From positions 1 to 38,796 of the forward strand of contig JAFULM010000019.1 of NCBI GenBank assembly GCA_017483185.1: a stretch of DNA of 38,796 nucleotides, read 5' to 3'. Under the pieces are notes generated by a model that was not told where the DNA came from, did no database searches, and worked only from the letters and a program-made list of their open reading frames with translations. Positions 1 to 38,796 of this stretch are shown in pieces (the stretch's first letter is position 1; each line of letters starts with the position of its first letter). This DNA is from Prevotella sp. (lineage in GTDB: Bacteria; Bacteroidota; Bacteroidia; Bacteroidales; Bacteroidaceae). A program made the position numbers and the translations under genes.

Positions 1-135
1 CAAGTAGGGTCGCGACCCGTCGCGACCGCCTCCTTGCCAACTGATACAACACGTTCGGTTGGCTTATATGCACGTTCTGCCAAGCGATTAATTATGTGCC
101 CACGAGGCAGTCGCGACGGGTCGCGACCCTACTTG
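1..135. repeat. 26-bp perfect inverted repeat pair
   Basis: Positions 1-26 and 110-135 are exact reverse complements, separated by 83 bp. Each arm is rich in the alternating word TCGCGACC and ends in CAAGTAGGG. Shorter versions of the word recur at 189-194 and at 38262-38288 and 38414-38427, so this is a dispersed family. No gene is visible inside. Confidence 0.85.
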
Positions 136-205
136 TGGGTGATCATAGTATGTATAAACTGCGACAAAGATGTGTGCAGAGATTTGCAGGGACCCTACTT
201 GCGCA

Positions 206-299
206 AACGGCATAGCGCATGACGTCAGTCATGCCTTTGCGTTCTTCCGTATGCGCGGCGGCGCCATCTTTGTGTCTTTGCGTCTTTGCGTTGAAAATC
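206..299 (-). repeat. CGCAAAG-type dispersed repeat, left copy
   Basis: Read on the minus strand this is a run of CGCAAAG heptads followed by a GCCGCCGCGCATACGG core and a CATGACTGACGTCATG palindrome. Nearly the same sequence occurs at 38318-38397, 38454-38532 (plus strand) and 38573-38654 (minus strand). Open frames across it exist only because the repeat lacks stops. Confidence 0.8.
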
Positions 300-480
300 C
301 TCTCAATCACATCCTTGTCAAATTAATTCTGAATTTAACGCCGTTTTTTAGGGGTACTTTCAAAAAAATCTCCGCCTCGCTCCCAAATTTTCAAATCTCG
401 CGAAGGTCAAAATCGGGTCATTTTTTTCGGCGAAAAAACCGCTGTTTTTGCAAGTTGTTGTCACATAGATACTTACAAAC

Positions 481-780
481 AAGCAGCCCCCTCTGACTCC
501 CCCAAAGGGGGAGCTTGGGCTTCCCGTAAGGACCCCGCGGGGTTACAATAAGGGCCTTACGGCATCGCAACGGGGCCGCCGTTGCGTTCTGACGGGGCCG
601 CCGTTGCAACACCGCGGGGCCGTTGTTGCGATGCAATAGCGGCCCCATTGGTCGCCCAAACCCGCTTTTTGAGCCTCTTTTCGCTAAGCAAAACTCGCGA
701 ACTTTTGTGTTTTTGAAAAGCCGTAAGAGCCTCTCGGTAGCCCAGGCTCCCCCTTTGGGGGAGTTAGAGGGGGCTTTTTA
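481..780. repeat. Composite element with C-rich inverted ends
   Basis: The ends, about 481-522 and 739-780, are inverted copies of one C-rich/G-rich palindrome (core CTCCCCCAAAGGGGGAG). They differ by only a few bases and enclose copy A of the 22-bp-module repeat. The arrangement resembles a small non-autonomous mobile element or nested insertions. No transposase is present. Confidence 0.6.
514..660 (+). repeat. 22-bp palindromic-module repeat, copy A
   Basis: After a CCGTAAGG start, modules beginning at 568, 590 and 612 are spaced exactly 22 bp; the next is offset by 3 bp. Each module is a small imperfect palindrome around GGGGCCG. Two further copies are at 23091-23200 (B) and 31505-31617 (C), in the same orientation. 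Upstream, near 375-410, lies a word similar to flanks of the other copies (CTCGCTCCCAAAT). Confidence 0.75.
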
Positions 781-862
781 GGTCCTTTTCGGCCCTTATT
801 GCTCACGAAAACGCAAATCTTCAAGCATTTTCCCGAACACGATTTTGTAAAGATTTATCACA
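769..862. repeat. 94-bp repeat, inverted copy at right window end
   Basis: This stretch, starting GGGGGCTTTTTAGGTCC, recurs with few mismatches as the reverse complement of 38704-38796. It runs through the words TTTTCGGCCCTTATTG and ACGATTTTGTAAAGAT. It contains no open frame of note. The right copy is cut by the window edge, so its full length is unknown. Confidence 0.85.
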
Positions 863-953
863 AACTATCCCCGGAACACATACACCCCACCATCTTTTTC
901 CCGCAAGTTTCTTGGCCAATCGGATATTTTCGCATCTTTGCAGACGGGTGAGA

Positions 954-1177
954 AATATGAGGGTGTTGCAGAACTCACATGGAAGCCTTTAAGTGGGGTA
1001 ATCGCAGTCCCCTCCTTTCGAAGGAGGGGTTAGGGGTGGTTAGACAACAACTCATTAATAATCATTGTTTTAGATAATAGCAAACGACTAACCACCCCTT
1101 GCCCCTCCTTCGAAAGGAGGGGACTGCGATTACCCCACTTAAAGGCTTCCATGTGAGTTCTGCAACACCCTCATATT
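954..1177. repeat. 224-bp near-perfect palindrome (foldback element)
   Basis: Arms 954-1043 and 1088-1177 are about 90 bp each and match as reverse complements except for about two adjacent bases. They surround a 44-bp AT-rich loop. Within each arm sits a smaller palindrome, CCCCTCCTTTCGAAGGAGGGG. The element has no coding capacity and looks like a miniature foldback or MITE-type insertion. A target-site duplication is not clear; GAGA flanks both sides. Confidence 0.85.
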
Positions 1178-1265
1178 ATGAGATTTTACGACCGCAAAGA
1201 GGAGATTGACATACGACGTCGGAACATGTTTTATACACTCTCCCGATGAAATACAAATATACCCC

Positions 1266-1298
1266 CGGAGACTCAGAATGAGCCCAGTATTCTCCGGC
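1266..1298 (+). terminator. Possible hairpin terminator
   Basis: CCGGAGA and TCTCCGG form a 7-bp stem around a 19-base loop, followed by a T-rich run (1302-1312). No gene ends just upstream on the plus strand, so its client is unclear. Confidence 0.3.
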
Positions 1299-1321
1299 CC
1301 GTTTTCTTTTTTCTTACCACT

Positions 1322-1354
1322 TTTGTGCTTTTCTAAAATTATTTATTATTTTTG
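1322..1354 (+). promoter_or_regulatory. Bacteroidetes-type promoter with no clear gene
   Basis: TTTG (1322-1325), a 21-base spacer and TATTTTTG (1347-1354) match the -33 TTTG / -7 TAnnTTTG consensus of the Bacteroidetes primary sigma factor. Transcription would start near 1360. The first ATG (1358) would be leaderless and opens only a 63-codon frame without recognisable features. Confidence 0.5.
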
Positions 1355-1820
1355 CAGATGATTCTTGGGTTATTCAAACTCAGTAAAGACACGACGGACT
1401 TCTGTCCACCAACGTCTGCCACACAGAGCAAGATGACCCACCTGCGCCGAACCGGGAAAGAGACCCTACAGTCGATTCACCGGAGGGCTTTAGGGAAAAG
1501 GGAGTCGCTATATAGTAGAAAGGCGTTTACTTTGACGCTTTGTTCTTGACTGCTTGGAATCTCGCAAGTTTCAGATGTTGTCATGGACATAGCAACGGTA
1601 GATGCCCATGGGATGTTTTTATAGACATACCCTACCCTGCATATATCATGCCTGTATATGCCGTATGATTACGGTATCAGGGTGTGATAGTTGTGGTGTA
1701 TAGGGGAAATTATATAAACACATCGGCGTGGGTTTCGCGTTGCTCGTTCAACAACATCGGGCAATGCGAGAGCCTCAAGCAGTGGAACGAGCAACAGGTA
1801 CGGATCTCCACGCTTTTTTC
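1355..1820 (+). ncRNA. Candidate structured RNA or long leader
   Basis: This stretch follows the promoter at 1322-1354 and holds several inverted repeats. One is a possible three-way junction: ACCCTG 1634-1639 with CAGGGT 1678-1683, enclosing GCATATA/TATATGC and CGTA/TACG. Another is a nested hairpin: GCGTGG 1726-1731 with CCACGC 1808-1813, and the 11-bp GTTGCTCGTTC 1739-1749 with its complement 1785-1795. A T run (1814-1819) follows, as in an intrinsic terminator. I do not recognise it as tmRNA, RNase P, SRP or 6S RNA. It may instead be a leader of the gene at 1997. Confidence 0.3.
1726..1819 (+). terminator. Nested hairpin followed by T tract
   Basis: The outer stem GCGTGG/CCACGC and the inner 11-bp perfect stem GTTGCTCGTTC/GAACGAGCAAC are followed directly by six T residues. 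It could end a short RNA or act as an attenuator about 180 bp before the leucine-rich-repeat gene. Confidence 0.4.
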
Positions 1821-1996
1821 TTTATAGTCAATCACCATCTTTTTATATTAAAGCGGACACTGGGAGGTCGTGCTAAGCGAAAAATGCTAAATATTCAATA
1901 TTCTGGATTAAAGAGATTATTAGAATAATACATTCTATAGTTTTATAAATTAAAGATTTATTGTAGAAATACTTGAAACAAAATAACAATAGATTT

Positions 1997-3358
1997 ATGA
2001 AAACAAAACTTATGAAATCACTGCTTACAATAGCATGTCTGTTGAGCAGTATCGGCGTGTCAGCCTATGACATCACTGTTAATGGCATTTATTATAATAT
2101 TGAGTCATTTACAGATATGACATGTAGTGTCACATACGGAGATGTGAAATACGAGGGAGATATCACTATTCCGGAAAAGGTTACCTATAATAATAGGACA
2201 TTAACAGTAATAAGTATCGGAGCATCTGCATTTGAGAAGTGCTCAAATCTCACAAGCGTGAACATTCCGAACTCAGTAACAAACATTGGAAGTTATGCTT
2301 TTATGGATTGTTCAAACCTCGTAAACATAACAGTACCTAATTCACTAACAAATATTACAGAGCGTGCATTTTGCAACTGCTCCAATCTCACAAATATAAC
2401 GATACCCAACACCGTCCAAAGTATTGGTCAGAATGCATTTTCTGGCACCGGCATCACAAATATAACAATACCTAACTCTGTAACTTATATTGGGATGGGG
2501 GCTTTTATGGGTTGTCAGAATCTCACAAATGTAACAATTCCCAACTCGGTAACTTATATTGGAAAAAGTCTATTTTATGGTTGTTCTAATCTCACAAGCG
2601 TAACAATACCTAATTCTATTAAAAATATCGAAGATTTAGCATTTTATAACTGTATTAGTCTTACAAATATAACAATACCCAACTCTATCAAAATTATTGG
2701 AGAGTCCGCTTTTGGTCGTTGCACAAGTCTCAAAAATATAAGTATTCCAAGTTCCGTCAATAGTATCAAAAACTCAGCTTTTGAAAAGTGCTCCATGTTG
2801 GAAAAGTTAGTCATAGAAGATGGTGAGAACACTTTAGATTTGGGTTATAACACATATGATAGATTTACTCTCGGCAAGGGACTTTTCTATGATTGTCCAC
2901 TAAAATATTTATATGTAGGAAGAAAACTGTCTTATGAAAAAGAAAACTCATACGGACGCCATCCTTTTTATAATTGTATAGGAAATATCACTGAAATAAC
3001 TTTCGGACAGAATATAACAGAGATACAAGAATATATAATGTACTCAGATAAACTTGAAACAATAACGCTTCACAATCCGACACCCCCGAGCGTTCCCAGT
3101 TCGGCTTATTTCACAAACGCTCAATACATGAACTTGAACGTATATGTTCCTAAAGGTTCATTAGAGGCATACCAAAAAGCAAATGTTTGGCAAAACTTCT
3201 GGGGATTGCAGGAAAAAGAACTGACGGGAATGGAAACCGTCGTAGCTGACGACTGCAATACTGATAACGTCATATATGACATGCAAGGCCGTAGACTTGA
3301 CGCTCCAAAAGCCGGACTGAACATCATCAACGGAAAGAAAGTGATGATAAGGAAATAA
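1997..3358 (+). CDS. BspA-like leucine-rich repeat surface protein
   Basis: The ATG at 1997 gives 453 residues and places a signal peptide at the N-terminus (basic MKTKLMK, then a hydrophobic stretch ending GVSA). An in-frame TTG at 1973 would put nine odd residues ahead of it. Residues of about 70-270 are tandem units of roughly 23 residues of the form IPNSVTxIGxxAFxxCxxLTN, the BspA/Treponema type of LRR, and the DNA is repetitive to match. The last about 25 residues, with MQGRRL and a terminal GKKVMIRK, resemble the C-terminal tails of exported Bacteroidetes proteins, possibly a type IX sorting signal. Such proteins bind host or matrix proteins in oral Bacteroidetes, but the ligand here is unknown. 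The gene is visibly more AT-rich than its neighbours, which may reflect transfer. A strong terminator follows. Confidence 0.88.
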   Translation: MKTKLMKSLLTIACLLSSIGVSAYDITVNGIYYNIESFTDMTCSVTYGDVKYEGDITIPEKVTYNNRTLTVISIGASAFEKCSNLTSVNIPNSVTNIGSYAFMDCSNLVNITVPNSLTNITERAFCNCSNLTNITIPNTVQSIGQNAFSGTGITNITIPNSVTYIGMGAFMGCQNLTNVTIPNSVTYIGKSLFYGCSNLTSVTIPNSIKNIEDLAFYNCISLTNITIPNSIKIIGESAFGRCTSLKNISIPSSVNSIKNSAFEKCSMLEKLVIEDGENTLDLGYNTYDRFTLGKGLFYDCPLKYLYVGRKLSYEKENSYGRHPFYNCIGNITEITFGQNITEIQEYIMYSDKLETITLHNPTPPSVPSSAYFTNAQYMNLNVYVPKGSLEAYQKANVWQNFWGLQEKELTGMETVVADDCNTDNVIYDMQGRRLDAPKAGLNIINGKKVMIRK

Positions 3359-3371
3359 GGAACATACAAAC

Positions 3372-3416
3372 CTTCTTGTTATGCCATCGGCTACGGGCTT
3401 GGAGTATAACAAGAAG
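3372..3416 (+). other. 11-bp stem-loop after the LRR gene
   Basis: CTTCTTGTTAT (3372-3382) and its exact complement (3406-3416) can form a hairpin just after the stop codon, ahead of the longer terminator. It may protect the transcript end or be a terminator remnant. Confidence 0.4.
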
Positions 3417-3430
3417 AATGACGACTGTCT

Positions 3431-3489
3431 AAAAGAAGAGGGTGTATCAAGGTGTATTCCACGTTCATTTTGATACGCCCTCTTCTTTT
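3431..3489 (+). terminator. Terminator of the LRR gene
   Basis: A 20-bp stem (3431-3450 with 3470-3489), with only G-U wobble or one mismatch, starts AAAAGAAGAGGG and ends CCCTCTTCTTTT. It sits 73 bp after the stop. Its A and T flanks allow it to work on either strand. Confidence 0.8.
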
Positions 3490-3542
3490 GGGGTCAATAC
3501 CCGTTACATCACCAACATGCCCATATATCAATCGCGTAGCCA

Positions 3543-3564
3543 CCCTCCCCCCCCTTGGGGAGGG
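3543..3564. repeat. C-rich/G-rich palindrome
   Basis: CCCTCCCC (3543-3550) pairs with GGGGAGGG (3557-3564). It resembles the palindrome family at 481-522, 744-775, 1008-1043, 1088-1123 and inside topA. Confidence 0.5.
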
Positions 3565-3643
3565 CCGGGGTGGGGCCTTCACATTTATTATATTACACAT
3601 TCCTAAAACCCCATAAACATTCTTACAGAATGGCAGGACGGCG

Positions 3644-3673
3644 ATTGATTGTGGCGGAGAATGACTATATTTG
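3644..3673 (+). promoter_or_regulatory. Likely promoter of the nitroreductase gene
   Basis: TATATTTG (3666-3673) fits the -7 box TAnnTTTG. ATTG lies 18 bases upstream at 3644-3647. Transcription would start a few bases before the ATG at 3696, giving a short leader. Confidence 0.45.
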
Positions 3674-3695
3674 TGGCGTTAACCCCTAAAGACGT

Positions 3696-4304
3696 ATGAT
3701 TATGAAGAGAAGTTTTCTGGAAGCATTGGAGAACCGCAGAAGCTATTACAGACTGTGGGACAAGTCGCCGGTGAGCGACAAGGATATTGTGGAAATGCTG
3801 AACAAGGTAATCATGCACGTGCCTTCAGCATTCAACTCTCAGTCCACACGCATGGTGCTCTTGCTCGGTGAGCATCACCGGAGGCTGTGGGACATAGTGA
3901 AAACGGAACTGAAGAAAATCGTATCGCCGGAGGCTATCAGAGGCACGGAAAGGAAGATTGACAACGGTTTCCGTTCGGGATACGGTACGGTTTTGTTCTA
4001 CGAAGACCGTACGGTCGTGACTCAGCTGCAACGCGAAAATCCGTTATACCGTGACCGTTTCCCCACTTGGTCACAGCATACCTCGGGCATGCACCAGCTG
4101 GCCGTGTGGACCATGCTGGAGGACATGGGCTTCGGGGCGTCGTTGCAGCACTACAACCCGATCATCGACTGCGCCGTGCGCAAGGAGTGGAACATCAGCG
4201 GGACATGGGAGCTGATTGCGCAGATGCCTTTCGGAGCACCTGCCGAAGACATGCTCAACAAGACTTTCCGGCCTGCGGAGGAGCGGGTGATCATGTTCGG
4301 ATGA
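3696..4304 (+). CDS. Nitroreductase family protein
   Basis: The protein has 202 residues and a single FMN-dependent nitroreductase-like domain. The N-terminal part carries the family's RRSYYRLWDKSPVSD segment, followed by VPSAFNSQSTRMVLLL. The later GFGASLQHYNP segment corresponds to the flavin-side helix region in Frm2/YdgI-like members. These are small cytoplasmic, usually dimeric NAD(P)H oxidoreductases whose natural substrates are poorly defined; lipid-signalling or quinone and nitro-compound reduction has been proposed for relatives. A second ATG at 3702 is equally usable. The gene is monocistronic, with its own likely promoter, and converges with rplQ on a shared terminator. The family call is firm, the substrate unknown. 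Confidence 0.85.
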   Translation: MIMKRSFLEALENRRSYYRLWDKSPVSDKDIVEMLNKVIMHVPSAFNSQSTRMVLLLGEHHRRLWDIVKTELKKIVSPEAIRGTERKIDNGFRSGYGTVLFYEDRTVVTQLQRENPLYRDRFPTWSQHTSGMHQLAVWTMLEDMGFGASLQHYNPIIDCAVRKEWNISGTWELIAQMPFGAPAEDMLNKTFRPAEERVIMFG

Positions 4305-4326
4305 CATGGGAAGTGGAGAAGTACAA

Positions 4327-4360
4327 AAAAAGTCCGGCCGGAATAGCGGTCGGACTTTTT
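4327..4360. terminator. Bidirectional terminator between nitroreductase and rplQ
   Basis: A 14-bp stem (4327-4340 with 4347-4360, one G-U pair) around a 6-base loop starts with five A and ends with five T. It therefore reads as an intrinsic terminator from both sides. It closes both the plus-strand nitroreductase transcript and the long minus-strand ribosomal transcript. Confidence 0.88.
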
Positions 4361-4383
4361 ATCGAATTCAGCAAAAAGTCTGT

Positions 4384-4875
4384 TTATTCAGCCTTAGGAG
4401 CTTCCTCTACTGCAGTTGTCTCTGCTGCGGGAGCTTCTGTCTCAGCTGCCTCTGCCTTTGTAGACTTGCGAGAGCGGCGTGTAGCCTTCTTCTTCGTTGC
4501 AGTCTTGGCCATGTTCTCGTCGAAGTCAACGAGCTCGATGAAGCAGATGGGAGCAGCGTCACCCTGGCGTGTGCCAAGCTTGATGATGCGGGTGTAGCCA
4601 CCGGGACGGTCGCCAACCTTTGCTGCCACTTCTCCGAAGAGTTCCTTCAGAGCGAACTTGTTCTGAAGATAACGGAAAACTACGCGGCGTGAGTTGGTTG
4701 AGTCGTCCTTAGAACGTGTGATCAGAGGCTCGACATACTTCTTCAAGGCTTTGGCCTTGGCTACGGTCGTAGTGATTCTTTTGTGCATAATCAGCGAGAT
4801 TGCCATGTTTGCAAGCATGGCCTCACGGTGAGATGCAGTACGACCCAGATGGTTGAATTTCTTATTGTGTCTCAT
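4384..4875 (-). CDS. rplQ: 50S ribosomal protein L17
   Basis: The protein has 163 residues. The start [12 protein letters not shown] and the following [10 protein letters not shown] segment are diagnostic of bL17, which sits near the peptide exit tunnel. The conserved part ends at about residue 115. The remaining tail is low complexity, first basic ([10 protein letters not shown]) and then rich in Ala and Glu, an extension that E. coli L17 lacks but many Bacteroidetes have. It is the last gene of the ribosomal run, 5 bp after rpoA, and is followed by a bidirectional terminator. Confidence 0.97.
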
Positions 4876-4880
4876 TTTTG

Positions 4881-5873
4881 TTATTCTTTATCTAATTTGT
4901 ACTTAGAGATGTCGGTTCCAAACGACAGATTCAGACTCTCGAGCAAATCATCAAGCTCAGTGAGCGATTTCTTACCGAAGTTGCGGAACTTCAAGAGGTC
5001 GGTCTTGTTGTACTGTACCAGATCGCCAAGAGTGTCGACGTCAGCCGCCTTGAGGCAGTTGAGGGCACGAACGCTGAGGTTCATGTCGACGAGACGGGTC
5101 TTGAGCAGCTGGCGCATGTGCAACACTTCCTCATCAAACTCCTGATTGCCGTCGATGTCTGTATTCTCGAGGGCTATCTTCTCGTCTGAGAAGAGCATGA
5201 AGTGGTAGATGAGGATCTTCGCAGCTTCTTTCAGCGCGTCCTTCGGGTGTATGGAACCATCCGTTGTGACCTCGATGACGAGCTTGTCGTAGTCGGTCTT
5301 CTGCTCGACACGATAGGGCTCGACAGAGTATTTCACGTTACGGATAGGAGTGTAAATAGAATCGATTGGAATTACGTTCACATCAGTGCAGAACTCGCGA
5401 TTTTCATCTGCGGGCACGTATCCGCGACCTTTGTTAATGGTAAGATCAATCTGCATTGAAGCCTTGGAGTCTAAATGACAAATCACTAAATCCGGGTTTA
5501 ACACTTCAAATCCAGTCAGATACTTACCAATATCACCGGCCTTGAACTCTGTGGTGCTCTCAACAGTGATACTGACTTTTTCGTTCTCGAACTCTTCTAC
5601 AACTTGCTTGAATCTAACCTGCTTGAGATTCAAGATCATGTTGGTTACATCCTCCTTCACACCGGATACTGATGAAAACTCATGCTCAACACCCGCGATG
5701 CGGATTGTGTTGATGGCATAGCCTTCGAGCGATGAAAGAAGAATGCGGCGCAGGGAGTTACCGATTGTAACTCCGAAGCCAGGCTCCAACGGACGGAATT
5801 CGAACTTGCCGAACTTGTCGTTGGCCTCCAACATTACGACTTTATCAGGTTTTTGAAATGCTAATATCGCCAT
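4881..5873 (-). CDS. rpoA: RNA polymerase alpha subunit
   Basis: The protein has 330 residues, the usual length. The N-terminal domain (about 1-235) carries the assembly motif [14 protein letters not shown] at 38-51, which docks the beta and beta-prime subunits. A flexible linker near 236-260 leads to the C-terminal domain (about 262-320). There VRALNCLK holds the Arg (R269) matching the residue that contacts promoter UP elements in E. coli, and [12 protein letters not shown] completes the helix-hairpin-helix region. It lies between rpsD and rplQ as in the classic alpha operon, so polymerase and ribosome synthesis are coupled. Confidence 0.98.
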
Positions 5874-5885
5874 TAATTTAATGAT

Positions 5886-6491
5886 TTATTTAGAGTACAA
5901 CTCAACGATTAACTGCTCCTTAATGTTCTCGGGGATATCGGCACGCTCCGGCTTGTGCAGGAACTTACCGCTCTTTGTGGTCTCGTCCCACTCAATCCAA
6001 GGATACTTGCTGTGGTTGAATCCTGCAAGTGCGGCCTCAATGACTTCAAGAGACTTTGACTTCTCACGAACAGCTACAATCTGGCCGGGCTTAACGGCGT
6101 AAGAAGGTATGTTGACTACCTGACCGTCGACCGTGATGTGCTTGTGGCCAACGAGCTGACGGGCAGCGGCACGTGTGGGAGCGATACCCAAACGGAACAC
6201 TACGTTGTCCAAACGGCACTCAAGGTTCTGAAGGAGCACCTCACCGGTGATACCGTCAGCCTTGGCTGCCTTCTCAAACATATTACGGAACTGGCGCTCA
6301 AGTACTCCGTATGTGTACTTGGCTTTCTGCTTCTCTGCCAGCATGACGCCGTACTCAGAAGTCTTTCTGCGACGGTTGTTGCCATGCTGTCCGGGAGGGA
6401 AGTTTCTCCTGGACAAAACTTTGTCTGCGCCGAAAATGGGCTCACCAAAACGACGCGCAATTTTTGATTTCGGTCCTATATATCTTGCCAT
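5886..6491 (-). CDS. rpsD: 30S ribosomal protein S4
   Basis: The protein has 201 residues. It begins [18 protein letters not shown] and carries an S4 RNA-binding domain at about 92-155 ([11 protein letters not shown], then [18 protein letters not shown]). uS4 binds the 16S rRNA five-way junction and starts assembly of the 30S body. In E. coli it is also the alpha-operon repressor; whether that holds here cannot be seen. The N-terminal four-Cys zinc site of some orthologues is absent, so this is the zinc-free form. It lies 48 bp after rpsK and 12 bp before rpoA. Confidence 0.98.
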
Positions 6492-6539
6492 AATTATTAT
6501 ACTTTAAACTTGTTTCAACAACATTGTGTGTACTTGAGA

Positions 6540-6929
6540 CTATACTCTTCTTCTCTTCGGAGGACGGCAACCGTTGTGCGGCAGCGGAGTAACGTCGACA
6601 ATCTCCATTACCTCGATACCGGCACCGTGGACGGCACGGATTGCAGACTCGCGACCGTTACCCGGACCCTTTACGTATGCCTTCACCTTGCGCAAACCGA
6701 GGTCAAAAGCGACCTTTGCGCAATCCTCTGCTGCCATCTGGGCTGCATAGGGAGTGTTCTTCTTTGAACCACGGAATCCCATCTTGCCGGCTGAAGACCA
6801 AGAGATAACCTGACCCTCGCCATTAGCCAAAGACACGATAATATTGTTGAAAGAACTATGAACATGGAGCTGTCCGATAGCATCAACCTTTACATTTCTT
6901 TTCTTTGAAGTGACTGTTTTCTTTGCCAT
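6540..6929 (-). CDS. rpsK: 30S ribosomal protein S11
   Basis: The protein has 129 residues, the full family length. An 18-residue basic N-terminal tail leads into the uS11 fold, with [13 protein letters not shown] and [13 protein letters not shown]. The C-terminus [14 protein letters not shown] contains the Asn-Gly that becomes isoaspartate in several bacteria. S11 forms part of the 30S platform near the mRNA exit. It follows rpsM by 27 bp. Confidence 0.98.
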
Positions 6930-6956
6930 AATTCCAAATTCTTAATGTGTTATTAA

Positions 6957-7337
6957 TTATTTAGTGGCCTTCTTCTTGTTAGCAACAGTCTTCTTCTTTC
7001 CCTTACGTGTACGAGCATTGTTCTTTGTGCTCTGACCGCGAACGGGAAGACCGTTACGATGACGAACTCCACGATAGCAACCAATATCCATCAGTCGCTT
7101 GATATTCAACTGGATCTCTGAACGGAGATCACCTTCTACCTTGAATTCAGCGCCGATAATTTCACGGATTTTGGCTGCCTGATCGTCAGTCCACTCGCTG
7201 ACCTTCAGGTCGCGGCTCACGCCGGCCTTATCCAATATCTTTGCTGAACTACTTCGACCTATACCATAGATATAAGTCAATGCGATTTCGCCACGCTTCT
7301 CCTGGGGCAAATCTACTCCAACAATTCTTATTGCCAT
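6957..7337 (-). CDS. rpsM: 30S ribosomal protein S13
   Basis: The protein has 126 residues. [15 protein letters not shown] opens the helix-two-turns-helix fold. The [18 protein letters not shown] motif followed by a lysine-rich tail is typical of uS13, whose tail reaches P-site tRNA. S13 sits in the 30S head and forms bridges to the 50S subunit. It directly follows the short rpmJ gene. Confidence 0.98.
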
Positions 7338-7378
7338 TTGTTAATGAATAAAATAATTAAAAAATGTTTGATTGATAA

Positions 7379-7495
7379 TTAACCCTGACGCATCTTGTAC
7401 TTAGGGTTCTTCTTGTTGATAACGAACAGACGTCCCTTGCGACGCACAATCTTGCAATCGGCGTTACGTCTCTTCAATGATGCTCTTGTCTTCAT
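7379..7495 (-). CDS. rpmJ: 50S ribosomal protein L36
   Basis: This is a short gene read by eye: 38 codons from ATG at 7495 to TAA at 7379. It begins [17 protein letters not shown] and ends NPKYKMRQG, clearly bL36. Only one Cys is present, so it lacks the CCCH zinc site and is the C-minus form. Its place between infA and rpsM is standard. L36 binds 23S rRNA at the base of the L7/L12 stalk. Confidence 0.95.
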
Positions 7496-7509
7496 ATTAT
7501 GTCTATCGT

Positions 7510-7728
7510 TTATTTGTATCTAAACACAATTCTTCCCTTAGTCAAATCGTAGGGGCTCATCTCGACCTTTACCTTGTCACCGGGGAGAATTTTAATATAG
7601 TGCATTCTCATCTTACCTGATATATGCGCTATGATCTGTACTCCATTCTCAAGTTCTACACGAAACATCGCATTTGAAAGCGACTCTATGATTGTTCCGT
7701 CTTGCTCTATAGCGGATTGCTTTGCCAT
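7510..7728 (-). CDS. infA: Translation initiation factor IF-1
   Basis: The protein has 72 residues and forms one S1-like OB fold. [13 protein letters not shown] opens it; [21 protein letters not shown] and [10 protein letters not shown] are the conserved RNA-binding strands. IF-1 occupies the ribosomal A site during initiation and assists IF-2 and IF-3. It starts 2 bp after the map stop codon, so the two are probably translated together. Confidence 0.97.
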
Positions 7729-7730
7729 AC

Positions 7731-8531
7731 TTAATATAAATTTCCTTCTAAACGTTCTAATTCCTCAAACGAAGATAAAATATCAGCTTTGCCCTTACGG
7801 ATTGCGATTGTATGCTCGAAATGAGCAGCCGGTTTGCTGTCTATTGTCCGAATGGTCCATTTGTCGGGCATAAGCCCTATGGCTCTGTTGCCCATCGTAA
7901 TCATCGGCTCGATGGCTATACACATCCCTGATTTCAACAGCACACCATTTCCACGCCGTCCGTAATTCGGGATTTGCGGATCTTCGTGCATTTCCTTCCC
8001 TATACCATGACCGGTAAGTTCGCGGACTACACCGTAGCCTTGCTTCTCGCAATGCTCTTGAACCGCACTTCCTATATCACCAACATGATTGCCTGCTACA
8101 GCTTTGCTGATTCCGACATAAAGAGATTCTTTTGTCGTACGAAGCAACGCCTTTACATCTTCGGAGACCTCACCGACACAAAATGTATAGCAAGAATCTC
8201 CGTTGAAACCGTCAAGAACAGCACCGCAGTCTATCGAAATGATATCGCCATCCTTCAATACTGTCTTGGCATCAGGCACCCCGTGCACCACAACTTCATT
8301 CACTGAGGTGCAGATGCTTGCGGGAAATGGCTCTCCAAATGGATTGGGAAAACCCTTGAATGTAGGGATGGCACCATTGTCTCTGATGAAACTATCCGCT
8401 ATCTTATCCAGTTGGAGAGTCGTCACTCCTGGCTTTATATGCTTTGCCAACTCGCCAAGCGTCCTGCTCACAAGCAGATTCGCCCGACGCATCAGCTCTA
8501 TCTCATCTTCTGTCTTCAGAAATATATTCAT
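7731..8531 (-). CDS. map: Type I methionine aminopeptidase
   Basis: The protein has 266 residues and shows the pita-bread M24 fold. All five metal ligands are visible: two Asp in [16 protein letters not shown], His in [12 protein letters not shown], Glu in IAIEPMIT and Glu in HFEHTIAI. The substrate His (VVVHGVPD) is also present. It removes the initiator Met from nascent proteins when the next residue is small. There is no N-terminal zinc-finger extension, so it is type Ia. It sits between secY and infA, as in many bacteria. Confidence 0.97.
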
Positions 8532-8546
8532 CTCCGAAGCAAAACA

Positions 8547-9890
8547 TTAATATGCAGCTACACCGCCACGTCCGTGAACACGACCAGAATTCAGAAGTCC
8601 GTCATAATGACGCATCATCAGATGACTCTCAATCTGCTGCAGCGTGTCAAGCACTACACCAACAAGAATCAGCAATGAAGTACCTCCAAAGAACTGTGAG
8701 AAAGCATCCTGCACGTTAAGCAGTCCTGCAAGAGCTGGCATTATAGCGATAAATGCTATAAAAAGAGAACCTGGGAACGTAATACGAGACATCACAGTCT
8801 CTATATAGTCTGCGGTGTCTTTTCCCGGTCTTACTCCGGGAATGAAGCCGTTATTACGCTTCATGTCCTCTGCCATTTGGGTCGGATTGAGAGTGATGGC
8901 TGTATAGAAATAGGTGAAAGCTATAATCAATACAGCAAACACAATATTATACGCCCAGCTATGATGGTCCATCAGCGAACGGATAATCCATGAAGAATTT
9001 TCCGAGGCAGCATACTGCACAAATGCCAATGGGATGAACATGATGGCCTGAGCAAAAATAATCGGCATCACATTCGCAGCAAACAATTTCAATGGTATAT
9101 ACTGACGTGCACCTCCATACTGCTTGTTGCCTACAACACGCTTTGCATACTGCACAGGTATCTTACGGGTGCCCTGCACCAGAAGAATAGCTGCACATAC
9201 GACTGCAAGCAGAACGAGAATTTCAACGAGGAACATGATCAATCCACCACCGGTAACGGCGGTAAAACGTGATCCGACCTCCTGAATAAACGCCTGCGGC
9301 AGACGAGCAATGATACCAATCATAATTATAAGAGAAATACCATTGCCTATGCCCTTATCCGTAATGCGCTCACCCAACCAAAGGATGAACATACTCCCCG
9401 CAGCAAGAATGATTGTAGCCGTAAAGAGGAATACAGACCAGGAAATGCCTGTTGCCAGAGCATCTCCCGCCTGCATCTTAAGATTTATCAGATAGCTCGG
9501 AGCCTGAAACAGCAGAATAGCTACTGTCAGCCAACGAGTGTACATGCTAATCTTTTTACGACCGCTTTCGCCCTCACGCTGCATCTTTTGGAAATAAGGC
9601 ACAGCGACAGCAAGAAGCTGCATAACGATAGAAGCTGAGATGTAAGGCATTATTCCCAATGCGAATATAGAAGCATTGGAAAATGCACCACCAGAGAACA
9701 TATCCAAAAGTGACATCAGACCACCCTGAGTCTGAGACTGAAGTTTTGTCAACATGGACGGGTTGATACCCGGAAGTACCACGAACGAGCCAAAACGATA
9801 AATTGTCACGAAAAGGAGAGTGATGAGGATGCGCTGGCGCAAATCCTCAACCTTCCAGATGTTCTTCAGTGTCTCAATTAACTTCTTCAT
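8547..9890 (-). CDS. secY: Protein translocase subunit SecY
   Basis: The protein has 447 residues with ten membrane-spanning stretches. The first segment (about 21-40) is followed by the plug region with GGLMSLLDMFSGGAF. The cytoplasmic loop with YTAITLNPTQMAEDMKR and FIPGVRPGKDT between later segments is the part that contacts SecA and the ribosome. It forms the SecYEG channel in the inner membrane. It lies 4 bp after rplO, its usual partner in the spc operon. Confidence 0.98.
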   Translation of the reverse strand: MKKLIETLKNIWKVEDLRQRILITLLFVTIYRFGSFVVLPGINPSMLTKLQSQTQGGLMSLLDMFSGGAFSNASIFALGIMPYISASIVMQLLAVAVPYFQKMQREGESGRKKISMYTRWLTVAILLFQAPSYLINLKMQAGDALATGISWSVFLFTATIILAAGSMFILWLGERITDKGIGNGISLIIMIGIIARLPQAFIQEVGSRFTAVTGGGLIMFLVEILVLLAVVCAAILLVQGTRKIPVQYAKRVVGNKQYGGARQYIPLKLFAANVMPIIFAQAIMFIPLAFVQYAASENSSWIIRSLMDHHSWAYNIVFAVLIIAFTYFYTAITLNPTQMAEDMKRNNGFIPGVRPGKDTADYIETVMSRITFPGSLFIAFIAIMPALAGLLNVQDAFSQFFGGTSLLILVGVVLDTLQQIESHLMMRHYDGLLNSGRVHGRGGVAAY

Positions 9891-9894
9891 TTTC

Positions 9895-10341
9895 TTAGAT
9901 TATTGTTGCGTTACCACCTACAGCTTTAATGGCCTCCTCTGCCTTCTTTGAGAAAGCATTGGCCTCCACGTCGATTTTTGCAGTCAACTCGCCATTACCG
10001 AGTACCTTAACAAGCTCTTTGCCGTTGGTAAGACCTGCGGCCACAAATTCTGCGATACCGATCTTGACAAGACCTTTCTGCTCTGCCAGCTTCTGCAGTG
10101 TAGACAGATTGACAGCAAAATACTCCTTATGGTTGATGTTCTTGAAGCCAGACTTCGGAACACGGCGCTGCAGAGGCATCTGACCTCCTTCAAAACCGAT
10201 CTTCTTCTTGTAACCAGATCTTGCCTTGGCACCCTTATGTCCACGAGTAGAAGTTCCGCCAAGACCGGAACCCGGTCCGCGGCCGATTCTACGACGTGAA
10301 TGTGTAGAGCCTTCTGCTGGTTTTAAATTATGTAATTTCAT
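9895..10341 (-). CDS. rplO: 50S ribosomal protein L15
   Basis: The protein has 148 residues. The glycine- and arginine-rich N-terminus (RRRIGRGPGSGLGGTSTRGH) threads through 23S rRNA. FEGGQMPLQRRVPKSGF is the uL15 signature, and the C-terminal half is the globular domain. It assembles late into the 50S subunit. Gaps to rpmD (27 bp) and secY (4 bp) indicate one transcript. Confidence 0.98.
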   Translation of the reverse strand: MKLHNLKPAEGSTHSRRRIGRGPGSGLGGTSTRGHKGAKARSGYKKKIGFEGGQMPLQRRVPKSGFKNINHKEYFAVNLSTLQKLAEQKGLVKIGIAEFVAAGLTNGKELVKVLGNGELTAKIDVEANAFSKKAEEAIKAVGGNATII

Positions 10342-10368
10342 AATCGAATCTGTTTTAATTTGAATAAA

Positions 10369-10545
10369 TTAGTCTATTACGGTCACTAAATGATGAACCT
10401 TGCGAACCATACCGCGAACGGAAGGAGTATCTTCCTTTTCAACGACCTGAGCTATCTTGCGGAGTCCTAAAGCCTCAAGAGTACGCTTCTGGTCTACAGG
10501 AGCACCAATCTTACTTTTAATCTGCTTGATTTTAATTGTTGCCAT
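10369..10545 (-). CDS. rpmD: 50S ribosomal protein L30
   Basis: The ATG at 10545 gives 58 residues, starting MATIKIKQIKSKIG. A TTG two codons upstream is less likely because a strong Shine-Dalgarno sequence is correctly placed for the ATG. RTLEALGLRKI and VRGMVRKVHHLV are the uL30 signature. The length matches the short bacterial form. It follows rpsE with 12 bp between stop and start, all of it taken up by the ribosome binding site. Confidence 0.96.
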   Translation of the reverse strand: MATIKIKQIKSKIGAPVDQKRTLEALGLRKIAQVVEKEDTPSVRGMVRKVHHLVTVID

Positions 10546-10551
10546 ATTCAA

Positions 10552-10559
10552 ACCTCCTT
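10552..10559 (-). promoter_or_regulatory. Strong Shine-Dalgarno of rpmD
   Basis: On the minus strand AAGGAGGT lies 6 bases before the rpmD ATG and overlaps the rpsE TAA. This is close to the full anti-Shine-Dalgarno complement, which is uncommon in Bacteroidetes mRNAs. Confidence 0.75.
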
Positions 10560-11070
10560 ATCCTCTAAAAACTTTATCCATGCTGATACCACGGGCACCT
10601 GCGATTGTATATGCGTCTCTCATCTGACTCAGAGCAAGGATGGTAGCCTTTACCAAGTTGTGGGGGTTGGAAGAACCCTTTGACTTAGCCAGCACATCTG
10701 TGATACCAACGCTGTCAAGCACGGCACGCATAGCACCACCGGCAACAAGTCCGGTACCGGCTGCTGCCGGACGCATGAATACCTGTGCTCCACCGAAGCG
10801 GGCTTCCATCTCGTGGGGAATTGTTCCTTTGAGAACAGGCACCTTGATAAGGTTCTTCTTTGCGGCCTCTACACCCTTGGCGATAGCTGCTGTAACTTCA
10901 CCGGCCTTACCAAGTCCCCAGCCGATAACGCCGTTACCGTCACCGACAACGACAATAGCTGCAAATGTAAAAGTGCGACCTCCCTTTGTCACTTTCGTAA
11001 CACGGTTAATAGCAACCAATCTGTCTTTTAACTCAACGTCACTATTTATTTTAACTTTGTTCATTGCCAT
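10558..11070 (-). CDS. rpsE: 30S ribosomal protein S5
   Basis: The protein has 170 residues. The N-terminal double-stranded-RNA-binding fold (about 14-78) carries [16 protein letters not shown] and [16 protein letters not shown]. The C-terminal domain has the [22 protein letters not shown] motif. S5 sits at the 30S mRNA entrance and influences decoding accuracy. It follows rplR by 6 bp and its stop codon overlaps the rpmD ribosome binding site. Confidence 0.98.
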
Positions 11071-11076
11071 AATCGT

Positions 11077-11421
11077 TTAAAAATTAAGTCCACCCTTACG
11101 TGCAGCGTCAGCCAGCTGCTTTACACGGCCATGATACAGGTAACCATTGCGGTCGAAGACTACGGCTGTAACACCAGCCTCCAACGCCTTTTTTGCAACG
11201 AGTTCACCGACCTTCTCTGCCTGCTGAATCTTCGGCATAGCCTCGAGACCGAGTGAAGAAGCTGAAGCGATGGTCTTGCCCTCCTGGTCGTTGATAACCT
11301 GAGCATAAATCTGCTTGTTGCTGCGGAATACGCTCATACGCGGACGCTCGGCTGTACCGAACACGCTCTTACGAATTCTGTATTTGATTTTTATTCGTCT
11401 TTCTACTTTCTTTGTTGTCAT
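11077..11421 (-). CDS. rplR: 50S ribosomal protein L18
   Basis: The protein has 114 residues. A basic N-terminal arm ([19 protein letters not shown]) is followed by [18 protein letters not shown] and, near the end, [21 protein letters not shown], all uL18 hallmarks. L18 binds 5S rRNA with L5 and helps bring it into the central protuberance. It sits between rplF and rpsE in the usual spc order. Confidence 0.98.
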
Positions 11422-11439
11422 AATCGTAAATTATTAAAG

Positions 11440-12009
11440 TTACTTAGCTGAAGCTGTCTTACCAGACTTTCTGCGAATAACCTCGCCTTGGAACAATACG
11501 CCCTTGCCCTTATAAGGTTCAGGTTTACGGAAAGAACGAATTTTTGCACAAATAAGTCCCAGCAACGCCTTGTCGCAAGACTCAAGGGTAATGATGGGGT
11601 TCTGATTTCTCTCAGACTTTGTCTCAACCTTCACTTCAGCAGGCAACTGAATGAAAATGGGGTGAGTATAGCCGAGGGAGAATTCGATAAGATTGCCGGT
11701 ATTTGAAACACGGTAACCTACACCCACGAGTTCAAGCACTTTTTTATAACCTTCGCTCACGCCAACAACCATGTTGTTCACAAGCGCACGATAGAGACCG
11801 TGGAAAGCCTGCTTCTGCTTGTAGTTGACAGGATTGTTTTCGTCTACCTCAAATACAATATGACCGTCAGCTATCTTAACAATGATTGAGGAGTCTACCT
11901 TCTGTGAAAGTTCTCCCTTGGGGCCCTTTACGGTTACAACGCCGTCAGCACCCTGAGTAACTGTAACTCCCGCAGGAATACTAATTGGCAATTTTCCTAT
12001 TCTTGACAT
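11440..12009 (-). CDS. rplF: 50S ribosomal protein L6
   Basis: The ATG at 12009 (MSRIGKLPISIPAG) gives 189 residues; an in-frame TTG at 12024 is less likely because it falls inside the ribosome binding site region. Two similar domains form uL6, and the C-terminal KPEPYKGKGVLFQGE is diagnostic. L6 lies near the sarcin-ricin loop and factor-binding region. A GGAGGA sequence lies 7 bases upstream of the ATG. The gene is 15 bp from rpsH. Confidence 0.97.
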   Translation of the reverse strand: MSRIGKLPISIPAGVTVTQGADGVVTVKGPKGELSQKVDSSIIVKIADGHIVFEVDENNPVNYKQKQAFHGLYRALVNNMVVGVSEGYKKVLELVGVGYRVSNTGNLIEFSLGYTHPIFIQLPAEVKVETKSERNQNPIITLESCDKALLGLICAKIRSFRKPEPYKGKGVLFQGEVIRRKSGKTASAK

Positions 12010-12016
12010 ACTTAAA

Positions 12017-12022
12017 TCCTCC
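12017..12022 (-). promoter_or_regulatory. Shine-Dalgarno of rplF
   Basis: GGAGGA on the minus strand, 7 bases before the rplF ATG, fixes the start at 12009 rather than the upstream TTG. Most other genes of this operon show no such motif. Confidence 0.65.
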
Positions 12023-12024
12023 AA

Positions 12025-12420
12025 TTAATATACATAGCAAAGGACCTCACCGCCAATCTTCAGCACAGAAGCCTCTTTGTCTGTCATTACACCTTTGGAT
12101 GTAGATAAGATTGCGATACCTAATCCGTTAATTACTCTCGGCATGTCCTTGTAACCAGTGTACTTGCGAAGACCTGGTGTAGACACTCTCGTAAGGTTCT
12201 TGATGGCGTTAGCCTTTGTGACCGGGTCATACTTCAAAGCAACTTTGATTGAACCCTGGGGACCATCCTCGATGAACTTGTAGTTCAGAATGTATCCCTT
12301 CTCGAAGAGGATCTTTGTAATTTCCTTCTTCAAGTTTGAAGCCGGAACCTCCACAACACGGTGATGAGCCATGATGGCGTTTCTCAACCTCGTCAGATAA
12401 TCTGCTATTGGATCTGTCAT
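12025..12420 (-). CDS. rpsH: 30S ribosomal protein S8
   Basis: The protein has 131 residues. It begins MTDPIADYLTRLRNAI; the C-terminal STSKGVMTDKEASVLKIGGEVLCYVY is the uS8 signature. S8 binds helix 21 of 16S rRNA and in E. coli represses the spc operon. A small GC hairpin (TCGGG/CCCGA, 12441-12455) lies in the 73-bp gap from rpsN. No resemblance to the rRNA target was established. Confidence 0.98.
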   Translation of the reverse strand: MTDPIADYLTRLRNAIMAHHRVVEVPASNLKKEITKILFEKGYILNYKFIEDGPQGSIKVALKYDPVTKANAIKNLTRVSTPGLRKYTGYKDMPRVINGLGIAILSTSKGVMTDKEASVLKIGGEVLCYVY

Positions 12421-12493
12421 AAAAATAAATGTTTAATTAATCGGGACGACCCCGACAATATTAAAAAAATAATGTTCTTCTGATTCCTGCCAG

Positions 12494-12796
12494 TTACCAG
12501 CTTGCCTTCTTTACACCTGGTATCAGACCGCTTGATGCCATCTCGCGGAACTGGATACGAGAAAGACCGAACTGACGCATATATCCTTTCGGACGGCCAG
12601 TGATCTTGCAACGGTTGTGCAGACGGATAGGATTGGCATTCTTAGGTATGCTCTGCAGTTTGCGTGCAGCCTCATAAGCCTCTGCCGGATCCTCTGTTGT
12701 TGCGATAACCTTCTTCAATGCTGCGCGTTTCTCAGCGTAACGAGCTACCAGCTTTGCACGCTTTACCTCGCGAGCTTTCATTGATTCCTTTGCCAT
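12494..12796 (-). CDS. rpsN: 30S ribosomal protein S14
   Basis: The protein has 100 residues, the long zinc-free form. [16 protein letters not shown] opens it; [19 protein letters not shown] and [13 protein letters not shown] are diagnostic of uS14. Only one Cys remains where the short form has a four-Cys zinc site. S14 sits in the 30S head near the A site. It follows rplE by 5 bp. Confidence 0.97.
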
Positions 12797-12801
12797 ATCT
12801 A

Positions 12802-13356
12802 TTAATCCTTTTTAGCGTTTTTAAACGGCAGGCCGAAAGCCTTCAACAGTGCATATCCCTCTTCGTCTGTGGCAGCAGATGTAACAAACGTGATGTTCAT
12901 TCCCTGTATGCGATCCACAGCGTCAATGTTGATTTCCGGGAAAATGATTTGCTCCTGAATACCAAGAGTATAGTTTCCACGTCCGTCAAACTTGCTCTCT
13001 ATACCCTTGAAGTCACGGATACGGGGCAGAGCTATGCGCACGAGCTTCTCGAGGAATTCATACATACGCTCACGACGCAGGGTAACCATAACACCGATCG
13101 GCATCTTCTTGCGAAGCTTGAAGTTGGCAATATCCTTCTTAGAATATGTTGCCACTGCCTTCTGGCCGGTGATTGCAGAAATCTCATTGATGGCAACATC
13201 AATGATCTTCTTGTCCTGTGTCGCATCTCCCAGACCCTGGTTGATGACAATCTTCTTCAATACAGGAACCTGCATTTTTGAAGTATAGTTAAACTGCTTC
13301 TCCAATGCCGGAGCAATCTGCTCCAGATAGGTTTTCTTGAGTTGTGCTGTATTCAT
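12802..13356 (-). CDS. rplE: 50S ribosomal protein L5
   Basis: The protein has 184 residues. [18 protein letters not shown], the K-rich [16 protein letters not shown] segment and the [14 protein letters not shown] segment identify uL5, which carries 5S rRNA and touches P-site tRNA. Its ATG overlaps the rplX TAA by one base (TAATG), which suggests translational coupling. A purine-rich GGGGAGG lies 10 bases upstream, within rplX codons. Confidence 0.98.
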
Positions 13357-13703
13357 TATTTGATTTCCTCCCCTGATTTTTTAGCGATACGAACTTTCTT
13401 ACCGTCTTCTGTCTTCTTGATGGCCACACGTGTCGGTTCACCGCTCTTCGGGTCCACAAGACTCAGATTGGATATATGTATCGGGGCTTCCTGCTTCACG
13501 ATACCACCTTGCGGGTTCTTTGCTGAGGGCTTGGCGCTCTTTGACACCATGTTCACTCCCTCAACGATAGCACGCTGTTCTTCAACAAGCACCTTGAGCA
13601 CCTTGTGGGGTGCGGGATACTTGCCGTTTTGGCCTTTTTTGTCCTTGCTGTTTCCTGCAACGACAAGCACCATATCGTCTTTCTTTATTTTCAACTTACT
13701 CAT
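13356..13703 (-). CDS. rplX: 50S ribosomal protein L24
   Basis: The ATG at 13703 gives 115 residues starting [17 protein letters not shown], matching the usual uL24 start. An ATG six codons upstream (13721) is an alternative. The KOW motif occupies about residues 4-35, and [20 protein letters not shown] is typical of the family. L24 binds early to 23S domain I and starts 50S assembly. It is in standard order between rplN and rplE. Confidence 0.95.
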
Positions 13704-13728
13704 TTCTTCTTGTCTCTTCATTAAATAT

Positions 13729-14094
13729 TTAAAGAACCTCAGGTGCCAAAGAAACGACCTTCATATTGACGGCACGCAACTCACGAGCAACAGGGCCGAA
13801 AATACGGCTGCCGCGGAGCTCGCCGGCGTTGTTCAGCAATACACAAGCATTGTCGTCAAAGCGGATATAAGAACCGTCTGCACGACGGATTTCCTTCTTT
13901 GTGCGAACAATCAGAGCCTTCGATACTGCACCCTTTTTCAAATCACTTGACGGGATAACGTTCTTGACAGCAACGACAATCACGTCACCGACACTTGCAT
14001 AACGGCGGCGGGTTCCACCCAACACACGGATGCAAAGAGCCTCGCGTGCGCCGCTGTTATCACATACTGTAAGTCTTGATTCTGCTTGTATCAT
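13729..14094 (-). CDS. rplN: 50S ribosomal protein L14
   Basis: The protein has 121 residues, the standard length. [18 protein letters not shown] and the signature [19 protein letters not shown] identify uL14, which forms an intersubunit bridge and is the docking site of the silencing factor RsfS. It starts 2 bp after the rpsQ stop. Confidence 0.98.
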
Positions 14095-14096
14095 AA

Positions 14097-14363
14097 TTAC
14101 TTAGCTTTTTCAACAATTTGAACTAATCTCCATCTCTTTGTCTTACTCAAAGGACGGGTTTCCATAATGAGCACTGTATCACCGATATTAGCCTCGTTCT
14201 TCTCATCATGGGCGTGGTACTTCTTCGTCTTCTGGACGAACTTACCGTAAATCGGGTGCATCTCCTTGAACTTAGCGGCAATAACAATGGTCTTATCCAT
14301 TTTGTTGCTCACGACAACACCCTGTCTTGTCTTTCTTAAATTTCTTGTTTCCATCTGGCCCAT
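14097..14363 (-). CDS. rpsQ: 30S ribosomal protein S17
   Basis: The protein has 88 residues from ATG at 14363, or 85 from the second ATG at 14354 ([12 protein letters not shown]), where family conservation begins. [29 protein letters not shown] and [19 protein letters not shown] are the uS17 OB-fold motifs. It is a primary 16S rRNA binder in the 30S body. The upstream start sits 2 bp from the rpmC stop, the downstream one 11 bp away. Confidence 0.96.
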
Positions 14364-14365
14364 TA

Positions 14366-14560
14366 TTATTTGTTAAGTTCTCTTTGACGGAGTTCTGTCT
14401 TCATGCGTGCTATATCACGACGTTTAGCCTTAATCTCTGATGGATTTTCCAGCGGAGCGATTGAGTGGTTCAACTTCATCTGGTTGTACTTTGCAACCTC
14501 TTCGCTTATCTTCTCGGCCAAATCCTTGGTCTCGAGCTCTCTTACTTCTTTAATCTTCAT
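14366..14560 (-). CDS. rpmC: 50S ribosomal protein L29
   Basis: The protein has 64 residues in two long helices. [18 protein letters not shown] and the C-terminal [19 protein letters not shown] are typical of uL29, which lies beside the tunnel exit with L23 and helps recruit SRP and trigger factor. It is 3 bp after rplP. Confidence 0.96.
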
Positions 14561-14563
14561 AAA

Positions 14564-14992
14564 TTAAGCGTTTTTATCGTAATCACGTCTAACAACAAAC
14601 TTTGTCTTTACAGGCAGTTTCTGCGCAGCGAGGCGGAGAGCCTCCTTTGCGATATCGAACGAAACGCCTTCCACTTCAAAGAGGATGCGGCCGGGAGTTA
14701 CAGGTGCAACCCATCCTGCAGGATCTCCTTTACCCTTACCCATTCGCACGTCAGCAGGCTTGCGGGTGATAGGTTTGTCCGGGAATATGCGGATCCATAC
14801 CTGACCCTCACGCTGCATGTAGCGGTTCACAGCCACACGGGCTGCCTCTATCTGGCGACTGTCAATCCATTTGGCCTCAAGAGTCTTGATGCCGAATGAG
14901 CCGAAAGCCAGCTGTGTACCTCTGTGGGCGTTGCCTTTGTTGCCACGACCGTCTTGAGGTCTTCTATATTTTACTCTCTTAGGTTGTAACAT
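14564..14992 (-). CDS. rplP: 50S ribosomal protein L16
   Basis: The protein has 142 residues. It begins [20 protein letters not shown]; the signature with [19 protein letters not shown] and [20 protein letters not shown] is intact. uL16 completes the 50S A site and contacts 5S rRNA. It follows rpsC by 23 bp. Confidence 0.98.
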
Positions 14993-15015
14993 GATAGCTT
15001 CTTACTTTAAAACGT

Positions 15016-15741
15016 TTATTTATTCTTCTTATTACGGAACTTTCTGCCACCATTGTTGCCACCGTTAGGACGGCTACCACCCTTCTCCTGTGTGAAGTTG
15101 GGAGCGAGGTCGCGCTTACCGTAGACTTCGCCACGGCAAATCCATACCTTGATACCCAGCAGTCCCACCTTTGTAAGGGCCTCTGCCTGACAGAAATCGA
15201 TGTCTGCGCGGAATGTATGCAGAGGAGTACGTCCCTCCTTGTACATTTCCTTACGGGCCATTTCAGCACCGTTCAGACGTCCTGTAATTTGAATTTTAAT
15301 GCCCTCTGCGCCGGCACGCATCGTGTTTGCAACAGCCATCTTGATAGCGCGGCGGTAAGCGATCTTGCCTTCCACCTGGCGTGCGATGTTGTTGGCTACG
15401 ATTGTTGCGTCGAGCTCAGGCTTCTTCACCTCGTAGATGTTGATCTGAATCTCCTTGTCATAAAGTTTCTTCAGTTCTTCCTTCAGTTTGTCAACATCCT
15501 GTCCACCTTTACCAATGACAATACCCGGACGAGCCGTGCAAATAGTAATGGTAACCAACTTCAGCGTACGTTCGATGACAATACGAGATACACTGGCTTT
15601 TGCCAGACGCTCGTTGAGGTACTTACGGATTTTCTGGTCTTCAACCAGATTTTCTCCGAAGTCCTTGCCTCCAAACCAATTTGAATCCCAACCTCTAACT
15701 ATTCCAAGACGGTTGCTTATCGGATTAACTTTCTGTCCCAT
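15016..15741 (-). CDS. rpsC: 30S ribosomal protein S3
   Basis: The protein has 241 residues. [14 protein letters not shown] leads into a KH type 2 domain (about 40-110) with the [16 protein letters not shown] loop. The C-terminal domain contains [21 protein letters not shown] tail rich in Gly, Asn, Arg and Lys extends the end. uS3 lines the mRNA entry tunnel and contributes to helicase activity. It follows rplV by 9 bp. Confidence 0.98.
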
Positions 15742-15750
15742 TCTACTTAG

Positions 15751-16152
15751 TTATTTATCATTAGTTTTAGCATCTACAAACAGAGTCACGTGGTTGGAAC
15801 GCTTGCGGATTCTATATCCGCGTCCCTGAGGTGCAGGTCTCATACGCTTCAAAGTAACGCCTTCGTCTACGAAGACCTTTGTGATATAAAGTTCACCGGC
15901 CTCAGCCTTGCGGTCGTTTTTGGCCTCCCAGTTGGCGATAGCCGAACGGAGAAGTTTCTCTACGTCAGCAGAAGCGGCCTTCTTTGAGAATCTCAGCACA
16001 CCAAGTGCGCGGTTCACCTCCATGCCGCGGATCATATCCACGACATAACGCATCTTGCGCGGAGAAGAAGGAACGCCTTTCAGCTTAGCAAAATACTGTG
16101 TTTTAAGAGCTGCTTTTCTTTCTTCAGCCTTAATATGTTTTCTTGCTCCCAT
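15751..16152 (-). CDS. rplV: 50S ribosomal protein L22
   Basis: The protein has 133 residues. [20 protein letters not shown] is the conserved N-terminal part. The beta-hairpin that narrows the exit tunnel spans [20 protein letters not shown], where macrolide-resistance changes occur in other species. It lies between rpsS (38 bp) and rpsC in S10-operon order. Confidence 0.98.
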
Positions 16153-16190
16153 TTATTATATTCTTTTAATTTCTGGTGAATTTACCTGTC

Positions 16191-16457
16191 TTACTTTTTG
16201 TTGCCGGCATGGCCACCGAAACGACGTGTAGGAGAGAACTCTCCGAGCTTGTGTCCAACCATGTTCTCGGTAATGTAGACAGGGATAAATTTGTTTCCGT
16301 TATGAACTGCAACAGTATGTCCCACGAAATCCGGGGAAATCATTGAAGCTCTGGCCCAAGTCTTGACAACAGTCTTCTTGCCGCTCTCATTCATGGCGAG
16401 AATCTTCTTCTCGAGCGACACGTTGATATATGGACCTTTTTTTAATGAACGACTCAT
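16191..16457 (-). CDS. rpsS: 30S ribosomal protein S19
   Basis: The protein has 88 residues. [12 protein letters not shown] and the signature HNGKKFIPVYI-like stretch ([21 protein letters not shown]) followed by [13 protein letters not shown] identify uS19 of the 30S head, which contacts tRNA and forms a bridge to the 50S subunit. It follows rplB by 21 bp. Confidence 0.98.
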
Positions 16458-16478
16458 AATTTCACTTAGTTAACTTGA

Positions 16479-17303
16479 TTACTTACTTGCTCTTTCGATA
16501 ATATACTTATTAGAAAGCTTCTTAGGTGCGCGTGTCTTGAGACCCTTTGCATACAAGCCCTTACGTGAGCGCGGGTGACCTCCGGACTGACGGCCTTCAC
16601 CACCACCCATCGGGTGATCAACAGGGTTCATAACGACACCACGGTTGTGCGGACGACGGCCGAGCCAGCGAGAGCGTCCGGCCTTACCTGACTGCTCCAG
16701 AGCGTGGTCTGAGTTGCCTACACTACCGATGGTAGCCTTACAAGCACTAAGAATCTTGCGAGTCTCTCCTGAAGGAAGCTTGATTACGCAATAGTTTCCT
16801 TCACGAGATGTCAACTGAGCGAAATTGCCTGCCGAACGAACGAGCAGTGCACCCTGTCCCGGGCGTAATTCGATGTTGTGAATTACCGTACCCACGGGGA
16901 TGTTTGCCAAAGGAAGCGTATTACCAATCTCAGGCACCGCCTCGGCTCCAGACATCAGAGTCGCACCAACTTGCAATCCATTGGGAGCAATAATATAACG
17001 TTTCTCACCATCAGCGTAAAACAACAAAGCGATACGAGCCGAACGGTTCGGATCGTATTCGATTGTCTTTACCACTGCTGGAACACCATCTTTCTCTCGC
17101 TTGAAGTCGATCAGACGATACTTCCTCTTATGACCGCCGCCACGATAGCGGACTGTCATCTTACCGGTGTTGTTTCGACCACCGGTAGAACGTTTACCGT
17201 AAACGAGAGACTTTTCTGGCACGGATGCAGTAATTTCCTCGAACGTGCCAATAATTTTGTGTCTTTGACCCGGAGTTACCGGTTTAAACTTACGTACTGC
17301 CAT
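16479..17303 (-). CDS. rplB: 50S ribosomal protein L2
   Basis: The protein has 274 residues. The N-terminal OB fold and central SH3-like domain carry [22 protein letters not shown]. The C-terminal [19 protein letters not shown] contains the conserved His implicated in peptidyl-transferase centre function and subunit joining. uL2 is among the most conserved ribosomal proteins. It is 6 bp from rplW. Confidence 0.98.
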
Positions 17304-17309
17304 TTTTTA

Positions 17310-17666
17310 TTATTGTATATTGCTATAAAAATCTATAGTGTCGCCCTCTTTGAGAGTGACGATTGCCTTCTTGTATGCGTTCTTCTGTCCCTTGACGAGA
17401 CCGGCCTTTGTATAGCGTGAAGAACGTTTTCCGGCATAACGAATCGTATTTACGGCGATAACTGTGACATTATACAAAGCTTCGATTTCATTCTTGATCT
17501 CGATCTTGTTTGCCTCAGGCTTAACGATGAAGCCGTACTTGGGAGTAGCCTTCTTCGTTCTCTCCTCGCCCTTCTTAGACTTTACCCGATAAGTTTTGTC
17601 AACAGAAGACTTTTCTGTAATCTTGGTCATCTTCTCAGTGACCAATGGTTTTATTATAAATGCCAT
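17310..17666 (-). CDS. rplW: 50S ribosomal protein L23
   Basis: The protein has 118 residues, longer than the roughly 100 of E. coli. MAFIIKPLVTEKMTKI and the YGFIVKPEANKIEIKNEIEALYNV stretch are uL23. The extra residues form a basic insert near 25-45 (RVKSKKGEERTKK). L23 borders the tunnel exit and docks trigger factor and SRP. An AAGGAG lies 10 bases upstream, overlapping the rplD stop. Confidence 0.96.
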   Translation of the reverse strand: MAFIIKPLVTEKMTKITEKSSVDKTYRVKSKKGEERTKKATPKYGFIVKPEANKIEIKNEIEALYNVTVIAVNTIRYAGKRSSRYTKAGLVKGQKNAYKKAIVTLKEGDTIDFYSNIQ

Positions 17667-17676
17667 ATCGTTTTGT

Positions 17677-17682
17677 CTCCTT
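17677..17682 (-). promoter_or_regulatory. Shine-Dalgarno-like motif of rplW
   Basis: AAGGAG on the minus strand, 10 bases before the rplW ATG and abutting the rplD stop codon. Confidence 0.5.
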
Positions 17683-18311
17683 TATTTTGTTAAGATACCG
17701 TCGATAGTCTTCAGCGAGTTTTCGGTTACGACAAGCACATCTGCATTCAAAACCTTATAGGCATTGATGCCAGATGCGAGCATAACCTCGGTGCGCTGCA
17801 AATTACGAGCCGACAAATATACGTTTTTATTTGATTCCGGCAAAACAAAAAGCGCCTTACGACCTTCGACTTTAAGATTTTTAGCAATATTTACAAATTC
17901 TTTAGTCTTGGGGGCCTCCATTGTGAAGTCTTCCACTACTACGATTGCATTTTCCTGAGCCTTATATGACAGGGCGCTCTTGCGGGCGAGAACCTTCACT
18001 TTCTTGTTCAGCTTGAAGCGATAGTCGCGGGGCTTGGGACCGAACACGCGGCCTCCACCTACGAGCACCGGCGAGTTGATATCACCACGACGTGCACCGC
18101 CACCGCCCTTCTGACGGCCGAGCTTGCGTGTAGAACCGGAAACCTCGCTTCTCTCCTTTGATTTGTGTGTACCCTGACGCTGATTAGCGAGATACTGCTT
18201 TACGTCCAGATAAAGAACGTGGTCATTGGGCTCGATGCCGAAGATAGCCTCGTTGAGTTCTACCTTTCTTCCGGTCTCCTGACCATTGATATTCAATACG
18301 TTGATTTCCAT
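17682..18311 (-). CDS. rplD: 50S ribosomal protein L4
   Basis: The ATG at 18311 ([16 protein letters not shown]) gives 209 residues and overlaps the rplC stop by one base (TAATG). A longer frame starting upstream would run inside rplC. The loop that reaches the exit tunnel carries [17 protein letters not shown]. In E. coli L4 also represses the S10 operon; no leader resembling that one was identified here. Confidence 0.97.
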
Positions 18312-18925
18312 TACTTCTCTATTAATACAGTTGAACCATTGCAACCGGCAACGCTACCTTTGACAAGGATGAGGTTGTGCTCCGGTATTACCTTTAATAC
18401 TTTGAGGTTCTGGGTTGTGACTCTCTCATTACCCATGTGGCCGCCCATGCGCATGCCCTTGAACACCTTTGCGGGATAAGAGCAGGCACCAATCGAACCC
18501 GGCTTACGTGCGCGGTCGTCCTGACCGTGAGTGCTCTGGCCGACACCGCCGAAACCATGACGCTTCATTACGCCCTGGAATCCCTTACCTTTGGATGTTC
18601 CGACAACGTCCACGAACTGTGTGTCACTGAAGATGTCAACAGTGATGGTGTCACCGAGGTTGTATTCCTCGTCAAACTTGAACTCGGCCAAGTGGCTCTT
18701 CGGTGTTGTACCGGCTTTCTTGAAGATTCCCTGCATAGGCTTGGTCGTATTCTTCTCCTTAGCCTCGCCGAAACCCAGCTGAACAGCCTTGTAACCGTCC
18801 TTCTCGACGGTCTTTACCTGTGTAACAACACAAGGACCAGCTTCGATAACAGTGCACGGTACATTCTTACCGTCGGCACTGAACACGGATGTCATTCCGA
18901 TTTTTCTTCCAATTAATCCTGGCAT
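18311..18925 (-). CDS. rplC: 50S ribosomal protein L3
   Basis: The protein has 204 residues. [15 protein letters not shown] opens it; the central [16 protein letters not shown] and the Gln-containing [19 protein letters not shown] loop reach the peptidyl-transferase centre. In E. coli a Gln in this loop is methylated. uL3 starts 50S assembly. It follows rpsJ by 62 bp. Confidence 0.98.
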
Positions 18926-18987
18926 TTCAATTATTATTTATAAGAATAATGTATTTATACGATTTTAATCTTAGCGTTCCGGTAGTA

Positions 18988-19293
18988 CTATACCTTGATT
19001 TCCACTTCAACACCACTGGGGAGCTCGAGCTTCATCAGTGCGTCCACGGTCTTGGCTGTAGAGCTGTAGATGTCGATCAGACGCTTGTAGTCTGAGAGCT
19101 GGAACTGCTCACGTGCCTTCTTATTGACGAACGTGCTGCGGTTTACGGTGTAGATACGCTTGTGTGTAGGCAATGGGATAGGGCCGCTGATGATTGCGCC
19201 TGTAGCCTTGACAGCCTTCACGATTTTCTCTGCTGACTTGTCAACCAATTTGTGGTCGTAAGACTTCAGCTTGATTCTGATTTTCTGACTCAT
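18988..19293 (-). CDS. rpsJ: 30S ribosomal protein S10
   Basis: The protein has 101 residues. [18 protein letters not shown] and [17 protein letters not shown] with the protruding loop are uS10 of the 30S head, which also serves as NusE in antitermination. It is the first gene of the S10 cluster and is separated from fusA by a strong hairpin. Confidence 0.98.
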
Positions 19294-19330
19294 TGTTATT
19301 GATTTAAATTATTGTTACCAAATCTTTGAG

Positions 19331-19382
19331 AGAAAAGAGGTACGCCGCTTAAGAGTCATTCGCTAAGCGGCGCCTCTTTTCT
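19331..19382 (-). terminator. Hairpin between fusA and rpsJ
   Basis: On the minus strand GAAAAGAGG-CGCCGCTTA pairs with TAAGCGGCG-TA-CCTCTTTTC around a loop of about 12 bases. The T run lies inside the descending stem, and a T/C run follows. It could terminate or attenuate the str transcript, or mark a processing point before rpsJ. Confidence 0.6.
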
Positions 19383-19395
19383 TCGTTATCTGCTA

Positions 19396-21513
19396 TTATA
19401 CGAGATCTGCGCGTCCCTTGCACTCTTCAAGGATTGTCTTGGCGATAGAGCTGGACACTGCCTCGTGGTGGTCATACTCCATTGAGCTTGTTGCACGTCC
19501 TGAAGTGATGGTACGCAGGGCGGTCACATAACCGAACATTTCTGCCAGCGGAACCATTGCCTTGACGATGCGTGCACCGCTACGGGCCTCTTCCATGCCC
19601 TGAACCATACCACGACGCTTGTTCAAGTCACCGATGACGTCACCCATGTTCTCCTCCGGAGTAACGACCTCTACCTTCATGATCGGCTCCATCAGCACGG
19701 GACCGGCCTTCGGGCAGGCGTTCTTGAATGCGTTGCGGGCTGCGAGCTCAAACGAGAGCTGATCGGAGTCAACCGGGTGGAACGAACCGTCGAGCAGCGT
19801 CACCTTCAGTCCTGTGACAGGATAGCCACCGAGCACACCGGCCTTGAGGCAGTCCTCGAATCCCTTCTGTACAGAGGGGATGAATTCCTTAGGCACGTTA
19901 CCGCCCTTAACCTCATTGATGAACTGCAGATCGCCGTCCTTGTAGTCCTCATCCTTCGGACCGATGTTGACGATGATGTCTGCGAACTTACCGCGACCAC
20001 CGGACTGCTTCTTGTAAACCTCACGGAGGTTGACTTCCTTGGTGATGGCCTCCTTGTAGTTAACCTGGGGCTTACCCTGATTACACTCTACCTTGAATTC
20101 ACGCTTCAGACGGTCGATGATAATGTCGAGGTGGAGCTCACCCATACCCGAGATGACGGTCTGGCCGCTCTGCTCGTCTGTATGTACGGTGAATGTCGGA
20201 TCCTCCTCGGCCAACTTAGCAAGACCGTTGTCGAGTTTGGCGATATCAGCCTGGCTCTTCGGCTCTACGGCAATCGAAATCACGGTGTCGGGGAACGACA
20301 TGGACTCCAATACGATGGGCTTCTCCTCGTCGCAGAGGGTATCACCCGTACGGATGTCCTTGAAACCTACGCCGGAACCTATATCGCCTGCTGCGATTTC
20401 ATCGACAGGGTTCTGCTTGTTTGAGTGCATCTGGAATAGACGGCTCACGCGCTCTTTCTTGCCCGTACGGGGATTGTAGACGTATGAACCGGCAGTGACC
20501 TTACCTGAGTAGACGCGGAAGAACACCAGACGACCTACATACGGGTCTGTGGCAATCTTGAACGCCAGTGCTGATGTAGGATCGTCCTCTGACGGCTTGC
20601 GGTCTTCCTCTTCATCGGTATCGGGGTTTGTTCCCACGATATTCTCTGTATCCAGAGGTGAGGGCAGGAAAGCGCAGACATAGTCAAGCATTGTCTGGAC
20701 ACCCTTGTTCTTGAATGAAGAACCGCAGAGCATAGGAGTACACTGCAGAGCGATTGTACCCTTGCGGATAGCGGCGATGATTTCCTCTTCCGTGATAGAC
20801 TCAGGATCCTCGAAGTACTTCTCCATCAGGTTTTCGTCGAACTCGGCTGCTGACTCGAGAAGTTTGCCACGCCACTCGTTGCACTCGTCAACCATGTCGG
20901 CCGGTATGTCCTCAATGTCATACTCAGCACCCATTGTCTCGTCGTGCCACAGAATGGCCTTCATCTTGATAAGGTCGACAAGGCCCTTGAATCTCTCTTC
21001 GGCACCAATCGGGCAGCAGAGGTTCACAGGGTTGGCACCCAGCACTTCCTTCATCTGCTTGAGCACGTCATAATAGTCGGCACCCGAACGGTCCATCTTG
21101 TTGACGTATCCGATACGGGGCACATTGTATTTGTCAGCCTGACGCCATACGGTCTCCGACTGCGGTTCAACACCGCCGACGGCGCAATATGTAGCCACGG
21201 CACCGTCCAGCACGCGGAGCGAGCGCTCCACCTCAGCTGTGAAGTCGACGTGTCCCGGAGTGTCAATCAAGTTAATCTTATACTGGTCACCCTTGTAGTT
21301 CCAGAAACAGGTTGTGGCGGCAGAAGTGATGGTGATACCACGCTCCTGCTCCTGAGCCATCCAGTCCATAGTTGCCGAACCCTCGTGGGTCTCGCCAATC
21401 TTATGGGTTTTACCTGTGTAGAACAGGATACGCTCGGAAGTCGTTGTCTTTCCGGCGTCGATGTGCGCCATAATACCAATGTTGCGGGTCAAATGTAAAT
21501 CGCGATGTGCCAT
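19396..21513 (-). CDS. fusA: Elongation factor G
   Basis: The protein has 705 residues. The GTPase domain shows G1 AHIDAGKTT (16-24), G3 DTPGH and G4 NKMD. Domains II to V follow with the usual motifs, for example [20 protein letters not shown] and the C-terminal [17 protein letters not shown] translocates tRNA and mRNA and helps recycle ribosomes. It is 34 bp downstream of rpsG. tuf does not follow; as in other Bacteroidetes it must lie elsewhere. Confidence 0.98.
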
Positions 21514-21547
21514 TGTATTCTTTCCTTATTATTGATATTCGTGAAGA

Positions 21548-22024
21548 TTAGAATCTGAAGTGAGCGAATGCACGGTTAGCCTCAGCCATGCGGTGCATGT
21601 CTTCCTTACGCTTGAAGGCACCACCCTGATTGTTGAAGGCGTCCATGATTTCTGCTGCCAGCTTGTCGGCCATTGTCTTGCCGCTGCGCTTGCGAGCGAA
21701 AGAGATCATGTTCTTCATCGAGATGCTCTCCTTGCGGTCGGGACGGATTTCCGTCGGCACCTGGAATGTGGCACCACCGATACGGCGGCTCTTCACCTCC
21801 ACCTGCGGAGTGATGTTGTCGAGGGCTGTCTTCCATATTTCGAGAGACGACTTCTCCTCGTTGCTCATCTTGCCCTTTACTACCTCGAGAGCTGTGTAGA
21901 AAATCTCGTATGACTTGGTCTTCTTGCCGTCATACATCAAGTGGTTCACAAACTTCGACACTTTCTTGTCGTTGAACACGGGATCCGGCAGGATCACACG
22001 CTTCTTTGGTTTTGCTTTTCTCAT
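21548..22024 (-). CDS. rpsG: 30S ribosomal protein S7
   Basis: The ATG at 22024 ([17 protein letters not shown]) gives 158 residues; the open frame extends 20 codons further without family similarity. [19 protein letters not shown] and the C-terminal [20 protein letters not shown]-like end ([20 protein letters not shown] in sense, read here with KRKED) identify uS7. It organises the 30S head and lines the E site. The 159-bp gap from rpsL is long for this operon and purine-rich on the sense strand; I see no gene in it. Confidence 0.96.
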
Positions 22025-22183
22025 TTCTTTTAATGATTTAATTCTGCATGGGGTTGTTTCTTTTCCGTTCTTCAACGCCCTCACCCGGGCATTTACTCAA
22101 CCTTTGTAACACTTCTCCAGCAAAACGTTTTGTCTTTTTTACTTTTCTGTCCTCGGCTTTTCTAACCTTCTCCGGTTATTGTT

Positions 22184-22564
22184 TTACTTCTTTGCCTTAG
22201 GACGCTTTGCTCCGTACTTGGAGCGGCGCTGAGTACGGTTGGCAACACCGGCTGTATCCAGCGTACCGCGAACGATGTGATAACGCACACCGGGAAGGTC
22301 CTTCACACGACCACCGCGAACGAGCACGATAGAGTGTTCCTGCAGGTTGTGTCCCTCTCCGGGGATATAGGAGTTGACCTCCTTCTGGTTTGTCAGACGC
22401 ACACGTGCGACCTTACGCATAGCCGAGTTCGGCTTTTTAGGGGTTGTGGTGTACACACGAACGCATACACCGCGACGCTGAGGGCATGAATCCAATGCAG
22501 GAGACTTGCTCTTGTCAACAAGTTCCTTTCTACCCTTTCTTACCAATTGTTGAATTGTAGGCAT
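22184..22564 (-). CDS. rpsL: 30S ribosomal protein S12
   Basis: The protein has 126 residues. [20 protein letters not shown] and [17 protein letters not shown] are the uS12 decoding-centre loops. Lys43 and Lys88, the positions where streptomycin-resistance changes arise, are both the wild-type Lys. S12 monitors codon-anticodon pairing. It is the first gene of the long minus-strand cluster, with a candidate promoter about 85 bp upstream. Confidence 0.98.
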
Positions 22565-22618
22565 TTTGTTTGTTTTTTAATTATTATATATTTTGTATAT
22601 TGTCACACTGATACCATA

Positions 22619-22710
22619 CGGGTATAATATACCCATATTTGGGCTGCAAAGGTACATATTTTATCTTAAACAGCCATATACATTATATAGAATCACCACC
22701 AAATATGGGT
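22619..22710. promoter_or_regulatory. Inverted repeats around the str-operon promoter
   Basis: ACCCATATTTGG (22631-22642) has an exact inverted copy at 22699-22710. A perfect 7-bp inverted repeat GGGTATA-A-TATACCC overlaps the left copy, and AATCACC/GGTGATT brackets the right one. The minus-strand -7 box TACCTTTG (22647-22654) lies between. The layout suggests an operator or structured leader. Confidence 0.5.
22647..22654 (-). promoter_or_regulatory. Likely -7 box for rpsL-rpsG-fusA
   Basis: TACCTTTG on the minus strand matches TAnnTTTG exactly. No clear TTTG is found at the -33 position, so recognition may depend on an activator or on the flanking inverted repeats. Transcription would start near 22640, about 75 bases before rpsL. 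Confidence 0.5.
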
Positions 22711-22719
22711 GATTTTAAA

Positions 22720-23457
22720 TTAATATATACTTTTTTAACACTTTGATTATCTCCAAATATCTGTTTTTGTGATGACAACGACAGTTTTTCATCCATATCT
22801 TAAGCCAACACCGACGCCACAGACTCATCATGACGCCCTCCCTGCGGATATCAAAGCAGAGCCACGACCCTATTCCGAAGCAAATGGAGAGTCAGAAAAT
22901 AGAGGACAAAAAGTGTTAAAAACAGGCTCTAAACGCCTTCATTTTGCCATTCTTTTCCAAGAAACCGCCGTCGGTCGCAAATATCGCAAAATAACGTGTG
23001 CAACTACAACAGACTGACAGAAAGGCCGTTGTCATACAAAGATCGCAATTTGTGCAACTTTTTGAAGCCCAAAACGCCGCTTTTTCGCTGCCGTAAGGGC
23101 CCCGTTGGTCCACAACGGCATGCTCGTTGGACTGCAACGGAGGCCTCGCCACGATCCAACGGGGCCCTCGTTGCAACCCAACGGCAGCCCCCTTGGTTTT
23201 CCGCGGCAAAACAATCGCATGACAAACACGATTTTTCGGCTTTTCGAGGTCACAAAACTTACTTTTTCGTTTGTCCTGATTTTTTTAGCAACAATGTTTA
23301 CAAGATTGCCCACGACCGACAAGAAGAGACGAATTGTTCTCGTCAGGGGAGCATCATGCGATATCACTCCAAATGTCACGACAAACCAATCCGCAATCGT
23401 TTTTTTGCCCAACAAGAACAGAACTTCCATAATCATTAGGTTCCGACAACAAAAGAA
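22720..23457. other. Gene-free spacer with repeat element B
   Basis: No open frame here resembles a protein; the longer frames run through the 22-bp-module repeat. About 22927-22990 (AAACGCCTTCATTTT onwards) resembles 31347-31411, so the repeated unit extends well upstream of the modules. The right part, about 23230-23440, is AT-rich with no feature I can name. Confidence 0.5.
23091..23200 (+). repeat. 22-bp palindromic-module repeat, copy B
   Basis: CAACGG occurs at 23113, 23135, 23157 and 23179, exactly every 22 bp. Each module is CAACG, a variable core, then CGTTG or a decayed form, with a short spacer. Cores include the perfect hexamer palindromes GCATGC, AGGCCT and GGGCCC. The left end CCGTAAGGGCCCCG matches copy C; the right end lacks the inverted partner. 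Confidence 0.8.
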
Positions 23458-23507
23458 AGCCCCGATTCGGAACGACGACATCTGACCATCGTGCCCGAGT
23501 CGGGGCT
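23458..23507 (-). terminator. Terminator of the BACON lipoprotein gene
   Basis: On the minus strand AGCCCCGACTCGG pairs with CCGAATCGGGGCT (one mismatch), followed by TTTCTTTTGTT. It lies about 110 bp after the stop codon of the lipoprotein gene. Confidence 0.7.
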
Positions 23508-23616
23508 ATAACGTCTGCTACGATGTTATGCGTAATCTACGCGGCTCGTCATCGACCGCAGCCCGACAGACCCTGATATCCGCCGCCTTTTTCACAGAAG
23601 GCTGCCTCCGGGTTGT

Positions 23617-25620
23617 CTATTGAACATATTCGCCGGTATAAGAGAGTGTGCCGGACAAGGTTTCCTGAGATTTATATTGCGTCGCACCGCCTCCGGGATA
23701 TGCCGTCCCGCTGCTTTTCCTCGACTCAAGCACCTTCACACTGAGCGTCGACAGGTCTATCGCAAGAGAGAAGTCGCCGGTGGAATTGTCCGGACCTTTG
23801 GACGAACCGTCGATGCGGATGAATGTGTCTGTCCATGAGCAAGTGAACCTTGTCAGCGAGAAGCCGTCCGACACAATAACTCCCGAAGTCGATGTGTTTG
23901 ACAAAGCCCAGTTGGCAAACGAGACACCGCTCAATGGCAGAGTGGACGTGATGGTGGTCATCCCGCCTATTCTCATCAAGAACAGAGTCAGGTCGACGTT
24001 TTGCTCCTGCGTGAAGTTATAGGATGGTTTGGACGGATATTCCGTCTTGGAGACCAACTTGCATGTGCCTCTGAAGTAGGCCATGTTTCCGATTGTCTGT
24101 TGGGCCACGCTGATGGTTTTCGCCTGACTGTCACCACGCGGTGACTTTGCCTCGACGGTCACCGTAGCTTCCCTGCTTTCGGAACCGGCAGAGACGGCTA
24201 TCTGCAGAGTATTTTCACGGTCGGGCGTCACCCGGCACCATCCTGCACTGCTACGGGCCGTCCACGTCCAGTCGTCGGCGGGCAGAGTCACTTGGACCGT
24301 CTTCTTGCCACCGCTCTCTGAGAACGTCAGCGAGGATTCGGACAGCTCCAAGTCGCCGTCGATGCGGAACTCGACATACGAGGATTCGTATGTCGTGCCC
24401 ATCACCGTGGCAGTGGCCGTCACTTGATACGTCTCGCCTTTCTGAAGATTGCCGAAGGTGTAGGTGGTCGAACCGTCAAGTGTGGCGGAGACATTGTCCA
24501 CCATGACGCGGTTGCGGTAGAGACGGTAGCCGGTCACAGTGAAACGGCCGTCGAAACCAGAGAAACTGCCGCACACGGTCGCCGAACGGTCACCAACCGA
24601 GATGAGACGCACCGCGGGTTTGTATTTTGCCGACTCGTCATAAACTTTCCATGAGGAGGTCTGCGCCCGGCGGGATGTGAAAGAATAGGAGTCGATGGTC
24701 GTCATGACAAAATCATCCGACACGTCGTCATATCTCTCGTAGTCATAGTCCCGGACGTACTTATAAGCAGCCAGAGCTGTACGGTATATGTACATAGGTG
24801 GTAATATTGTATTCTCCAGCTTTTCCAATAGCTCTATTTTGGCTTTGATTTTCTTTTCAAAATTCGAGACCATAATTTCGTTAAACTTCTGACCAAACTC
24901 CTTCTCATCATTGGAATAGAGATGTGCCTCGCCAACGACAAGTCCCAGATCTGTCCACAGTGTCAGCACATCGGATGCACCTGAAGCGCACGACGGCATC
25001 CCCATCACCTTGTTCCAATCACTCAATGCGGAAGACATGGGTCTGATGATGTCTTTCATCACAAGTTCACGCACGAAGTCCATATCATCACCACGAGTGA
25101 CGGCCTGCATACCACCGCGCGTCATCACATTTGCCACCCGCTGCGAGGACGTGATTACGTAGGAGTCTTGATGTTTGGAATAGGTGCCGGCAGAGATAAC
25201 GATATCGTTTCCGTCTGCCGTTATCAATGTGGCGACAGGCTCCGGGACGGGATTAAAGGGATCATCCTCCAATATGGTAATGCCTTTGGACGACGCAGAC
25301 ATGAAGGCGGAAACACGTTCGCGACTGTTCATGTAGTGAAACACCATAACCCCGGGATCGACCGGGTCATACAGTTCTGTGCACATCTCACAACCATCCA
25401 CAACGGTCATGCGGGGGACAATGCCGTCGGCTTCCGTCACTCCGGGATAGACATAGACGGTCAGTTCGCGGTCGGCCTGACCGGTGTCTTCACCTTCTCC
25501 CTGGACTACATTTTCGTCCTCTCCCGGCGCATCCGAACCATCACTGCTACATCCGACAAGAAGCGGAAGGACACAAAGGACACTTAAAAATAAAAACAAG
25601 GATACAACAATTCGTTTCAT
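23617..25620 (-). CDS. BACON-domain lipoprotein
   Basis: The protein has 667 residues. A signal peptide with lipobox LVGC (Cys24) predicts a lipid-anchored envelope protein, and an Asp/Glu/Gly-rich linker (27-50) suggests export towards the surface. Residues 50-330 resemble nothing I recognise; a lysine- and glutamate-rich helix lies near 250-270. Residues of about 335-420 look like a fibronectin-III or Ig-like fold (TVTGYRLYRNRV, then TYQVTATATV). A BACON domain covers about 424-508 (LELSESSLTFSESGGKKTVQV, Trp451, SVAQQ). The last 150 residues form another beta-rich part. BACON domains accompany carbohydrate or mucin binding in Bacteroidetes, but no catalytic module or SusC/D partner is present. 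It is monocistronic, with a terminator downstream. Confidence 0.8.
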   Translation of the reverse strand: MKRIVVSLFLFLSVLCVLPLLVGCSSDGSDAPGEDENVVQGEGEDTGQADRELTVYVYPGVTEADGIVPRMTVVDGCEMCTELYDPVDPGVMVFHYMNSRERVSAFMSASSKGITILEDDPFNPVPEPVATLITADGNDIVISAGTYSKHQDSYVITSSQRVANVMTRGGMQAVTRGDDMDFVRELVMKDIIRPMSSALSDWNKVMGMPSCASGASDVLTLWTDLGLVVGEAHLYSNDEKEFGQKFNEIMVSNFEKKIKAKIELLEKLENTILPPMYIYRTALAAYKYVRDYDYERYDDVSDDFVMTTIDSYSFTSRRAQTSSWKVYDESAKYKPAVRLISVGDRSATVCGSFSGFDGRFTVTGYRLYRNRVMVDNVSATLDGSTTYTFGNLQKGETYQVTATATVMGTTYESSYVEFRIDGDLELSESSLTFSESGGKKTVQVTLPADDWTWTARSSAGWCRVTPDRENTLQIAVSAGSESREATVTVEAKSPRGDSQAKTISVAQQTIGNMAYFRGTCKLVSKTEYPSKPSYNFTQEQNVDLTLFLMRIGGMTTITSTLPLSGVSFANWALSNTSTSGVIVSDGFSLTRFTCSWTDTFIRIDGSSKGPDNSTGDFSLAIDLSTLSVKVLESRKSSGTAYPGGGATQYKSQETLSGTLSYTGEYVQ

Positions 25621-25644
25621 AGGCTTTATTTATAAAACATTAAA

Positions 25645-25723
25645 ATAGGTACGGAACATATAGTCTCACACTTGCCAGAATAAATAAGATCGACAATGCT
25701 GGAACCAAACATTCCGTACCTAT
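25645..25723. promoter_or_regulatory. 12-bp inverted repeat upstream of lipoprotein gene
   Basis: ATAGGTACGGAA (25645-25656) and its exact complement (25712-25723) are 55 bp apart, immediately upstream of the lipoprotein start. They could form a leader stem or a pair of regulator sites. No clean TAnnTTTG box is visible nearby. Confidence 0.45.
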
Positions 25724-25790
25724 AATATCAGGTATCCATTCCCGTCATGACATTCACACGACAGGAACGCGAGAGGGGCATTGGGAGATT

Positions 25791-26114
25791 TTACGCCTCG
25801 CCCTTGCCGACATTGAACGGCGCGATAGTGCGTGGTGACTGGTTGGGTATGGTGATCTGACCAAACTCACGTTCATAACGCACGATGTTCTCCTGCAAAG
25901 CCATGAGCAGACGTTTGGCGTGTTCAGGGGCAAGAATGACGCGGCTACGTACTTGTGCCTTGGGTACCCCGGGAAGTACACGGGCAAAATCAAGTACGAA
26001 ATCACTGCTTGAATGTGTTATTATAGCGAAGTTTGCATATTCTCCCTGTGCTTTGTCCTGCGGCAGTTCCACCTGAAACTGCCCCTGCTGCTGCTTGTTC
26101 TCGTTTTCGTTCAT
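25791..26114 (-). CDS. DUF3467 family protein
   Basis: The protein has 107 residues, small, soluble, with no signal peptide. After a Gln/Asn-rich start the body shows YANFAIITHSSSDFVLDFARVLPG and SRVILAPEHAKRLLMALQENI, the DUF3467 pattern. The function is unknown. In many Bacteroidetes this gene lies next to rpoC, just upstream of rpsL. Here it stands alone, about 3.2 kb before rpsL, with its own strong promoter and the lipoprotein gene in between. Confidence 0.85.
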   Translation of the reverse strand: MNENENKQQQGQFQVELPQDKAQGEYANFAIITHSSSDFVLDFARVLPGVPKAQVRSRVILAPEHAKRLLMALQENIVRYEREFGQITIPNQSPRTIAPFNVGKGEA

Positions 26115-26152
26115 AATATTAATAATGTTTTAAATTAGAAGTCTTTGTTAGG

Positions 26153-26183
26153 CAAAGGTAACATTTTTCTCCTAAACGACAAA
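26153..26183 (-). promoter_or_regulatory. Promoter of the DUF3467 gene
   Basis: On the minus strand TTTG (26180-26183), a 19-base spacer and TACCTTTG (26153-26160) match the Bacteroidetes consensus closely, about 40 bases before the start codon. Confidence 0.75.
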
Positions 26184-26311
26184 TTATTATGACGGAAAGT
26201 TTACATGGCCTGTAACCTTTGACATAGTTTTCGGAAACCGACAGCCTTACAGAAACACTCTTACGAACCGCCATGTTTAACCTTTCACGTCTGACGAGAA
26301 TGAGGAAAAAC

Positions 26312-26347
26312 AAAAAAGCGGCCCGGATTTTCATCCGAGCCGCTTTT
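26312..26347 (-). terminator. Terminator of tRNA-Phe
   Basis: On the minus strand AAAAGCGGC-A-CGGAT pairs with ATCCG-G-GCCGCTTTT around a 4-base loop, two bases after the tRNA 3' end, with the T run that follows. The single internal mismatch does not weaken it much. Confidence 0.8.
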
Positions 26348-26348
26348 G

Positions 26349-26421
26349 TGGTGCCACCAGGAATCGAACCGGGGACACAAGGATTTTCAGTCCTTTGCTC
26401 TACCAACTGAGCTATGGCACC
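26349..26421 (-). tRNA. tRNA-Phe (anticodon GAA)
   Basis: The 73-nt cloverleaf has acceptor stem GGTGCCA/TGGCACC, D arm AGCTCAGTTGGTAGAGC, anticodon stem AAGGA/TCCTT with loop CTGAAAA, and T loop GGTTCGATTCC. CCA is not encoded. It is transcribed divergently from tRNA-Pro, with its own promoter and terminator. Confidence 0.96.
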
Positions 26422-26447
26422 AACGCTTTGTTTGCTGTTTGCGGATG

Positions 26448-26479
26448 CAAAGGTAGGTTTTTTTTTGCATATCAGCAAA
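26448..26479 (-). promoter_or_regulatory. Promoter of tRNA-Phe
   Basis: TTTG (26476-26479), 20 bases, then TACCTTTG (26448-26455) on the minus strand; initiation would fall about 20 bases before the tRNA 5' end. Confidence 0.75.
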
Positions 26480-26493
26480 TTTTTCTCATTAAA

Positions 26494-26527
26494 TTTGCAC
26501 GTGTTTCAAAAAAATACAGTACCTTTG
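26494..26527 (+). promoter_or_regulatory. Promoter of tRNA-Pro
   Basis: TTTG (26494-26497), a 22-base spacer and TACCTTTG (26520-26527); initiation would be just before the tRNA at 26546. It is back to back with the tRNA-Phe promoter. Confidence 0.7.
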
Positions 26528-26545
26528 CACTCGCTTTTAAGGCAT

Positions 26546-26621
26546 CGGGATGTAGCGCAGTTGGTAGCGCACTACGTTCGGGACGTAGGGGTCGGGCGTT
26601 CGAGTCGCCTCATCCCGACCA
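26546..26621 (+). tRNA. tRNA-Pro (anticodon CGG)
   Basis: The acceptor stem CGGGATG/CATCCCG, D arm AGCGCAGTTGGTAGCGC, anticodon stem CTACG/CGTAG with loop TTCGGGA, and T loop GTTCGAGTC are all visible. The 3' CCA is encoded (26619-26621), unlike in the other two tRNAs here. It reads CCG codons. Confidence 0.95.
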
Positions 26622-26656
26622 AAAGAAGGAGCTGATTGTCAGTTCCTTCTTTTTTT
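26622..26656 (+). terminator. Terminator of tRNA-Pro
   Basis: AAAGAAGGA-G-CTGA pairs with TCAG-T-TCCTTCTTT around a short loop and is followed by a T run. It starts directly after the encoded CCA. Confidence 0.75.
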
Positions 26657-26682
26657 GTTGTATGGTTTTTGGGGCTGAGCCA

Positions 26683-26784
26683 CAATTCTTTTCAGGCTCT
26701 TCGACAATTCTTTTCAGACACAACGTCAATCTTTTCAGACACAACGTCAATCTTTTCAGGCACAGCCGCAATTCTTTTATTTTG
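26683..26784. repeat. Tandem 21-22-bp repeat, about 4.5 units
   Basis: Units begin with CAAT(T)CTTTTCAG at 26683, 26705, 26727 and 26748, with a partial one at 26769. The two central units are nearly identical (ACACAACGT tails); the outer ones diverge. It is not part of a gene I can support. Confidence 0.8.
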
Positions 26785-26807
26785 AAACAGGATGGTGTAT
26801 AAGAAAA

Positions 26808-26844
26808 ATTAGGGCCGTCACTGTGCTCAGTGCGGCCCTTTTCT
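26808..26844. terminator. Probable terminator, either strand
   Basis: AGGGCCG-T-CACTG pairs with CAGTG-CGGCCCT around TGCT, with TTTTC on the plus side and AATTTTTC on the minus side. It may end the sigma / DUF4252 operon, whose last stop is about 250 bp away on the minus strand. Confidence 0.5.
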
Positions 26845-26985
26845 ACGTTAGTTTATTATGAAAAATTTGAGAGAATGAAACTTCACAGTTTCGTTTTTGT
26901 TTTACATTAAATGATTATTTATTTAGAGAAAGCATAGAAATTTTTCTTTTTTTGCGGTCCTCCGACCGATCTCCCGGCTTGTCAT

Positions 26986-27051
26986 GATCTTTCCGTCGTG
27001 GCTTTTCGATCTTTCCATCATGGCCTTTCGATCTTTCCGTCATGGCCTTTC
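26986..27051. repeat. Three tandem 22-bp repeats
   Basis: Units at 26986, 27008 and 27030 each read GATCTTTCCRTCRTGGCYTTTC. They lie in the 3' region of the DUF4252 operon, 40 bp after its last stop. The open frame that crosses them on the plus strand is a by-product. Confidence 0.85.
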
Positions 27052-27091
27052 GGTACTTCGGATGCGATCCTGCTGTCAGCCAGCGTGGCGT

Positions 27092-27604
27092 TCAGTCAAT
27101 ATTGCCCTTGCGATTTCTGAATGTCTGCATGATGCTGCTGATGAACTCTTCGTCGATGTTGCCCGTGAGATTGACTATCACGAGGACGTCGGAATCGGTA
27201 TCGGCATGCAGCAGGACGAGTTCGACGGTGTCGCCATTGCGTGTCTTCCGCGTGTAGAACGTGCCGTGGCCATTGCTGCTTCGGTAGTCCTTGTTGTGCG
27301 TGAAGCGTTGCGCGTTCTTTTTCAGGAGGTTTTCCGCCTGTCGGAAATAAGCCTCACTGCGTGTGCTTGTGGTCACGATGCGGGCACTGCGGAGCTTCTG
27401 TATGGCCTGCGCCATGTTGCCGTTGTTGTCCTCTCCGGCCTTTTTCGTGAGTTGTTCCATCATCTTCGGACTCACCGTCACGCACTGTACGGCTGTGTCT
27501 ACGTCACATTCCTCTACAAAACGGGAGGCAAAGTCCTGCACACCCTGAGCGCTGACGGATGCCGCCATGACGGCGGCTATGATGAAGCATAAAGCCCTTT
27601 TCAT
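27092..27604 (-). CDS. DUF4252 family exported protein
   Basis: The protein has 170 residues. A signal peptide (MKRALCFIIAAVMAASVSAQ) is followed by a mature part with FASRFVEECDVDTAVQCVTVS, a lysine-rich middle, and VELVLLHADTDSDVLVIVNLTGNID, the conserved end of DUF4252 proteins. The function is not known. Such genes commonly sit next to ECF sigma / anti-sigma pairs in Bacteroidetes. Here the ATG directly abuts the stop of the anti-sigma-like gene (TAAATG), so translation is probably coupled and the product is likely part of the same envelope response. Confidence 0.82.
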   Translation of the reverse strand: MKRALCFIIAAVMAASVSAQGVQDFASRFVEECDVDTAVQCVTVSPKMMEQLTKKAGEDNNGNMAQAIQKLRSARIVTTSTRSEAYFRQAENLLKKNAQRFTHNKDYRSSNGHGTFYTRKTRNGDTVELVLLHADTDSDVLVIVNLTGNIDEEFISSIMQTFRNRKGNID

Positions 27605-28132
27605 TTATTTCATCCTTATAGAGTCATTCTGCAAGGCCATAGATTGGACTGTGGTGTCCAGTCGTTGGACGTTGTCAAGGCCCTCGGAAACGAGTTCCAG
27701 GGCGTTGTGCACACGGTCGTAGGCCATCGACGGGTCGCTGAAAGTGTCTTCGTATCCCGTGTAGTTGATGTCCTCGGTGTTTGTCTCGTCTGCCGGTCTA
27801 AATGACATCTGCGCGGCGTTGCCCAATGTCACCACTATGGCGACCACGGCGGCGGCCTTAAACAGCGGCATCAGTCGGCGGCGCATGGTTATGACACGCG
27901 CTGTGACGGGCTGTTCTTCGGATATCATGGCCAATATGCGGGTATCAAAGTCATCGTCCAGAGTCTCCTCGCTCTTCATCGCATCCATGCTGACGAAGAC
28001 CTCGCGATACTTCTGCAGCCCTGCGGGTATGCTTTCCTGACGGAAGAAGGTGTGCAGAATCTGCTCCTCCTCCGGCGTGGTCGCTGCCTGCCAGTAGCGC
28101 TCCATGAGTTGTTCGATGTACTTATAGTCCAT
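27605..28132 (-). CDS. Membrane anti-sigma-like protein
   Basis: The ATG at 28132 gives 175 residues (MDYKYIEQLMERYWQAATTPEEE). The N-terminal 85 residues are cytoplasmic, with a YWQAATTPEEEQILHTFF segment like the start of zinc-free anti-sigma proteins in this phylum. One membrane segment lies near 88-105, followed by a short acidic periplasmic part. It overlaps the sigma-factor gene by 11 bp, typical of a sigma / anti-sigma pair. It presumably holds the sigma factor inactive at the inner membrane. No classic HxxxCxxC zinc motif is present. Confidence 0.72.
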   Translation of the reverse strand: MDYKYIEQLMERYWQAATTPEEEQILHTFFRQESIPAGLQKYREVFVSMDAMKSEETLDDDFDTRILAMISEEQPVTARVITMRRRLMPLFKAAAVVAIVVTLGNAAQMSFRPADETNTEDINYTGYEDTFSDPSMAYDRVHNALELVSEGLDNVQRLDTTVQSMALQNDSIRMK

Positions 28133-28649
28133 AATTCTCCGTTTCAATGAATTTTTGTTTGATGGCCTGCCTGGCCCTGAAGATGTTCACCTTCACCTGC
28201 TCTTCGCTGATCGAGAGCACGGAGGCTATCTCCTTGTAGCTCTTTCCCTCGAAATCCCGCAGCTGCATTACGCTCCGTTGCTTCTCAGGCAGTGAGTCGA
28301 TGATGTCGCGGATGAGCCTGACGCGGTCTTTCTGTTCGACCTGTTCGACCGGATTGGCCCTGTAAGAGGCGTCCGGCGTGCCGTCGGCTTCTCCGCTGTC
28401 GGCCGCTCTCATGGCGGATCTTCGGGATGCGGTCTTGACTTTGTCCAGCGCCATGTTGCGGCAGACGGTGAGACAGAAGGCTTCGATGGAGTCTATGTCG
28501 TCCCACTCTTCGCGTCTGTTCCAGACCTTTATCATTGTCTCCTGCACAATGTCTTCCGCCTCCGCCTTATCGAGAGTAATGCGGAGTGCGAGCCGGAAGA
28601 GTTCATTCTTCAGCGGCAGCACATTGTCCCGGAAACTGATTTTTTTCAT
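28122..28649 (-). CDS. ECF-type RNA polymerase sigma factor
   Basis: The protein has 175 residues. Region 2 (about 15-78) carries LALRITLDKAEAEDIVQETM and the DIDSIEAFCLTVCRNMALD helix. Region 4 (about 115-168) carries LPEKQRSVMQLRDFEGKSYK and ISEEQVKVNIFRARQAIKQK, the helix-turn-helix for -35 recognition. There is no region 1 or 3, as expected for the ECF group. It directs polymerase to a small regulon, under control of the overlapping downstream membrane protein. It starts the three-gene operon. Confidence 0.93.
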   Translation of the reverse strand: MKKISFRDNVLPLKNELFRLALRITLDKAEAEDIVQETMIKVWNRREEWDDIDSIEAFCLTVCRNMALDKVKTASRRSAMRAADSGEADGTPDASYRANPVEQVEQKDRVRLIRDIIDSLPEKQRSVMQLRDFEGKSYKEIASVLSISEEQVKVNIFRARQAIKQKFIETENYGL

Positions 28650-28799
28650 CCTCTCTATTTACAAGACGATTCAGGGATGGCAAATGTTACAGCGCCGGCT
28701 GTTAAAATGTATTAAAACAATATCACCACGAAGCAGCCTGAGCACCGTCACGGCATGTCCGGCGTCGCGTCATGACGTCCCGGGCCATGCCGGCGATTG

Positions 28800-31187
28800 T
28801 CATTTGACCATCCCGTCCGAAGGATACATCCACCAGTTGACGGCTTTCGAGCGTGATATGGCCCACTCACAAAACGACTGTCCGGGCATGCGATAGGCAC
28901 CGCTGAAGACTCCGCCGCGGTTTGAACCGATTATCACTCCCTCCAGAGGCCAGCGTGTCGGCGACGGAACCTGCAGCGCCCAGATGTAGCTGTCGGCGTA
29001 GTTTGCCGGATCCTTGATATACTGATAGATGACCTGGTCCAACTTGTATGGATATGTGTGGACTTCATAGAAGATACCGTTGGTGCTCTCGATGACAAAG
29101 ACATCGAGATTGTCGGCGACGAAACGGGCGGCGGCTTCAGGCGTTGCGAGCGTGAGATGATAGGTGACTGTGACGGGCGGCACGTCGTCGCAGTCGGGCC
29201 GGCTGTCCGGAGACGACTTGTCGACCGTGTTGTAGAGCCAACGGCGTATGTTTCCGTTGGACTCCATCACGTGCGACATGGCCCAGTGGGAGTCACTGAA
29301 GAGATTGATGACGAGGTCTCCGGTCAACTTCTTGTCGTCCGGAAGCAGCATCTCGCGTGAGTCGATGATCATGTAGGAGGACATGGGTTTGCCGTTGTTG
29401 AAGTCAAAGTCTCCGTCCATAGATGCCGCCGTCACCTCGGCACGGCTCACTCCGCACACCCTGATGGCTGCGGCAAGCTGCTTTGGTGTCCCGATAGCGT
29501 CGAGCGTGACGCTCAGTGTGACTTCGCGGCCGTCGACGCGGGGTGCGACGGTGAGCACGAGGTCATTGAAGTCGTAGTCGCCTTCCTGTGGGAAATTGTC
29601 TTCAAAGAGATATCTTATGCCGTAGGGCGTCATGTCGAGCGGGCTGTCGGCGCGGCTGCTGAAGCCCGTCGAGCAGTCTCCAGCCTCGACGGTACAGACG
29701 GGCGAAGCCGACGTGACAACATTGGTCTCGGCGGCGCTCCAGAAGAGATTGGTCCCGGTGGCGTTGCCGTTATACATATTATATAAGCCGCTGCCCGTGT
29801 CCGTGCCCTGCGGATAGACGAGATTGACGTTGTTGACGATGTACTCGCTTCTCACGGACGGGTCGAATGTCATCGAGCCGACCGCCGCCATGTCCACCAC
29901 GGCATATCCGCCGGCTGTCGGTCCGACGATGCCGAAGTGCTGTATGTTCATCCGTCCGCTGCTCCGGAGACAGGCGTCGGCCCCCATGCGGAGCGTCTGC
30001 CCGCCGCCTCTCTTCCCCATCAGGGTCAGCGTACGGCTCTCCAGAGAGGCTCCGCGTCCGATGCGCGAGTCTCCACCGAGCATGAGCGTCTGGCTGACGC
30101 TGACACGGCATGCGTTTTCCAAGGCGAACAGACAGCGTGCGGTCGAGGATGACGTGGGCGGCATGCCTGCCCGTACGGCCTCCACCCGACCGTGGTTGAC
30201 GAGGCGTCCGCCGACGGCCGTCGACGTGATGTCATCGACGGCAAGTGTCGAGGCGTCTGCGTCATACAGCGTGCTGCCGTCGAGCGTCACCGTCCGGACC
30301 TCGATGCGGCCGCCGTTGTAGATCGCCGGCCACTCCGTTCCGCCGCTGCATCCGTCAGCTCCCGCGGCCATTGCGCCGCCCTCTATCGTCGCTCCGGGCA
30401 TGACGATGATCCGTCCCGACGGCATGTCCGGCGTGCGCGCTGCCGTCGAGAGCGTCACTCCCGCGGGTATGACGATGCGTCCACCTGAAGTCACGACCAC
30501 CGTGGCACCGGCTCCGACGGTCTGGTCGCCATCCAGTGTCCACGTTCCGCTGACATGAAGCGAGGCGCCGGGGATATTTTCCAGAGCGTCGACATGGGCT
30601 GTCACGTTGCCTCTCACGGCCAGACGCTTGCCGGCCGAGCCGTCGGTCGGACCGCCGGAGACAATTTCTGTCGTGCCCGTCGTCATGGCCGAGATGTCCG
30701 GACGAGAGAAGACCGTCACCTCGCTGCCGTCCGACGAGGGTCCCGGGCCGCTGCCGTCCTTGTCGAAACGACATTCGAGAGACGATCCGGCAAAGCGGGC
30801 CGTCTTCACCGTGCGATGACCCTGCGGATCGGTGAGGGCGACATAGGCCGTCGCCGGCGTGCTCATCGGACAGGACAGCGGTGTCGTCAGCACGCCGCCG
30901 TTGGTCACCGTCCCTCCGCCCAGCACGACCACGCCGGATGCCGACATAGGGTCGTTGGTGCAGATGTCGACGCGATAGTCGCCGGAAAGATACCAGTCGA
31001 CCGAGATCCGCGCCGTGATGGTGCGCATGGTCCGCCACTGGTGTTGCGGGTCGACGCCGGTGACGGGAAAGGCGTCGCTGATTATCTCATCGTAGGCGTT
31101 CTGGTCAAAGAGGTTTTTTTCTTTGCATGACGCAATGGCGACAGCTATCAGAGCCGCGCCCAAGACTGTTTTGGTGTGTCTGAACAT
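28800..31187 (-). CDS. LruC/DUF4842-domain lipoprotein
   Basis: The protein has 795 residues. The signal peptide ends in lipobox AIASC (Cys21). Residues of about 50-140 form a beta-rich domain. Residues 150-500 are rich in Gly, Thr and Val, with repeated short strands (for example IVIPAGVTLSTAA, IIVMPGATIEGGA) that suggest a beta-helix. The C-terminal 270 residues match LruC/DUF4842 proteins: YLFEDNFPQEGDYDFNDLVL (526-545) with its Asp-rich calcium-loop look, and an end with FCEWAISRSKAVNWW. The family is surface-exposed in Leptospira and Bacteroidetes, with an unsettled role. The gene is GC-rich compared with the LRR gene at the left. It lies upstream of the sigma operon on the same strand, 150 bp away. 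Confidence 0.8.
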   Translation of the reverse strand: MFRHTKTVLGAALIAVAIASCKEKNLFDQNAYDEIISDAFPVTGVDPQHQWRTMRTITARISVDWYLSGDYRVDICTNDPMSASGVVVLGGGTVTNGGVLTTPLSCPMSTPATAYVALTDPQGHRTVKTARFAGSSLECRFDKDGSGPGPSSDGSEVTVFSRPDISAMTTGTTEIVSGGPTDGSAGKRLAVRGNVTAHVDALENIPGASLHVSGTWTLDGDQTVGAGATVVVTSGGRIVIPAGVTLSTAARTPDMPSGRIIVMPGATIEGGAMAAGADGCSGGTEWPAIYNGGRIEVRTVTLDGSTLYDADASTLAVDDITSTAVGGRLVNHGRVEAVRAGMPPTSSSTARCLFALENACRVSVSQTLMLGGDSRIGRGASLESRTLTLMGKRGGGQTLRMGADACLRSSGRMNIQHFGIVGPTAGGYAVVDMAAVGSMTFDPSVRSEYIVNNVNLVYPQGTDTGSGLYNMYNGNATGTNLFWSAAETNVVTSASPVCTVEAGDCSTGFSSRADSPLDMTPYGIRYLFEDNFPQEGDYDFNDLVLTVAPRVDGREVTLSVTLDAIGTPKQLAAAIRVCGVSRAEVTAASMDGDFDFNNGKPMSSYMIIDSREMLLPDDKKLTGDLVINLFSDSHWAMSHVMESNGNIRRWLYNTVDKSSPDSRPDCDDVPPVTVTYHLTLATPEAAARFVADNLDVFVIESTNGIFYEVHTYPYKLDQVIYQYIKDPANYADSYIWALQVPSPTRWPLEGVIIGSNRGGVFSGAYRMPGQSFCEWAISRSKAVNWWMYPSDGMVK

Positions 31188-31204
31188 GGTCTTCTTTTTT
31201 TGCG

Positions 31205-31258
31205 ACGGCGGTGTGAAAGTCCTTGAGTCACACCGTCATTGTGTACTCTGCAAAAGTA
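31205..31258 (-). promoter_or_regulatory. -7 box and leader hairpin of the LruC gene
   Basis: On the minus strand TACTTTTG (31251-31258) fits TAnnTTTG, though no good -33 TTTG is seen. Between it and the ATG, GGTGTGA and TCACACC (31210-31234) can form a leader stem. Confidence 0.45.
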
Positions 31259-31504
31259 ATAAAAAAGTTTGAAAGTCTTTTGCCGGAAGAAACTAAATTA
31301 TCAAAAAGGCGCCGAAGCTGGCTGAAGACGAACTGTTAAATTCGGAATATTTCTTACAAACGCCTTCCATTTTAACACGGATTTTCCACCAAGTCCTCCC
31401 TCGGTCCCAAATATGCGAGTTTTGCGCGTGCATCTTTTTCTCACTGGCAGTCAGCGTGTTACGACAAAAATCACGAAAGTGTGCAACATTTTCGCCGATT
31501 TTTC

Positions 31505-31617
31505 CGAGCCGTAAGGGCCCCGCGGCATCGCAACGGGGCCCTCGTTGCAATGCGACGGCACGCTCGTTGCAAGACAACGGCGTGCTTATTGCAGACCAAC
31601 GGGGCCCTTACGGCTCG
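31505..31617 (+). repeat. 22-bp palindromic-module repeat, copy C with terminal inverted repeats
   Basis: The 18-bp ends CGAGCCGTAAGGGCCCCG (31505-31522) and 31600-31617 are perfect inverted repeats. Inside, modules start at 31531, 31553, 31575 and 31597, exactly every 22 bp, each with a CAACG or CGACG start and a CGTTG or TATTG close. Cores are GGGCCC, GCACGC and GCGTGC. It is the best-preserved copy in the window. Confidence 0.88.
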
Positions 31618-31869
31618 ACGACCGCCAAAATTTTGAACGACGAAAGCAACTTTTCGGTCGGATTACAACGTTTTTATACAAAATTTCGCGCGTTGCGAAA
31701 TGTTAATTTTAACAATCTTTTTCTGACAAACGGGAATACATCAAGATACGGTCCTTGCACACGGCCGGCTCCATTGGCATTTTCCGCAACTCGACACCGC
31801 CATACGAAACAAAATCATTAAAAAAGTAGAAAATTTGCTATATATATAATGTGGTGGCAAAATTTTGCT

Positions 31870-31877
31870 TACTTTTG
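31870..31877 (+). promoter_or_regulatory. Likely -7 box of topA
   Basis: TACTTTTG, 27 bases before the topA ATG, fits TAnnTTTG. A TTTG at 31834-31837 is too far (32 bases) for the usual spacing. Confidence 0.5.
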
Positions 31878-31904
31878 CAACCCGAATACGTAAAAATTTC
31901 GATT

Positions 31905-34361
31905 ATGCAGAAGAATTTAGTGATAGTCGAGTCTCCTGCCAAGGCCAAAACGATTGAGAAGTTTTTGGGCGAAGACTTTAAAGTGATGTCCAGCTACGGT
32001 CACATCCGCGACCTCAAAAAGAAAGAGCTGAGTGTCGACATGGACACCCTGACGCCCGACTACGAGATACCCGAAGAGAAGGAAAAACTCGTGCGCGAGC
32101 TCAAAGCCAACGCAAAAAAGGCAGAGAAGGTCTGGCTCGCATCCGATGAGGACCGTGAGGGAGAAGCCATCTCGTGGCACCTCTGCGAAGTGCTCGGACT
32201 GGATGAAGCCAAGACAAACCGCATCGTCTTCCACGAAATCACCAAGCCGGCCATCCTCGAGGCCATCAAGAACCCGCGGCGGCTGGACATGAACCTCGTC
32301 AACGCGCAGCAGGCACGCCGCGTGCTGGACCGCATCGTGGGCTTCAAACTCTCACCCGTGCTCTGGCGCAAGGTCAAGCCGGCCCTGTCGGCAGGTCGCG
32401 TGCAGAGCGTGGCCGTGCGTCTCATAGTGGAACGCGAGCGCGAGATAAAGGAGTTCCGCAGCGAGACCTACTATCGCGTGGGCGGTGTCTTCGCCCTGAC
32501 CAACCCCGACGGCTCAGCCACCGAGGTCAAGGCCGAACTGTCCACACGCTTCAAGACCGAAGAGGAGGTGACGGATTTCCTCGAAAAGTGCAAGGACGCC
32601 ACCTTCGTCATCGACTCCATAACCAAGAAACCGCTCCGACGCACACCCGCGCCGCCATTCACCACGTCCACGCTCCAGCAGGAGGCCGCCCGCAAACTGG
32701 GCTTCACCGTGAGCCAGACCATGATGGTCGCACAGCATCTCTACGAGAGCGGACGCATCACATACATGCGTACGGACTCGGTCAACCTCTCCTCGCTCTG
32801 TCTCGCCGCATCCAAAGAAGAGATCATCGGCACATGGGGTGAGAAGTACAGCCGCCCAAGGCAGTATCAGACACACTCCAAAGGAGCACAGGAGGCACAC
32901 GAAGCCATCCGCCCGACATACATGAACGTCACGGCCATCGAAGGCACGGCACAGGAGAAGCGTCTCTACGACCTCATCTGGAAACGCACCGCTGCCAGCC
33001 AGATGGCGGACGCCGAGATAGAGAAGACGACGGTCGTCATCGGGATAACGCCCCCCTCGGTCCCCACAGGAGGAGATGAAGGGGTGACATCTTCTTCAAG
33101 TCTGTCTCCGTCAAAGGCAGCGTCATCATCAACGGATGGCTCTGATGCGAATAGCGTTTCAGCCGCTTCATCCCCCCTTGGGGGGACTGAGGGAGGCCGT
33201 ACTTTCATTGCCACCGGCGAAGTGGTCACATTCGACGGCTTCCTCAAGGTCTACCGCGAGTCCGACGGAGACGACGACCAGACGGCAGACGACGAGTCGA
33301 CATGTCTCCTGCCACCCATGCAGAAGGGACAACAGCTCACACGCCGCGAAATCATTGCCACCGAACGGTACAGTCAGGGGCCGTCGAGATATACCGAAGC
33401 CAGCCTCGTCCACAAACTCGAGGAGTTGGGCATCGGCCGTCCGTCGACCTACGCACCGACCATCAGCACCATACAGCAGCGCGACTACGTCCACAAGGGT
33501 GACCGCAAGGGCGAGGAACGCACATACACCGTCGACACTCTCAAGGGCAAAGTCATCACCCGAAAGACACGTCACGAAATGGCCGGCAGCGACAAGGGCA
33601 AGCTGCTGCCCACGGACATCGGCATCGTGGTCAACGACTTCCTCATGAAATATTTCCCCGGCATCATGGACTACAACTTCACGGCAAAGGTAGAACACCG
33701 CTTCGACGACATCGCCGAGGGCGGAGAGAAGTGGACCGACATGATGAAGGACTTCTACCGCGATTTCGAACCGACTGTCGAGAAGACACTCAACACCCGT
33801 TCGGAACACAAGGCGGGCGAACGACTGCTTGGCAAAGAACCGGACGGAGGACGCCCCGTGTTCGTCAAGATCGGCCGCTACGGACCCGTCGTACAGATCG
33901 GAGCGGCCGACGAAAGCGAAAAGCCGCGCTTCGCCCAACTGCCTTCGGACAAGAGCATGGAGTCCATCACGCTCGACGAGGCACTCGAACTGTTCAGTCT
34001 GCCACGCGAAGTCGGCGAATATGAAGGCTCAAAAGTCGTCATCGGAGCAGGCCGTTTCGGACCATACGTGCTCCACAATCGCAAGTATGTCTCACTCCCC
34101 AAGGGCGAAGACCCCATGACCGTGACCCTCGAGACGGCCATCGACCTCATCGAGAAGAAACGTCAGCAGGAGGACCAGCGACACATCAAGACGTTCGAAG
34201 AGGAACCGGCAATGGAAGTGCTCAACGGACGATACGGTCCGTACATCGCTTACAACGGCAAGAACTACCGTCTGCCGAAGGCCTTGCACGAACGTGCGGC
34301 CGAACTGTCGCTCGAGGAGTGCATGGAAATCGTCAAGGCGGCACCGGCCAAGAAGAAGTAA
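31905..34361 (+). CDS. topA: DNA topoisomerase I
   Basis: The ATG at 31905 (MQKNLVIVESPAKAKTIEKF) gives 818 residues; the open frame reaches 18 codons further back with no similarity. The Toprim domain has Glu9 and the acidic triad DEDRE at 81-85. The catalytic Tyr is Tyr287 in GRITYMRTDS. In place of zinc fingers the C-terminus has GRYGPYI-type repeats (FVKIGRYGPVV, GRFGPYV, LNGRYGPYIAY), as usual in this phylum. It relaxes negative supercoils. About 50 residues at 382-432, low complexity and Ser/Ala/Asp-rich, lie between the strand TTVVIG and FIATGEVVTFDGF. The DNA there is bounded by inverted repeats of an intergenic palindrome family, so it looks like an in-frame insertion. aroK follows after 38 bp. 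Confidence 0.95.
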   Translation: MQKNLVIVESPAKAKTIEKFLGEDFKVMSSYGHIRDLKKKELSVDMDTLTPDYEIPEEKEKLVRELKANAKKAEKVWLASDEDREGEAISWHLCEVLGLDEAKTNRIVFHEITKPAILEAIKNPRRLDMNLVNAQQARRVLDRIVGFKLSPVLWRKVKPALSAGRVQSVAVRLIVEREREIKEFRSETYYRVGGVFALTNPDGSATEVKAELSTRFKTEEEVTDFLEKCKDATFVIDSITKKPLRRTPAPPFTTSTLQQEAARKLGFTVSQTMMVAQHLYESGRITYMRTDSVNLSSLCLAASKEEIIGTWGEKYSRPRQYQTHSKGAQEAHEAIRPTYMNVTAIEGTAQEKRLYDLIWKRTAASQMADAEIEKTTVVIGITPPSVPTGGDEGVTSSSSLSPSKAASSSTDGSDANSVSAASSPLGGTEGGRTFIATGEVVTFDGFLKVYRESDGDDDQTADDESTCLLPPMQKGQQLTRREIIATERYSQGPSRYTEASLVHKLEELGIGRPSTYAPTISTIQQRDYVHKGDRKGEERTYTVDTLKGKVITRKTRHEMAGSDKGKLLPTDIGIVVNDFLMKYFPGIMDYNFTAKVEHRFDDIAEGGEKWTDMMKDFYRDFEPTVEKTLNTRSEHKAGERLLGKEPDGGRPVFVKIGRYGPVVQIGAADESEKPRFAQLPSDKSMESITLDEALELFSLPREVGEYEGSKVVIGAGRFGPYVLHNRKYVSLPKGEDPMTVTLETAIDLIEKKRQQEDQRHIKTFEEEPAMEVLNGRYGPYIAYNGKNYRLPKALHERAAELSLEECMEIVKAAPAKKK
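33051..33196. repeat. Palindrome-family insertion inside topA
   Basis: Arms 33051-33081 and 33166-33196 match as inverted repeats at about 25 of 31 positions. The right arm core TCCCCCCTTGGGGGGA closely resembles the intergenic palindromes at 481-522 and 744-775. The reading frame stays open across it. Confidence 0.6.
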
Positions 34362-34399
34362 AACAGCTCGGGAAAAGCTATCGTCAACCACACCAAGAC

Positions 34400-34927
34400 A
34401 TGCAGAGAATAATCCTCGTAGGTTACATGGGCGCCGGAAAGACCACCGTCGGCAAGGCATTGGCCAAGGCACTGAATCTCCAGTTTTACGATTTGGACTG
34501 GTACATCGAGAGCCGGCAGCACAAGACCGTGCCCCAGATATTCGCAGAAAGAGGCGAAGAGGGATTCCGGAAGATCGAACACAACATGCTCCATGAGGTG
34601 GCGGAATTTGAAGACGTGGTCATAAGCTGCGGCGGAGGGACGCCCTGCTTCTTTGACAACATGGACTACATGAACGCCCAAGGCGACGTCGTCTATCTCA
34701 AGGCCGCACCCGAAGTGCTCTACCGGCATCTGCTCATGGGCAAGACGGAACGGCCGCTGCTGAAAGGCAAGTCGCCGGAAGAGCTCATCACCTTTGTCAC
34801 GGAACAGCTGGCAAAGCGCGAACCGTTCTACAACAAAGCACGCCACACGCTCGACGTGAGTCTGATGGACAACTACGAGAAGATAAAGATATCGGTCGAG
34901 AAACTGCGCGAACTGCTCAACATATAA
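34400..34927 (+). CDS. aroK: Shikimate kinase
   Basis: The ATG at 34400 (MQRIILVGYMGAGKTTVG) gives 175 residues. The Walker A motif is GYMGAGKTT (8-16), the substrate-binding FYDLDWYIE follows at about 34-42, and SCGGGTP is the second shikimate-binding loop. The lid has LMGKTERPLLKG with its Arg. It phosphorylates shikimate at the 3-hydroxyl on the way to chorismate. It is likely co-transcribed with topA; a hairpin follows the stop. Confidence 0.95.
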   Translation: MQRIILVGYMGAGKTTVGKALAKALNLQFYDLDWYIESRQHKTVPQIFAERGEEGFRKIEHNMLHEVAEFEDVVISCGGGTPCFFDNMDYMNAQGDVVYLKAAPEVLYRHLLMGKTERPLLKGKSPEELITFVTEQLAKREPFYNKARHTLDVSLMDNYEKIKISVEKLRELLNI

Positions 34928-34937
34928 TCATAATGCA

Positions 34938-34999
34938 GGGGAAGAACCGTCTGCTGCCATTCCCGGCAGAGACCGACGGCTCCTCCCCCGTTTTGTTTC
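34938..34999 (+). terminator. Possible terminator after aroK
   Basis: An interrupted stem (GGGG..CCGTC..CTGCC / GGCAG..GACGG..CCCC, 34938-34988) is followed by CGTTTTGTTT. It would separate topA-aroK from speA. Confidence 0.5.
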
Positions 35000-35044
35000 A
35001 ACCCGCTCAAACTCCCAACTTCCTAAAAAAACAACAACTACTGA

Positions 35045-36937
35045 ATGAAAAAGTGGACTATCGAAGACTCGAAGGAGCTCTACAACATCAACGGATGGGG
35101 CACTTCCTACTTTGGCATCAACGACAGCGGAGATGTCTATGTCACACCTTGCAAGGACGAAGTGCAGATCGATCTGCGCGAAGTGATGGACGAACTGGCG
35201 CTGCGCGATGTCACAAGCCCAGTGCTGCTGCGCTTCCCCGACATCCTCGACAACCGCATCGAGAAAACCAGCAGCTGCTTCAAACGCGCGGCTGAGGAGT
35301 ACGGCTACAAGGCCGAGCACTTCATAATCTACCCCATCAAAGCCAACCAGATGCAGCCCGTGGTGGAAGAGATCATCTCCCACGGCCGCAAGTTCAACCT
35401 CGGTCTGGAGGCCGGATCAAAACCGGAGCTTCACGCCGTCATCGCCGTACAGTGCCAGAGCGACTCCATCATCGTCTGCAACGGCTACAAGGACCAGAGC
35501 TACATAGAGCTGGCTCTGCTGGCGCAGAAGATGGGAAAGCGCATCTTCATCGTCGTTGAAAAGCTCAACGAGCTCGACATCATAGCCCGCGTGGCCAAGA
35601 AGCTCAACGTCAGCCCCAATCTCGGCATACGCATCAAGCTCGCCGCCTCCGGAAGCGGCAAGTGGGAGGAGAGCGGCGGAGACGCAAGCAAGTTCGGACT
35701 GAACAGCAGTGAGCTGCTCGAAGCCCTCGACCTGCTCGAACGCAAGGGCATGCGCGAGTGTCTGCGGCTCATCCACTTCCACATCGGAAGCCAGATAACC
35801 AACATCCGCCGCATACAGGCCGCGCTGCGGGAGGCCGCACAGTTCTACACCCAACTGCACAAGATGGGCTACAACGTCGACTTCATCGACTGCGGAGGAG
35901 GACTCGGTGTCGACTACGACGGCACGCGCTCACCCAGCAGCGAGAGTTCCGTCAACTACTCGATACAGGAGTACGGCAACGACTGCATATACACTTTTGT
36001 CGATGCCGCCGACAAGAACGGACTGCCCCACCCTAACATCATCACCGAGAGCGGCCGCTCGCTGACCGCCCACCACTCCGTCCTGGTCATCGACGTGCTG
36101 GAGACTGCCGCCGTTCCGCAGATGGCGGAGGAGTTTGAACCGTCGGCCGACAGCCACCAACTGGTCAAGGACCTCTATGATATATGGGACAATCTGAACC
36201 CTCGGACCATGCTGGAAGACTGGCACGACGCGCAGCAGATACGCGAGGAGGCACTCGACCTGTTCAGCCACGGCATCGTCGACCTGCGCACGCGGGCCGA
36301 AATCGAGAGCATGTACTGGAGCGTCTGCCGCGAGATAAACATCCTCGCGAAGCATCTCAAGCACACGCCGGAAGAGCTGATGAACCTCGACAAGCTCCTT
36401 GCGGACAAGTACTTCTGCAACTTCTCGCTCTTCCAGTCGCTTCCCGACTCGTGGGCCATCGACCAGCTGTTCCCCATCATGCCCATCCAGAGGCTTGGCG
36501 AACGCCCCATGCGCAACGCCACGCTGCAGGACATCACGTGCGACAGCGACGGCAAGATAGCCAATTTCGTCACCAACCGCAACAACTCCCACGTCCTGCC
36601 GGTACACACGCTGCGCAAGAACGAGCCTTATTATCTCGGCGTATTCCTCGTCGGAGCCTATCAGGAGATACTCGGCGACATGCACAACCTCTTCGGCGAC
36701 ACCACGGCGGTCCACATCAGCGTCCAAAACAACCATTATCACATCGACCAGATCATCGACGGCGAGACCGTCGCCGAGGTGCTCGACTACGTCCAGTACG
36801 ACCCGAAGAAGCTGGTCCGCCAGCTCGAGGTGTGGGTCACGAAGAGCGTCAAGCAGGGCAAGATTTCGCTCGAAGAAGGCAAGGAGTTCCTCAACAACTA
36901 CCGTTCGGGACTCTACGGATATACTTATCTGGAGTGA
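35045..36937 (+). CDS. speA: Biosynthetic arginine decarboxylase
   Basis: The protein has 630 residues, the full SpeA length. The PLP-binding Lys is Lys99 in IYPIKANQ; the phosphate-binding GLEAGSKPEL and the sheet motifs LIHFHIGSQI and DCGGGLGVDYDGT mark the alanine-racemase-like barrel. Further on, ITESGRSLTAHHSVL belongs to the C-terminal beta domain. It turns arginine into agmatine, the first step of putrescine and spermidine synthesis in Bacteroidetes. argB lies downstream, a plausible supply link, but the 227-bp gap with a large inverted repeat argues against tight coupling. Confidence 0.96.
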   Translation: MKKWTIEDSKELYNINGWGTSYFGINDSGDVYVTPCKDEVQIDLREVMDELALRDVTSPVLLRFPDILDNRIEKTSSCFKRAAEEYGYKAEHFIIYPIKANQMQPVVEEIISHGRKFNLGLEAGSKPELHAVIAVQCQSDSIIVCNGYKDQSYIELALLAQKMGKRIFIVVEKLNELDIIARVAKKLNVSPNLGIRIKLAASGSGKWEESGGDASKFGLNSSELLEALDLLERKGMRECLRLIHFHIGSQITNIRRIQAALREAAQFYTQLHKMGYNVDFIDCGGGLGVDYDGTRSPSSESSVNYSIQEYGNDCIYTFVDAADKNGLPHPNIITESGRSLTAHHSVLVIDVLETAAVPQMAEEFEPSADSHQLVKDLYDIWDNLNPRTMLEDWHDAQQIREEALDLFSHGIVDLRTRAEIESMYWSVCREINILAKHLKHTPEELMNLDKLLADKYFCNFSLFQSLPDSWAIDQLFPIMPIQRLGERPMRNATLQDITCDSDGKIANFVTNRNNSHVLPVHTLRKNEPYYLGVFLVGAYQEILGDMHNLFGDTTAVHISVQNNHYHIDQIIDGETVAEVLDYVQYDPKKLVRQLEVWVTKSVKQGKISLEEGKEFLNNYRSGLYGYTYLE

Positions 36938-37014
36938 GCGGAGTAAATATGAACAGCGACAGACATCATTGTCCTCACGTGAACACATTCCGATACATAT
37001 CAATTATTATATGA

Positions 37015-37105
37015 AAACGCAAAGGCCGCAAAGGCGCAAAGATATTTTTACGACGGAACGAACAATCCGAAACAACATCTTTGCGGCTTTGCGGCCTTTG
37101 CGTTT
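37015..37105. repeat. 29-bp inverted repeat of CGCAAAG words
   Basis: Arms 37015-37043 and 37077-37105 match with one mismatch around a 33-base loop. Each arm carries CGCAAAG three times. It lies between speA and argB and may end the speA transcript. It shares its word with the repeats at 206-299 and 38318-38654. Confidence 0.8.
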
Positions 37106-37164
37106 CAATATATGAACCAATCATCAAGACCTATTCAACAATAAAAACAAATTCTTTTCAGATT

Positions 37165-37983
37165 ATGTCAGACAACATATCAATTACACCGGATGCAGCA
37201 AAACATGACAGACAGCCGCTGACGGTCGTCAAAGTCGGCGGCGCCGTCGTCGAGGATGAGGCGCAGCTGACACAGCTGCTGGCCGACTTCGGTGCCATCG
37301 GAGGGCGCAAGGTGCTCGTGCATGGCGGCGGACGACGGGCCACACAAGTCGCCTCGCGGCTCGGCATAGAGAGCCGTATGGTCGGCGGACGGCGCATCAC
37401 GGACCATGACATGCTCGAAGTCGTGACAATGGTCTACGGCGGACTGGTCAACAAGAACATCGTCGCACGCCTCCAGGCTGCCGGTGTCAACGCGCTCGGC
37501 CTCACCGGTGCCGACATGGACGTCATCCGCAGCCACCGCCGCCCGCTGAAAGACGGTGTCGATTTCGGCTTTGTCGGCGACGTGGACCGTGCCGACGGCG
37601 CAGCCCTCGCGCGGCTGATAGAGTCCGGTGTCATCCCCGTGATGGCTCCGCTGACACACGACGGCCGTGGCAACATGCTCAACACCAACGCCGACACCAT
37701 CGCCGGAGAGACGGCAAAAGCGCTCGCGCCCTACTATGACGTGACGCTGATATACAGCTTCGAGAAACCCGGCGTGATGGCCGACCCCGACGACGACTCC
37801 ACGCTGATACCGGAGATAACCCACGAGTCATTCCTGCGCCTGCGCTCGGAAGGCATTGTCAGCGGCGGCATGCTTCCCAAGATAGAGAACTCTCTGGCCG
37901 CCATCGACGCCGGAGTGTCCCGCGTCATCATCACCCGGGCCACCGCAATCGACGGGCGCCACGGCACGGTGATAAAACGGTAA
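37165..37983 (+). CDS. argB: Acetylglutamate kinase
   Basis: The ATG at 37165 (MSDNISITPDAAKHD) gives 272 residues; upstream codons of the open frame come from the inverted repeat. The amino-acid kinase fold shows VVKVGGAVV (Lys23), VHGGGRRAT (53-56 for HGGG), LTGADMD, the NTNADTIAGETAKAL substrate segment and SGGMLPKIENSL. It phosphorylates N-acetylglutamate, the second step of arginine synthesis. It lacks the N-terminal helix of arginine-inhibited enzymes, so feedback control may be weak. It ends at a long hairpin shared with tRNA-Met. Confidence 0.95.
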   Translation: MSDNISITPDAAKHDRQPLTVVKVGGAVVEDEAQLTQLLADFGAIGGRKVLVHGGGRRATQVASRLGIESRMVGGRRITDHDMLEVVTMVYGGLVNKNIVARLQAAGVNALGLTGADMDVIRSHRRPLKDGVDFGFVGDVDRADGAALARLIESGVIPVMAPLTHDGRGNMLNTNADTIAGETAKALAPYYDVTLIYSFEKPGVMADPDDDSTLIPEITHESFLRLRSEGIVSGGMLPKIENSLAAIDAGVSRVIITRATAIDGRHGTVIKR

Positions 37984-38007
37984 GGTACGAAGATAAAAAC
38001 GATAATA

Positions 38008-38052
38008 ACACACAAAAAGCTGCAAACGCGATGTTTGCAGCTTTTTGTGTGT
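38008..38052. terminator. 20-bp hairpin shared by argB and tRNA-Met
   Basis: Arms 38008-38027 and 38033-38052 pair perfectly around a 5-base loop, with A and T runs for both directions. The right arm reaches one or two bases into the tRNA 3' end. Confidence 0.85.
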
Positions 38053-38125
38053 GGGCCATCTAGGGCTTGAACCTAGGACCTCCAGATTATGAGTCTGTTG
38101 CTCTAACCAACTGAGCTAAAAGCCC
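38052..38125 (-). tRNA. tRNA-Met (anticodon CAT)
   Basis: The 74-nt cloverleaf has D arm AGCTCAGTTGGTTAGAGC, anticodon stem CAGA/TCTG with loop CTCATAA, and T arm CTAGG/CCTAG with loop TTCAAGC. The acceptor stem GGGCTTT/ATGGCCC carries G-U and U-U pairs. CCA is not encoded. CAT can mean elongator Met or lysidine-modified Ile; elongator Met is favoured. The initiator features (C1-A72 mismatch, GGG/CCC anticodon stem) are absent. Confidence 0.88.
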
Positions 38126-38158
38126 GGTGAAATCAGACGAGAGGTCTGAATTCGGGTG

Positions 38159-38190
38159 CAAAGTTACAGTAAATTAATGAAACGGCCAAA
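38159..38190 (-). promoter_or_regulatory. Promoter of tRNA-Met
   Basis: TTTG (38187-38190), a 20-base spacer and TAACTTTG (38159-38166) on the minus strand; initiation would fall about 25 bases before the tRNA. Confidence 0.75.
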
Positions 38191-38276
38191 TATTTGGGAT
38201 AAATATTTTTAAAACCCACCCAACCCTTCCAAAGGGAGGGAGCCTGATATGTACACATCCACAAGTAGGGTCCGAC

Positions 38277-38532
38277 CCGTCGCGACCGACTCCTTGTCAC
38301 CATAACCACCCGCATATTTCAACGCAAAGACGCAAAGCCACAAAGAGGGCGCCGCCGCGCATACGGAAGCACGCAAAGGCATGACCGACGGCATGCGCTA
38401 CGCCATTCATCCACCGTCGCGACCGACTCCTTGTCACCATAACCCCACATATTTCAACGCAAAGACGCAAAGCCACAAAGAGGGTGCCGCCGCGCATACG
38501 GAAGCACGCAAAGGCATGACCGACGTCATGCG
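38277..38532 (+). repeat. Two tandem about 120-bp repeats
   Basis: Copies 38277-38397 and 38414-38532 both run CCGTCGCGACCGACTCC, then CAACGCAAAGACGCAAAGCC, then GCCGCCGCGCATACGG, ending CATGCG. They differ at a handful of positions. No gene is supported in 38191-38796; apparent frames are repeat-derived. Confidence 0.85.
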
Positions 38533-38572
38533 ACAACACTTGCACGTATGTCGCAACACACCGAACGGCGTA

Positions 38573-38654
38573 GCGCATGACGTCAGTCATGCCTTTGCGT
38601 GCTTCCGTATGCGCGGCGGCGCCCTCTTTGTGGCTTTGCGTCTTTGCGTTGAAA
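38573..38654 (-). repeat. Inverted copy of the CGCAAAG repeat
   Basis: This is the reverse complement of the main part of the tandem copies just to its left, so the three could fold on each other. It is nearly identical to 215-297 at the other end of the window. Confidence 0.85.
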
Positions 38655-38703
38655 AAGCATCCTTCTTCCCCACGAGGCAAGGAAGCGGTCACCATACAAT
38701 GGG

Positions 38704-38796
38704 ATGATATATCTTTACAAAATCGTGTTTGGGAAAATGCTCAAAGATTTGCGTTTTCGGGGGCAATAAGGGCCGAAAAGGACCTAAAAAGCCCCC
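38704..38796. repeat. Right-end copy of the 769-862 repeat, truncated
   Basis: Its reverse complement matches 769-862 with few differences, from GGGGGCTTTTTAGG to TTTTGTAAAGAT. It is cut by the window edge. Confidence 0.85.

Follow-up and report, generated by a model that had tools for sequence, protein, structure and literature searches.

What is the short array of palindromic modules that lies between two divergently oriented genes on a contig of Prevotella sp. (GenBank assembly GCA_017483185.1, contig JAFULM010000019.1, whose 38,796 nucleotides, all of them analysed here, are referred to as the window)? A sequence-only reading of this DNA had left three options, namely a structured RNA, a protein-binding array or a non-autonomous mobile element, and the last of these is the best supported by our results. 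The array probably forms the core of non-autonomous DNA elements of mobile type that belong to an old family, constitute length-constrained scaffolds with a layout similar to that of BrickBuilt and occur in a few related Prevotella species. A protein-binding array is retained as a candidate reading.

The perfect 18-bp inverted repeats that had been reported as the boundaries of the array are indeed present: positions 31505-31522 are the exact reverse complement of positions 31600-31617, and the match extends in neither direction. The array comprises five 17-bp units arranged with a 22-bp period (starts at 31509, 31531, 31553, 31575 and 31597); the spacing is thus as exact as the sequence-only reading had stated, with five module starts instead of the four it listed. 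Its description of these modules as exact palindromes with a fixed word order (CAACG, core, CGTTG) has to be abandoned. The units at 31553 (CGACG..CGTTG) and 31575 (CAACG..TATTG) are imperfect palindromes, and the order is broken in both of them, as well as in the unit at 31597, which terminates in TTACGG instead of CGTTG. A CRISPR array (near-identical repeats and unique spacers) was correctly dismissed, since it is ruled out by linkers of 5 nt and by units that differ from one another. The module-pair pattern CAACG-N7-CGTTGCA-N2-ACAACG is present in the window far above chance, with seven matches at up to three mismatches, as compared with a mean of 0.02 and a maximum of 1 in 100 dinucleotide shuffles. 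The position of the array between divergent genes, encoding a DUF4842 domain protein (minus strand) and DNA topoisomerase I (plus strand), was also confirmed, and no Pfam match at E<=0.001 was obtained for the two ORFs crossing the array.

The 113-bp unit was previously regarded as the entire element. Homology between copies reaches approximately 170 bp further to the left and 110 bp further to the right, revealing a larger structure (designated type 1) composed of a left arm, five array units and a right arm (Table 1). A BLAST search with window positions 31188-31910 against 60 loci of the window's genome and five other loci identified five copies, 85-88.5% identical, spanning approximately 31330 to 31730, and about fifteen further copies, 71-80% identical across most of 31330-31634. 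The ends of the element are sharp in the alignments (TGTTAAA at 31334 and TGACA at 31728), the DNA outside being unrelated, and fourteen copies from two other genomes (G080 and G081) exhibit the same layout with even cleaner ends. The distance from TGTT to the right end, measured in 50 rows with a pattern that misses most copies whose right arm is of the window's subtype (the copy in the window has 395 bp), was 396-398 bp in 38 rows, 383-384 bp in 6, 406-407 bp in 4, 395 bp in 1 and 419 bp in 1, the last of these being a misplaced match.

Table 1. Features of the window that are discussed in the text.
Feature	Position	Strand	Basis and remarks
Whole type-1 element, TGTTAAA ... TGACA, 395 bp	31334..31728	+	Homology boundaries in copy alignments; AAC precedes at 31331-31333
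Left arm, conserved stretch CAAATATGCGAGTTTTGCGCGTGCATCTTT	31334..31508	+	Alignments of copies
Central array	31505..31617	+	Perfect 18-bp inverted repeats as bounds; gap-free alignment of 57 type-1 arrays
Right arm, window's subtype, ends in TTAACAATCTTTTTCTGACA	31618..31728	+	Alignments of copies
Second element, type B (different arms), array ~23090-23195	22890..23303	+	Ends approximate
Third element, type-2 arms, CCCCCAAAGGGGGAG palindromes, array ~523-650	314..850	+	Ends approximate
DUF4842 domain protein, flanking gene	28800..31187	-	
DNA topoisomerase I (topA), flanking gene	31905..34361	+	

No terminal inverted repeats were found: by eye, TGTTAAA... and ...TGACA share only a few inverted letters (TGT/ACA) and resemble a direct echo more than inverted repeats. 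Target-site duplications were likewise not detected in 57 rows (one misplaced), with words of 3-9 bases at offsets within about 20 bases of either end (highest z against shuffled pairs, 1.8). Elements of the IS200/IS605 (HUH) type insert beside a fixed short target without duplicating it; the type-1 element is preceded by A at position -3 in 48 of 50 rows and at position -2 in 49 of 50, and no duplication was seen. As a separate observation, the 24-bp segment between GTGTGC and the array is seemingly inverted in some type-1 copies of G080 and G081, where 10 of 351 pairs matched better in reverse complement (none in letter shuffles); in the window's genome the same was true of none of 276 pairs. 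Some array units were also found in both orientations.

One array occurs inside several different element types, two further examples of which reside in the window itself (Table 1). The window's genome (G000) contains at least 96 array loci, clustered from the matches listed in two pattern searches, and 62 of these, including two within the window, were inspected. A script formed 64 array clusters in this genome and kept 62, whose arms, according to BLAST, are of type 1 in 32, of type 2 in 7 and of neither type in 23. The last group includes one sequence found at two contig positions (L154 and L156, 99.9% identical over 906 bp), and many of its members form further families, whose common stretches of 279-543 bp enclose the array. 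G207 (probably Prevotella sp. RGIG8660) carries a family of similar kind, in which the array has the same period but four units, 83 bp and other letters, and Xylanibacter rodentium contains arrays of 22-bp period, again with other letters.

The closest named records of the neighbouring topoisomerase originate from uncultured Prevotella (L032, 90% identical, in G080; L033, 88% identical, in G081). When the whole element was used as a query, with at most the best 40 candidates per genome scored and with pieces and both strands counted, so that not all matches are separate copies, at least 59 matches were obtained in G000, at least 44 in G080, at least 45 in G081, at least 10 weak ones in X. rodentium (L034) and at least one in another genome; among the candidates scored, none were found in 8 of the 13 genomes. 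A strict module pattern, applied with one mismatch to 80 genomes, gave 138 and 124 matches in G000, while 23 of the 79 other genomes contained few, equal to the reversed control with the exception of G034, whose nine matches belong to a different repeat. A covariance model of the array, run with stricter filters and with the best candidates (up to 13) scored per genome, matched in 20 of 299 genomes of the genus, six of them (including G000) at least nine times each; the 20 include G172 and G342, whose match places coincide with those of G081 and G080, respectively, each pair probably representing one genome. In IMG/VR, no stretch contained the exact left-end pattern or the exact array pattern (0 each), and a plasmid collection gave no more than two short matches, one each from Rhizobium and Rhodococcus. 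It had been proposed that the unit would be a local accident if close genomes lacked further copies or the 22-bp spacing were not conserved; further copies were found and the spacing is conserved, which argues against an accident.

The central array does not expand freely in the manner of a minisatellite, as five units were present in the type-1 copies examined. A pattern combining the left end with a recognisable first unit retrieved 58 type-1 arrays, from which one false match was removed. The remaining 57 aligned without gaps over 105 columns in a single five-unit register with a mean identity of 67%; since the arrays were cut at a fixed length, this alignment demonstrates the register of five units, not free length. 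Identities between nearest neighbours range from 63 to 96% (pairwise mean 67%), and therefore no very recent copies are present among those sampled. In a comparison of nine loci between G080 and G081 (eight located inside shared aligned blocks and one only flanked by such blocks), the element accumulated 534 substitutions and 4 gap openings, as against 687 substitutions and 45 gap openings in the flanks (200 bp on each side). This corresponds to approximately nine-fold fewer indels per substitution within the element (Fisher p=1.5e-7), a contrast that slippage-prone flanks could inflate, as the flanks were unmatched for base composition. When two pairs with poorly alignable flanks were left out, the respective values were 3 per 322 and 31 per 404 (p=2e-5). 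For six pairs analysed earlier, identity was 0.864 in the arms, 0.864 in the array and 0.889 in the flanks, i.e. arms and array diverged alike. Length has thus remained nearly fixed while the sequence drifted, which suggests that the physical DNA scaffold matters more than its letters.

Hairpins formed locally, within units or across linkers, were rejected, as their covariation was not above that of shuffles: two-sided changes in the 57 arrays were fewer than in shuffled sets both for unit hairpins (21 vs 73.2) and for linker hairpins (19 vs 31.7). A hairpin folded over the whole array gave 160 two-sided changes vs 98.5 in shuffles (0/500), 75.8 vs 73.7% paired cells and a covariation score of 0.221 vs 0.189, with two of five measures not above shuffles (29 pairs vs 26.7, 93/500; 80 pair types vs 78.0, 154/500); kinship of the sequences alone can lift such values above shuffles. 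With shuffles restricted to genome groups, whole-array pairing amounted to 1854 vs 1801.9 (sd 13.6, 0/500, z 3.8) and local unit pairing was lower than expected (1263 vs 1348.9), while slid versions of the whole-array hairpin gave z values from -1.9 to 2.3. The excess peaked in the outer units (z 5.6); the central unit showed none (z -3.1). Swapping of halves between arrays gave z 3.4 (1/2000) for G080/G081 and a non-significant z 0.8 (492/2000) for G000 alone; with 28 arrays bearing other arms z was 3.9 (0/2000), and with 18 of these it was 2.6 (22/2000), a result that is not counted, many of the windows used being misregistered. At eight orthologous array pairs (one misregistered), double changes numbered 7, with 6.9 expected.

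The element is unlikely to be coding. Among 57 copies, no frame is free of stop codons in more than 9 left arms or in more than 18 right arms; for the array taken by itself, three frames lack stops in 43-47 of the 57. Substitutions in the left arm of three orthologous pairs are unevenly distributed by position modulo 3 (37, 24, 18), which tempers this conclusion. Predicted ORFs of at least 120 aa overlap 20 of the 57 copies and are taken to be mostly spurious.

The topA locus is without the element in both close relatives, a comparison that does not amount to a base-level empty site. Among 22 G080 intervals within the fetched stretches, 8 are placed in an aligned block shared with G081, 3 are merely flanked by such blocks and 11 are without synteny on both sides; the corresponding numbers for 16 G081 intervals are 8, 5 and 3. 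Since 8 of the 11 comparable G080 copies reside in blocks common with G081, the family now looks mostly fixed. One locus is common to G000 and G081 (L130, L189). Neither of two candidate empty sites between G080 and G081 provided a clean case: G081 C1:54871-55216 is a decayed copy with no clean junction, and G081 C1:71121 sits in a rearranged stretch. In the 50 left-end loci that were viewed, out of 110 left-end matches in three genomes, the left end is accompanied by an array in 30 of 30 cases in one set (one array degenerate) and in 17 of 20 in the second, the exceptions being L261, L267 and L268 (the last at a contig end). No autonomous partner was seen in a transposase search that covered the Y1_Tnp family in G000.

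We propose that an apparently non-coding element of approximately 396 bp spread in the past through a small group of Prevotella, presumably being moved in trans by a transposase or recombinase. Its likeliest role would be that of a DNA-level scaffold, whose phased dyads may serve as protein-binding sites or be extruded to give one long hairpin. Such a scaffold would be needed for mobility and might still be used at resident copies.

Two other explanations also accept a mobile-type element, and their probabilities consequently overlap with that of our proposal. One of them, which we regard as rather unlikely, is that an element of mobile origin is now kept for the host as a chromosomal protein-binding site with a nucleoid or regulatory function. 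The scarcity of indels at the compared loci, the 22-bp phasing, and the copies held in common by G080 and G081 and at the L130/L189 locus would be expected of such an element; however, the gene context is inconsistent (51 copies classified with a simple ORF rule comprise 20 in divergent, 17 in tandem and 14 in convergent settings), two relatives lack a copy at topA, and the array model matched in just 20 of the 299 genus genomes, among the best candidates scored. It is also doubtful that the family represents a dead, decaying selfish repeat with no present function. Neutral decay predicts an indel rate similar to that of the flanks, in conflict with the nine-fold difference counted, although the sampled copies include no very recent ones, the Y1_Tnp search in G000 revealed no mover, and double changes at orthologous arrays are not in excess.

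REP/BIME sequences are high-copy extragenic palindromes associated with RAYT (Y1) transposases, and the Prevotella element resembles them in being extragenic, palindromic, present in high copy number and devoid of detected target duplications. The single Y1_Tnp (RAYT-like) match of G000 (L031 1501-1785; G000:C41:26098-26382) lies, however, between copies of a different repeat (GGGACAAATTCTTGTATCTGTCCGC with its variants), and no RAYT gene flanked by the element's own repeat was found in this genome, which is 74.72% complete, so that a second Y1_Tnp gene may be missing from the assembly. Moreover, the elements differ in size (about 400 bp) and paired changes do not maintain their local palindromes, which makes mobilisation as a REP/BIME-type repeat very unlikely. 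The least probable reading is a structured regulatory RNA. Intergenic location and palindromes are what such an RNA would show, but RNAalifold returned no consensus fold of note for 51 copies (-3.72 kcal/mol over 415 columns), and no match to the element was obtained in Rfam at E<=1, where the window otherwise yielded tRNAs only. Mispairs in the whole-array hairpin are nearly equally of the G-T (307) and A-C (298) type; together with the lack of a consensus fold this does not indicate single-stranded RNA and points to DNA, and the first option of the sequence-only reading is thereby disfavoured.

Helentrons and DINE-1 are eukaryotic rolling-circle elements with arms, a central short tandem array and no target duplication, features shared by the Prevotella element; the likeness is one of architecture. 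The element is short, non-coding, dispersed and of high copy number, as are MITEs, but terminal inverted repeats and target-site duplications, which also characterise MITEs, were not found. The claim that no family of this form has been described holds for the sequence, as a search of open papers by title and start of abstract gave no description of this repeat, and does not hold for the layout, which is comparable to that of BrickBuilt. According to its published description, BrickBuilt is a MITE of Porphyromonas gingivalis that carries from 1 to 22.8 units and ends in terminal inverted repeats of IS5-like type (PMC4596501). Both elements are intergenic components of Bacteroidales genomes and consist of a leader, a tandem array with units of about two helical turns (23 nt in BrickBuilt) and a tail; target duplications are inconsistent in BrickBuilt (PMC4596501) and none were found in the Prevotella element. 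In contrast to the variable copy number and 23-nt period of BrickBuilt, the 57 type-1 arrays have five units and a period of 22, and IS5-type ends such as GAGACCTTTGCA are not present on the Prevotella element, as judged by eye against Table 2 of that description (PMC4596501). The likeness is one of layout. MITE464/PgRS of P. gingivalis, as presented in the same source (PMC4596501), is also a mobile-type element with internal tandem repeats, but differs in having 41-nt repeats and BrickBuilt-like ends.

The published BrickBuilt and PgRS, together with the 22-bp families described here, hint that Bacteroidales repeatedly build mobile elements on short phased arrays. Should the length constraint prove real, the Prevotella element would represent a ruler-like structure of natural DNA, of which each genome contains dozens of copies, and could serve directly as bait for its binding protein or mover. 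We tentatively raise the possibility, which we consider improbable at present, of a class of bacterial chromosomal elements whose physical length and helical phasing, and not their sequence, are under selection, with rigid dyads every ~11 bp kept intact in place within several pairs of arms.

Further repeats were observed in the window. An inverted repeat family, GTAGGGTCGCGACCCGTCGCGACCGCC, occupies positions 1-140, is also present to the right of several aligned copies and often adjoins the elements. A long inverted repeat around AACCACCCCT and CCTCCTTTCGAAGGAGGGG is located at approximately 1005-1150, and another repeat, found at about 200-300 and at 38297-38707, gives rise to ORFs that include all or part of the peptide NAKTQSHKEGAAAHTEARKGMTD.
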